A stretch of 46,718 nt of DNA from Bacteroidota bacterium (GTDB lineage: Bacteria > Bacteroidota > Bacteroidia > Chitinophagales > LD1), in NCBI GenBank assembly GCA_025963485.1, contig JAOQAO010000193.1, positions 1 through 46,718 on the forward strand, written 5' to 3'. Below are positions 1-46,718 of this stretch, in pieces. The notes beneath the pieces were generated by a model. That model ran no database searches. It had not been told where the DNA came from and saw only the letters and a program-made list of their open reading frames with translations. The position numbers and the translations under genes were made by a program. The first letter of the stretch is position 1. Each line of letters opens with the position of its first letter.

Positions 1-3000
1 ATACATTCAGTCCGGCGACTACTGGCGTGTACTACTTTGGCCATCATGACTCATGCCCTACATCAGCTCCAAACGGTATTGCATTTGATGATTTCTCTTT
101 GCAACTTTCGCCGTCGTGTATAGCACCAACTGCATTGACGACCAACTCAACAACATCGACTGGTGCTACAATATCATGGACTGCATCCCCATCTTCTCCG
201 GCCAATGGCTATATATGGGAAGTAGTAGCATCTGGCGCCGGTTCGGGGGCGACACCTATAGTTAGCGGCACTACCGCTGCTGGTGTGACCACTGCTACGA
301 TCTCAGGCCTTGCTACCAATACACCATATGATGTATATGTCCGCGCGGTATGTAGCGCCATTGATTCGAGCACATGGGCAGGTCCTCTGTCATTCACTAC
401 TACGTGCAGCAATGCCGTATTGCCTCTCATCGAAGGGTTTAATAGCACGACTATCCCTTCATGCTGGTCACAGCAATATGTGGTGGGTACTTCCAATCTG
501 CAGTATTTAGCGGCATCTCCAAACCCTGCTACTGTACCTCAGGAAGGTTCTGACTATGTTTACTGGAATTCATATAACATTGCTAACAATCAAGAAACAA
601 GACTGGTATCACCTCCTATCACCACCACCGGTACGGCGAGTGTAGACATCAGTTTCTATTGGGACAATGACAATAATACAAATTACAATACCGGTCAATA
701 CCTCGCTGAGGGTGTCACGGTACAATACTCAACGAACGGAACGACATGGACTAATGCACAGTTCTTCCCAAGGCACGATAGTACTTTGGCAGCCGGTACA
801 TCTCAGTGGAAACAAAAACTACTGACCTTGCCAGCAGGTGTAGGCAATCAAGCCACGGTATATATTGGCTTTAATTTCCATTCAGGTTATGGCGACAATA
901 GCAGCTTTGACAACCTGCATATATATGCTACACCAGCTTGTGCAGGATCTCCATCTGCCCTCACCACTGTCAATACCACCAGCAGCACAGCCATTGTATC
1001 ATGGACAGCAGCATCTCCTGTACCCGCTGTAGGCTACAATTGGGAAGTAGTGGCATCTGGAGCAGGCCCAACAGGTACTCCTATAGCGTCAGGAAGTACA
1101 GCTACTGACTCCGCGATCATATCCGGCCTTTCGCCTAATACGATTTATGACGTCTACGTGCAGTCTGACTGTGGTGGAGGCTCGGGTACAGGTATATGGG
1201 CTGGTCCTTTGTCACTCTCCACACCTTGCGTCAACACTACTCTTCCTCTGATACAAGGCTTTAATAATTCAACAATACCATCCTGCTGGTCACAGCAATA
1301 TGTAGTAGGAACGGATGACCTGCTCTATACTACTGGAGCTGTCAACCCAACCACTACTCCTCAGGAAGGCACGCATTATGTAGAATGGAATTCTTATGGC
1401 TTTGGTGCCGGTGCTGAAACAAGATTGGTTTCAGCACCTATCACTACTACGGGTACAGCCAGCGTTGATATCAGCTTCTATTATTTCAATGAGAATAGCA
1501 CCAACTACAACTATCCTGCAGAGGGTATGGAAGTGCAATACTCCCTGGATGGTACCACCTGGACTGATGTGCAATTCTATGCAAGGCAAGATAACTCTCT
1601 GCCTCCCGGTGTAGGACGTTGGATTAAGAAAAACCTGACCCTCCCTCTCGGAGCCGGCAATCAATCGACTATATATGTTGGATTTAAGTTCCATTCGGAG
1701 TTTGGAGACAATGTAGGATTTGACAATCTCAATATATTCCCTACCCTGCCATGTGCCGGAGGACCTACCAATATCCTGGCTTCAGCTGGATCTACCACAA
1801 CGGCTACTGTCAACTGGACAGCAGGCAGCCCTGCACCAGCGAATGGTTATAACTGGGTAGTCGTAGCGTCCGGCGACAGTGCTACCGGTACTGTGATCGC
1901 ATCAGGTACTACTGCAGCAGGTGTCACTACGGCATCTATATCCGGCCTCACAGCCAATACGCCATATGATGTATATGTCCAATCGAATTGCGGTGGTGGT
2001 CTCGGTGTAGGCTACTGGGCCGGGCCGGGCGCATTCAGCACTCCTTGTAATGCTATAACTACATTGCCATGGACTGAGGGATTTGAAGGTATGTCTACCG
2101 TAGGCACAGATATCATGCCTCCATGCTGGCTTAGCACCCCTTACGGCCGTTGGAGTTCAGAGAATGCTCCAATAATCTTCCCGCCTAACATTAACGCACG
2201 TGGTGGCACTCACTACCTGTTGAATAGGTATAATGCGCATGATACGGTATATACACCTAGCTTTACGCTGACAGGTGGTACGCAGTATGAATTCTACTTC
2301 TACTACCAGACAGATGGAGACAACGGCTGGGATACTATAGCTGCTATGTACGGTTCATCGCAATCACCATCAGGCATGACCTATGCAATCGGAACGCCGG
2401 TCGTAGGTGCTGCGAATCTCAATTATATCAAGTATTCTGCAATATTCACCCCAGCTACTAGCGGAGATTATTTCTTTGGTGTACAACTGGTAGCAGGAGG
2501 AAATCCAAACAATATTGCTTTTGATGACTTCGGCCTGCAGCTGGTGGTCCCATGCCCTAACCCTCCTCTGGCCGGCGTCATAGCAGGACCATCGAGCGTA
2601 TGTCCGGGAACCCAAACAACTCTGACATTGACAGGATATTCTCCATTTACAACGCTGCAATGGCAGATTTCCTCAGATTCTGTAAACTTCACAGATATCG
2701 CATTAGCCAATGGAGACAATGTAATTGACTATCCGACTCAAACTACTTATTACAGAGTAAAGGTAAATTGCGCCGATTCGTCTTATACTCCTATTTTTGC
2801 TATTCATATGAGTTCGCCTACGCAGTGCTATTGCACAGCTGGACTAGGAGGATTCTGCGGTGGCAACAATATAGATACTGCACAGATATTGGGTACAAAT
2901 TTCTATGTAAACTACACCACCTGCAATACGACTACAAATGGAGATGCCTATACGGTATTCCCTCCTGTGGGTGACTCAACAGTGACGCTGCAAAGAGGTT

Positions 3001-4721
3001 CAGCTTATACGCTGGCGCTGCATATGACAGGTACCAGCATATCATCCGCATGGATTGATTATGATCAAAACGGAACATTTGATGCAAATAGCAGGGAATG
3101 GGTACAGATCACAATAGCTTCTAACAATGGTACTGCTGTACTCAATGTTCCTCCGGATGCAGCCCTTGGCGCTACTGGATTCCGCATACGTAGCAGGAAC
3201 TTCGGTAATCCGAATGATTCTGTCGATGCATGTACAAACTTTGGCTCTGGTGAGACATTTGACTTCATCATCAATATCGTGGATTCCAATTGCGCTCATA
3301 CGCCTACTGTGGTAGATACAGTTACTCCTGTATCATGCTTCGGCCTGAGCAATGGCGCTATTGCACTTTCACTCTCTGGTGGTTTGCCTCCATTTACACA
3401 TAGCTGGTCATCTGGCGGCAGTGCAGCCACGATCTCCAATCTGCCGGCAGGCTCTTATACGGATACGATCTCGTTTAATAACGGGTGTACATACGTCTTT
3501 GGCCCTATAGCTGTGACGCAGCCGACAGTTTTGGCTGCGACTATAGACAGTACCACTGCGGTGAAATGCTTTGGTGGCAATACAGGTGCGGTATACGTGA
3601 GCGTGAGCGGCGGTACAGCGGGCTATTCTCATCACTGGAGCAATGGCTCCACTGGTACCGGACTCACCGGAGTAGCTGCGGGATCTTACACAGATACGAT
3701 CACGGATAGTCACGGATGTACTGTGATATTGGGCCCTGATACAGTCACCCAGCCTGCAGCACCTATATCTATAGCACTGGACTCTACTCATGCAGCGAAA
3801 TGTAACGGCCAGAATAATGGCGCTGTATATATCACAGCGAGTGGCGGTACCGGTCCATATACCTACCTCTGGTCTAATACTGCTCATTCTACCACTGATG
3901 ATGTCTCCGGCCTTCCAGCGGGTGCTTATACAGTAGTCGTCACTGACAATAACCTCTGTACGGCATCTGCATCCGATACCGTGACACAACCTGGTGTCCT
4001 CACTATCGTGACAGATAGTGTCATTAATGCCAAGTGCCATTCTTCAAATGATGGCTCTATCTACATCCATATCACAGGTGGTACTATACCGTACACATAC
4101 GCATGGACCGGAGGCTCTACAGCACTTGACCTGTTCTTCAAACCTGCAGGTGCATACACCGTCTCTGTGACTGATCATAATGGCTGCTCGGCTACTGCTA
4201 CCGATACGATCCATTCGCCATCGGCTATAGCTATCACCAGCACCATCGTCAACCAGATACAGAATGGAACGCTTGGATCCATTACGCTCAATGTCTCCGG
4301 AGGTACCGGCTCATACACATACCTGTGGAGCAATAGCGCCACGACGAGCAGCCTGGCTAACCTCACAGCTGCTGTGTACAGAGTCACTGTCACTGACCAG
4401 AATGGATGTACAGCGACTCAAGTGGATACGGTGCAGCTCATCCTGGGTATCACCGATGCCACTGGAGATATCACCAACTTCAATATCTACCCTAACCCGT
4501 CGTCAGGAGTATTTAATGTGGTGGTCGAGCTTAGCCATTCAGTACCAGTGGAAATGGAGGTATTCTCTATCACTGGCCAATCTGTAGAAGTATCTCCTAA
4601 GCAGAGCTCATCTAACAATACCTACCAACTCGACCTGAGTGCTGAGGCGGATGGCGTATACTTCGTCAAGGTAAAAGCAGGCGATAATACGATGATCCGG
4701 AGGATCACCGTGGTGCGGTAA
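1..4721 (+). CDS. Large T9SS-secreted multidomain surface protein (FN3 + jelly-roll-like repeats, GEVED domain, SprB-like repeats, type A C-terminal sorting domain); 5' truncated by window
   Basis: Frame is open to the left edge (TFSPATTGVYYFGHHDS precedes the listed GTG start). Repeated FN3-like 'ISGLxxNTPYDVYVxxxC' blocks; GEVED-like 'AWIDYDQNGTFD...FRIRSRNFG'; SprB-like 'CFGxxNGAIxLSxSGG..Y.HxWSxG' repeats; C-terminal 'NFNIYPNPSSGVFNV...GVYFVKVKAGDNTMIRRITVVR'. Confidence 0.9.
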   Translation, partial: TFSPATTGVYYFGHHDSCPTSAPNGIAFDDFSLQLSPSCIAPTALTTNSTTSTGATISWTASPSSPANGYIWEVVASGAGSGATPIVSGTTAAGVTTATISGLATNTPYDVYVRAVCSAIDSSTWAGPLSFTTTCSNAVLPLIEGFNSTTIPSCWSQQYVVGTSNLQYLAASPNPATVPQEGSDYVYWNSYNIANNQETRLVSPPITTTGTASVDISFYWDNDNNTNYNTGQYLAEGVTVQYSTNGTTWTNAQFFPRHDSTLAAGTSQWKQKLLTLPAGVGNQATVYIGFNFHSGYGDNSSFDNLHIYATPACAGSPSALTTVNTTSSTAIVSWTAASPVPAVGYNWEVVASGAGPTGTPIASGSTATDSAIISGLSPNTIYDVYVQSDCGGGSGTGIWAGPLSLSTPCVNTTLPLIQGFNNSTIPSCWSQQYVVGTDDLLYTTGAVNPTTTPQEGTHYVEWNSYGFGAGAETRLVSAPITTTGTASVDISFYYFNENSTNYNYPAEGMEVQYSLDGTTWTDVQFYARQDNSLPPGVGRWIKKNLTLPLGAGNQSTIYVGFKFHSEFGDNVGFDNLNIFPTLPCAGGPTNILASAGSTTTATVNWTAGSPAPANGYNWVVVASGDSATGTVIASGTTAAGVTTASISGLTANTPYDVYVQSNCGGGLGVGYWAGPGAFSTPCNAITTLPWTEGFEGMSTVGTDIMPPCWLSTPYGRWSSENAPIIFPPNINARGGTHYLLNRYNAHDTVYTPSFTLTGGTQYEFYFYYQTDGDNGWDTIAAMYGSSQSPSGMTYAIGTPVVGAANLNYIKYSAIFTPATSGDYFFGVQLVAGGNPNNIAFDDFGLQLVVPCPNPPLAGVIAGPSSVCPGTQTTLTLTGYSPFTTLQWQISSDSVNFTDIALANGDNVIDYPTQTTYYRVKVNCADSSYTPIFAIHMSSPTQCYCTAGLGGFCGGNNIDTAQILGTNFYVNYTTCNTTTNGDAYTVFPPVGDSTVTLQRGSAYTLALHMTGTSISSAWIDYDQNGTFDANSREWVQITIASNNGTAVLNVPPDAALGATGFRIRSRNFGNPNDSVDACTNFGSGETFDFIINIVDSNCAHTPTVVDTVTPVSCFGLSNGAIALSLSGGLPPFTHSWSSGGSAATISNLPAGSYTDTISFNNGCTYVFGPIAVTQPTVLAATIDSTTAVKCFGGNTGAVYVSVSGGTAGYSHHWSNGSTGTGLTGVAAGSYTDTITDSHGCTVILGPDTVTQPAAPISIALDSTHAAKCNGQNNGAVYITASGGTGPYTYLWSNTAHSTTDDVSGLPAGAYTVVVTDNNLCTASASDTVTQPGVLTIVTDSVINAKCHSSNDGSIYIHITGGTIPYTYAWTGGSTALDLFFKPAGAYTVSVTDHNGCSATATDTIHSPSAIAITSTIVNQIQNGTLGSITLNVSGGTGSYTYLWSNSATTSSLANLTAAVYRVTVTDQNGCTATQVDTVQLILGITDATGDITNFNIYPNPSSGVFNVVVELSHSVPVEMEVFSITGQSVEVSPKQSSSNNTYQLDLSAEADGVYFVKVKAGDNTMIRRITVVR
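120..2545 (+). repeat. Internal tandem repeats (about 0.8 kb units: FN3-like + jelly-roll-like module), three copies, third divergent
   Basis: Recurring protein blocks such as 'xSCWSQQYVVGT', 'RLVSxPITTTGTASVDISFYx', 'GxNWEVVASGAG', 'NTPYDVYVQSxCGGG'. Confidence 0.75.
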
Positions 4722-4747
4722 ACCAATACAACATAGATTTCAAGTAA

Positions 4748-4776
4748 ACACCCCGTCAAAAGCGGGGTGTTTTTTA
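4748..4776 (+). terminator. Rho-independent terminator
   Basis: ACACCCCG-TCAAAAG-CGGGGTGT perfect 8-bp stem followed by TTTTTATTT, 26 nt after the preceding stop codon. Confidence 0.9.
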
Positions 4777-4903
4777 TTTAACAAATACAGCGTTTACCAT
4801 ATTTTTTGCGTCTTTTGTTAACATTTAGCTAATGATAGACATCGCTGAAATGCTATTTTTGACGTCTATTTATAGGTGGAGTTACATAACCTGAATACAT
4901 TAT

Positions 4904-7900
4904 ATGAAGTTGAGGCCCGTACACGTTGTTTTATTTTTTGTGGTCTTCTTTCTCAGCGCCGGACTGAGAACAATGGCACAGGTCCCAACGAACTGTTTTG
5001 AAATAGGAACGATACTCGTCGATGCATGCGGATCTCCTGAGGGCGAGAACGAAATGTTCAGATTTCAAGTGGGCCCCAATCCTATCAACTCGGCAAATTT
5101 GTCTATCACCTGGCCCAATAATTCCTTTCTGGGCTTTTGTACAGACTCCGTAAAACTAGCTGCCCTGAATGCAACAATAAACGGCTGCGGGATATTATTG
5201 GCTCCTCCGGGGGGCATATTACCTGCTGGCAAAGAAGTACTTGTCATCACAAGTACTAATATGAATGTCTCTTTCAACTCCTTTGCAAATCTGAATGACA
5301 CGTTGTATGTATTGTTTCAATGTGCCGGTAACACATCAGGGCATTTTGCTAATTATAGTACCAGCGGCGGTTCGCAAGCGAGGACTCTGATATTAACAGA
5401 AACTACCTCCGGATGCGCAGATACGGTAACGTATATGAAGAACTTACTGATCAACCAGTCTGGTAACCATTCGGCGACAAATGGTGATGGGGCCGGAGCC
5501 AGTTTCGACTATGCTGGTAATATCACCTATTATAACAACGGATGCAACGCTCCTTTTATAGCACCATCCATACATGTGGGCAATGACACCACCTATACCT
5601 TTTGTGCATCGCCGATAATAATAAATCTCGCCGGCACTAAAACCGGTAGCTTCCGATCTACCCGCTGGGAAGGGGGCAACGGTACTTTTAGCCAACCGGA
5701 TTCTCTTACTACTACCTATACCCTGTCGCCTGCAGATATATCTCCTATCCAGTTTGTCCTCGTAGGCAGGCTTTGTCCGGATTCATTGATGGATACTATC
5801 AGTATTATCATCAATCCACCGGTACATGTCATTCAGGCACTCACTATTTGCCAGGGCAATTCATATACCATCGGTACTCACACTTACACCTCAACCGGTG
5901 CTTATCACGATACGCTACTGACAGTCACCGGCTGCGATAGCGTTGTCACTACGGATCTCACCGTCATCCCTTTTACAGCTCAAACAGTGCCACTATCAGG
6001 ATGTAATAGTGTAACCTACAATGGTACGGCATATAACTCAAGTACGACAATACTCGATACACTGAGAGGATCGACAGGTTGTGACAGTATACACTATACT
6101 GTCAATATAACTGTAAAATATGCCACGGCCCTTACACAAAACCTGATCGTATGCCCGGGTCAGAGTATCACTATCGGAACGAATGTGCATAGCAGTGCCG
6201 GAACGTTCATTGACGTTTTGACAAACGCAGCTGGATGCGATAGTACCGTCACGACGACCTTATCATTTGCGAATAATACCGTAGATGCGGGCAATAACGT
6301 GACCATCTGCAAAGGAGATTCTACACAACTGCAAGCTACCGGAGGACTCATCTATACCTGGACGCCTGCTACCGGCCTCAGCAACCCTAATATCGCAAAC
6401 CCTGAAGCCAAACCTAATACGACCACAACTTATGTAGTGACATCGTCCGTAGCATCTTCCAGTCAAATAGTGAATGGCGACTTCAGTGGCGGTAATACAG
6501 GCTTTAGCTCCAGCTATACCTACACCTCTCCTACCAATCTCGTGGAGGGTGAATACACGGTCACCAATAATCCCCAGTCATGGAATGGTGGCCTGTCTGC
6601 GTGCGGTGACCATACTACAGGTTCGGGTAATATGCTTGTAGTAAATGGCGCTGTGACTGCAAATGTATCTGTCTATTGCCAGACCGTCAGCGTCGTGCCT
6701 AATACAGATTATGCTTTCTCAACATGGTTGCAGAGTGTTTCATCGCCCAATCCTGCGCAATTGCAATTTTCGATAAACAGTTCGCTTCTTGGATCGGTGT
6801 TCTCGGCCTCAGTTACTGTATGCAACTGGCAGCAATTTTACGCGACGTGGAATTCGGGTACCAGCACTACAGCCAATATCTGTATCGTAAATCAAAACAC
6901 GATCGCATCCGGCAATGACTTTGCGCTGGATGACATTTCATTTTCTCCCATATGCATTGGTGTAGATTCTGTGACTGTGACTGTCACACAGCCGGTCACA
7001 AGTACTCAGAATCCTACTATCTGTCAGGGCCAGACATTTAATGCCGGCACTCATTCTTATACTACTTCAGGTACGTATACCGACACAGTGATCGGTGGCG
7101 CTGCATCAGGTTGCGATAGTATAGTGACTACAAACCTTAACGTCATCTCTCCTGTAGCAGGCGCTTTATCCGTCAGTGGATCATGTTCCGTGGTTTACAA
7201 CGGCCAGACCTATACATCCGGTACCGTCGTCGCAGATACTATCAGGAGCCAGATCGGTGGATGTGATAGTATTTATCGCGCTGTGACTATCACCGTCACT
7301 CCGGTAGCGACCAGTACGGTGAATAAAAATGCCTGTATCAATCCGGGGCAATCTTATTTCGCAGGTGGACAAAACCAGACAACTGCCGGCATTTACAACG
7401 ACACCATTCGCACCACCGGGGGCTGCGATAGCATCTATACTATCACTAACCTGAGTCTCATCACACCGACGAATACTTCGCGCCGGATAGATAGTTGCAA
7501 TCGTGTCACCGTGGGCGGTGTAGTCTTCACTACGGATACTGTTATATCTGACGTCGTCACATCTGTTTTGGGATGCGATAGTATAGTGCGGACAGATAGC
7601 ATACACATACATAGTCCGTTTACGATCAGTATTACTTCTTCACAGGTATTGCCATTGGTAGAGGGAGATTCTACGCTGCTTAGTATTGTTCCATCAGGGA
7701 CCTATCACAACGTCGTCTGGTCTCCGGATTCAAACATCAGCAGCACAAGTAGTACATCTCCTATGGTGGCACCTCATCGCACCACTACTTACGCTGTAGT
7801 AGCAGCTGATAGTAATAACTGTAGTGTATCGGGATCGATAGAGGTACCGGTCACAGCCAATTCTCAGCTTGATTTCATCATGCCGACAGCTTTCTCACCA

Positions 7901-8146
7901 AATGGTGATGGCAAGAATGATATGTTTAAAGCCATTTTGCGCAGTGGAGCAGAAGTGACGATGTTTCATGTGTACAATCGCTGGGGGGAACTCATCTACG
8001 ACAAGGATCGCGATAACAGCGATGGCTGGGATGGATTTTTCAAAAATATAGCACAGCCTATAGGTGTCTATGTTTACTTCATCAGTGTGAAAGGAGTCGC
8101 AGGCAACGTGATCAGGCATGAAGGCAATCTCACACTCCTCCGCTAA
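4904..8146 (+). CDS. Large repetitive surface protein with CHU_C / type B T9SS C-terminal domain
   Basis: Signal peptide; N-terminal lamin-tail-like region (EIGTILVDACGSPEGENEMFRFQVG); repeated 'ICQGxxxxxGTHxYTxxGxYxDTxxxxxGCDSxVTTxL' modules; C-terminus 'MPTAFSPNGDGKNDMFK...VYNRWGELIYD...WDGFFKN..QPIGVYVYFISVKG'. Confidence 0.88.
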   Translation: MKLRPVHVVLFFVVFFLSAGLRTMAQVPTNCFEIGTILVDACGSPEGENEMFRFQVGPNPINSANLSITWPNNSFLGFCTDSVKLAALNATINGCGILLAPPGGILPAGKEVLVITSTNMNVSFNSFANLNDTLYVLFQCAGNTSGHFANYSTSGGSQARTLILTETTSGCADTVTYMKNLLINQSGNHSATNGDGAGASFDYAGNITYYNNGCNAPFIAPSIHVGNDTTYTFCASPIIINLAGTKTGSFRSTRWEGGNGTFSQPDSLTTTYTLSPADISPIQFVLVGRLCPDSLMDTISIIINPPVHVIQALTICQGNSYTIGTHTYTSTGAYHDTLLTVTGCDSVVTTDLTVIPFTAQTVPLSGCNSVTYNGTAYNSSTTILDTLRGSTGCDSIHYTVNITVKYATALTQNLIVCPGQSITIGTNVHSSAGTFIDVLTNAAGCDSTVTTTLSFANNTVDAGNNVTICKGDSTQLQATGGLIYTWTPATGLSNPNIANPEAKPNTTTTYVVTSSVASSSQIVNGDFSGGNTGFSSSYTYTSPTNLVEGEYTVTNNPQSWNGGLSACGDHTTGSGNMLVVNGAVTANVSVYCQTVSVVPNTDYAFSTWLQSVSSPNPAQLQFSINSSLLGSVFSASVTVCNWQQFYATWNSGTSTTANICIVNQNTIASGNDFALDDISFSPICIGVDSVTVTVTQPVTSTQNPTICQGQTFNAGTHSYTTSGTYTDTVIGGAASGCDSIVTTNLNVISPVAGALSVSGSCSVVYNGQTYTSGTVVADTIRSQIGGCDSIYRAVTITVTPVATSTVNKNACINPGQSYFAGGQNQTTAGIYNDTIRTTGGCDSIYTITNLSLITPTNTSRRIDSCNRVTVGGVVFTTDTVISDVVTSVLGCDSIVRTDSIHIHSPFTISITSSQVLPLVEGDSTLLSIVPSGTYHNVVWSPDSNISSTSSTSPMVAPHRTTTYAVVAADSNNCSVSGSIEVPVTANSQLDFIMPTAFSPNGDGKNDMFKAILRSGAEVTMFHVYNRWGELIYDKDRDNSDGWDGFFKNIAQPIGVYVYFISVKGVAGNVIRHEGNLTLLR

Positions 8147-8233
8147 TAGAGCCGATACTCACATTTCACAAAGCTTTGTCTTTCACAATTTTTCTTAGAT
8201 TGCGTTCAGTCAATTTAAACTAATTGTTATCGT

Positions 8234-9493
8234 ATGGCGAGATTTACCGGACTGCTGGGTATAGTGCTGATACTTGGTGTAGCCTTTCTGATGTCAAATA
8301 ATAAGAGGAAGATCAACTATCGCCTGGTAGGCAGCGGACTTCTGCTACAGCTTGGCCTTGCGCTGCTCATCCTGAAGGTCGAACCGGTAAGAAAGTTCTT
8401 TCAGCTTCTCGGTCATGGTATGGAGAAGATCGAAGGTTTTGCCCGTGAGGGCGCTAAGTTTGTACTGGGCGGAACCTTGCCTGATAAAGACGAACTGGAA
8501 AAAGTCTTTGGTGCTCACAGGGGCTTTATCTTTGCTTTTAATATTCCGGCCACGATCATTCTGGTTTGTGTTATAGTAGCGATCTTATATCATATAGGAT
8601 TGATGCAACGCGTCGTTGCAGTAATAGCCAAAGGTGTCAATCTTATCATGCGCGTCAGTGGTGCAGAGGCGCTAAGCAATGTAGCCAGTGCATTCGTAGG
8701 GCAAGTCGAAGCTCAGGTCATGATACGCCCCTATCTGGAAGGCATGACGAAAAGTGAACTGCTCTCTTCTATGTCCGGCAGCATGGCCTGCATAGCAGGC
8801 GGTATCCTGATCGTCTATGTCGGATTCGGTGTGAAAGCCGAGTACCTGATCGCTGCGAGCCTCATGGCAGCCCCCGCTGCACTCGTGATCTCAAAGATCG
8901 TATATCCGGAAACCGAAGTACCTCAAACACAAGGCAAGGTCTCGATCGAGATCAAAAGTCACTATGCCAATCTCATAGACGCTATATCACACGGTGCTGC
9001 CGACGGGATGAAGATATCTATCAACGTCATAGCGATGCTGATCGGGTTTATCGCACTGATCGCGCTCGTCAACTATATTCTGGTCAAGATCAATGCCCTG
9101 CTGGGCAATCCGATACCGGGCCTGAGCCTCAATATGATATTCGGATGGATATTCTGGCCTTTTGCCTACGCGATGGGTGTGCCATATCAGGATGTGAGCA
9201 AGGTAGCTACGCTCATGGGCCAGAAAATGACCATCAATGAGTTTGTAGCTTATCTCAATCTAAGGGATATCATGAGTACGCTGACACCAAAGGGCCTGGC
9301 TATCGTCAGCTTTGCGCTGTGTGGATTTGCCAATTTCTCCTCTGTAGGTATGCAGATAGGTGGTATCGGTGAGCTGGCTCCCTCCCGCCGGGCCGATCTG
9401 GCCAAACTGGGTATCCGTGCGCTGATATGTGGTACACTAGCCTCGTATCTGAGCGCTACTATCGCCGGTATTGTATTGGGTGATAAGTTTTAA
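8234..9493 (+). CDS. CNT-family nucleoside transporter (NupC-like)
   Basis: Multi-TM protein; CNT-type motifs 'FVGQVEAQVMIRPYLEGMTKSEL', 'MSGSMACIAGGILIVYVGFG', 'FALCGFANFSSVGMQIGGIGELAPSRR'. Confidence 0.93.
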   Translation: MARFTGLLGIVLILGVAFLMSNNKRKINYRLVGSGLLLQLGLALLILKVEPVRKFFQLLGHGMEKIEGFAREGAKFVLGGTLPDKDELEKVFGAHRGFIFAFNIPATIILVCVIVAILYHIGLMQRVVAVIAKGVNLIMRVSGAEALSNVASAFVGQVEAQVMIRPYLEGMTKSELLSSMSGSMACIAGGILIVYVGFGVKAEYLIAASLMAAPAALVISKIVYPETEVPQTQGKVSIEIKSHYANLIDAISHGAADGMKISINVIAMLIGFIALIALVNYILVKINALLGNPIPGLSLNMIFGWIFWPFAYAMGVPYQDVSKVATLMGQKMTINEFVAYLNLRDIMSTLTPKGLAIVSFALCGFANFSSVGMQIGGIGELAPSRRADLAKLGIRALICGTLASYLSATIAGIVLGDKF

Positions 9494-9562
9494 TTATTAA
9501 CATATATGTTCTTTCAGATTTCATTTTAGTTTTAAAATGATGTAAGAATTCCTGTGTTGTCG

Positions 9563-9593
9563 TTTGAATTATCCGTGCGATGGGCTACATTTG
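9563..9593 (+). promoter_or_regulatory. Bacteroidetes-type housekeeping promoter upstream of ndk
   Basis: TTTG (9563-9566) - 19 nt - TACATTTG (9586-9593), exact match to the -33 TTTG / -7 TAnnTTTG consensus. Confidence 0.8.
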
Positions 9594-9628
9594 CGCGCGA
9601 TTCAAATCAAAATACAAACAAACATATA

Positions 9629-10048
9629 ATGGCAACAAATATTACCCTGACCATGATCAAGCCTGATGCAGTAGCAGCAGGACATTCCGGAAAAATCATC
9701 GACCTGATCATCCAGTCGGGATTTAAAGTACAGGCTATGAAGCTTTCGCGCCTTTCCAAGGAAAAAGCAGAAGAGTTCTATTCTGTACACAAAGAGCGTG
9801 GATTCTTCGGAGACCTGATCAAATTTATGACAGAAGGCCCAGTCATCGCTGCCATCCTGGAAAAAGAAAACGCCGTAGAAGATTTCCGTAAACTCATCGG
9901 CGCTACCAACCCTGCCAATGCAGCTGATGGTACTATCCGCAAGCTATTTGCCACGGATATCGAGCGCAATGCTGTACACGGATCTGACTCTGATGAGAAT
10001 GCTGCTATCGAGGCATCATTCCATTTCAGCGGTCTGGAGAGGTATTAA
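9629..10048 (+). CDS. ndk: Nucleoside diphosphate kinase
   Basis: Start at internal ATG ([15 protein letters not shown]); catalytic signature '[15 protein letters not shown]'. The ORF-track start at 9554 lies upstream of the promoter. Confidence 0.97.
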
Positions 10049-10218
10049 TACCTTTCGTCCTGGATAGACTTTCCAGGTTTGCGAGGCGAGTTGCGCATTG
10101 ATATTGCCGCTCAGACCTTTGAGGCGAGAAACTTGGGAAGTCTCCCTTTTCCCAAAATATTCTAACCTCACCTCCACCCTATCGGTAGTTTGACAGTTTT
10201 TGCCGAACTTAGCGTTAT

Positions 10219-11478
10219 ATGAATATGCGGCGACTACTATTGATCATCTTATTGCTTTCCACTGGATTTGCGCGAGCGTCTTATGTCCTGATCCCGATGG
10301 ACCTTTCTCAAAAGAACCATCTCAAGGCTTATGGAATAGCTTTCTGGATCATCAAAAACGGCGGTGAAGTGGAATGGCTGCTAAATTATCGTGGTGGTAG
10401 CTTTGCCACCAAATATGTCAAGAACATAGAGAATGAATGCACCGTAAGAGGTGTATCTGCTGAGGTCATAGCTGATGGCCAATACACCTCCATACTCACC
10501 GAGATCGGTAATCCCGAAGCCAATATGGATGTGGTGAAGCTGGAAAAAGCTCCGCGAATAGCCGTCTACCAGCCGCGCTCTATGCAACCATGGGATGACG
10601 CCGTCACGATGGTACTCCAATATGCAGAGATACCTTATGACCCTATATATGATGATGAGGTCCTGGATGATAAACTAGCCAAGTACGATTGGCTGCATTT
10701 GCACCATGAGGATTTCACTGGGCAGTATGGTAAGTTCTACGCATCCTATGCTACTGCTAAATGGTATCAGGACCAGGTGGCAGACCTCGAGGAAATAGCC
10801 AAACGGAGGGGCTTCTCAAAAGTATCAAAACTCAAGCTGGCTGTGGCCGAGAAGATAAGAGCTTTCGTGGGTGGCGGTGGATTTATGTTTGCCATGTGTA
10901 GTGCTACAGACTCCTACGATATAGCGCTTGACGCCTCGGGCACTGATATCTGCGATGTGATGTATGACCACGATGCGCAGGACCCTAACGCGCAGCAGCG
11001 GCTTGACTTCACGCAGGGCTTTGCTTTTGAGAATTATCACCTGCGCACCAATCCGTATGAGTACGAATACTCTGATATAGATGCCAACTTCGGTCGTTCT
11101 GTGCAGAAAGATCTGGACTATTTCACGCTGTTTGATTTTTCTGCCAAATGGGATCAGGTACCTACGATGCTCACACAGTGCCACACTAAGACTGTGAAAG
11201 GTTTCCTTGGTCAGACTACGGCATTCAATAAGAACTATGTCAAGAAGAATGTGCTCGTGATGGGGCAAAACAAAGCTGCAAATGAAGACCGCTATATACA
11301 TGGAGAATTTGGTAAGGGTATGTGGACCTTCTACGGCGGTCACGACCCTGAGGACTATCAGCACCTGGTGGGTGACCCCAAGACAGACCTCAACCTGCAT
11401 CCCAACTCACCCGGCTACCGCCTGATACTAAACAATGTGCTATTCCCGGCTGCACGCAAGAAGAAACAGAAGACCTAG
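10219..11478 (+). CDS. Conserved secreted protein, resembling Bacteroidota proteins annotated 'asparagine synthetase B'
   Basis: Signal peptide followed by 'YVLIPMDLSQKNHLKAYGIAFWIIKNGGEVEWLLNYRGGSF', recalled as typical of this family; family name is from memory. Confidence 0.55.
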   Translation: MNMRRLLLIILLLSTGFARASYVLIPMDLSQKNHLKAYGIAFWIIKNGGEVEWLLNYRGGSFATKYVKNIENECTVRGVSAEVIADGQYTSILTEIGNPEANMDVVKLEKAPRIAVYQPRSMQPWDDAVTMVLQYAEIPYDPIYDDEVLDDKLAKYDWLHLHHEDFTGQYGKFYASYATAKWYQDQVADLEEIAKRRGFSKVSKLKLAVAEKIRAFVGGGGFMFAMCSATDSYDIALDASGTDICDVMYDHDAQDPNAQQRLDFTQGFAFENYHLRTNPYEYEYSDIDANFGRSVQKDLDYFTLFDFSAKWDQVPTMLTQCHTKTVKGFLGQTTAFNKNYVKKNVLVMGQNKAANEDRYIHGEFGKGMWTFYGGHDPEDYQHLVGDPKTDLNLHPNSPGYRLILNNVLFPAARKKKQKT

Positions 11479-11516
11479 ACTCCCTAAAAGCAAAACCAAA
11501 CCAATCATATCTTAAG

Positions 11517-12107
11517 ATGAGATCGATCAAATCAATAGCGCTGATGCTGATAATCGCCCTGAGCGTGACCGCTGTGCGTGCTCAAGAAGAGAAGGCGGCA
11601 ACAGGCAAAAAGCAAGAAACACCAGTCAAGGCAGACAAGAAAAAAGATAAAAAGAATAAGACCGATAAAAAAGCTGCTAAACCGGAAGAAAAGAAAGAAG
11701 AAGCTAAAGAACCAGAGGCAAAGCCCCAGGAGAAGAAAAAGGAAAACACTCCTCCCTCTGAAGCCACCTCAGTGACTAAATCGAAAAAGAAGAAAAGCCC
11801 TAAAACTGAAACCGCTAAATCTGACAGTACGGGAAAGAAGCCCTCTAAGATAATCACTGACGCAAAGAAAAAGGAAGATGCTACGAAAGCAGCAAAAAAG
11901 GCAGAGGCTGCAAAAGCAGAAGCCAAGAAAGAAGAATCACGCCCCAAGCCAGATGTAGAAGCCAGGGCCAACTCAGAAGTAAAAGATCCTGAAGACCGCA
12001 CCATGAAAGGTCCAAGTGGTCAAAAGGTTTATACAGGCCCCAGAGGTGGTAAATATTATATTAATGGAACCGGTGGGAAGGTCTATCTGAGACAGGATAG
12101 GAAGTAA
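11517..12107 (+). CDS. Secreted Lys/Glu/Ala-rich low-complexity protein with C-terminal PBCV-basic-adaptor-like motif
   Basis: Signal peptide (MRSIKSIALMLIIALSVTAVRAQ), long KE/A-rich linker, C-terminal 'GPSGQKVYTGPRGGKYYINGTGGKVYLRQDRK'. Confidence 0.7.
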   Translation: MRSIKSIALMLIIALSVTAVRAQEEKAATGKKQETPVKADKKKDKKNKTDKKAAKPEEKKEEAKEPEAKPQEKKKENTPPSEATSVTKSKKKKSPKTETAKSDSTGKKPSKIITDAKKKEDATKAAKKAEAAKAEAKKEESRPKPDVEARANSEVKDPEDRTMKGPSGQKVYTGPRGGKYYINGTGGKVYLRQDRK

Positions 12108-12111
12108 ACTT

Positions 12112-13404
12112 TCAATCGTTTGGCTTATCCAGGATACCGCCTCTAGCACTGAAAAAACTTCTATTGATCGCTAAAGCCGGAATAAGTAATAACGTTCCGA
12201 TCGTTATTGTTTTGAGGTGCTGTGAGATAGTGCTATACTTCATACCGATTATCAGATCAGTTGTCGCTGTGCATAGAATAAATGAAATGAATACCAGGCA
12301 TACCGTAGAAAGGTATTTAATGCTTCGCTTTTGACCTTGATAGTTGGTGACTATCACTAAGCAAAGACAACAGATAGCGGGAAAAACGAAGTAGAAAGCA
12401 TATTTCATCTGGTGTGGAAATATTAAGGGGATCAATAAAGTTATATAACTCACTTCGTATAATTGATGAAGTTTGCTTTTAGAGCGCTGAAAAGGCATAG
12501 AGTTCAAAAAGTAAATAGTCATTAATACTAAGCCCCCAATAACAATCCATATCCATAGTTCAGCTTGTGGATAAGACAGGCTAACCACATTTCGTGAATA
12601 AGGGGCGCCTGTGTCTACAAACAAGCGATACAACAAAGCGCTGAGATTCTGAGGAAAGTGCCATGTTGCATCAACCTGAAACTCTGGGCTATCAGGTCTC
12701 AGAATGGAAAACCAGCTTTGATTTAACTCAGAGAATCTTTCTTTCCCTACAAAAAAAATAGGTAGAAAAAAACACACTCCAATTGTAATACATGAGCTTA
12801 AAGCGGCAATAAATCTCCTTCTATAAAGGAAATATGGAACCATGACTATTGGCATAATCTTAATGATAGCCCCCACTCCGATTAATATTCCCGCCATCAT
12901 TTCTTTGTTATTCTCAGCGAGCAGTATAGATTCCAATATCATCCAAAGTAGGAAAATCGTCATTTGGACATGATGGAAATTCAACTCTATATATCGCGAT
13001 ATGTAGAGTAATATCAAAAACCACAGTATAACATTTGACCCTTTATCTGGCATAGAAACACAAAACCTTGTGCGCAATAAATAGATAGTTCGCCACAATA
13101 AGATAAGGCTTAATATAAGCCAAATGAAAGCACCCAAGCCATCCGGTAGAAGGGCAAAAGGCACCAATACCATCGCCCAAAAGGGGCTGTAACTATACCT
13201 TAAATTGATATATGGCGGGTCGTATATGTTCTTCCCATGCCACATTTTATCCGCAGCTTCAAGAAATGTCACGAAATCGCCGCCTTTTATACTGGTACTT
13301 ACTAAATAGGTAAGCACTAAAATACAAACAATGCAGAAGACCACTCCCCGTAGTACTCCCAGACCTTTAAAAAAATGAATAGCTTTTTGCCAAATATCCA
13401 TCAA
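12112..13404 (-). CDS. GT87/DUF2029-like integral membrane glycosyltransferase
   Basis: Polytopic membrane protein; 'GGDFVTFLEAADKMWHGKNIYDPPYINLRYSYSPFWAMVLVPFALLP' is typical of this family. Confidence 0.75.
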   Translation of the reverse strand: MMDIWQKAIHFFKGLGVLRGVVFCIVCILVLTYLVSTSIKGGDFVTFLEAADKMWHGKNIYDPPYINLRYSYSPFWAMVLVPFALLPDGLGAFIWLILSLILLWRTIYLLRTRFCVSMPDKGSNVILWFLILLYISRYIELNFHHVQMTIFLLWMILESILLAENNKEMMAGILIGVGAIIKIMPIVMVPYFLYRRRFIAALSSCITIGVCFFLPIFFVGKERFSELNQSWFSILRPDSPEFQVDATWHFPQNLSALLYRLFVDTGAPYSRNVVSLSYPQAELWIWIVIGGLVLMTIYFLNSMPFQRSKSKLHQLYEVSYITLLIPLIFPHQMKYAFYFVFPAICCLCLVIVTNYQGQKRSIKYLSTVCLVFISFILCTATTDLIIGMKYSTISQHLKTITIGTLLLIPALAINRSFFSARGGILDKPND

Positions 13405-13517
13405 TCAAATGTATCAAAATTACTTTTTGCACAATTACATAAACAGAGTTTATAATGACCTCTAAAATTGGGATTAATATATTAACTTAGTCCTTTGGAA
13501 ACGTTTTACTAAAATCA

Positions 13518-15647
13518 ATGCAGAAAACATTAAAGTTAACGGCCATTATTGGGACCTTGGTTCTTTTATTAGCATCTTGTAAAAGAGATAGCGCTACCGG
13601 TTGGGACACCGGTCTTTTAGCTCCTTTAGCGACCACCAATCTGACTATTGGGAACCTGATCAAAGATTCAATCCTTCACACCAATGCCGACAACTCCCTT
13701 TCAATTTCTTATCAAAATACTGTTTATGAGCTGAATCTGGCAGATCAGTATATTCACATCCCCGATACATCCATTGGTCAAAAATACACTGTCGATTCCC
13801 TCCGGATACCCAATAGCTTCACCACCTTTGGTATTTCATTGGGAGCAATGGCCCGTAATTTAATAGCCTCCGGAAATACGTCTCAAGTGTTTTTAGGGCA
13901 ATATCTGGTTAACCAAAATGGTCATCAGGATTCTTTGCCGGCTATTTCTAATTTGCCTCTGGCTCCTTTTAATTTTAATGCATCCAATTTCTTCCAAACC
14001 GTCACGATTTCACGGGGGTATTTGGAAATAAATATCTTCAACAATCTGCCCGTTGAAATACAAAACCTCTCTTTCCAAATTTTGAATACAAATTCAGGAA
14101 CAGTTGTTCTATCCGATAATATACCATCCATTATGCCAGGCGACCATGCTTATAAATTGTATAGTCTGATAGGCAAAACTGTGGAAAGTAATGTCTCACT
14201 CAAAGTCACAAACTTCCAGATCCCCGGTACGCACGGCAATTTGGTCACTATCGATACATCGAATAATATATTTATCACAGCATATATTGGTGATGTTCGG
14301 GCAAGTAGTGCTGTAGCCGTTTTTTCTGCGCAGGATATTATTTCTCAAAATCAGGAGCTTACCCAAAGTGTTGGTGATAGGAAGTTTACCTATATAGACT
14401 GCAAAGAGGGACAGCTTGATGTTAGCATTACAAGTTCTATTCATCAGCCTCTGGACCTCACGTATCAACTGGTAGGTGCATATGACAAATTAGGCCATCC
14501 CCTGACGGCAAAAACACATGTGGATGCTGCGCAAGGATCACAATTAGCGACTTTCACCCAAACCTATGACCTGACAGGTTTTGCTATTAATCTGACCGGA
14601 GTGGATGGGACAAAATTCAATACCTATACCCAGGTCATCAAGGCCCATATTGACTCAAACGGAATTCAAACGCAAATATCTAATTCCGATAGCATACACA
14701 TCCAATACTTTTTGCGCAATATCAAACCCAATTACATCAAAGGCTATGCAGGCCGTGATACCATCAGCTATGCCGGAAACTCACCTTTCAGCCTGGCGGA
14801 TCTGTTTGGAGGCAATTCTTCCAATGCGTTGAAGTTTGATAAGGCTTCTATATCAGTTTCTATCGAGAATGGTATCGGTGTGGATGGGCAGGTGATCATC
14901 AATAACCTGACGAGCATTAATAACAATGGTACTTCTGTACCACTCGTGGATCACTCTGCTACACCGGTCCTGGGCAGGCAGCTGTATATCAATAAGGCGA
15001 CGGACTTCCCGCTGACACCGCGTACGACTACCTTTAATATCAATAGCAGCACGTCAAACATCAGTGCTTTCATCAGCAACCTGCCGAATAAGATCGGCTA
15101 TGATGTGCAGATCAAGACCAACCCGTTTGGCAACCGAGGTACCTATGATGACTTTGCCTATCTGACCAGCCATATGAAGGTTAACCTCAACGTGGACCTG
15201 CCGCTATCCCTTATAGCCAATAACCTGACGCTGCGTGATTCATTCAATTTTAGCCTTGGATATAACCAGAAGGATGTAGCGAATATCAAGGATGGTGTGC
15301 TTCACGTCATACTTTATAATAAGTTTCCGCTGCAGGCCAATATCACGCTTGTGGCCTATGATAGCGCATGGCATCAGTTGGACACACTACTCAATAATGC
15401 TCAGATAGAAGCAGCTCCTATAAACAGTTCATGCAGGGCGACCGATCCCAAAAAGACCATGGTCAATGTCAATGCAAGCGCTGAGGTCATAGATAAACTC
15501 CGTTTCTCTCAGCATGCGATCCTGACGGTGGTATTCAACACGAAATCAAGCAACGCGACATGCAATGGCCAGTACCTGAAGATATACAGCGATTATAATA
15601 TTAACGCGACTATCACTGGTGATTTTAATTACAAGATCAAATTCTAA
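13518..15647 (+). CDS. Large lipoprotein of unknown function
   Basis: Lipoprotein signal peptide MQKTLKLTAIIGTLVLLLASCKRD; no recognised domain. Confidence 0.75.
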   Translation: MQKTLKLTAIIGTLVLLLASCKRDSATGWDTGLLAPLATTNLTIGNLIKDSILHTNADNSLSISYQNTVYELNLADQYIHIPDTSIGQKYTVDSLRIPNSFTTFGISLGAMARNLIASGNTSQVFLGQYLVNQNGHQDSLPAISNLPLAPFNFNASNFFQTVTISRGYLEINIFNNLPVEIQNLSFQILNTNSGTVVLSDNIPSIMPGDHAYKLYSLIGKTVESNVSLKVTNFQIPGTHGNLVTIDTSNNIFITAYIGDVRASSAVAVFSAQDIISQNQELTQSVGDRKFTYIDCKEGQLDVSITSSIHQPLDLTYQLVGAYDKLGHPLTAKTHVDAAQGSQLATFTQTYDLTGFAINLTGVDGTKFNTYTQVIKAHIDSNGIQTQISNSDSIHIQYFLRNIKPNYIKGYAGRDTISYAGNSPFSLADLFGGNSSNALKFDKASISVSIENGIGVDGQVIINNLTSINNNGTSVPLVDHSATPVLGRQLYINKATDFPLTPRTTTFNINSSTSNISAFISNLPNKIGYDVQIKTNPFGNRGTYDDFAYLTSHMKVNLNVDLPLSLIANNLTLRDSFNFSLGYNQKDVANIKDGVLHVILYNKFPLQANITLVAYDSAWHQLDTLLNNAQIEAAPINSSCRATDPKKTMVNVNASAEVIDKLRFSQHAILTVVFNTKSSNATCNGQYLKIYSDYNINATITGDFNYKIKF

Positions 15648-15665
15648 CGAAGAGCTATTACAAGC

Positions 15666-16991
15666 ATGAGACAATTTTATATTGCCGTTATACTCCTTTT
15701 TGCATTTTCATCTGCTACTAATGCTCAGGATACTACCGCCGCCATCGCTGATACATCATGCCACTGTGTGAAGATCACTCCACCGGCGAAGACCTTTAAT
15801 AATGCCCACCTATATTCTACGCTCAGCCCATTCCTTTCTGAGAATTATTATACCAACGAGATACAGTTGGACTTTGACTTTCATGTCAACTCCAATGCTC
15901 TCATGACGACCTTTGCAGGTGCCTTCCTGACAGGTAAAGAAATAACCGACCAGATGAAAGGCCGCGTGGTAAACTATGCACCTAAGCTCATCAAATACGA
16001 AGACGAGATGAAGGCGGGGCTTTCGTACAAGCACTATTTCAAAAAGCCATCCGTCACGCTTTATGTATCCTACTATCACAGGAATATGCGCTTCCTGACC
16101 ACCAGCAGGGATGGCTTTGAGCTGATCTTCTATGGCAATAAGCGCTTCGAAGACAAAACCGCAGACCTCTCCAACATTCATTTTGAGAACCTGATGTACA
16201 ATCAGTATTCTGTAGGTATCAGCAAATCGGATGGCCATTTCTTTGGTGGTATCAATCTGTCATTCCTGCAAGGTTTCAATGACCAGCAACTTACCAATTC
16301 AAAGGGCAGCCTCTATACGGCACCTTATGGCGAGTACCTGGATGTGGCTTATAATCTTTCATTCAATCAGGCAAACAACGGCGCCAGTAAGTTCTTTGAC
16401 CTCGATGGTAAAGGATTTTCTGCCGACCTACAGCTGGGTTACAACACAGACAAATTCAGGATAAGCTTTACCGTGCAGGACCTGGGCCTGATCACATGGA
16501 AAGGCAAAACCACTAACTACACTGGCGATACAGCACTGCGCTATAATGGCATTGTGATCAATGACCTGACCAACCTCGCGGGAAGCGGGCTAGCGGGGCT
16601 GAAACTCGATTCGGTCTTTGGTGTCTTAGGCCCAAAGAAGACAAACAAGGCATACGCTACTAATTTGCCGACTACCTTCCAGCTAAACTATTCGCAGCTG
16701 ATCAAGCTCAAAAAGCATGACATGATATTGACCGCATCGATCAGTACGCGACTGCTGCAGAACTATTATGCCTATGGCTATGTCAAAGCTGCCTTCCTGC
16801 TCGATCACAGCTGGACCACCTCTGTCAGCGCCGGTGCCGGCGGCTATTCGCTATTCAATCTGGGCATGGATGTCGGCAAGAGATGGCGTAACCTCGACTT
16901 CATCATCGGAAGCAATAACCTGATCGGTTCCCTCCTGCCTATGTACTTCCCGGGCTCATCGGGTTATTTCCGCGTAACGGCTCACTTCTAA
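15666..16991 (+). CDS. DUF5723-like outer membrane beta-barrel protein
   Basis: Signal peptide; 'NAHLYSTLSPFLSENYYTNEIQLDFDFHVNSNALMTTFAGAFLTGKEITDQMKG'; 18 nt after the lipoprotein stop (probable operon). Confidence 0.6.
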   Translation: MRQFYIAVILLFAFSSATNAQDTTAAIADTSCHCVKITPPAKTFNNAHLYSTLSPFLSENYYTNEIQLDFDFHVNSNALMTTFAGAFLTGKEITDQMKGRVVNYAPKLIKYEDEMKAGLSYKHYFKKPSVTLYVSYYHRNMRFLTTSRDGFELIFYGNKRFEDKTADLSNIHFENLMYNQYSVGISKSDGHFFGGINLSFLQGFNDQQLTNSKGSLYTAPYGEYLDVAYNLSFNQANNGASKFFDLDGKGFSADLQLGYNTDKFRISFTVQDLGLITWKGKTTNYTGDTALRYNGIVINDLTNLAGSGLAGLKLDSVFGVLGPKKTNKAYATNLPTTFQLNYSQLIKLKKHDMILTASISTRLLQNYYAYGYVKAAFLLDHSWTTSVSAGAGGYSLFNLGMDVGKRWRNLDFIIGSNNLIGSLLPMYFPGSSGYFRVTAHF

Positions 16992-16995
16992 GGCG

Positions 16996-18225
16996 ATGAT
17001 CGAAACGGACATCCTCATACTAGGCGCAGGCCCCGGCGGTGCAGCCACGGCCCTCTTTCTCGCGAAACAAGGCATTCCTTCCATACTGGTAGATAAAGCA
17101 ACTTTCCCCAGAGATAAAATATGCGGCGATGCACTGAGTGGCAAGGTGGTCGAAGTCCTCAAGAAACTGGACCCGGCACTTGTATCCGATCTCAATATAC
17201 ATGCTGAATTCCTCGGCTCTTATGGAGTGACATTCATTGCGCCAAATGGCCAGGACCTGCGGGTGCCTTTCAAAAAGGAGATAAATACCAATACTGAGCC
17301 ACCCGGTTTTATCTCTAAACGTTTGGACTTTGACAACTGGCTCATCGATCAGGTGAAGAAGCAACCGCTCATCAAGCTGATCGAGAATACAGAGCTGCGA
17401 AAATTTGAAAGGACGACCGTCGGCTATCAGGCTGTAGCAAAATCAGGCGAAGTATTCCAGGCCAAACTCATCATCGCTGCAGATGGCGCCTATTCTACTT
17501 TTGCTAAAGAGATCGGCGGCCTCAAAACGGAACCTACACATAATTGTTTTGGTCTAAGAGCTTATTACAAAAATGTGTCTGGCCTAGATCATCAGAATTT
17601 CATAGAACTACATTTCCTCAAAGAATTCCTGCCCGGTTACTTCTGGATATTCCCGTTGCCCAATGGAAACGCTAATATCGGCGCAGGTATGAGAGCTGAC
17701 GTGATGCATGACAAGAAGATCAATCTCAAGAAAGAATTTGAAAAACTCATCGCTACACACCCTGCTATCAAGGGCCGTTTTGCGCAGGCGGAGCAGATCG
17801 GCGAGGTCAAACTACACGGCCTGCCATTAGGCAGCAAGAAGCGTCCACTGTCCGGAGATCATTACATGATCATCGGTGATGCTGCCATGCTCATAGACCC
17901 TTTCACAGGTGAAGGTATTGGCAATGCTATGATGAGCGGCATGCTCGCCGCACAGCAGGCACAGGCATGTATGGACAAGAACGACTACTCAGCAAAAACA
18001 ATATCCCAATATGACAAGGCTGTCTATGAAAGGCTATGGAGTGAACTACTACTGAGCTACCGGATGCAGCAATTGGTCAATTTCCCGTCTATTTTTAACT
18101 TTGTGGTCAGGAAAGCAAACAGCAATGCAGTATTAAAAGAAACTATCTCAGCGATGTTTGAAGACCTGGACCTCCGGGCGCGGCTCAAAGATCCGAAGTT
18201 CTATTTCAAGCTGCTGTTCTCATAA
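16996..18225 (+). CDS. Geranylgeranyl-reductase-family FAD-dependent oxidoreductase
   Basis: N-terminal 'ILGAGPGGAATALFLAKQGIPSILVDKATFPRDKICGDALSG'; 'IIGDAAMLIDPFTGEGIGNAMMSG'. Confidence 0.88.
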   Translation: MIETDILILGAGPGGAATALFLAKQGIPSILVDKATFPRDKICGDALSGKVVEVLKKLDPALVSDLNIHAEFLGSYGVTFIAPNGQDLRVPFKKEINTNTEPPGFISKRLDFDNWLIDQVKKQPLIKLIENTELRKFERTTVGYQAVAKSGEVFQAKLIIAADGAYSTFAKEIGGLKTEPTHNCFGLRAYYKNVSGLDHQNFIELHFLKEFLPGYFWIFPLPNGNANIGAGMRADVMHDKKINLKKEFEKLIATHPAIKGRFAQAEQIGEVKLHGLPLGSKKRPLSGDHYMIIGDAAMLIDPFTGEGIGNAMMSGMLAAQQAQACMDKNDYSAKTISQYDKAVYERLWSELLLSYRMQQLVNFPSIFNFVVRKANSNAVLKETISAMFEDLDLRARLKDPKFYFKLLFS

Positions 18226-18313
18226 ATGCATTGTATCGCGGAGGACACGGAGGATTGAGGGAAATACAATTGAGCACATAGAGGAATACAATACAAAAAC
18301 AACTATAACAATA

Positions 18314-18841
18314 ATGAAAAAGCTATTTATCATTTTATCTGCTACAATACTTACCATGTCATTTGCATCAGCTCAAAACGGGAAAGCATGCGATCCGGGC
18401 AAAGAGGCTAACTACAAATCGCTCTCCAATCCTAACTCAGCTGGAGGCTACGGTGCTGTGATCACCAAGGGTAATGCACTGGCAGTGCCCGATGTGGAAA
18501 AGCAAATGAAAGCAAAGAACGTCACAGAACTGAAGAATGTGAAGATCACAGGGAAAGTCAATGGCGTCTGCAAAATGAAGGGCTGCTGGATGGAAATAGC
18601 TGACGGCAAAGGCGGCAGCACCCGTGTGAGGTTTAAAAATTATGAGTTCTTCGTACCCCGCGACTGCGAGAACCAGACTGTCTATGCACAAGGTATAGCG
18701 CGCTTTGACACTACATCTGTGGCTATGCTGAAGCATTATGCTGAGGATGCGGGAAAGACCAGGAAAGAGATCGCTGCCATCACTCAGCCCGAGGTCTCCC
18801 TTACATTTGAGGCAGAGGGTGTGCTTTTCGACAAAAAATAA
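18314..18841 (+). CDS. DUF4920-like secreted protein
   Basis: True start likely the ATG at 18314 (MKKLFIILSATILTMSFASAQ signal peptide); 'ITGKVNGVCKMKGCWMEIADG...VRFKNYEFFVPRD'. Confidence 0.8.
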   Translation: MKKLFIILSATILTMSFASAQNGKACDPGKEANYKSLSNPNSAGGYGAVITKGNALAVPDVEKQMKAKNVTELKNVKITGKVNGVCKMKGCWMEIADGKGGSTRVRFKNYEFFVPRDCENQTVYAQGIARFDTTSVAMLKHYAEDAGKTRKEIAAITQPEVSLTFEAEGVLFDKK

Positions 18842-18856
18842 AAATTGTCCACAGCG

Positions 18857-18887
18857 TTTTAAAATGAGGCATAAGATTCTATATTTG
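18857..18887 (+). promoter_or_regulatory. Promoter of tRNA-Lys
   Basis: TTTT (18857-18860) - 19 nt - TATATTTG (18880-18887); same spacing as the ndk promoter. Confidence 0.7.
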
Positions 18888-18910
18888 CACGCGCTTTAAA
18901 AACGCAGGCA

Positions 18911-18983
18911 GATTCCGTAGCTCAGCTGGTAGAGCAATACACTTTTAATGTATGGGTCTCGGGTTCGAATCCCGACGGGATCA
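18911..18983 (+). tRNA. tRNA-Lys (anticodon TTT)
   Basis: GATTCCG...CGGGATC-A acceptor stem (one G-T pair), D arm GCTCAGCTGGTAGAGC, anticodon loop CTTTTAA, TPsiC arm CGGGTTCGAATCCCG. Confidence 0.97.
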
Positions 18984-19066
18984 CGTAGGTTCATTAGAAC
19001 CGCAAACATAATAGTCGAAACACTTGCAATAGCAAGGGTCTCGGCTATTTGTATTTTATGGCCGTC

Positions 19067-19127
19067 CGTTACCCGATACGTTACCCTACATGGCTACAGT
19101 AGTACATTTCATCATCTCACGTTACCC
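19067..19127 (+). repeat. Three CGTTACCC direct repeats between tRNA-Lys and the integrase start
   Basis: CGTTACCC at 19067-19074, 19079-19086 and 19120-19127; first and third extend to CGTTACCCGA. Confidence 0.7.
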
Positions 19128-19131
19128 GAAA

Positions 19132-20286
19132 ATGAATAAGGTAACATTCCATGTCAAGGCTCGAAAGGACAAGGTGAACAAGCGCGGTGAGGCTCCATTG
19201 TGTCTTCATGTTATGGTGAATGGCGACCGCGACCTGATTCCGCTAAGTATCATGGTTCCGTTTAAGGATTTCGATGAGAGCAAGCGTGAAATGAAGGCTA
19301 AGGCGAAAGATGCCCACCTGATCAATGAGATGGCCGGTAATGCCAAAACCAAGGCGCTGGAAGTGCTCCGGGATGCTGACAAGGCCTCTCTACTCCTAGA
19401 TAAGAAAACCTTCAGGGCCAGGTTCGCTCATGCTTACGGTGACGATTTCGGGTGCTTCTGGGAAGGAGCGCTGCTGAAGCGGAAGGAATCTCTCGCCGGG
19501 GATACCCACAAAATGCATAAGAGCCAGTTGAAGAAGTTCAGAGGCTTCCGGCCGTCCCTCTCCTTTTCATTCATCAATAAGGCGCTGATCGAGTCCTATG
19601 ACACCTATCTGAAGAAAAGGGGCAACTCTGTCAATACCCGGCGTACAGCTCTCAAAGTACTCCAGACGTATATCAACATCGCGAAGGATTCAGATATACC
19701 GATCAAGGATCCTTTTACAACCTTCAAAATCCCTCCTGAGCAGTCCACTCGTGACTCCCTCACAAAGGTGCAGCTCAAGCGGCTCCTGGAGATATATGAC
19801 AAGAGGGAACTGGAAGAACACCTGCACTATACGCTGATGCTGTTTCTACTGTCATGCTTCACGGCCATGCGTATTGGGGATGTTGTAAAATTTGGTGCGA
19901 AGATGCTCAAGGAAGGCAAGCTGATATATATGCCACGCAAGTCACTGAACTACGAGAAGGTGATAAAGATAGATCTGACTAAAATATCGAGAAGGATCAT
20001 CAAGGATGTACTGAGCTTTATCAGCTCTGGTGGCAGGATAAAATCTCAGCAAAAGATAAACGAGGACCTGAAGCATATCGCATCCTCTGCCGACATTACT
20101 CTAAACCTCACCTTCCATATCAGCCGGCACACTTTCGCAACTACCTTCCTTCGGATCGGTGGAACACTGGAGACGCTTCAGCGGATAATGGGCCATAGCA
20201 AAATGGCAACGACTCAGATCTACGCGCATATGATAGATGAGCGGATCGAAAAGGAGATGAACAACTTTAACAATGAATTTGAATAA
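19132..20286 (+). CDS. int: Tyrosine recombinase / phage integrase
   Basis: Arm-binding N-terminus, SAM-like core-binding domain, catalytic pattern 'TAMRIGDV...K...HISRHTFATTFLRIGGTLETLQRIMGHSKMATTQIYAHM'. Preferred ATG 19132 (MNKVTFHVKARKD). Confidence 0.95.
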   Translation: MNKVTFHVKARKDKVNKRGEAPLCLHVMVNGDRDLIPLSIMVPFKDFDESKREMKAKAKDAHLINEMAGNAKTKALEVLRDADKASLLLDKKTFRARFAHAYGDDFGCFWEGALLKRKESLAGDTHKMHKSQLKKFRGFRPSLSFSFINKALIESYDTYLKKRGNSVNTRRTALKVLQTYINIAKDSDIPIKDPFTTFKIPPEQSTRDSLTKVQLKRLLEIYDKRELEEHLHYTLMLFLLSCFTAMRIGDVVKFGAKMLKEGKLIYMPRKSLNYEKVIKIDLTKISRRIIKDVLSFISSGGRIKSQQKINEDLKHIASSADITLNLTFHISRHTFATTFLRIGGTLETLQRIMGHSKMATTQIYAHMIDERIEKEMNNFNNEFE

Positions 20287-20861
20287 TGCTAATAGACCTG
20301 AAACAACTACGCGAAGAAGAGGAACTGTATAAATTCAAAAGGCACGAGGACAAGTGCAGCCGGTTCATCAATGAAGATGTACGTCTGGAGATAGATGTAC
20401 AGATGGGAGCCCTGAAGATGGGTGAGTCTATTCACTACTCGACCACTGCGAGATGGCATCTACATGACATCATCGTCTGGGCTCTCCGGCAAACGGGACC
20501 CGCAGATCTGTATTTCTGTACATATGCTATCAAAGAGTTCCAAGCCAGGCTCTTTAGCAACATGCAACGGGACCAGCTGATCAGAAAGATATATGCATTG
20601 GTTGATTATCGAGCTGAGGTGCATGATGCTCAGGTAGTGCAGCTGCTGAAAGAGGTCTGCGAGAAGTTCGGGACCATGCGGACACATGCAAAGCTTGTTA
20701 TCATCCGTAATGAGGATTGGGCTGTAGTGATCACTACATCTGCAAACCTGACACAGAATACCAGTGGTGATGTGGGCGTGATATCGTGCGACACCGGAGC
20801 GGCAGATTTTAGAATTGATTGGTTAATAAAAAATATAAATGATGGCACTGGAGCTAAGTGA
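20286..20861 (+). CDS. Single-HKD phospholipase D-like protein
   Basis: Start overlaps the integrase stop (TAATG). 'THAKLVIIRNEDWAVVITTSANLTQN' fits HxK-x(n)-S/TSANL of PLD-like nucleases. Confidence 0.65.
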   Translation: MLIDLKQLREEEELYKFKRHEDKCSRFINEDVRLEIDVQMGALKMGESIHYSTTARWHLHDIIVWALRQTGPADLYFCTYAIKEFQARLFSNMQRDQLIRKIYALVDYRAEVHDAQVVQLLKEVCEKFGTMRTHAKLVIIRNEDWAVVITTSANLTQNTSGDVGVISCDTGAADFRIDWLIKNINDGTGAK

Positions 20862-21126
20862 GGAACAGTTGGAGCTACTGAAGGAATTGGGAGCTACCTA
20901 TTTTACGTTTAAAGAATGCGCTATTGTACTAGGTGTAGAGACATCAGTCTTTGTCAATGCGATGAAGTCGCCGGGATCTGTGGCGTATAAGACATATTAT
21001 TCTGCGTTCTATACTTCCACTCTGAAGGTACGGAAGAGTATAATGGATCTCGCAGTCAGAGGAAGCGGACCAGCGCAGCAACAGATGATAAAAATAATCG
21101 ATGCAGCTGCTGCCGGCAACAAGTAA
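20839..21126 (+). CDS. Small hypothetical protein, possibly HTH-containing
   Basis: Overlaps the 3' end of the PLD-like gene by 23 nt; 'FTFKECAIVLGVETSVFVNAMKSPGS' resembles an HTH. Confidence 0.6.
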   Translation: MMALELSEEQLELLKELGATYFTFKECAIVLGVETSVFVNAMKSPGSVAYKTYYSAFYTSTLKVRKSIMDLAVRGSGPAQQQMIKIIDAAAAGNK

Positions 21127-21144
21127 ACCAAGCTCCTTTTTGAT

Positions 21145-21175
21145 CAAACTTTTTGGGAGCAGCACAAAAAGTTTG
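21145..21175. terminator. 11-bp perfect inverted repeat between convergent genes (candidate bidirectional terminator)
   Basis: CAAACTTTTTG - GGAGCAGCA - CAAAAAGTTTG. Confidence 0.55.
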
Positions 21176-21186
21176 GACGGACATGA

Positions 21187-21214
21187 TTTTGCCCCACTGG
21201 ATAGTGAGGCAAAA
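21187..21214. terminator. Second inverted repeat between convergent genes
   Basis: TTTTGCC-C-CACT-GGAT-AGTG-A-GGCAAAA: 7 bp + 4 bp stem with a tetraloop, T/A-rich ends on both sides. Confidence 0.6.
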
Positions 21215-21219
21215 CACCC

Positions 21220-21972
21220 TTAGAAAAAGATTACAGGCTCTTCTGTGGCCTGATTGAATAGCGTAGCTGGCTCAGGTGGCTTTATAGCTTCGGCGTCCCT
21301 ATATCGCATTACATCGCTTTCGCCCTGGCTGATGGGTTGAATGTTAAAAACTGCATACTTCCTATATGCGTTTACCTTCCATCCCTGTATCCAGTGATTG
21401 GCTCTCAGCGCGTCGTGATGTATAACCTCTCCCTCTAAGCCGTGTATCAGGAAATTGAGTACACAGATTTTGCAGCACATGCCGTCGAGGTCTTCGGCGT
21501 AGGCTAACATTTTCCCCTTCAAACGCATGTGAGCTGATAGCAGCATCCGACCGCTACCCGCGCAGGGATCACTCACAGTTTGCACCTTATCCGTTTCATC
21601 ATCTATGACCATAGCAGCCATACAATCAACAAGGTGCTCGGGAGTAAAGAACTGCCCTAGCTTAGATTTGTGATACTTACCACTTAGGTACTGGTAGTAA
21701 TTACCGAGCAGGTCTTTATATATCCAGTCATCGGATGCAATCGCATCGTGGGTACACATCACCCATGTATGGAAAAGCTCCGCGAATAGTTTTAGTTCCT
21801 GCTCATTGTACGTTTTCCGCATCCTCTCAGCAAGCCCCTCGGTAGGGACTAGCTGAAAGTTTGATACTGCGATAGAAAGAAAGTCGTCAAATATTTGGAG
21901 ATGGTCCCATCTGTACGTGAGTTGCTCGAATATCTTGTCAAAGGGTTTAATCCACGTTGGTATCTGTTCCAT
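21220..21972 (-). CDS. N6-adenine DNA-methyltransferase-like protein (no recognisable NPPY motif)
   Basis: 'KLGQFFTPEHLVDCMA', SAM-binding motif I 'SDPCAGSGRMLLSAHM'; no NPP[YFW] in 250 aa. Confidence 0.7.
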   Translation of the reverse strand: MEQIPTWIKPFDKIFEQLTYRWDHLQIFDDFLSIAVSNFQLVPTEGLAERMRKTYNEQELKLFAELFHTWVMCTHDAIASDDWIYKDLLGNYYQYLSGKYHKSKLGQFFTPEHLVDCMAAMVIDDETDKVQTVSDPCAGSGRMLLSAHMRLKGKMLAYAEDLDGMCCKICVLNFLIHGLEGEVIHHDALRANHWIQGWKVNAYRKYAVFNIQPISQGESDVMRYRDAEAIKPPEPATLFNQATEEPVIFF

Positions 21973-22180
21973 AGGGGTAGTTTAGAGATTCTTCGTATGT
22001 CTTGAATGCAAAAGGGTACTGAGTACTTAGCACCTCTAACGCAGTCATGTGAATGGATACAGTGGATATTTTATCGCAACTGTTAGACCGATTAATGATA
22101 GATATTAACTGTTCCGGTGTTTTATCTTTCAATGCGTCAATGAGAAATTGAGCGGGTTCTATTGCTATTTCAATTGTCAT
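21947..22180 (-). CDS. Hypothetical phage protein, 77 aa
   Basis: Overlaps the methyltransferase-like and ArdC-like ORFs in a polycistronic arrangement. Confidence 0.5.
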   Translation of the reverse strand: MTIEIAIEPAQFLIDALKDKTPEQLISIINRSNSCDKISTVSIHMTALEVLSTQYPFAFKTYEESLNYPYGTDTNVD

Positions 22181-22502
22181 TTTTGGGATTGGTTTGTGTT
22201 ATATCGAATACATAAGCCAGTGGAAAAAATTTCATTTCGTCATCTTCGGGCGCGGGAGCTGCTGCTGCGCTGCCATCTGCTGGCTGCCGTTGTTGGTTGG
22301 GTCTACCCCATAATAAAAGTGCCTTCTCGCCTTTCTTGACTACTCGCCCTTCACTGTTCCACGTGCGTAATGACTTCAAATCTGTGTAGCCCTTTTCCGC
22401 GTACATCAGGACAAGTAATTCGTTTACTGTTTGGCCTTCCTCCTGCTGTGGCAGAGTAGCACAGATAGCCTTTAGCTCATCCCTTCTTGGGTTGATTGAC
22501 AT
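22170..22502 (-). CDS. Stand-alone ArdC-N-terminal-like (ssDNA-binding/antirestriction) protein
   Basis: 'LRTWNSEGRVVKKGEKALLLWGRP...FFPLAYVFDITQT' matches the ArdC N-domain pattern (W..xGxxVxKGEK.....VFDxxQT); no C-terminal metalloprotease domain. Confidence 0.6.
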   Translation of the reverse strand: MSINPRRDELKAICATLPQQEEGQTVNELLVLMYAEKGYTDLKSLRTWNSEGRVVKKGEKALLLWGRPNQQRQPADGSAAAAPAPEDDEMKFFPLAYVFDITQTNPKNDN

Positions 22503-22528
22503 ATATTAATATTTATATTGATTAATGA

Positions 22529-22557
22529 AAAGCAGGGATGCGGAATTGCACCCCTGC
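22529..22557 (-). terminator. Rho-independent terminator downstream of the 158-aa ORF
   Basis: Minus strand GCAGGG-G-TGC-AATTCC-GCA-T-CCCTGC followed by TTTTCATT; the G-T wobble exists only on the minus-strand transcript (A-C mismatch on plus). Confidence 0.7.
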
Positions 22558-22569
22558 GGGTTAAGTGGT

Positions 22570-23046
22570 TTAGCCTAGCGCAATGATTTCATTTGCGGTC
22601 TGTTCTTGCTTTGTGGTTAGTTCCTTCATTATTTCATTCAGGACATTTTTGATAACCACAGGGTTACAGGTGCGGAACTTTGCGCCTTTACCATCTGTCA
22701 GATCGAGTATGTTAGTACTCTCATCTGTAGCTATTTTGAAGCGTTCCAGCTCCTTCTTGCTAGTTGCATATTTGGCCTCTTTCTCGAAAAGTAGATTTAG
22801 CTTTTCGTTTTTATCCCTTTGGGATTGGAGAGTAGGCACAGGTAGAATGACCGGCGCGGGTGGTTCGGATGTCACCTCTGCCTTTTTATCCATTGGAGGA
22901 TTCATGTGTTGGACATAAGGGAATGTGTCCGCGTTTGCTTTTAGCTTTTCGTTATCATCGATAACTTTTTGAATCTCAGTGTATTTAACACCTTTCTTGT
23001 TTGTGCCGTTGAGGGTGGCACTGCCGTTGTTGGAGTTGGTACTCAT
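22570..23046 (-). CDS. Hypothetical phage protein, 158 aa
   Basis: ORF following an AT-rich promoter-like region and leader element. Confidence 0.6.
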   Translation of the reverse strand: MSTNSNNGSATLNGTNKKGVKYTEIQKVIDDNEKLKANADTFPYVQHMNPPMDKKAEVTSEPPAPVILPVPTLQSQRDKNEKLNLLFEKEAKYATSKKELERFKIATDESTNILDLTDGKGAKFRTCNPVVIKNVLNEIMKELTTKQEQTANEIIALG

Positions 23047-23055
23047 GTTGTTTTT

Positions 23056-23083
23056 TGCGACCTGTTAAAGACTGCGCCTGTCT
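23056..23083 (-). promoter_or_regulatory. Duplicated phage leader/operator element, copy A
   Basis: Minus strand AGACAGGCGCAGTCTTTAACAGGTCGCA, 9 nt before the ATG of 22570..23046; 26/28 identical to 35123-35149. Confidence 0.7.
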
Positions 23084-23323
23084 GTTGTGATTAATAATAA
23101 TTAGACTATAAAGATTGTCAAAGGTTTAAAGGTTATTTGTTAAAAGAATATTTATTTTATTAACTATTTAAACAGCTGTTATCCTTTTATTTAATGTTCC
23201 TTAAAGATAAATAAAAGACACGAAATGACAAAGGATTTTGATTAAATTCTTCGCATGAGTTTCATATATAAACACCCTGTTTATCAACATTTTATATTGA
23301 TATTTTTCTAAAACAAAAAACAA

Positions 23324-23581
23324 GTCGTTAAACGACCACACTGGCGCCTGTGGAATATGGCAATTTCCAAAATCGAAAAGCAGGGAAATATGAGAAAACC
23401 ATGCCCTATGTGGCCCCTCGGGACCATTGCCTTTGAGCTAGGCATTTTAGATAGGGTGATGTGATGATACGAGCCGCCAACCCAGTTGCGCATCGCACGG
23501 GTCAGGCGAAGGGGAAGAGCGTCACTCTATCCCATGCACGAACGCCAGCACTTCCCCTGCTTCAGGGGGGTGTGCTGGCGT
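23324..23581. ncRNA. Candidate structured non-coding RNA or structured cis-acting DNA element
   Basis: No convincing ORF; stems: GTCGT/ACGAC 23324-23336, CCACA/TGTGG 23336-23353, TGCCT/AGGCA 23428-23444, GATAGGGTGA/TCACTCTATC 23450-23459 with 23522-23531, ACCC/GGGT + TGCG/CGCA 23480-23502, ACGCCAGCAC/GTGCTGGCGT + CCCCTG/CAGGGG 23542-23581. Confidence 0.5.
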
Positions 23582-23642
23582 GTATTAAGTTAGTGATAGA
23601 AGCGTGTACCATGTACAGCGTATAGCACGGCGCATAGCGCAA

Positions 23643-25271
23643 CTATATAGAGAATGTAATATCGTCCCCATCCAGTAGGTGCTCACACTCGTACCCTACG
23701 ATCATATCGAAGCAGTCACTCAGGTGGGTAGCCCTCCACTGCTCATCAGCTGGCAGGTTAGTCTCGCTGGTTTTATCCTTCTCAAAGTCCTTCTGGCCTT
23801 GCTTGATAGGTGCCTTGGACATGGACCATAGGGTCTCATAGCAATTGTTCTGGTTGATCTGGAAGGTGGGGAAGCGCTCATCCCGCTCATCCCTTGAATC
23901 AAGGACATAGTTGACTATCCTGTACTTGGTCTTGTGGGGTATGTATGCATTGTGATCATTGCCACGTATCACCTCCCAGTCATTGGCTACCAGTATAGTT
24001 ATCACAGTTTCTATATCAGACTCCGTGGTATTGGTCTTCTCCCTGTGGCCAGACGGATCATCGTAGATGTAGATTACCCTGTGCACATGAGGCTTGTAGT
24101 ATGCACAGAACTCCCTGACCAGATCCTCCAGCTTACTGGGTGACTGAGCAGTGAAGTTCTTCAACCCCCAATATACATGCCCGTAGAGCTGCATCACAAG
24201 CATCCAGTTCCAGGTGGTGCCATAGTCGAGGCCGATCCTCAACGGTAGATCAGCCCTCCAGTCCTTATCCAATTGGCAATCCCTGCCCTTTCCAGCGCGA
24301 TAGCGGTCCAGGCCGATAGTTTCTATGCGGCTGTAGTTACTCTTGTCACTGTAGCCATGTATGGACTCGTCAAGGTAGGTATAGAAGCCATTCTCTATCT
24401 CCGGTACATCCTCATTCAGGATAGAGGTACGGAACTCGATCAGGCTGGAGTTTCGGTAGGCATTCTTGAAATAATCGATTCCAAGGAATGCAAGGTTCTC
24501 CAGAGTACTCGGTGTTAGGAACATCGTGGCCTCGCGTTGTTTCTTCCAGATATAGCGCTGTAGTGGCATATTAAAATCCTTCTGCAATTTCATCTGTAGA
24601 AGGATTATCTCGAGTAAATCTTTATAGGCCGTAGCGCTGTCTGCATAGCGGTCGATCCACCGGAAATCACGCTTACCATAATAGCTATCCTGGGTAATGA
24701 TCAGTCCGGTGTGTCCCGGCAGGTCCCTCCAGCATGTACCGTCCTCATTGACGATGCTGGCGTGGCCGGACATTGTCTTCAGCAGCTCGCTGTCAACCCT
24801 GACCGGATCCAGCTGCTTCGCCTCATCGATGGCGCCGTGATCCATAGACAGGCCATTGGATGAGCTGGAGTGGTCAAACGATATCAAGTGGATCCCGCTG
24901 CCGTTTTTGGCAGTTATGAAATGGTCGAATGTACGAGGCCGTACAATCGTATTTTTCAACCACGACTTTGGCGGTGTCTTACACACTACAAAGTCCTCAT
25001 CTTCCACCCAGCCCAACATCTTCCATCCGGATATCACTTCCGGCAGGAGGTGATCGAGGATCTTCCGGTAACTTTTACCGGCAAAGAATCCGGAGCTGCC
25101 AGGCATAGACTCCATATTGTGTTTTAGTGTAGGCGCTACCATGCCTGTAGTCTTGCCGAGCCTACGGCCACCCTTGATGATCTTGTATCGTGTATTAGCA
25201 GCTGACATGATCAGCTGCGGCTTATTTCTATAAACCTCAATTTGCTTAGTATCCTGTGCTAGTGCGATCAT
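23643..25271 (-). CDS. Phage terminase large subunit
   Basis: Walker A 'KGGRRLGKTTGMV', Walker-B-like 'HGAIDEAKQ', nuclease-like 'LRIGLDYGTTWNWMLVMQ'. Confidence 0.9.
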   Translation of the reverse strand: MIALAQDTKQIEVYRNKPQLIMSAANTRYKIIKGGRRLGKTTGMVAPTLKHNMESMPGSSGFFAGKSYRKILDHLLPEVISGWKMLGWVEDEDFVVCKTPPKSWLKNTIVRPRTFDHFITAKNGSGIHLISFDHSSSSNGLSMDHGAIDEAKQLDPVRVDSELLKTMSGHASIVNEDGTCWRDLPGHTGLIITQDSYYGKRDFRWIDRYADSATAYKDLLEIILLQMKLQKDFNMPLQRYIWKKQREATMFLTPSTLENLAFLGIDYFKNAYRNSSLIEFRTSILNEDVPEIENGFYTYLDESIHGYSDKSNYSRIETIGLDRYRAGKGRDCQLDKDWRADLPLRIGLDYGTTWNWMLVMQLYGHVYWGLKNFTAQSPSKLEDLVREFCAYYKPHVHRVIYIYDDPSGHREKTNTTESDIETVITILVANDWEVIRGNDHNAYIPHKTKYRIVNYVLDSRDERDERFPTFQINQNNCYETLWSMSKAPIKQGQKDFEKDKTSETNLPADEQWRATHLSDCFDMIVGYECEHLLDGDDITFSI

Positions 25272-25882
25272 GATTCGGGGATATCTTCAAACGGTATGGA
25301 CTCAATATTTTTGTCTTTGTCCTTGAATTTCTTCTTGACAAATGGCGCGATCTCTTTCTCGTACCTCTCTTCAAACTCAGCCATCATCTCGTGAGTCACA
25401 CCGATCTTTGTATAATCCATATGGAAAATAATGGTGGTATTCTTTGGCTCGTCCGGGCGATTGTCGTCCTGGTACTTTTTCATCCGGTCTATTATATCAA
25501 GCTTTGCCCTGAAGGCGGCATTGTAGATCTTACCGTCACTTTCGTTTTTAGCCTGTATAATTGCCGTTTCTGTCTGGCGCTTCATCAACAGCAGCTCTCC
25601 CCAGTAGTCAAAGTTCTCAGTCAGCGCCCAGATGCGCTTAGCATCCTGTATCATGGCGTATGCCTGACGTTCGCTCACTCCGTAGTGATCTACTACCTTA
25701 TTTCTGGTCAGGACCTCATCATTGTCCGTAAACCACATATCCTTGACATGTTCTATCTGCTTCAGATAGGTCATGTCTGCCGGAGACAGATCTACCTTGT
25801 GCTCTCCGTAACGGAAATAGCAGGTGATATGGTCAAACGGATTGCTGCTGGCCATCAACTCATTTATTATCCTTTTGCTCAC
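25268..25882 (-). CDS. Terminase small subunit-like protein
   Basis: Immediately upstream of TerL; HTH-like 'LTRNKVVDHYGVSERQAYAMIQDAKRIW'. Confidence 0.65.
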   Translation of the reverse strand: MSKRIINELMASSNPFDHITCYFRYGEHKVDLSPADMTYLKQIEHVKDMWFTDNDEVLTRNKVVDHYGVSERQAYAMIQDAKRIWALTENFDYWGELLLMKRQTETAIIQAKNESDGKIYNAAFRAKLDIIDRMKKYQDDNRPDEPKNTTIIFHMDYTKIGVTHEMMAEFEERYEKEIAPFVKKKFKDKDKNIESIPFEDIPES

Positions 25883-26705
25883 GGGTTTGTTTTTCTAGTT
25901 CCAGCTTTTCAGCCTCTAATGCTTTTAACTTGCCATCCCAGTCTGCCATTTTCAATTTGAGCTTCTCTAAAGGTTTCCCCTTGAGATGCGGTATCATCAC
26001 CGCAGCATCTTTGATCTTCTTGTTTGTCTTGGTGATCGATGACCGGACATTCATCAGCTGACGCAATGCCTCAGCATTGGTCAGGACAACCACCTTGGCG
26101 ACTCTCTTACGCACTCCACTGGGCATAGTGCCATGAGCCTCGAAATAGTCCTGTATGGTCCAGTATTTATCTATCTGGTCCATATGGGCCATGATCTGCT
26201 TAGCCAGCTCATACCGCTGGAGCTTTTCGTGCTCTAGAAGGGCCAGTTTCAGGGTGCCGCTGGACTCATACGCCAGGGAGATCAATTGAGACTTAAACTC
26301 TGCACGCTCCTTATAGAGTTGCGTCCGTGCTTTCTTGATATCCTCGATCTTTCGCAGATCCGCAGCTTTGGGTGTGATGGCCTTGGGCTCTGCGACGGGT
26401 TTAGTCTTTGCTGGCTTCACTTCCTTCACGACCGTCGGCGCTGAGGGCGCTGACGTCACCTTTACCTCTACATCGATCACCGCTGATATCTCGACTTCCT
26501 CCCCGGAGAGCCTCTGTTTGAAATGGTCATACAGTTCATCCATCAGCTGCTCCAGGAGACGTGGGTTTTCAAATTGCTGGAGGGATCTTATTTTGACCTG
26601 ATCCGTGCTGTATGCCTTCAATAGCATCAGGCCCTGAGGATAATTCTTCTTTCCATTCAGCCAGCCACGAACCGTGTCAAATTTGTCCTGGTCTGCCTGT
26701 GCCAT
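25860..26705 (-). CDS. Hypothetical phage protein with coiled coil
   Basis: Overlaps TerS-like gene; Lys/Glu-rich coiled-coil-like C-terminus. Confidence 0.6.
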   Translation of the reverse strand: MAQADQDKFDTVRGWLNGKKNYPQGLMLLKAYSTDQVKIRSLQQFENPRLLEQLMDELYDHFKQRLSGEEVEISAVIDVEVKVTSAPSAPTVVKEVKPAKTKPVAEPKAITPKAADLRKIEDIKKARTQLYKERAEFKSQLISLAYESSGTLKLALLEHEKLQRYELAKQIMAHMDQIDKYWTIQDYFEAHGTMPSGVRKRVAKVVVLTNAEALRQLMNVRSSITKTNKKIKDAAVMIPHLKGKPLEKLKLKMADWDGKLKALEAEKLELEKQTREQKDNK

Positions 26706-28870
26706 TATAAGGTTGTTACGGTGATAGCGAATCCGGTTAAATAGGTTTTGACCAGATAACCCTTGGTCGTGGGTGTGCTGCTGGCCAGCGACAGGACACT
26801 GAGCGCAAAGATTCCGCCCCTAGTGAGGGCCTGTGCTGCTATCAGGATCGAATCGGTAAGAAAGCCGGAGTCAGCTGTATTGATGCTGAGGTGCGTAAGC
26901 GCATACAGGCGCGGCAAGCGGCTGACCAAGTAGTGTGCATCTACCTGAAGGAAATCGAGCAGGTAGAGCTTCTCTAGCGTCGCAGAGGCTATCCGCTTGG
27001 GAGTGATGACCATGTACCCAGATGGTACATCGAATTGGAAATCGATCAGGCCTTCTGCTTCCACTATGATGTGCGAATCTTCTCCCAGTACCAAAGTAAA
27101 ATTGCCAGCGGAGGGCGTGACGATCTTCCCATTGATCTTATACCTGATATTATTGGAAGCTTGCAGTATGTGCAATGTCGTAGTAGTCACTGCCGTAACA
27201 TGAAATTCCAGCACACTGTCAAAATATGGTTCAATGGCAGTTGCGATTTTGCTATAGTTGGTTTCATTATGCGCGTACATCATTTTCCATTCCACGGACC
27301 ACTTGCTATCCTGTGTGTCATAGATATCTATCGTATCCTGCTGCACAATGACAGACCGGAAAACCTGCTGGAATATGTGCCCGGCACTGTCAGGGATCAG
27401 CGGCATCATGATCTCAGCCACATAGTTCGACATCAGCAGCTGCCGGTAATATTCGACATCCTCGGGACCCATCTCCCATCCGGATCTCATGGTCCATGAC
27501 TGCTCTTCACCGGCGACGATCATACGGATGGTCCCTTTGGCGGGACGTGAATCCTGATCCAGCGCCATCATGCCTGTGACACGGGTGAACTTGCTGCTCA
27601 GCTTATTTGCGCCGACAGTGCGCATGGTATCCCATCCGCCTTTTGAATTCCTAACTATAAAATAACGCTTGTCCTTGAAGTACCTGGTATCGATAATATA
27701 GGTGAACGTCTCGGAGTACTCCTGATTCTGCGACTCGTCATAGATACTCACCTCATAGTACGAGGCGGTGCGATCCGCGTGCAAAGCACCAAGGCCGCAC
27801 TGCTGCCATCCGGCAGGGATGCATAGTACGGTATCAAAGTTGACGACGGTAACAGCAGTGGTTTTCTCCTGCGTGGATCCATCGGTATAGTAGACCTTGT
27901 AGTGAATGGTATAGTCATCCGGCACGATGTATATCGAGAGCCATTCCGGCTGATCCAGGCCGATGATCTTTTCGCGGTCCTGATCCGTCAGAAACTTTAT
28001 CGCCTGATTGCTCAGTTCTTTATTGACATCTACCGGATAGTTGGCCAGGGCGATCCCGCCATTGAGGATCCTGACCGGCAGGTATTCACGCAGATCACCA
28101 TAGGCGGCTATCAATCCCTTTTTGGTCGTGTCGTTATAATTCTCCCAAGCCACCAGCTGGCCGTAGCCTATCGCCCTGGGCATGATGAAAGGACTGAAGG
28201 CGCGGAAAGGAAGTTCACTTGCCAGTATGGCATTGCCGATCTCCGGCAGCTCGTAGATAGCGAGCTGCATCTGATCATTGAGCTTATCAGCTACGCCGAC
28301 CGCCTGAAGCTGTATCAGGTCGGTGTCTTCCGGTTCCACCTGTATATTGGTCGTCATCACCACATCCATCGTGACGCTGTAGCTGTCCAGCGGCACATCA
28401 TCTGTGCCGGCAGTATTAACCGTAGCGCCATCAATGGTGATCGTGGAGCCGGTAGTAGCCAGATTGTATGCGATGCCACTATCAAGCGCCTCGATGAGGA
28501 AATAAGCTTTGCTGCTAGCGATATTGAGAAGGGAGATGCTGAAGTTTTTGGATAGTTCCGGATGCCTGTTGAGATCCTTGACAAAATTGGCAGCACAGGT
28601 AGCGAATGCTCCTGACCATGGAGTAATGAATAAGGAATCATCTCCTGACAAAGTGCCGATCCGGAATACCAGCGATACCTGAGACCAGGACAAATAAAAA
28701 TATTGACCGGCTACAGGTCTGGCAGCGTCTGCGATCACCAGCATGAGGGCCGCTTTGCTGCCACGGGTGTCATACAGGCCTTTACGGACAAAGGTCAGCT
28801 GACTGGCTGACCTGCTCCATGCCATGCCAGTGGCGCTGCCGGTACCCGGTTGTTTGATGAGTTGTAGCAT
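26705..28870 (-). CDS. Phage structural protein (probable tail/baseplate)
   Basis: 721-aa ORF in the late cluster with terminal overlaps on both sides. Confidence 0.6.
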   Translation of the reverse strand: MLQLIKQPGTGSATGMAWSRSASQLTFVRKGLYDTRGSKAALMLVIADAARPVAGQYFYLSWSQVSLVFRIGTLSGDDSLFITPWSGAFATCAANFVKDLNRHPELSKNFSISLLNIASSKAYFLIEALDSGIAYNLATTGSTITIDGATVNTAGTDDVPLDSYSVTMDVVMTTNIQVEPEDTDLIQLQAVGVADKLNDQMQLAIYELPEIGNAILASELPFRAFSPFIMPRAIGYGQLVAWENYNDTTKKGLIAAYGDLREYLPVRILNGGIALANYPVDVNKELSNQAIKFLTDQDREKIIGLDQPEWLSIYIVPDDYTIHYKVYYTDGSTQEKTTAVTVVNFDTVLCIPAGWQQCGLGALHADRTASYYEVSIYDESQNQEYSETFTYIIDTRYFKDKRYFIVRNSKGGWDTMRTVGANKLSSKFTRVTGMMALDQDSRPAKGTIRMIVAGEEQSWTMRSGWEMGPEDVEYYRQLLMSNYVAEIMMPLIPDSAGHIFQQVFRSVIVQQDTIDIYDTQDSKWSVEWKMMYAHNETNYSKIATAIEPYFDSVLEFHVTAVTTTTLHILQASNNIRYKINGKIVTPSAGNFTLVLGEDSHIIVEAEGLIDFQFDVPSGYMVITPKRIASATLEKLYLLDFLQVDAHYLVSRLPRLYALTHLSINTADSGFLTDSILIAAQALTRGGIFALSVLSLASSTPTTKGYLVKTYLTGFAITVTTL

Positions 28871-29130
28871 TACTTTTTATTTTGCTCAATAAGCAACCTC
28901 AGCTCATGAATTTGAGTTGATAGTTTCTCTCCCCACTCTGCGAATTCAGAGGTGTGGATCTTATGGTCCTCTTTTAGCTCATTGACCTGTTGCTTCAAAA
29001 ACCCATTCTCTTGCCTCAGCGATGAGATAGCCACGCTGAAACGCACATACACGCCGATAATAGAGCCACCCAACGTGAGGAAAATTCCGGCTGCTGTGAG
29101 AGAAAATCCTAAAATTTCTTGTGTTGTCAT
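28870..29130 (-). CDS. Small membrane protein, N-terminal TM plus coiled coil (holin/lysis-like candidate)
   Basis: Preferred start MTTQEILGFSLTAAGIFLTLGGSIIGVYV; heptad-like C-terminal half. Confidence 0.5.
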   Translation of the reverse strand: MTTQEILGFSLTAAGIFLTLGGSIIGVYVRFSVAISSLRQENGFLKQQVNELKEDHKIHTSEFAEWGEKLSTQIHELRLLIEQNKK

Positions 29131-29161
29131 TTTTACAAAGGTTCTTTGTGGAACAATGAAA

Positions 29162-29187
29162 GTGGAGTGTCTTAGCTGACACTCCAC
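29162..29187 (-). terminator. Perfect 10-bp hairpin downstream of 29199..30968
   Basis: GTGGAGTGTC-TTAGCT-GACACTCCAC; weak T-tract (TTTCATT) on the minus strand. Confidence 0.5.
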
Positions 29188-29198
29188 CGGTGAATTAA

Positions 29199-30968
29199 TT
29201 ATTGCGAAACAACAACTTGTATATACGGGAAAAACTCACCGTTAAAATGGTCTGTAATTTCCGGCACTGTATCTAAGTCTACCAATATGCCTAAGAGGCC
29301 AATATCTACTGGCAGTTTCAGGTGTGTGGCTGAATCTGTTGGTACCGGACCTGCTAATAGATCAGAATGGAATGTGACAGTATTAACGCCAATCAAACCG
29401 ACATCACAAGCGGAACCTGTTTGTATGACATTAGGTTGTATATCAAAATATTGATCTCCCAGAGTAAAGCTTACATTAGCACCATTGAATTGGATATCAA
29501 TGACCACATTTCCTGAGTCATCCACTTTAACGAGTCTCGCTATAACGAATGATGTACTATCACTCAGGTTAAAGTGCTGAGATGCGACATAAACACCATC
29601 TACATTACCCGATGCATTTACGGTTTGATTGACAGTCAGTCCGTCATGCTGATCTATTGTTGTGTCACTGTGCAAATGCCAAAATTTCAACTCACAGTCA
29701 TACCCTGTCAGCGAGACACCACTACCCACACTCAGTGATCCCGGTGTTGATATAAAATCAAAAGTCAGATCACCACCACCGTTGTCGGTCAGTTGGATAT
29801 TGCCCGCGCCTGATGTTTGCTGTGTGATACCATAGACATCACTACCATCCATCGGTGATACCACACTACCGCTGATAACAACTGAACCATCATCATTAAA
29901 TGTTATCAGTTGCCAAAAGGCTGGAGAGTAGATAAGGTCGGTGCATTGAAAGTCATAGTTAGTTCTTGGCACCGGCGGCTGATCGATGATCTCACTTATT
30001 ATTACATTGCCGTCACTATCTAGCTTTCTGACAAATACCATTGAATTGCCTATATCTCCAAGGGATGTGACATCGTAAGTGATGTTCACAGCTGCCTGAG
30101 AGCCTACCCCCGATTGAACAGAGTTCAATGTCATTTGAGTAGAGGCAAGTGTGTCTGTGAAAATAGTGCTTGGATGATTTACATCAAGCGTAGGATTAGC
30201 CACGCTATTGACGAGGAATAACCTGTAGCGTGTACCAGAGTTATTTTGCAGAGTCGTTTCCCTGTCGACGACTACAAAGTCACCAGCAGGTATAGTATGA
30301 ACGACAACCGATTCAGCTGTGTCAGTGTTCTGAACTCCCCAAAACCAATTGCCATCAGGTACATGGCCCTTATGTGCGACATGCAGATCGATACTATTGA
30401 GATCGAGGCCGATGAAACTAATGCTAGCAGTAGGAGCGCTACCTGGTACAGTATACTCAAGCTCATTGCCGATGAAGTTTGTAGTAGTGTCCTTTATACG
30501 GAAGGTATAGGTATTGCCCGGTATATACGTGCTCGTATCCACCATGAGAGATGTCAGGTCAAAGACTCCACCAGTAGGCTTACCAGTCAGAGCAATGATG
30601 TTAATAAATTCCGTTCCGAGATTAGAACCCTTGCCTTGCAAGGTGTAGTTGCCGGATCCGGCGATAGCTTCCTCGATGATTTGCAGTGTGGCCATGTCTG
30701 GGGTTGGTAAAATGAATAAATTGATTTCGGGCATTGTGTCGATCACGGCAGGTATACAAGGCGCACATACCTGATAGGCGGTGAAAGGATAGTCAGCATG
30801 CGTTAAAACATGCACATCGATATCTGACGTGCCGGTCTCTTTGAACAAAGTTTTCAGCCTGTCAGTATCATAGCTGTTGTCAGGATTGAGATGTGCTCTC
30901 TCATCTTCAGTCAGATTCCTGATAGAAATTTCTTTTGCGATGTCGCCACGTGTGATGATCCACTTCAT
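29199..30968 (-). CDS. Phage structural protein / fibre-like, beta-rich
   Basis: 589-aa ORF in the late cluster, Ser/Thr/Asp-rich beta-type composition. Confidence 0.55.
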   Translation of the reverse strand: MKWIITRGDIAKEISIRNLTEDERAHLNPDNSYDTDRLKTLFKETGTSDIDVHVLTHADYPFTAYQVCAPCIPAVIDTMPEINLFILPTPDMATLQIIEEAIAGSGNYTLQGKGSNLGTEFINIIALTGKPTGGVFDLTSLMVDTSTYIPGNTYTFRIKDTTTNFIGNELEYTVPGSAPTASISFIGLDLNSIDLHVAHKGHVPDGNWFWGVQNTDTAESVVVHTIPAGDFVVVDRETTLQNNSGTRYRLFLVNSVANPTLDVNHPSTIFTDTLASTQMTLNSVQSGVGSQAAVNITYDVTSLGDIGNSMVFVRKLDSDGNVIISEIIDQPPVPRTNYDFQCTDLIYSPAFWQLITFNDDGSVVISGSVVSPMDGSDVYGITQQTSGAGNIQLTDNGGGDLTFDFISTPGSLSVGSGVSLTGYDCELKFWHLHSDTTIDQHDGLTVNQTVNASGNVDGVYVASQHFNLSDSTSFVIARLVKVDDSGNVVIDIQFNGANVSFTLGDQYFDIQPNVIQTGSACDVGLIGVNTVTFHSDLLAGPVPTDSATHLKLPVDIGLLGILVDLDTVPEITDHFNGEFFPYIQVVVSQ

Positions 30969-30972
30969 GATA

Positions 30973-31533
30973 TTATGGGTTATAGATTATTGAAATCGCT
31001 ATATATTGCTGGAGCAGCACGGTGCCACTGTACAGGTATGGAGCCTGCATACTTTTAAACTCCAGCGCTGTGGCCTTGGCATCATTGCCTCCTTTGGTAC
31101 CGGATTTGAATTCGAATGTCAGAAAAGCCGGATCGCAGTCGCAACCTATAGCCCACCATTGATCTGACCTGCACTTGCTATCCTGCACGAGCGCTACGCC
31201 TGGCAGGCCTACCATATTGATGTACTGTTCCACCAGCTGCGGAGATAGTCCGATCACTCTCGTCTTAGATACTACTTCGAGACCAGGAGCCGCGATATCG
31301 CCCATGGACTTCGAGTCCATCTCAGATCCTTTGAGCAGGTCATTGCGCAGCTCCAGCCAGCCGTTGCCCGGAGCGAAAGTGAAGTCACCCACTGCGATCA
31401 CAGTCTCTCCCGGTGTCGTGCCGGTGGCAGGTACTGCCGGATATGTGAGTATGGCGCTGCATGGCGTCCATAGCACACGCCCCATACCTGGAGTGGAAGT
31501 GACATCACTGAGATTTTGAAAGAAGTTTATCAT
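30973..31533 (-). CDS. Phage virion protein, tail-tube-like; paralogue of 46075..46695
   Basis: Shares 'GLSPQLVE', 'GCDCxPAFxxFEFKSGTKGGNDAK', 'LRNDLxKGSExDxKSxGDxxAPG' with the 206-aa protein. Confidence 0.6.
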   Translation of the reverse strand: MINFFQNLSDVTSTPGMGRVLWTPCSAILTYPAVPATGTTPGETVIAVGDFTFAPGNGWLELRNDLLKGSEMDSKSMGDIAAPGLEVVSKTRVIGLSPQLVEQYINMVGLPGVALVQDSKCRSDQWWAIGCDCDPAFLTFEFKSGTKGGNDAKATALEFKSMQAPYLYSGTVLLQQYIAISIIYNP

Positions 31534-32069
31534 GGAGATGGGACAAGGCCGTTTAGAGGGTTATCAGAGGTGTATTGCAGCATTTGCTTAAACAGGATGG
31601 ATATCTTCCATCCGTAGCCAAGGCCTGTGCCGAGTGGTCCTACACGTGTATAGGTGATATTACCGATATCTACCAGCCCGATCACTGGCCATGGGCCGCA
31701 CTCAGCGACCGTCAGAGCTTCGTTTAGTATCCAGCTGATGATATCCATCATGACAGGGAAAAGAAGTGCGTACGCGGCCATCTCATCTGCATATTCATTT
31801 GACTTGGCATCCTTCAGCAGTACGATCTCAGCATAGAGGTTATTACGCAGGGCGCCACCGGTATTATCTATCCGGCCACTGAGTCCGGCATGCGTCTTCA
31901 TAGCGAGTCCCATACGCGGATAGGAGAACTTGTTGCGGTCACCGGCATTGGCCTCATCCATGTTGTAGCCATAAAAGCGGTAAACCCCGCCAGCCGGATT
32001 GTGACCGATGACAGGGTGTGTTTTGGCTATTGCGAGGAACAGCGCGTATATGTCTTCCGTGATGGGCAT
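31530..32069 (-). CDS. Hypothetical phage structural/tail-completion-like protein
   Basis: 179-aa ORF directly upstream of the tail-tube-like gene, 4-nt overlap. Confidence 0.5.
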   Translation of the reverse strand: MPITEDIYALFLAIAKTHPVIGHNPAGGVYRFYGYNMDEANAGDRNKFSYPRMGLAMKTHAGLSGRIDNTGGALRNNLYAEIVLLKDAKSNEYADEMAAYALLFPVMMDIISWILNEALTVAECGPWPVIGLVDIGNITYTRVGPLGTGLGYGWKISILFKQMLQYTSDNPLNGLVPSP

Positions 32070-32272
32070 CAGGTTTTAATTTTGTTCTGCTCGTCACGGA
32101 TCTTGCATCTTTTTTCCCATTCCGAGTGCGTTATCAATTTATGCATGTACAGGTAATCCGGATTGCTCATTCTTTCTGCCATCTCCTGAAGCTGATTCCA
32201 TGATTCGTGTACCTCAACCGCTATGTTTATTTGTGGCTTTAATGGCATACTATCGATGTATAAAAAATCCAA
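32069..32272 (-). CDS. Hypothetical small phage protein
   Basis: 1-nt stop/start overlap with the downstream ORF. Confidence 0.45.
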   Translation of the reverse strand: MDFLYIDSMPLKPQINIAVEVHESWNQLQEMAERMSNPDYLYMHKLITHSEWEKRCKIRDEQNKIKT

Positions 32273-32699
32273 TTAATATTCCTACGGCTATAGTGGCTGC
32301 TGATGCTGTCAAACCTCCTACCACTGCGCGGATCGTCTTACGCCTCATCAGGTCCTTGTTGACCTTCAGTTCTTCGTCCTTGCCGGCGATGCGCTTATTT
32401 AGCAATCTCACTTCCGCGTCGTAGCCTTGTATCTCTCCCTGAGCTGAAGCAAAGGCCGTGTCCTGTCTTAATGCAAATACATTGAGTGAATCAACCTCAC
32501 GGGATAGCACTGTGCGCTCTGTATCGCACGCATCATATGCATAACGTAGCTCGATAAGGGATCGCATCTGGGGGCGTGTGACCGCCTCTAAAGTGTCACC
32601 ATCAATGACTACCGGACGAGGATAGCTGCTTTGCGAAAATGCTGTGCAGCTCATCATCAGGCAGACGAGAGAGGTGAGAAATTTTATTTTGATACTCAT
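32250..32699 (-). CDS. Signal-peptide coiled-coil protein, outer-spanin-like candidate
   Basis: 'MSIKIKFLTSLVCLMMSCTAFSQ' followed by coiled coil and C-terminal TM; overlaps the upstream ORF by 98 nt in another frame. Confidence 0.45.
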   Translation of the reverse strand: MSIKIKFLTSLVCLMMSCTAFSQSSYPRPVVIDGDTLEAVTRPQMRSLIELRYAYDACDTERTVLSREVDSLNVFALRQDTAFASAQGEIQGYDAEVRLLNKRIAGKDEELKVNKDLMRRKTIRAVVGGLTASAATIAVGILIGFFIHR

Positions 32700-32982
32700 A
32701 ATGGATATTGGAAATTTGGCGGGTTGCAGAGGCGGTCATGCTATCTCTCTGGGCGACGATCTGAGCGACCTGAGCTACAAGCGCTTTGTTTTGAGATAGC
32801 AGCGCTGTATTGATCGAGTCGGATTGATGCTTTAGTATCAGGTCCTGTGCATGGAGCTGTTCGATCTTGTATTTGTCTACAGCGATCTTGCCAGCATTAT
32901 TTTTCATGATCACAGAAAAGATGGCAGCAGCTGCGATGCAGAGAACGCAGATCCCGATAACGATGTAGTCAATCTTTTTCAT
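32602..32982 (-). CDS. Inner-spanin-like protein (N-terminal TM plus coiled coil)
   Basis: 'MKKIDYIVIGICVLCIAAAAIFSVIM' followed by heptad-rich region. Confidence 0.5.
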   Translation of the reverse strand: MKKIDYIVIGICVLCIAAAAIFSVIMKNNAGKIAVDKYKIEQLHAQDLILKHQSDSINTALLSQNKALVAQVAQIVAQRDSMTASATRQISNIHYEYQNKISHLSRLPDDELHSIFAKQLSSSGSH

Positions 32983-33266
32983 TTCGGCGCTGGTGTTTCG
33001 GTGGTAGTGGTGGATACGGTCGCGGTGGTCGTATTAGTTGGGGCTTTACTGGCAATTGCCTTTTCTGCGATGTATTGCGTGGCGCTGATGCCGAGTAGAA
33101 GAGCGATGAGAAGCGTATAAGAGTCCATGACGCGCGAATCCGGATTGATGTGGCGCTCTATGTACATGATGAGCCCGATGAGCGTCACAGTGGCCATGAT
33201 GGGCCTTAGTGCCAGTTTACCGTCAGGTCCTTCCCATGGGGCTAATATGTAGTCCCAGAACTTCAT
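32979..33266 (-). CDS. Holin-like membrane protein, two predicted TMs
   Basis: 'LRPIMATVTLIGLIMYIERHI...YTLLIALLLGISATQYIAEKAI', hydrophilic tail. Confidence 0.5.
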   Translation of the reverse strand: MKFWDYILAPWEGPDGKLALRPIMATVTLIGLIMYIERHINPDSRVMDSYTLLIALLLGISATQYIAEKAIASKAPTNTTTATVSTTTTETPAPK

Positions 33267-33478
33267 CCTTGTAGGATGTTGAGGCTGGCTACAAAAATGG
33301 AGACGAGGTCTTCCGGAGAAGCATCATTGAGAACCGCTTGCGCTAGGGCATTATGCGTTTCGACAAAACTCTGATATTCTTCAGGTGTCTTGTCTGCTTT
33401 AATCTGATTTGCAAGTCGATGAACTACATCGAGATATTTGATCATCGATGCGGTAGGGGGAAGTACTTTATCTGCCAT
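33263..33478 (-). CDS. Hypothetical small phage protein
   Basis: 71-aa ORF with 4-nt overlap to the holin-like gene. Confidence 0.5.
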   Translation of the reverse strand: MADKVLPPTASMIKYLDVVHRLANQIKADKTPEEYQSFVETHNALAQAVLNDASPEDLVSIFVASLNILQG

Positions 33479-33492
33479 AACCTAAGTTTTGA

Positions 33493-33500
33493 CAAATATA
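33493..33500 (-). promoter_or_regulatory. Candidate -7 element upstream of the lysis-like cassette
   Basis: Minus strand TATATTTG (TAnnTTTG) 15 nt upstream of the 33478 start; no convincing -33. Confidence 0.35.
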
Positions 33501-33552
33501 ACGTTTTGGTTGTAAATATTTCTATTGGAAATATCTGGTACTACCTATCGAA

Positions 33553-34053
33553 TTAGGGGGCTTCTACGATGGCATAGGCTGTCAAGTGGTGGAACTGTTT
33601 GTTCTGGGTGAAAGAGATCTGCTTGATGCCTTTGTACTTTTTATACCACTCAGTATCGCCGCCGATCAGATCGTCCGGCTTCCTATCCTCCAGACCGAAG
33701 GCCTTTAGCTTGTCTTTCCACTCGATGTCGTGCAACGGATTGAACTCAAACCACACAGCTTTGTCCTGACTATAAAGGACTGTGACGTGGTTCTTATACC
33801 TGGCTTCCAGTTCGATATTCTTCATGCCGGCATTATCGGCAGGTTTCCCTACCACTGCCTCGGGAGCGCCAAAGACGACTGCGATATCTGCCGGTGACTT
33901 ATGTACGAGCTGCTGGATATCGAATACTGTTTGTTGGGTTGCGGTATCTGGTGCCATGGTCGGATGTGATTTAAACTGAGTGTATTCCTTTTCGTGGTTT
34001 GTGCAGGCCATCAGCAGTGCTGCCGCTATTGCCGGTATGATCAGTCTTTTCAT
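33553..34053 (-). CDS. Prophage-encoded lipoprotein of unknown function
   Basis: Preferred start MKRLIIPAIAAALLMACTNHEKE with lipobox LMAC. Confidence 0.65.
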   Translation of the reverse strand: MKRLIIPAIAAALLMACTNHEKEYTQFKSHPTMAPDTATQQTVFDIQQLVHKSPADIAVVFGAPEAVVGKPADNAGMKNIELEARYKNHVTVLYSQDKAVWFEFNPLHDIEWKDKLKAFGLEDRKPDDLIGGDTEWYKKYKGIKQISFTQNKQFHHLTAYAIVEAP

Positions 34054-34069
34054 ACCAGCAATATAAAAT

Positions 34070-34846
34070 TTATTTCTCTGCCTCTTCCCTCTCACGCTCC
34101 AGCTCTGCGAGTTCAAACATAATCTCATCGCGGTCCAACGTCCGGACCTTGTCTACATCGCCACGCTTCGGGCCGGCGATGGCGCGGATGATCCGGCTCA
34201 CTGCCAGGCTGTCCGGCGCTCGCTGACTGGCTGAGTCACCCTCGTACAGCGATCGGTACATGAACTTCCACCAGGCCTCTGTGCTCTCATACCAGAATTT
34301 GATACCAAGCTTAGTCATACTTGGCAGCTCTGCCAAGTTCTTTTTTGCCATGGTGCGAAATGGCCAGTGCCTCATCCAGATCCATTTGGGCCGATAGAGG
34401 TGGGCTATGATATTGTCGAGCATCACGATATCGCCGGTTTTTATCCATTCGGCATATGCCCAGGCACAGTCTTCCATCTCGCGGCCGGTCATGGGCAGCA
34501 TGCGCGGTCCCTTCGATGTATAGGTGATTCCTTTATGACGGATCTTGGCCATCGGCGGATCGATACAGTAGTCATCAAAGATAAAGGCAAGGGCCGGATA
34601 GCACTCATCGATCAGCATCATAGCAGCTGAAGGCACATGGCCTGGCGCTACATCTGTAGCCTCCAGTGCACCGTCCGCATAGAGGCGCATGATACGCTCT
34701 AGTATATCAGCCCGATTGCCTTCCGTATCGCCTGCAGGGGAAAAGGCGAGTATCTGGATGACCTCCAGATATCGACCGGACCGGATCACTTCATTCCATG
34801 ATGTAGGAACAGCGAAAGTTTGATTGCCGAGATTAACTGTCAGCAT
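34070..34846 (-). CDS. Hypothetical phage protein, 258 aa
   Basis: Overlaps the upstream 93-aa ORF by 14 nt. Confidence 0.6.
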   Translation of the reverse strand: MLTVNLGNQTFAVPTSWNEVIRSGRYLEVIQILAFSPAGDTEGNRADILERIMRLYADGALEATDVAPGHVPSAAMMLIDECYPALAFIFDDYCIDPPMAKIRHKGITYTSKGPRMLPMTGREMEDCAWAYAEWIKTGDIVMLDNIIAHLYRPKWIWMRHWPFRTMAKKNLAELPSMTKLGIKFWYESTEAWWKFMYRSLYEGDSASQRAPDSLAVSRIIRAIAGPKRGDVDKVRTLDRDEIMFELAELEREREEAEK

Positions 34847-35114
34847 TGAGCTTGTAGCGATTAAAGCGTTTCGGAAACTTTTCCACTCTGTTCTCTAGGT
34901 ACCATGAGATCATCTCCATCCAGATCTCAGTTCCGAACTCCTTGCCGTCTACTGATCTCAATGCGATAGAATAATATTGAAAGCCTCTATAGGCTTTACC
35001 GTAAACATCTTGAAGGAATTTGAAATATTTGTCTTTATCAACGAGGATAACCTGTGCCTTGTGTCCGGAGCATTCCAGAAAGATAAGGTTTTCGACAACT
35101 GTGCAGATGACCAT
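34833..35114 (-). CDS. Hypothetical phage protein, first gene after leader element copy B
   Basis: 93-aa ORF downstream of promoter and leader element. Confidence 0.6.
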   Translation of the reverse strand: MVICTVVENLIFLECSGHKAQVILVDKDKYFKFLQDVYGKAYRGFQYYSIALRSVDGKEFGTEIWMEMISWYLENRVEKFPKRFNRYKLNADS

Positions 35115-35122
35115 AGTGTGCT

Positions 35123-35149
35123 TGCGCCTGTTATAGACTGCGCCTGTCT
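35123..35149 (-). promoter_or_regulatory. Duplicated phage leader/operator element, copy B
   Basis: Minus strand AGACAGGCGCAGTCTATAACAGGCGCA, 8 nt before the ATG of 34833..35114; contains two ACAGGCGCA units. Confidence 0.7.
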
Positions 35150-35157
35150 TTATAACT

Positions 35158-35188
35158 CAAAGTTATAAAAGTTCTGCGAATCTACCAA
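35158..35188 (-). promoter_or_regulatory. Promoter for the 35114-leftward phage operon
   Basis: Minus strand TTGG - 19 nt - TAACTTTG, close to TTTG-N19-TAnnTTTG; lies just before leader element copy B. Confidence 0.65.
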
Positions 35189-35733
35189 TCAGATTTGGCA
35201 GCTTGAACCGTCATTGCTTTCTTCAGCGACTCACTAAGTTGTTTGCTATTCTCATTAGCCTGCGCTTTCATTTGATCCCATACACTATTTCGCTGCTTCT
35301 GCCCTGCCATCATCCATCTGAAAGAAGGTGACTCCACTGCATCTGTGAGCACCGGTACTGAACCCGTATTATCCTGATAAGACATCGGAATGTATTCATT
35401 CTCATAAGGGCCGATCTCAAATTTATACTTACCATCCTTGACGCTCACGTTGATCTTGAAATGAAGATATCCCCATGACATGGTTTGTCCGTAGGCTTTG
35501 CAATATACCTTCATAGTCCCCTTACCTTTCAGCTCTCCACTTTCCTTGTCGTTCACTTCAAGAACATTCTTGGAGTCTTTAAAGGCATCGGTAAACCAAC
35601 CACGCGCTCGCTCAAAAAGGATTTTAGATGTCAGAGTGGAGTCAGCCTTTACAACTTCAGAATAGACGATTGGTGTTTGGCCGGAGGTGCAAAGTGATAC
35701 CACAACTAATAGCGCAATAGATAGGTACTTCAT
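35182..35733 (-). CDS. DUF4468-like secreted protein (prophage moron)
   Basis: Signal peptide; 'YSEVVKADSTLTSKILFERARGWFTDAFKDSKNVLEVNDKESGELKGKGTM'. Confidence 0.7.
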   Translation of the reverse strand: MKYLSIALLVVVSLCTSGQTPIVYSEVVKADSTLTSKILFERARGWFTDAFKDSKNVLEVNDKESGELKGKGTMKVYCKAYGQTMSWGYLHFKINVSVKDGKYKFEIGPYENEYIPMSYQDNTGSVPVLTDAVESPSFRWMMAGQKQRNSVWDQMKAQANENSKQLSESLKKAMTVQAAKSDW

Positions 35734-35739
35734 ACTGGA

Positions 35740-35949
35740 TTATTTGCACTGCCAAAAAGTGTCAGAGGCGACTATAGTATAATATGTGCTATTGAAAGGA
35801 ACAAAAGTCCCGGAGCATATACCTTGACCATTAGGTAAAGCGTGAGCTCCTGAAGCATCAAACTTTTCATAACAGGTTTTGCACGTTTCTTTTTTGCATG
35901 CTGAGAGGCCGATGGCGATCAAAGCGAGAATGAACATTAATTTCTTCAT
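35740..35949 (-). CDS. Small lipoprotein, Cys-containing (prophage moron)
   Basis: Preferred start MKKLMFILALIAIGLSACKKETCKTCYEKF with lipobox LSAC; the ORF-track N-terminal extension is out of context and overlaps the upstream gene. Confidence 0.6.
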   Translation of the reverse strand: MKKLMFILALIAIGLSACKKETCKTCYEKFDASGAHALPNGQGICSGTFVPFNSTYYTIVASDTFWQCK

Positions 35950-35983
35950 GGTATCTATTGAGACCACAAAGATAGGTAAAAGT

Positions 35984-38341
35984 TTAAATACACCAGATCT
36001 CGACAATAGCATCCCTGATATGCGGCAGCTGGAATGATATTCGTGATACGTAGTATCTGCGGCCGTCCACGATTTTTGCTTTGCTAAAATCAAAGGCCAT
36101 AATCTCATGAAGGGGCATCGGCGCATTGAAGGTCCTCTTCTCATTTAGGGTAAACTGATTGATAAAACCTTTCCAGAAGTTCGCAACCAAGCCATGCTCC
36201 CCGACTAGCGCCAAGCTAAACCACCCAATGCGCGGGAAGGCTTGTCCCGGTGCGTAGTCATGGTTGCTCATATAAGGAAACGTCTTTCCTGCTGCTACCA
36301 GCTCGCCGGTACCTTGAAGCCCCCAATAGAAGCCGGTATGGAAGGTAGCGGATCCCCCACGGGTATCGTCACTCTGGGTGTCCAGTGAATAAGTTTGTGT
36401 GTATCTGGGCCTGTGCTCAACAGAAATGTGAAAGTGACCGGTGGACGTCTGAGTTACTGTCACGATATCGCCAGCGCTATAAGGTCCATGAGGCCCAGTT
36501 ATAACTACTGAACCGTCTCCTTCTTCAACAACGGGATTCGATGTAAAAGGTCCCTGAAGAATATGGACTACTAATGGCACTAATAGTGTATCAGTAAAGG
36601 AAATTTGGATCTGTGCGCCACCGGTCGCGGAGAAAACATCAGTAGGAGCTGAAGGGTGCGGATGCGATCCATCGCCTAAGAGCCACAGGCCTGTGATCTG
36701 CTGGACATATGTATCAAAGGAATCCCGGACGAAGTCATACAGGACCTGCACAGTTGGGAATACTTGCACATCGAGGGCCATGACCGGCATGAATACTTTG
36801 TACTCCGTCTCCGTCAGGTCCGGAGAGAGGTCAGCGTAGGCTTGCATTTTCTGCGTGACTGGCGGCAGCTCCAGTGTGAAGGTATGACCAGGTGCGACGT
36901 CGGAATATGGAATCAGGTTCTGGCATAGATAGTCCTTATCTGTGTCACCGGTGTTTATGCGTTGCTCTATTGAGTTGTCCAGCGGATTGATGTATTTGAC
37001 CAGGTGAACAAGCGGCAGCGGATTGGACGGCTCAGGGAGCTTCTTCACCGTATCGGTGAAATTCTTCAGGTCCGCATAGACATCACCTGAGGAGGTATTG
37101 TAGCTGATCGATACGCCAGGCTGAGTGATGTTTGGTTCGCTCAGGATCTCTGGGCCCACAGTCATTTCTTTCTCCACTGGTTTGCCCAGCTGGTTGTGAC
37201 GGATAGTGACTTTGTTTCCTTTGAAGATATAGATCAGATTGAATTCGGTACTGAAGTTGGTCAGGAAATCCAGTATATCCATATCCGGCAGGTGATTGGC
37301 CGGATCGATGGTCGTGGTATCCTGATAGTAGCCTGAGAAGAAAGACTCACCGGTGTCATTGATGTTATTGAGCATGACCATCCAGTCGTTCAGGATGTCC
37401 CACGTATTGACTATGGCGGCTTTCCTAAACTGCTCATCTGCGAGGATACCATTGCTCATATCGAGCGTATACCCGAACTCGCTAAAGCAATGCTTCAGGA
37501 TCTGCCAATAGAAATACATCGGAACGATGCTGTTGTTCAGCTTCTCGACCTCACTGCATGTATAGCCGGTGATGGTCGAATTGAAGGCAGCGCCGGCGGC
37601 GCCGGCTCCTATTGTCTTGGCATGTGCTGCTACGCTGGCATGGCGTGACGCTGACCAATACCAATAGTTGATATACCGGAATCCGGAATCTACATTGTCA
37701 TCAGGTACGTAGATCGTAGGGAAACAGATATAGTCATCGCCGGCTGTGGTGATCGTAGTAGCATAGCTATCTGTCATGGATGAGCTCGGATGCACTGAAG
37801 CGGGGAAATAGTCGGTGCCGTTGCTGCCATCCGTATTGAATTCGTAGATGTCGATGACCATCGGATCAGTGAATGATACACCGGAGCCAGTAAAGTTCTG
37901 ACGGGATCCTGTGGCGGTGATGGTGCGTTTGCCATCCATGAGGAGGCTGTTTACTTTCTTGCCTAAGACGCGATCATAAAAGATGCCGGACTGAAAGTAG
38001 AAGTTGGCCTCGATGGTCACGGTCCCGAGATTTTTATTTTGTTGGACCTTAGTGATGACTATTTGCCCGGGGCCGATGGTGACGCCCCGGGATATAAGCG
38101 TCACATCATCCAGTGTGTAGGATGTGCCGATGCGCTGAAGCAGCTGCGGATGCCCGAGCGCTGCCAGATCTACGCCAGAGCACTGGAAGGTAAATGGCAG
38201 GGAGTATTGGCCACGGGTGCTGAAGGTAGTACCATCGATGGTCAATGTCTCTTTGTCATCAAAGGGACTATTGACCTCAAACTGAATGTCTGCATTGACG
38301 GCTATGTTCTTACCCTTATATTGGATGTAGTTAGGCTCCAT
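35984..38341 (-). CDS. Phage tail/baseplate protein downstream of tape measure
   Basis: 785-aa ORF immediately downstream of the tape measure gene; 'ETLTIDGTTFSTRGQYSLPFTFQCSGVDLAALGHPQLLQRIGT'. Confidence 0.6.
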   Translation of the reverse strand: MEPNYIQYKGKNIAVNADIQFEVNSPFDDKETLTIDGTTFSTRGQYSLPFTFQCSGVDLAALGHPQLLQRIGTSYTLDDVTLISRGVTIGPGQIVITKVQQNKNLGTVTIEANFYFQSGIFYDRVLGKKVNSLLMDGKRTITATGSRQNFTGSGVSFTDPMVIDIYEFNTDGSNGTDYFPASVHPSSSMTDSYATTITTAGDDYICFPTIYVPDDNVDSGFRYINYWYWSASRHASVAAHAKTIGAGAAGAAFNSTITGYTCSEVEKLNNSIVPMYFYWQILKHCFSEFGYTLDMSNGILADEQFRKAAIVNTWDILNDWMVMLNNINDTGESFFSGYYQDTTTIDPANHLPDMDILDFLTNFSTEFNLIYIFKGNKVTIRHNQLGKPVEKEMTVGPEILSEPNITQPGVSISYNTSSGDVYADLKNFTDTVKKLPEPSNPLPLVHLVKYINPLDNSIEQRINTGDTDKDYLCQNLIPYSDVAPGHTFTLELPPVTQKMQAYADLSPDLTETEYKVFMPVMALDVQVFPTVQVLYDFVRDSFDTYVQQITGLWLLGDGSHPHPSAPTDVFSATGGAQIQISFTDTLLVPLVVHILQGPFTSNPVVEEGDGSVVITGPHGPYSAGDIVTVTQTSTGHFHISVEHRPRYTQTYSLDTQSDDTRGGSATFHTGFYWGLQGTGELVAAGKTFPYMSNHDYAPGQAFPRIGWFSLALVGEHGLVANFWKGFINQFTLNEKRTFNAPMPLHEIMAFDFSKAKIVDGRRYYVSRISFQLPHIRDAIVEIWCI

Positions 38342-38344
38342 GGG

Positions 38345-41300
38345 TTACACTGCTTTTTTAAGTATCTGTATATAGGCCTTGGACTTCTTGTAGATATCGC
38401 TCAGGACGATATCATTATTCTTCTCCGAGATCTGCCGGAGCAGTTCTGTTTGCTGTGCTGCATGCATCAGTATCTGCTGCTGAGTGGCATGTGCATCAGA
38501 TCCTCCTGATGCAGATGAGGATCCCGGAGCGACTCCCCAGTAGCCGCCATTGGCCATGTGGATGTTCTGCTCGATGCGGCTGGTATCAAGAGTGCCCACT
38601 GGACGAAGGGTATTGACCATGTTTTTCTTCCTACCCTTGGTGAGCAGATAGTTGATCATGTCCGGATTGTTGGCTGTGGAGTCTACCGGTATGATAGCTT
38701 CTCCTTTCTCGACCTCTCCTACCTTCATACCAGTAGCGCTGTCTATGATCGGATTTCCGCCGTTGCTGTGAGGACTGCCGCCCATCACTCCCTTGTATGC
38801 CGGCGTACCATCAGCATAGGTCTCAGCGGCTATGGTGCCAATCTCTACCAGACCGAGCGCACCGGTGATAGCAGCCATCACGTATGAGGCCGGTGGCGGC
38901 AGATTACCCAAAGCCTGCAAAACGCCGGCAGCTGTATTGACCACTGCCGTAGCTATCTGCATAGCCTTGTTGCGGTTGAACTGCTTCCGTTTGATCGCTT
39001 CGTCCTTTTTGTCCTGGTCTTCGGCTTGCTGGGTGACCAGCGCATCGTGGATCTTCTGGGATATCTGCTTTTTCTTCAGCTGGTCATCCCACTGTTTTAC
39101 CCTGGCATCGTTCGCACGTTTGTCTCTTTTAAGCTGATTGTTGTCAGCTGTGTCCATGGCCTTAAATACGGCTGATAGTCCTTTGACCAGTGTTCCTCCC
39201 CATGTTTGAATGCCTTTGGCGGCTTCGTCCATGGTGCTCTTCCATCCGGCCTGAATGATCTGGTCGCGCTTAGCGACGTGCTCAGCTGTGATCTGGTCCA
39301 GCATGACCTCATTGCCGGCCCAGTCCTTTTGCTGCTGCTGGAACCATTCGTTTTCAGCCTTCAGTTTCTCGTCGGTCTCGTCGTATCTGCCACCACCGGT
39401 GGCCGCTTTGGCCTTCAGTTCATTGATCTTGCTCTGGGAGTATGCTTTCTCAAAAGCTATGCGGCGGGCGATCTCTGCAATGTAATTATCAGTCTGTTGT
39501 TTGTCAGCTGCTGCCGTGAATGCCACTTCATCATCCTTTGCCTTCTTGAGGGTGTGGCCAAAATCCGTAGCTACGAATGCTCTGGTCTGGAGATGTGCCA
39601 GCTCGATCTCGCCGATGGCGATTTCGTAGGCTATCTTTTTAATTTTGCCCTCCTGGTACTCTTTTTCCTTTGCGGCCTTGACCGCTGCAAAGTTGGCATC
39701 CACAGCCTTGAGTGCCAGATCGTAATTTTGGATATCGGACTCTTCCACCTGACGGCGCAGCACAGCCTCCAGCTCTATGTTTTTGGCAGCGGTGATATCA
39801 TTGATATTCTTCTGATGCTCGGTTTTGGATGTTTTGAGTTTTTTGTGAAACTCCCCTTCTTTCACCAGTTCCTTCTCATAGCGCTGGTCCATCTCCGCGA
39901 GTTCTTTGGAGTGCTTGCCAGCGAGATCTTCGAGGCTCTTCACCATTGCCAGATTGTCCGCATCATCGCGCAGCTTCTGAATTTCGAGAAGGAATTTTTT
40001 GTAGGCTTCTTTCTCCCGCTTTTGTTTTTCCTTCTCAACCTGATCCTTACGGAGGGCCGCGTCATCATCGTGCTTAGGACCTTCTGTTTCTATATCGATG
40101 TTGCCGGCCTTTAGTTGCGCTTCATACCATTTGTCGTATGCCTTTATCTCCTCTTCTATAGCGAATACATTTCCTTTTTTGGTAGCTATGGATATCTTCT
40201 TTAGTTCGTCTTCGTATTCCAGTCCTTGTGCCATGGCTCCTACCCGTATCAGCCCTTTGTCTATAGTAGACATCTCATCGACCCATGCTTTGTTTTGCTC
40301 ATCGACCAGCTTTTTATTCAGTTCGGTACGCTTCTGACCAGAGGCCTCCGTCAGAGCTTTTTTATTGAGACTGACCAAATATTTGTCTATGGATTTCCGC
40401 GCTTCATCTGTATTGATTGTTTCCAGCTTCAGGTTGCCCAGATACTCTGGTGATATCTCATTAATAGCCTTGATCGCTTGCTCTCTTTTCTCTTTGGTAA
40501 TTGTTTCATCCCTTGCAACAACAAGTAATTGTTCCAATTTGCTTTTTTCTTCAGCTGTATTTTTATTGGCCGTGGCCTGAATGTCTGCAAGCATTGCAGC
40601 AGTCTTCATCGCTTCAGTGACCTGCGTAGCATAGTATGCCCAGACAGATGCTCCGGCAGCTACAGCAGCGATTATCACCGTGAGACCTCCACTAACCAAG
40701 GCGGTAGATGCGGCAAGCGCTTGTGACGCAGCGGCGGCAATTGTGAGTTCTCCAGTATAGAGGGCGGTGGCTATCTGAGCCAGATTTGTCATGGCTGATA
40801 GTACCCCAAGAGCCATACCTGCCAATCTTGCAACTGTAGCATTGTAAATCTGCGCGACGGAATTGGCTGCGATACTCGCTGTGTGTCTGACATTTAGTAT
40901 TGCGGCAGCAATATTGGCTGAATTGTATACGACGTAGGCACCGATCAGGAGAAAGATGGCATTATAGTTCTCTTTGATAAACTTAGGAGCTGCGGCCAAC
41001 GCCGAGACTACATCGGTGATGCCGTTTACGGTTTTAGCCAGGATAGGAAGCAGTTCATTGCCCAGCTGCTCCTGACGTTCTTTCATCTGGGTACCGAAGC
41101 GGGCCAGCGCTCCAGATGCGGTATTGTCAAAAGTCTCAGCAGCACCATCAACGCGAGCTGCAAGCTGATTCATTACAAGGCCATAGTTCTGCGCAAAGCC
41201 TCCGTCCTTTACGATCTCTATACCGAAGCGTTTGAGCGCCCTGCCGTTGCCCTCCATAGCCTGAAGAATCGTTTTCGATGATTCTTCCATGCTCATACCT

Positions 41301-42046
41301 GTCTTGGCAGAGAAGTTGATAATGACCGGCAGCACATCGTTAATCTGATTCATGCTGAGGCGGCCAAAGGTGACAAGCGCATCCTGTACCTTGGATATCT
41401 CCGGCACGTACAGATAACTAAACTTCTTGCTATAGCCTTCAGCCTGCTGGTTGAGTTTCTCCAGCGCATCGACCCTGCCGACTCCCTCCAGTGAGTTCTT
41501 CAGCTGCTTCTGGGTGACTTCCAGCAGCTGGGCTTCCTTGATGGATTCGCTAAAGAATTCCTTCACAGCTTCAATCCCTTTTTCAAATATCCTCTCCAGC
41601 GTGAAACCGGCAAATACTTCTTTGACCATGTGGCCGAAGCCCTCAGCATGCTCTTTAGATTTCTCCATAGCAGCACCTACATTGATCACGCTATTGCGAT
41701 AAAGGTTAGCAGCTGCTCGGGCCTCTTCCAACTCTTTGGTCTTTTTGGCAAAGCCTGCATCCTGCGCAGACATGCGACTCACCTCCTGCGTTAGCTTCGT
41801 CACGGTACCGGTGAGGTCCTTGTAGGATGGAGAGAGCTCACCGGAAAGTTTCTTAGCCTGCCGGTCCAGCGATGATGTGACAGCGTCGAATTGCTTAGTC
41901 AGTTTCTCAGGGATCTCTTTCCCTTTAGCCAGGTACCCGTCGATTTGTTTTTGCAATTCGATTTGCTTCTTTGCCAAAAGGTCATAGGACTTCTGGGCCT
42001 CTCCAGACTCTATATAGATATTTACTGTCCTATTGAATTCTGACAT
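38345..42046 (-). CDS. Phage tail tape measure protein
   Basis: 1233 aa, long coiled coils, central hydrophobic segments, C-terminal 'KGVMGGSPHSNGGNPIIDSATGMKVGEVEKGEAIIPVDSTANNPDMINYLL'. Confidence 0.88.
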   Translation of the reverse strand: MSEFNRTVNIYIESGEAQKSYDLLAKKQIELQKQIDGYLAKGKEIPEKLTKQFDAVTSSLDRQAKKLSGELSPSYKDLTGTVTKLTQEVSRMSAQDAGFAKKTKELEEARAAANLYRNSVINVGAAMEKSKEHAEGFGHMVKEVFAGFTLERIFEKGIEAVKEFFSESIKEAQLLEVTQKQLKNSLEGVGRVDALEKLNQQAEGYSKKFSYLYVPEISKVQDALVTFGRLSMNQINDVLPVIINFSAKTGMSMEESSKTILQAMEGNGRALKRFGIEIVKDGGFAQNYGLVMNQLAARVDGAAETFDNTASGALARFGTQMKERQEQLGNELLPILAKTVNGITDVVSALAAAPKFIKENYNAIFLLIGAYVVYNSANIAAAILNVRHTASIAANSVAQIYNATVARLAGMALGVLSAMTNLAQIATALYTGELTIAAAASQALAASTALVSGGLTVIIAAVAAGASVWAYYATQVTEAMKTAAMLADIQATANKNTAEEKSKLEQLLVVARDETITKEKREQAIKAINEISPEYLGNLKLETINTDEARKSIDKYLVSLNKKALTEASGQKRTELNKKLVDEQNKAWVDEMSTIDKGLIRVGAMAQGLEYEDELKKISIATKKGNVFAIEEEIKAYDKWYEAQLKAGNIDIETEGPKHDDDAALRKDQVEKEKQKREKEAYKKFLLEIQKLRDDADNLAMVKSLEDLAGKHSKELAEMDQRYEKELVKEGEFHKKLKTSKTEHQKNINDITAAKNIELEAVLRRQVEESDIQNYDLALKAVDANFAAVKAAKEKEYQEGKIKKIAYEIAIGEIELAHLQTRAFVATDFGHTLKKAKDDEVAFTAAADKQQTDNYIAEIARRIAFEKAYSQSKINELKAKAATGGGRYDETDEKLKAENEWFQQQQKDWAGNEVMLDQITAEHVAKRDQIIQAGWKSTMDEAAKGIQTWGGTLVKGLSAVFKAMDTADNNQLKRDKRANDARVKQWDDQLKKKQISQKIHDALVTQQAEDQDKKDEAIKRKQFNRNKAMQIATAVVNTAAGVLQALGNLPPPASYVMAAITGALGLVEIGTIAAETYADGTPAYKGVMGGSPHSNGGNPIIDSATGMKVGEVEKGEAIIPVDSTANNPDMINYLLTKGRKKNMVNTLRPVGTLDTSRIEQNIHMANGGYWGVAPGSSSASGGSDAHATQQQILMHAAQQTELLRQISEKNNDIVLSDIYKKSKAYIQILKKAV

Positions 42047-42058
42047 GAGGCAAGGCGA

Positions 42059-42706
42059 TTAAAGAGTGATCAGGGAAATATCAGGGCACTGGTTGGTATC
42101 CACATTGCCGGCAATGCCATCTACGTGACCGGTGCCGGAGTTTTGCCACAGGGCGTAGGTGTTCCATCCTTTAGGCAGCATGTACGGGCTACCGGCATAC
42201 TCTGATAACCATAATGGCATACTTTTAAGTTTATGCACCGGAGATAAATTGCTATCGAGGTAACCCGGATTGGAATAGAGCATGACACGGTCGAGTCCAT
42301 CGGCAGCTAGTACCTGGCAGAAGTCAATGATCCATTGCTCCAATGTTCTTTGTGGAACTTTCTGTTCTACACCGGCGATCATGATCTGCTCGACATCGAG
42401 CGCGGGAATAATGTCCGCAGTCGGAATGTCATTCCTGCGGATCTGCGCGAGAAAGAATTGAGCTTCTGCTTTTGCATCACTGTGGTTTGGCCGGCCAAAG
42501 TGATAGAAGCCAATACGCAGGCCTGCGGCTCGTGCATTGCATGCTTGCTGATGTGCCAAAGGATTGATCAGGCCAAGGCCCTGAGTGAGCTGTATGATAC
42601 AGCCATCAATGCCGGCAGCTGCTACAGCCGACCATGCGATAGTATCATGCCATACACCATTGGAGTACTGTCCCTGATACTGCGAAATGTCGATTAGTCT
42701 TTTCAT
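42059..42706 (-). CDS. GH25-family lysozyme (endolysin)
   Basis: 'MKRLIDISQYQG..DTIAWSAVAAAGIDGCIIQLTQG...RIGFYHFGRP...ADIIPALDVEQ...LYSNPGYLD...LWLSEYAG...YALWQNSGTGHVDGIAGNVDTNQ'. Confidence 0.9.
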   Translation of the reverse strand: MKRLIDISQYQGQYSNGVWHDTIAWSAVAAAGIDGCIIQLTQGLGLINPLAHQQACNARAAGLRIGFYHFGRPNHSDAKAEAQFFLAQIRRNDIPTADIIPALDVEQIMIAGVEQKVPQRTLEQWIIDFCQVLAADGLDRVMLYSNPGYLDSNLSPVHKLKSMPLWLSEYAGSPYMLPKGWNTYALWQNSGTGHVDGIAGNVDTNQCPDISLITL

Positions 42707-42929
42707 TGTATTTTGATTTTTAGAGTACCATTAATTTGCGATACAGGTTAGCAGAGGTTCGAGCTGCATCAAGTTCCTTAGCCATCTGTACAAAGCGGAT
42801 ATCTTGAGCTGACATCCGCCTGAGGTCATGTATTAGCCCGGTCACAGTCCGGACAGCGGCGCCATAGGAGGGTGAGAGTTCTTTGTGGTTGACAGGTTTT
42901 TCCATTGTATTGTGATTTTAGAGTGCCAT
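42704..42929. repeat. Pair of imperfect ~28-bp direct repeats flanking the mini tape-measure ORF
   Basis: 42704-42731 CATTGTATTTTGATTTTTAGAGTACCAT; 42903-42929 CATTGTATTGTGATTTTAGAGTGCCAT. Confidence 0.75.
42720..42905 (-). CDS. 61-aa fragment homologous to an N-terminal segment of the tape measure protein
   Basis: 'ELSPSYGAAVRTVTGLIHDLRRMSAQDIRFVQMAKELDAARTSANLYRK' vs tape measure 'ELSPSYKDLTGTVTKLTQEVSRMSAQDAGFAKKTKELEEARAAANLYRN'. Confidence 0.65.
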   Translation of the reverse strand: MEKPVNHKELSPSYGAAVRTVTGLIHDLRRMSAQDIRFVQMAKELDAARTSANLYRKLMVL

Positions 42930-43907
42930 GAATGAACCTTCAGAATCCCTGTTTCGATAGTCGCTGCTGCTTTTGGGAGTTGTCGGATTGACATAGAGTT
43001 TGCTATTGAACCAAAGAGGAAATACACTACCTGAGGCTGTATCGTTGAGATATCCGACCGCATCACCGAGTGAAGCTTCAGCCAGGTCATTGTATTGTTT
43101 GCACAAGCCGCTGAAGTCTGCGAAGTCCTCTTTGTTCTTTTTGAAATTTTCCGACCGGGTGGCATTAACGGTATTTATCTCGTCTACCAGGTTGCGGTCC
43201 ATCAGGGCCATGCTATATGTATACAGGGCAATGGCCATGCACAGGTAATCCAAAAGGATCTGCTCTTCCGGTGATATGTTATCCGCTGCCCATTTTGTTT
43301 TGAGGTCCATGAAGAGCGGCCGTGTGATCGTCTGGACGATATAGCGCTGCTCCATGATGGCCATGGTCGGAATGAGCTTGCCGAAAATGAGGCGTGAGCT
43401 GCTGATATCGACACCGTAGCTCTGGAACTGCGCAGCTGAAGAGATAAAGTATTTTTTGAAGCGGGTGTATGCGGTGGATCCTGCCCATACTGTGTAGGTA
43501 TCTTTTTTGCTCTCCAGATAGTCGTACAGGCTATCGAGTGCATTCAGTCCCATATCTCGGATCTCTTTGCGGACATAGTATATTTCCTGACCACTGGCAG
43601 ACACAAAGTCGTTAGACGACGTGACCTGCACACCGCTGTTGGATATCCGGACTGAAGTATTAGGGATCATGTGATAGACTGCCAGCGGTCCGAGCACACG
43701 GTGGATGTATGGCAATAGAAGCTCATTGTCTGCGCTCAGCGTGCCGTCATACTCCGTCTGGAGCGTAGCCATGAAAGTATCTCCCAGTACATCACGGAGA
43801 TACTCCCGTTCTACTTGTATGACATAGGGTGCGAATGTTTCCGGATCAAGGGTATTTTCTACGCTGGTCACGGCCTGAAGCTCTGCGATGGTGGTGAGTA
43901 GTGGCAT
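42918..43907 (-). CDS. DUF6712-like phage head-tail connector/structural protein
   Basis: Preferred start MPLLTTIAELQAVTSVENTLDPETFAPYVIQVEREYLRDVLGDTF; directly downstream of portal. Confidence 0.6.
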   Translation of the reverse strand: MPLLTTIAELQAVTSVENTLDPETFAPYVIQVEREYLRDVLGDTFMATLQTEYDGTLSADNELLLPYIHRVLGPLAVYHMIPNTSVRISNSGVQVTSSNDFVSASGQEIYYVRKEIRDMGLNALDSLYDYLESKKDTYTVWAGSTAYTRFKKYFISSAAQFQSYGVDISSSRLIFGKLIPTMAIMEQRYIVQTITRPLFMDLKTKWAADNISPEEQILLDYLCMAIALYTYSMALMDRNLVDEINTVNATRSENFKKNKEDFADFSGLCKQYNDLAEASLGDAVGYLNDTASGSVFPLWFNSKLYVNPTTPKSSSDYRNRDSEGSFMAL

Positions 43908-43908
43908 A

Positions 43909-45348
43909 TTATTCGCGTGTGGCTGTACCCGCAGGGGCAGGACGATTGCCATCGAGGGTATTGATGATGTAATCCATGGTACCTATCATGATGTCGCTCT
44001 TCTCGCCGCCAGGCCATGTATAGTCGCGCATGACGTAAAACATTTGGTCGAGGATATCCCGATCAGGCTGGAGGCGACCATTGAGCGATGAGTAATCCTC
44101 GCGTACCGGGCTACCGCTGCCGGCGCTATTGCTGCCACCCTGCTGAACCAGTCCCAGAATACTCTGCGGCAGCGTCAGGGACGAAAGGATCTCTCCATTG
44201 GCCGTTTGTACATCGGGAACATAATTGGAGCTCTCACGCACTTTATTGTCCACTACATCGAGCTGGAGGGATTTGACCAAGACACCGTCTTTCTTCTGCT
44301 GGTATATCGAGTAGAACAAAGTTTTGAAAGCTTTGTCTTTGCCCACCAAAGACTCCTCGATGGACTTCTGGAACTCCCTTACCTTTTCCTCTTTCTGTTC
44401 CTTGGTCATTTTGCCAGGAGTATTCCAGTCACTGAACTTGCTAGCCCAGTAGCTTTCGTGCACACCTATCATATAGTTGATGGTGATCGCAGCTTCAAAG
44501 AGGCGCATCTTCATTTTAGAAGCGCTGGCGCTGATCGCGATGGACCGATTCTCATAGCATGCATGCCATGGAGCGCGCTTGTATGTGCAGCCGCTGGTCT
44601 CATAGCCGATCCACATAGTCCACTCTTTGATCTCTGGCGCAGCTGCCATCTGAACAGCCGGATCAAAGTCCTTCAGCAATGGCAGGATACGGATGAGCGG
44701 TTTGTAATCTTCAGGTAAGGTGCCGCTAGCAAACAGTGCCCAGGACAAACCTTTATTCCATTGACCGGATATGTAGACGTTCTCTATCTCAGCGGTTTTG
44801 GTATCCGGTTTCTCCAGACGGCACCAAGGTGTATCGTAGAGCGTGATCTGCGCAATCTGTCCTTTCGCATTCATCCTGATCACCGGTACGGCCTGTCCCC
44901 ATCTGGAGAGCTCGTGGCACCCCTTGTTGTAATACCGCATGTAGCCGATATTATAAAGCCACTTGTACATGTCAGCATCATCTACATGCTCCTGTTTGCG
45001 CTGACCGTCTACGAAAACATAGCGGTACAAGTATTTTCCCTGGCCTTTCATGATATCAGCGAGGACCTTTAGGCCGGCTTCCAGTACGTTGCACTGCTTA
45101 GCCTCGATGTCGAGCACTCCGGGATAATTATTGTCTACTCCCCAGAGGTATATCTTGATGCCGTCATTCTGCTTCAGGTAGTCGAGGGTATTGACAGCCG
45201 GAGGCGGTCCTACGCCGTCGTGAGGTTTTTTCTCCGGAGAGGCTGGCGGATATGGCGATGCAGCTTCATAGCTGAAAAGGCCCTCAGTGATCCTGGAGCC
45301 ACCGCCATCACCCACCTCGATATACGTAATGTGCTCTGTCTCTTTCAT
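43909..45348 (-). CDS. Phage portal-like protein
   Basis: 479-aa ORF; 'YLWGVDNNYPGVLDIEAKQCNVLEAGLKVLADIMKGQG'; position next to the DUF6712-like gene. Confidence 0.65.
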   Translation of the reverse strand: MKETEHITYIEVGDGGGSRITEGLFSYEAASPYPPASPEKKPHDGVGPPPAVNTLDYLKQNDGIKIYLWGVDNNYPGVLDIEAKQCNVLEAGLKVLADIMKGQGKYLYRYVFVDGQRKQEHVDDADMYKWLYNIGYMRYYNKGCHELSRWGQAVPVIRMNAKGQIAQITLYDTPWCRLEKPDTKTAEIENVYISGQWNKGLSWALFASGTLPEDYKPLIRILPLLKDFDPAVQMAAAPEIKEWTMWIGYETSGCTYKRAPWHACYENRSIAISASASKMKMRLFEAAITINYMIGVHESYWASKFSDWNTPGKMTKEQKEEKVREFQKSIEESLVGKDKAFKTLFYSIYQQKKDGVLVKSLQLDVVDNKVRESSNYVPDVQTANGEILSSLTLPQSILGLVQQGGSNSAGSGSPVREDYSSLNGRLQPDRDILDQMFYVMRDYTWPGGEKSDIMIGTMDYIINTLDGNRPAPAGTATRE

Positions 45349-45677
45349 AGGGTTACTCTTTGGCCGTTAAATTCTTCGATGAGTACGGGATGGATCGTGA
45401 CAATGTCCCCGTTCTTGGTCTGGATGTTGACTGTTTTATTGAACCGGTGATGAGGGTTCTTGCTCGTATTGCTGGATGGACCCGCCACCGGTGAGCTTGC
45501 CGGCCTAGCTTCTCCTTTGACCGTAGCGGACCTAAGGATCACATCCTTATAGGTGACACGGTCGCCCCCTGTTTCGCGGTTCTTGTCATAAGAACAAACC
45601 ACGATAGTGCAGCGGTGACCGATGCGCAGGAGCTGCAGCACATCTGCTATGGTGATATAGTGGATCATATGCGGCAC
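45345..45677 (-). CDS. Hypothetical phage protein, 110 aa
   Basis: Overlapping-stop arrangement with portal-like gene. Confidence 0.5.
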   Translation of the reverse strand: MPHMIHYITIADVLQLLRIGHRCTIVVCSYDKNRETGGDRVTYKDVILRSATVKGEARPASSPVAGPSSNTSKNPHHRFNKTVNIQTKNGDIVTIHPVLIEEFNGQRVTL

Positions 45678-46006
45678 AGATTTGCGCAGATGGTATCACC
45701 GGTATTTTCGGCGATAGCGTCAGCCAGTGCTGGCAGGAACTCATCTGCGTTTGGTATATAAAATCTTTTGGCGGTCCGGCTGTCCTGGCCACGACCACCT
45801 CTTCCTTCGTGCGTCATCACTTCCCCTTTATTCAGATTGAGTGAGATACGGTAGATCTCACCATTGCGGGTTTTGTATGAGGCTTTGGTATTGAGCGGAT
45901 CGTGTGTCCTGTCGTGATGTATCCCTAGTGCCTTTTTGGAAGCATTGACCTTGGCCACGAATGACGGGACCAGGCGGTGGATGATATCGTTGTTGGACTG
46001 AAACAT
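45665..46006 (-). CDS. Hypothetical phage protein, 113 aa
   Basis: ORF downstream of the strong terminator; overlaps the 110-aa ORF. Confidence 0.5.
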   Translation of the reverse strand: MFQSNNDIIHRLVPSFVAKVNASKKALGIHHDRTHDPLNTKASYKTRNGEIYRISLNLNKGEVMTHEGRGGRGQDSRTAKRFYIPNADEFLPALADAIAENTGDTICANLCRI

Positions 46007-46016
46007 TTCCTTTATT

Positions 46017-46047
46017 TAAAAAAGCCCGCCCTGGAGAGGACGGGCTT
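46017..46047 (-). terminator. Rho-independent terminator after the 206-aa virion protein gene
   Basis: Minus strand AAGCCCG-T-CC..GG-C-CGGGCTT hairpin followed by TTTTTAAAT. Confidence 0.85.
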
Positions 46048-46074
46048 CTATTATTGATCAACCTAAAGCCTCTA

Positions 46075-46695
46075 TTATGGGAGCATCAGAAGAGCCAGAT
46101 CGCTATTCGTGATAGTGATCATGTATGGACCGCACTCAGATGTGAAAGTGTACATGCTGCCTTTCGCATCATTGCCACCCTTGGTACCTGACTTGAACTC
46201 GAACGACATGAATGCAGGATTGCAATCGCAACCGACCACCCAGTATTCATTGGCTGTGCACTTGGTATCCTTGCAGAGCAGGATACCAGGTACACCCTTC
46301 GCGTTGGTGAAGAACTCCACCAGCTGCGGAGACAGGCCCAGTGTACGGCCCTTAGCCTCTGTGTGGATGCCCGGAGCTGAAGGATCACCTACGGACTTGA
46401 AGTCCAGCTCTGAGCCCTTCTGAAGGTCGTTGCGCAGATTGATGAATCCCTTGCCGGTCAGGAATACAAAACCGGTAGATGCGGCGATGGCCGTAGCTCC
46501 AGCTGTAACACCCGTAGCCGGAGGATCAGGGATACCGTCTACATCAAAGTAGGATACCGGCGCCCAGTAGTGCTGGTTCATACCAGGTGTACCGGTTACG
46601 TCGGTAGTGTTTTGAAAGAAAGTGATGAGACACATGAGAGCTACATTGCTCTCATCCGCCTTGATCTCTCCGATCTGTTTCTTTGTACTTTTCAT
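46075..46695 (-). CDS. Phage virion protein, tail-tube-like; paralogue of 30973..31533
   Basis: 206 aa; shared motifs listed for 30973..31533; followed by its own strong terminator. Confidence 0.6.
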   Translation of the reverse strand: MKSTKKQIGEIKADESNVALMCLITFFQNTTDVTGTPGMNQHYWAPVSYFDVDGIPDPPATGVTAGATAIAASTGFVFLTGKGFINLRNDLQKGSELDFKSVGDPSAPGIHTEAKGRTLGLSPQLVEFFTNAKGVPGILLCKDTKCTANEYWVVGCDCNPAFMSFEFKSGTKGGNDAKGSMYTFTSECGPYMITITNSDLALLMLP

Positions 46696-46718
46696 ATATG
46701 ATGAATGATAGTTAGCGC

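Follow-up and report, generated by a model that had tools for sequence, protein, structure and literature searches.

The window (the whole stretch of DNA analysed here, 46,718 nt) is an entire contig of a 4.5-Mb Bacteroidota genome, and it holds a prophage which adjoins a tRNA-Lys gene (18911-18984) and has an integrase at 19090-20286. From the right edge of the window, prophage genes are read leftward as far as terL, whose product matches PHROG 2 (E 3e-6) and is 29.9% identical (tblastn) to the annotated terminase large subunit of a Microcystis phage. Its relatives in GenBank come chiefly from Flavobacterium, Cellulophaga, Polaribacter and Porphyromonas phages, plus the one 'Microcystis' phage, while terL-based locus searches of our viral contig set and genome contig set returned none. 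The 204-aa gene upstream of terL had no match in family searches and is, by size and position, a candidate terminase small subunit; other carriers of the DNA element described below have a comparably long gene (180-217 aa) at this place.

A 596-nt gap separates terL from a second leftward operon, which starts at 23046 and also codes for an ArdC-like protein and an N6-methylase. The homologue of its first ORF in a syntenic relative (genome G028, contig DLGO01000146.1, also our locus L026) is 33% identical over 94 aa (E 6e-13) and lies on the same side of the element; that contig also has an integrase-like ORF and an ORF of 191 aa, the size of the window's PLD/endonuclease-like gene. The genes at 21220-22502 (N6-methylase, ArdC-like protein) resemble genes by terL in phage laban6-1, where a methylase and an ArdC-like gene are kept near terL, and also genes (N-6 methylase, DUF2958) of the Bacteroides plasmid pBuniCL06T06-1, which carries the element. 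Coordinates are collected in Table 1.

Table 1. Features around the terL end of the prophage (window coordinates).
Feature	Position	Strand	Basis or remark
First ORF of second leftward operon, 158 aa	22570..23046	-	homologue in DLGO01000146.1
AT-rich region, 25% G+C, upstream of second leftward operon	23047..23310	-	promoter-like site; partly aligns to relative
Terminator-like hairpin GGTCGTTTAACGACT then TGTTTTTTGT	23323..23337	-	consensus match only
Flagged stretch, structured but unconserved	23324..23581	-	between terL stop and terminator-like site; putative 3' untranslated region
Conserved element of the R1 family, folded DNA	23587..23645	+	R1 match; overlaps terL stop codon 23643-23645
P1, window copy	AGTT 23588-23591 / AACT 23641-23644	+	pairs read from sequence
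P1b, window copy	GTG 23593-23595 / CAC 23626-23628	+	pairs read from sequence
P2 outer, window copy	GC 23602-23603 / GC 23618-23619	+	pairs read from sequence
P2 inner, window copy	TGTAC 23605-23609 / GTACA 23613-23617, loop CAT	+	pairs read from sequence
P3, window copy	GCGC 23630-23633 / GCGC 23637-23640	+	pairs read from sequence
terL, terminase large subunit, 542 aa	23643..25271	-	final gene of leftward structural operon
Gene upstream of terL, 204 aa	25268..25882	-	size and position; terminase-small-subunit candidate

A preliminary description had flagged 23324-23581 as a strongly structured non-coding element beside an AT-rich tract, and its letter-level observations are accurate. The segments GATAGGGTGA (23450-23459) and TCACTCTATC (23522-23531), the hairpin at 23542-23581, and CCCTAT (23404-23409) and ATAGGG (23451-23456), the proposed partners in a possible switch between two folds, are all where it placed them, and G+C content does rise from 0.25 in 23047-23310 to 0.55 in 23324-23581. 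Structure is strong as well: the plus-strand fold of 23310-23600 reaches -104.8 kcal/mol (z -3.82, equalled by 0/200 dinucleotide shuffles) and contains the long-range GATAGGGTGA/TCACTCTATC helix, and the minus strand, less clear than the plus, reaches -96.7 kcal/mol (z -2.45, equalled by 3/200).

As a conserved unit, the flagged stretch did not hold up. It has no second copy in its own genome and no counterpart in DLGO01000146.1, to which the window aligns at 23042-23181 and at the element, with nothing between. The best local alignment of 23041-23586 to that contig reaches only 23042-23181, with a score of 72 (the five highest of 50 shuffles scored 51-65). Short, weak blastn matches elsewhere (e.g. 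30 nt in genome G017) lie inside a coding ORF and are probably due to chance. Most likely, 23324-23581 is a 3' untranslated region, structured but otherwise unremarkable, in the terL-operon transcript, for which the terminator-like site at 23337-23323 (-) is a plausible end. The AT-rich tract had been proposed as the unwinding region of a replication origin, but it needs none, because the best candidate promoter for the leftward operon lies inside it (TTGACA-16-TATTAT, 23121-23094, minus strand) and the tract is partly conserved with that operon.

What is conserved begins 6 nt beyond the flagged range. The preliminary description was right that a structured non-coding element without an Rfam match lies beside terL, and wrong about its extent: the conserved part is a 59-nt sequence at 23587-23645. 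At curated scores, Rfam 15 matches only the tRNA-Lys gene in the window, and relaxed searches yielded nothing beyond weak chance matches in other places. R1, a covariance model built from nine sequences with the window excluded, finds the window copy with 31.6 bits (E 2.4e-6 in a search of 233 kb and 4.6e-5 in one of the whole genome), and it recovers the copies in the Microcystis phage (E 1e-5) and in DLGO01000146.1 (E 9e-5). These three copies have in common a GTG/CAC P1b and the P2 loop TACC[AG]TGTA, and 23588-23630 is 86% identical to DLGO01000146.1 over 43 bp (blastn). The window copy is divergent, with an A-A mismatch at the outermost P1 pair and no CCCAAAT tail; together with its weak score, these losses suggest that it may have decayed.

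Family members are repeats of roughly 60-90 bases with a common fold. From the 5' end, helix P1 is followed by an A and by helix P1b (GGG/CCC, GTG/CAC or GCG/CGC), which closes an ATWGNAG...GGAWAG internal loop and the variable arm P2; a CG then leads to hairpin P3, and the whole is enclosed by P1. The sequence of P1 varies (GCGTG, GCGTT, GGCTT, GCGAT, GAGTT and others), the unpaired loops are conserved, and so is a 3' tail, CC(A)AAAT, while the 5' flank is not. A search of non-subscription papers (main texts), by consensus sequence and by intergenic palindromes in Bacteroidota, found no description of the element.

The preliminary description had proposed a search for covarying pairs among homologues, and covariation is indeed strong in the family of 23587-23645, which lies outside the flagged range. 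Two locus sets were used, one found with a core pattern in which P1 and P3 play no part and the other consisting of R1 matches. In both sets, 94.5-94.6% of cells are paired in the fold, and covariation reaches 0.348 and 0.230, whereas slid partners give no more than 0.056, some of the alignments behind these figures having been fitted to the model. Of 105 core matches, counting related copies, 93 have a perfect 5-nt P1 partner, as do 144 of 2000 random places. G-T and A-C combinations are nearly absent from P1 (3 and 2 of 360 cells), whereas G-U makes up 18 of 154 pairs in the tRNA acceptor stems of six sampled genomes of the group. This near-absence of G-U amid very strong covariation speaks, if indirectly, against the earlier reading of a phage non-coding RNA. 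Because the covariation is strictly Watson-Crick and without strand preference, pairing in the element appears to be maintained at the DNA level; an RNA under unusual constraint is a formal alternative.

R1 matches occur in the window, Bacteroidota microviruses, Bacteroides plasmids, tailed phages and chromosomes. Of 399 Bacteroidota genomes searched with stricter filters, 49 have a match at E<=0.01. Copy number in six complete genomes is 3-17 each, and five matches in the genome of the window score above 31 bits. The motif is also found in Microcystis phage Mea-Yong924-1, microvirus Dulem virus 252 and further microviruses, and its plasmid carriers are Bacteroides uniformis and Phocaeicola plasmids. 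Chromosomal copies sit in ordinary intergenic spacers, often 1-31 nt past a stop codon. An opposing gene stops within 30 nt to the right of 23/36 viral and 9/31 chromosomal copies. In MG945248 (L048, 5516-5590) and Microvirus mar49 (L049, 4592-4669), the copy is opposite all annotated genes, just past the Rep stop. Using skew-based origins, copies in six complete chromosomes show no significant replichore bias (47 vs 34), and a striking 8/8 orientation seen in one genome with arbitrary halves did not carry over to that comparison.

Some copies suggest movement. Genome G604 has two, 280 kb apart, which are identical at 83 of 86 positions while their 60-nt flanks are only 27% and 35% identical; gene conversion between copies may also play a part. 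An orthologous locus was compared across one genus: R1 has a match in 17 of the 25 loci retrieved, and three (L308, L310, L314) have short spacers of 60-111 nt with no match. Where the element is present there, the DNA that adjoins it on the left varies from genome to genome and often holds a different small gene. Most copies are not recent, since they are often divergent. A pair of inverted copies 1.5 kb apart in genome G310 was considered and set aside: it encloses an ordinary gene and no transposase.

Among known systems, the element is closest in habit to the repetitive extragenic palindromes (REPs) associated with RAYTs, which include GTAG- and CGTC-tagged families (PMC3733652). Both are short, dispersed palindromic DNA repeats of intergenic spacers that often abut a stop codon, recur almost unchanged at unrelated places and have a short conserved tag by the stem (here the 3' tail). 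However, a REP is one hairpin, whereas the element has three helices and conserved internal loops, and it also occurs in single-stranded DNA (ssDNA) phages, plasmids and tailed phages. A RAYT-mobilised REP as such finds no support: there is no GTAG/CGTC tag and no adjacent RAYT gene, with none of 30 Y1-transposase (PF01797) loci in ten genomes having the element within 1.5 kb. Integron attC sites are likewise folded DNA with a variable arm, often follow stop codons and, like the element at one Flavobacteriaceae-like locus, border different small genes in different genomes. The element's P1 is not fixed, however, and the RYYYAAC...GTTRRRY core boxes are missing, which argues against attC identity; nor were arrays seen. 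Single-strand origins such as the sso of ICEBs1 (PMC4595007) are folded ssDNA recognised by host enzymes. With these and with ssDNA promoters (sso, ssi/G4-type, n'-pas, Frpo) the element would have in common being folded DNA in ssDNA phages and conjugative plasmids, but it is dispersed in multiple copies in chromosomes and is on the other strand in two microviruses.

The explanation that best joins these observations, and one we would call about as likely right as wrong, is that the element is a mobile, REP-like folded DNA repeat of Bacteroidota found at the ends of transcription units. It would act as DNA that, once single-stranded or extruded, adopts a three-way fold, and a host protein would recognise it via the conserved loops. 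That protein, or some single-strand transposase, would spread it in REP-like fashion, and copies would gather at transcription-unit ends where insertion is tolerated or helps 3'-end formation. If the conserved loops do imply a common host factor, its identity would explain how these mobile elements come to have one site in common and would provide a marker of exchange among phages, plasmids and hosts. The motif is structured, strongly covarying DNA with no description found, present in Bacteroidota chromosomes and three classes of mobile element including ssDNA phages.

Several rivals must be weighed against the mobile repeat. The reverse complement of the element might fold in the adjacent transcript and stabilise or terminate the mRNA, with selection at operon ends spreading it. 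Copies just past stop codons, the viral preference for an opposing right-hand gene, and the plain terminator-like hairpin that phages 1H and 23T have at this position behind terL are what such a 3'-end RNA would predict; we nevertheless regard it as unlikely, given that no consistent T run follows the element, that G-U (or A-C for the other strand) is almost absent, and that copies also lie far from stops and in sense orientation. Distinctly unlikely, in our judgement, is a single-strand initiation site, at which exposed ssDNA (a microvirus genome, a transferred plasmid or the lagging-strand template) would fold and start the complementary strand. The recogniser could then be host primase, the primosome or RNA polymerase, by analogy with rolling-circle sso and with the G4-type, n'-pas and F-plasmid Frpo sites, which the element may resemble. 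Many ssDNA microviruses carry it in non-coding DNA, most of them on the strand that reads as gene sense, the Bacteroides plasmid copies adjoin traN/traM genes, and pairing appears to be at the DNA level. Against this are the two microviruses with the opposite strand and the lack of significant replichore orientation, and multi-copy dispersion in chromosomes would be unexpected. In its broader form, a host-recognised start site common to Bacteroidota microviruses, conjugative plasmids and tailed phages, with chromosomal copies as captured relics, this reading has the same small likelihood.

The association with terL noted in the preliminary description does recur in other phages, although the packaging role drawn from it finds no support. 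At 14 of the 23 viral loci with a nearby opposing stop, all from IMG/VR and picked up through the element only (two of them, L096 and L102, share the same element), the opposing gene to the right codes for a TerL homologue with 22-33% identity to that of the window, an arrangement like the window's own, and a further terL-adjacent copy (L020) was found through TerL. Adjacency of this kind resembles that of pRNA and cos/pac sites, but chromosomes, plasmids and microviruses carry the element with no terminase for it to serve, and its pairing appears to be at the DNA level. There is no R1 match by terL in the cultured relatives Ingeline_1, Leef_1, laban6-1, 1H and 23T, and the element is not beside terL in the two nearest carriers (the G028 contig and the Microcystis phage). 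Since its place at the end of the operon is enough to explain why terL adjoins the element, and since 1H and 23T have plain terminator-like hairpins where the element would be, the best reading is that adjacency reflects an operon end, and a packaging site (cos/pac) or packaging RNA is very improbable. Unusual folding beside terL is therefore not necessarily a packaging RNA.

Some individual loci deserve mention. One 6.8-kb viral contig (L036) has two copies (2748-2820 and 5529-5602), one of them near a terL fragment. The window's own genome has a Y1-transposase (RAYT-like) gene (L136, 900-1450) with palindromes of another kind around it, e.g. GCCCTGAAAGGGC and CGTGGGGCGATGCCCCACG. In L304-L327, from a Flavobacteriaceae-like genus (g68, the locus of L070), the spacer to the left of the chromosomal copy is hypervariable, and almost every genome has a different small ORF (acetyltransferase-like and several unknowns) between the conserved left gene and the element, and the spacers also hold other palindromic repeats. 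Finally, a good copy (38.8 bits) at 1470-1557 of a G+C-rich 79-kb viral contig (L039) hints that the family may reach beyond Bacteroidota.
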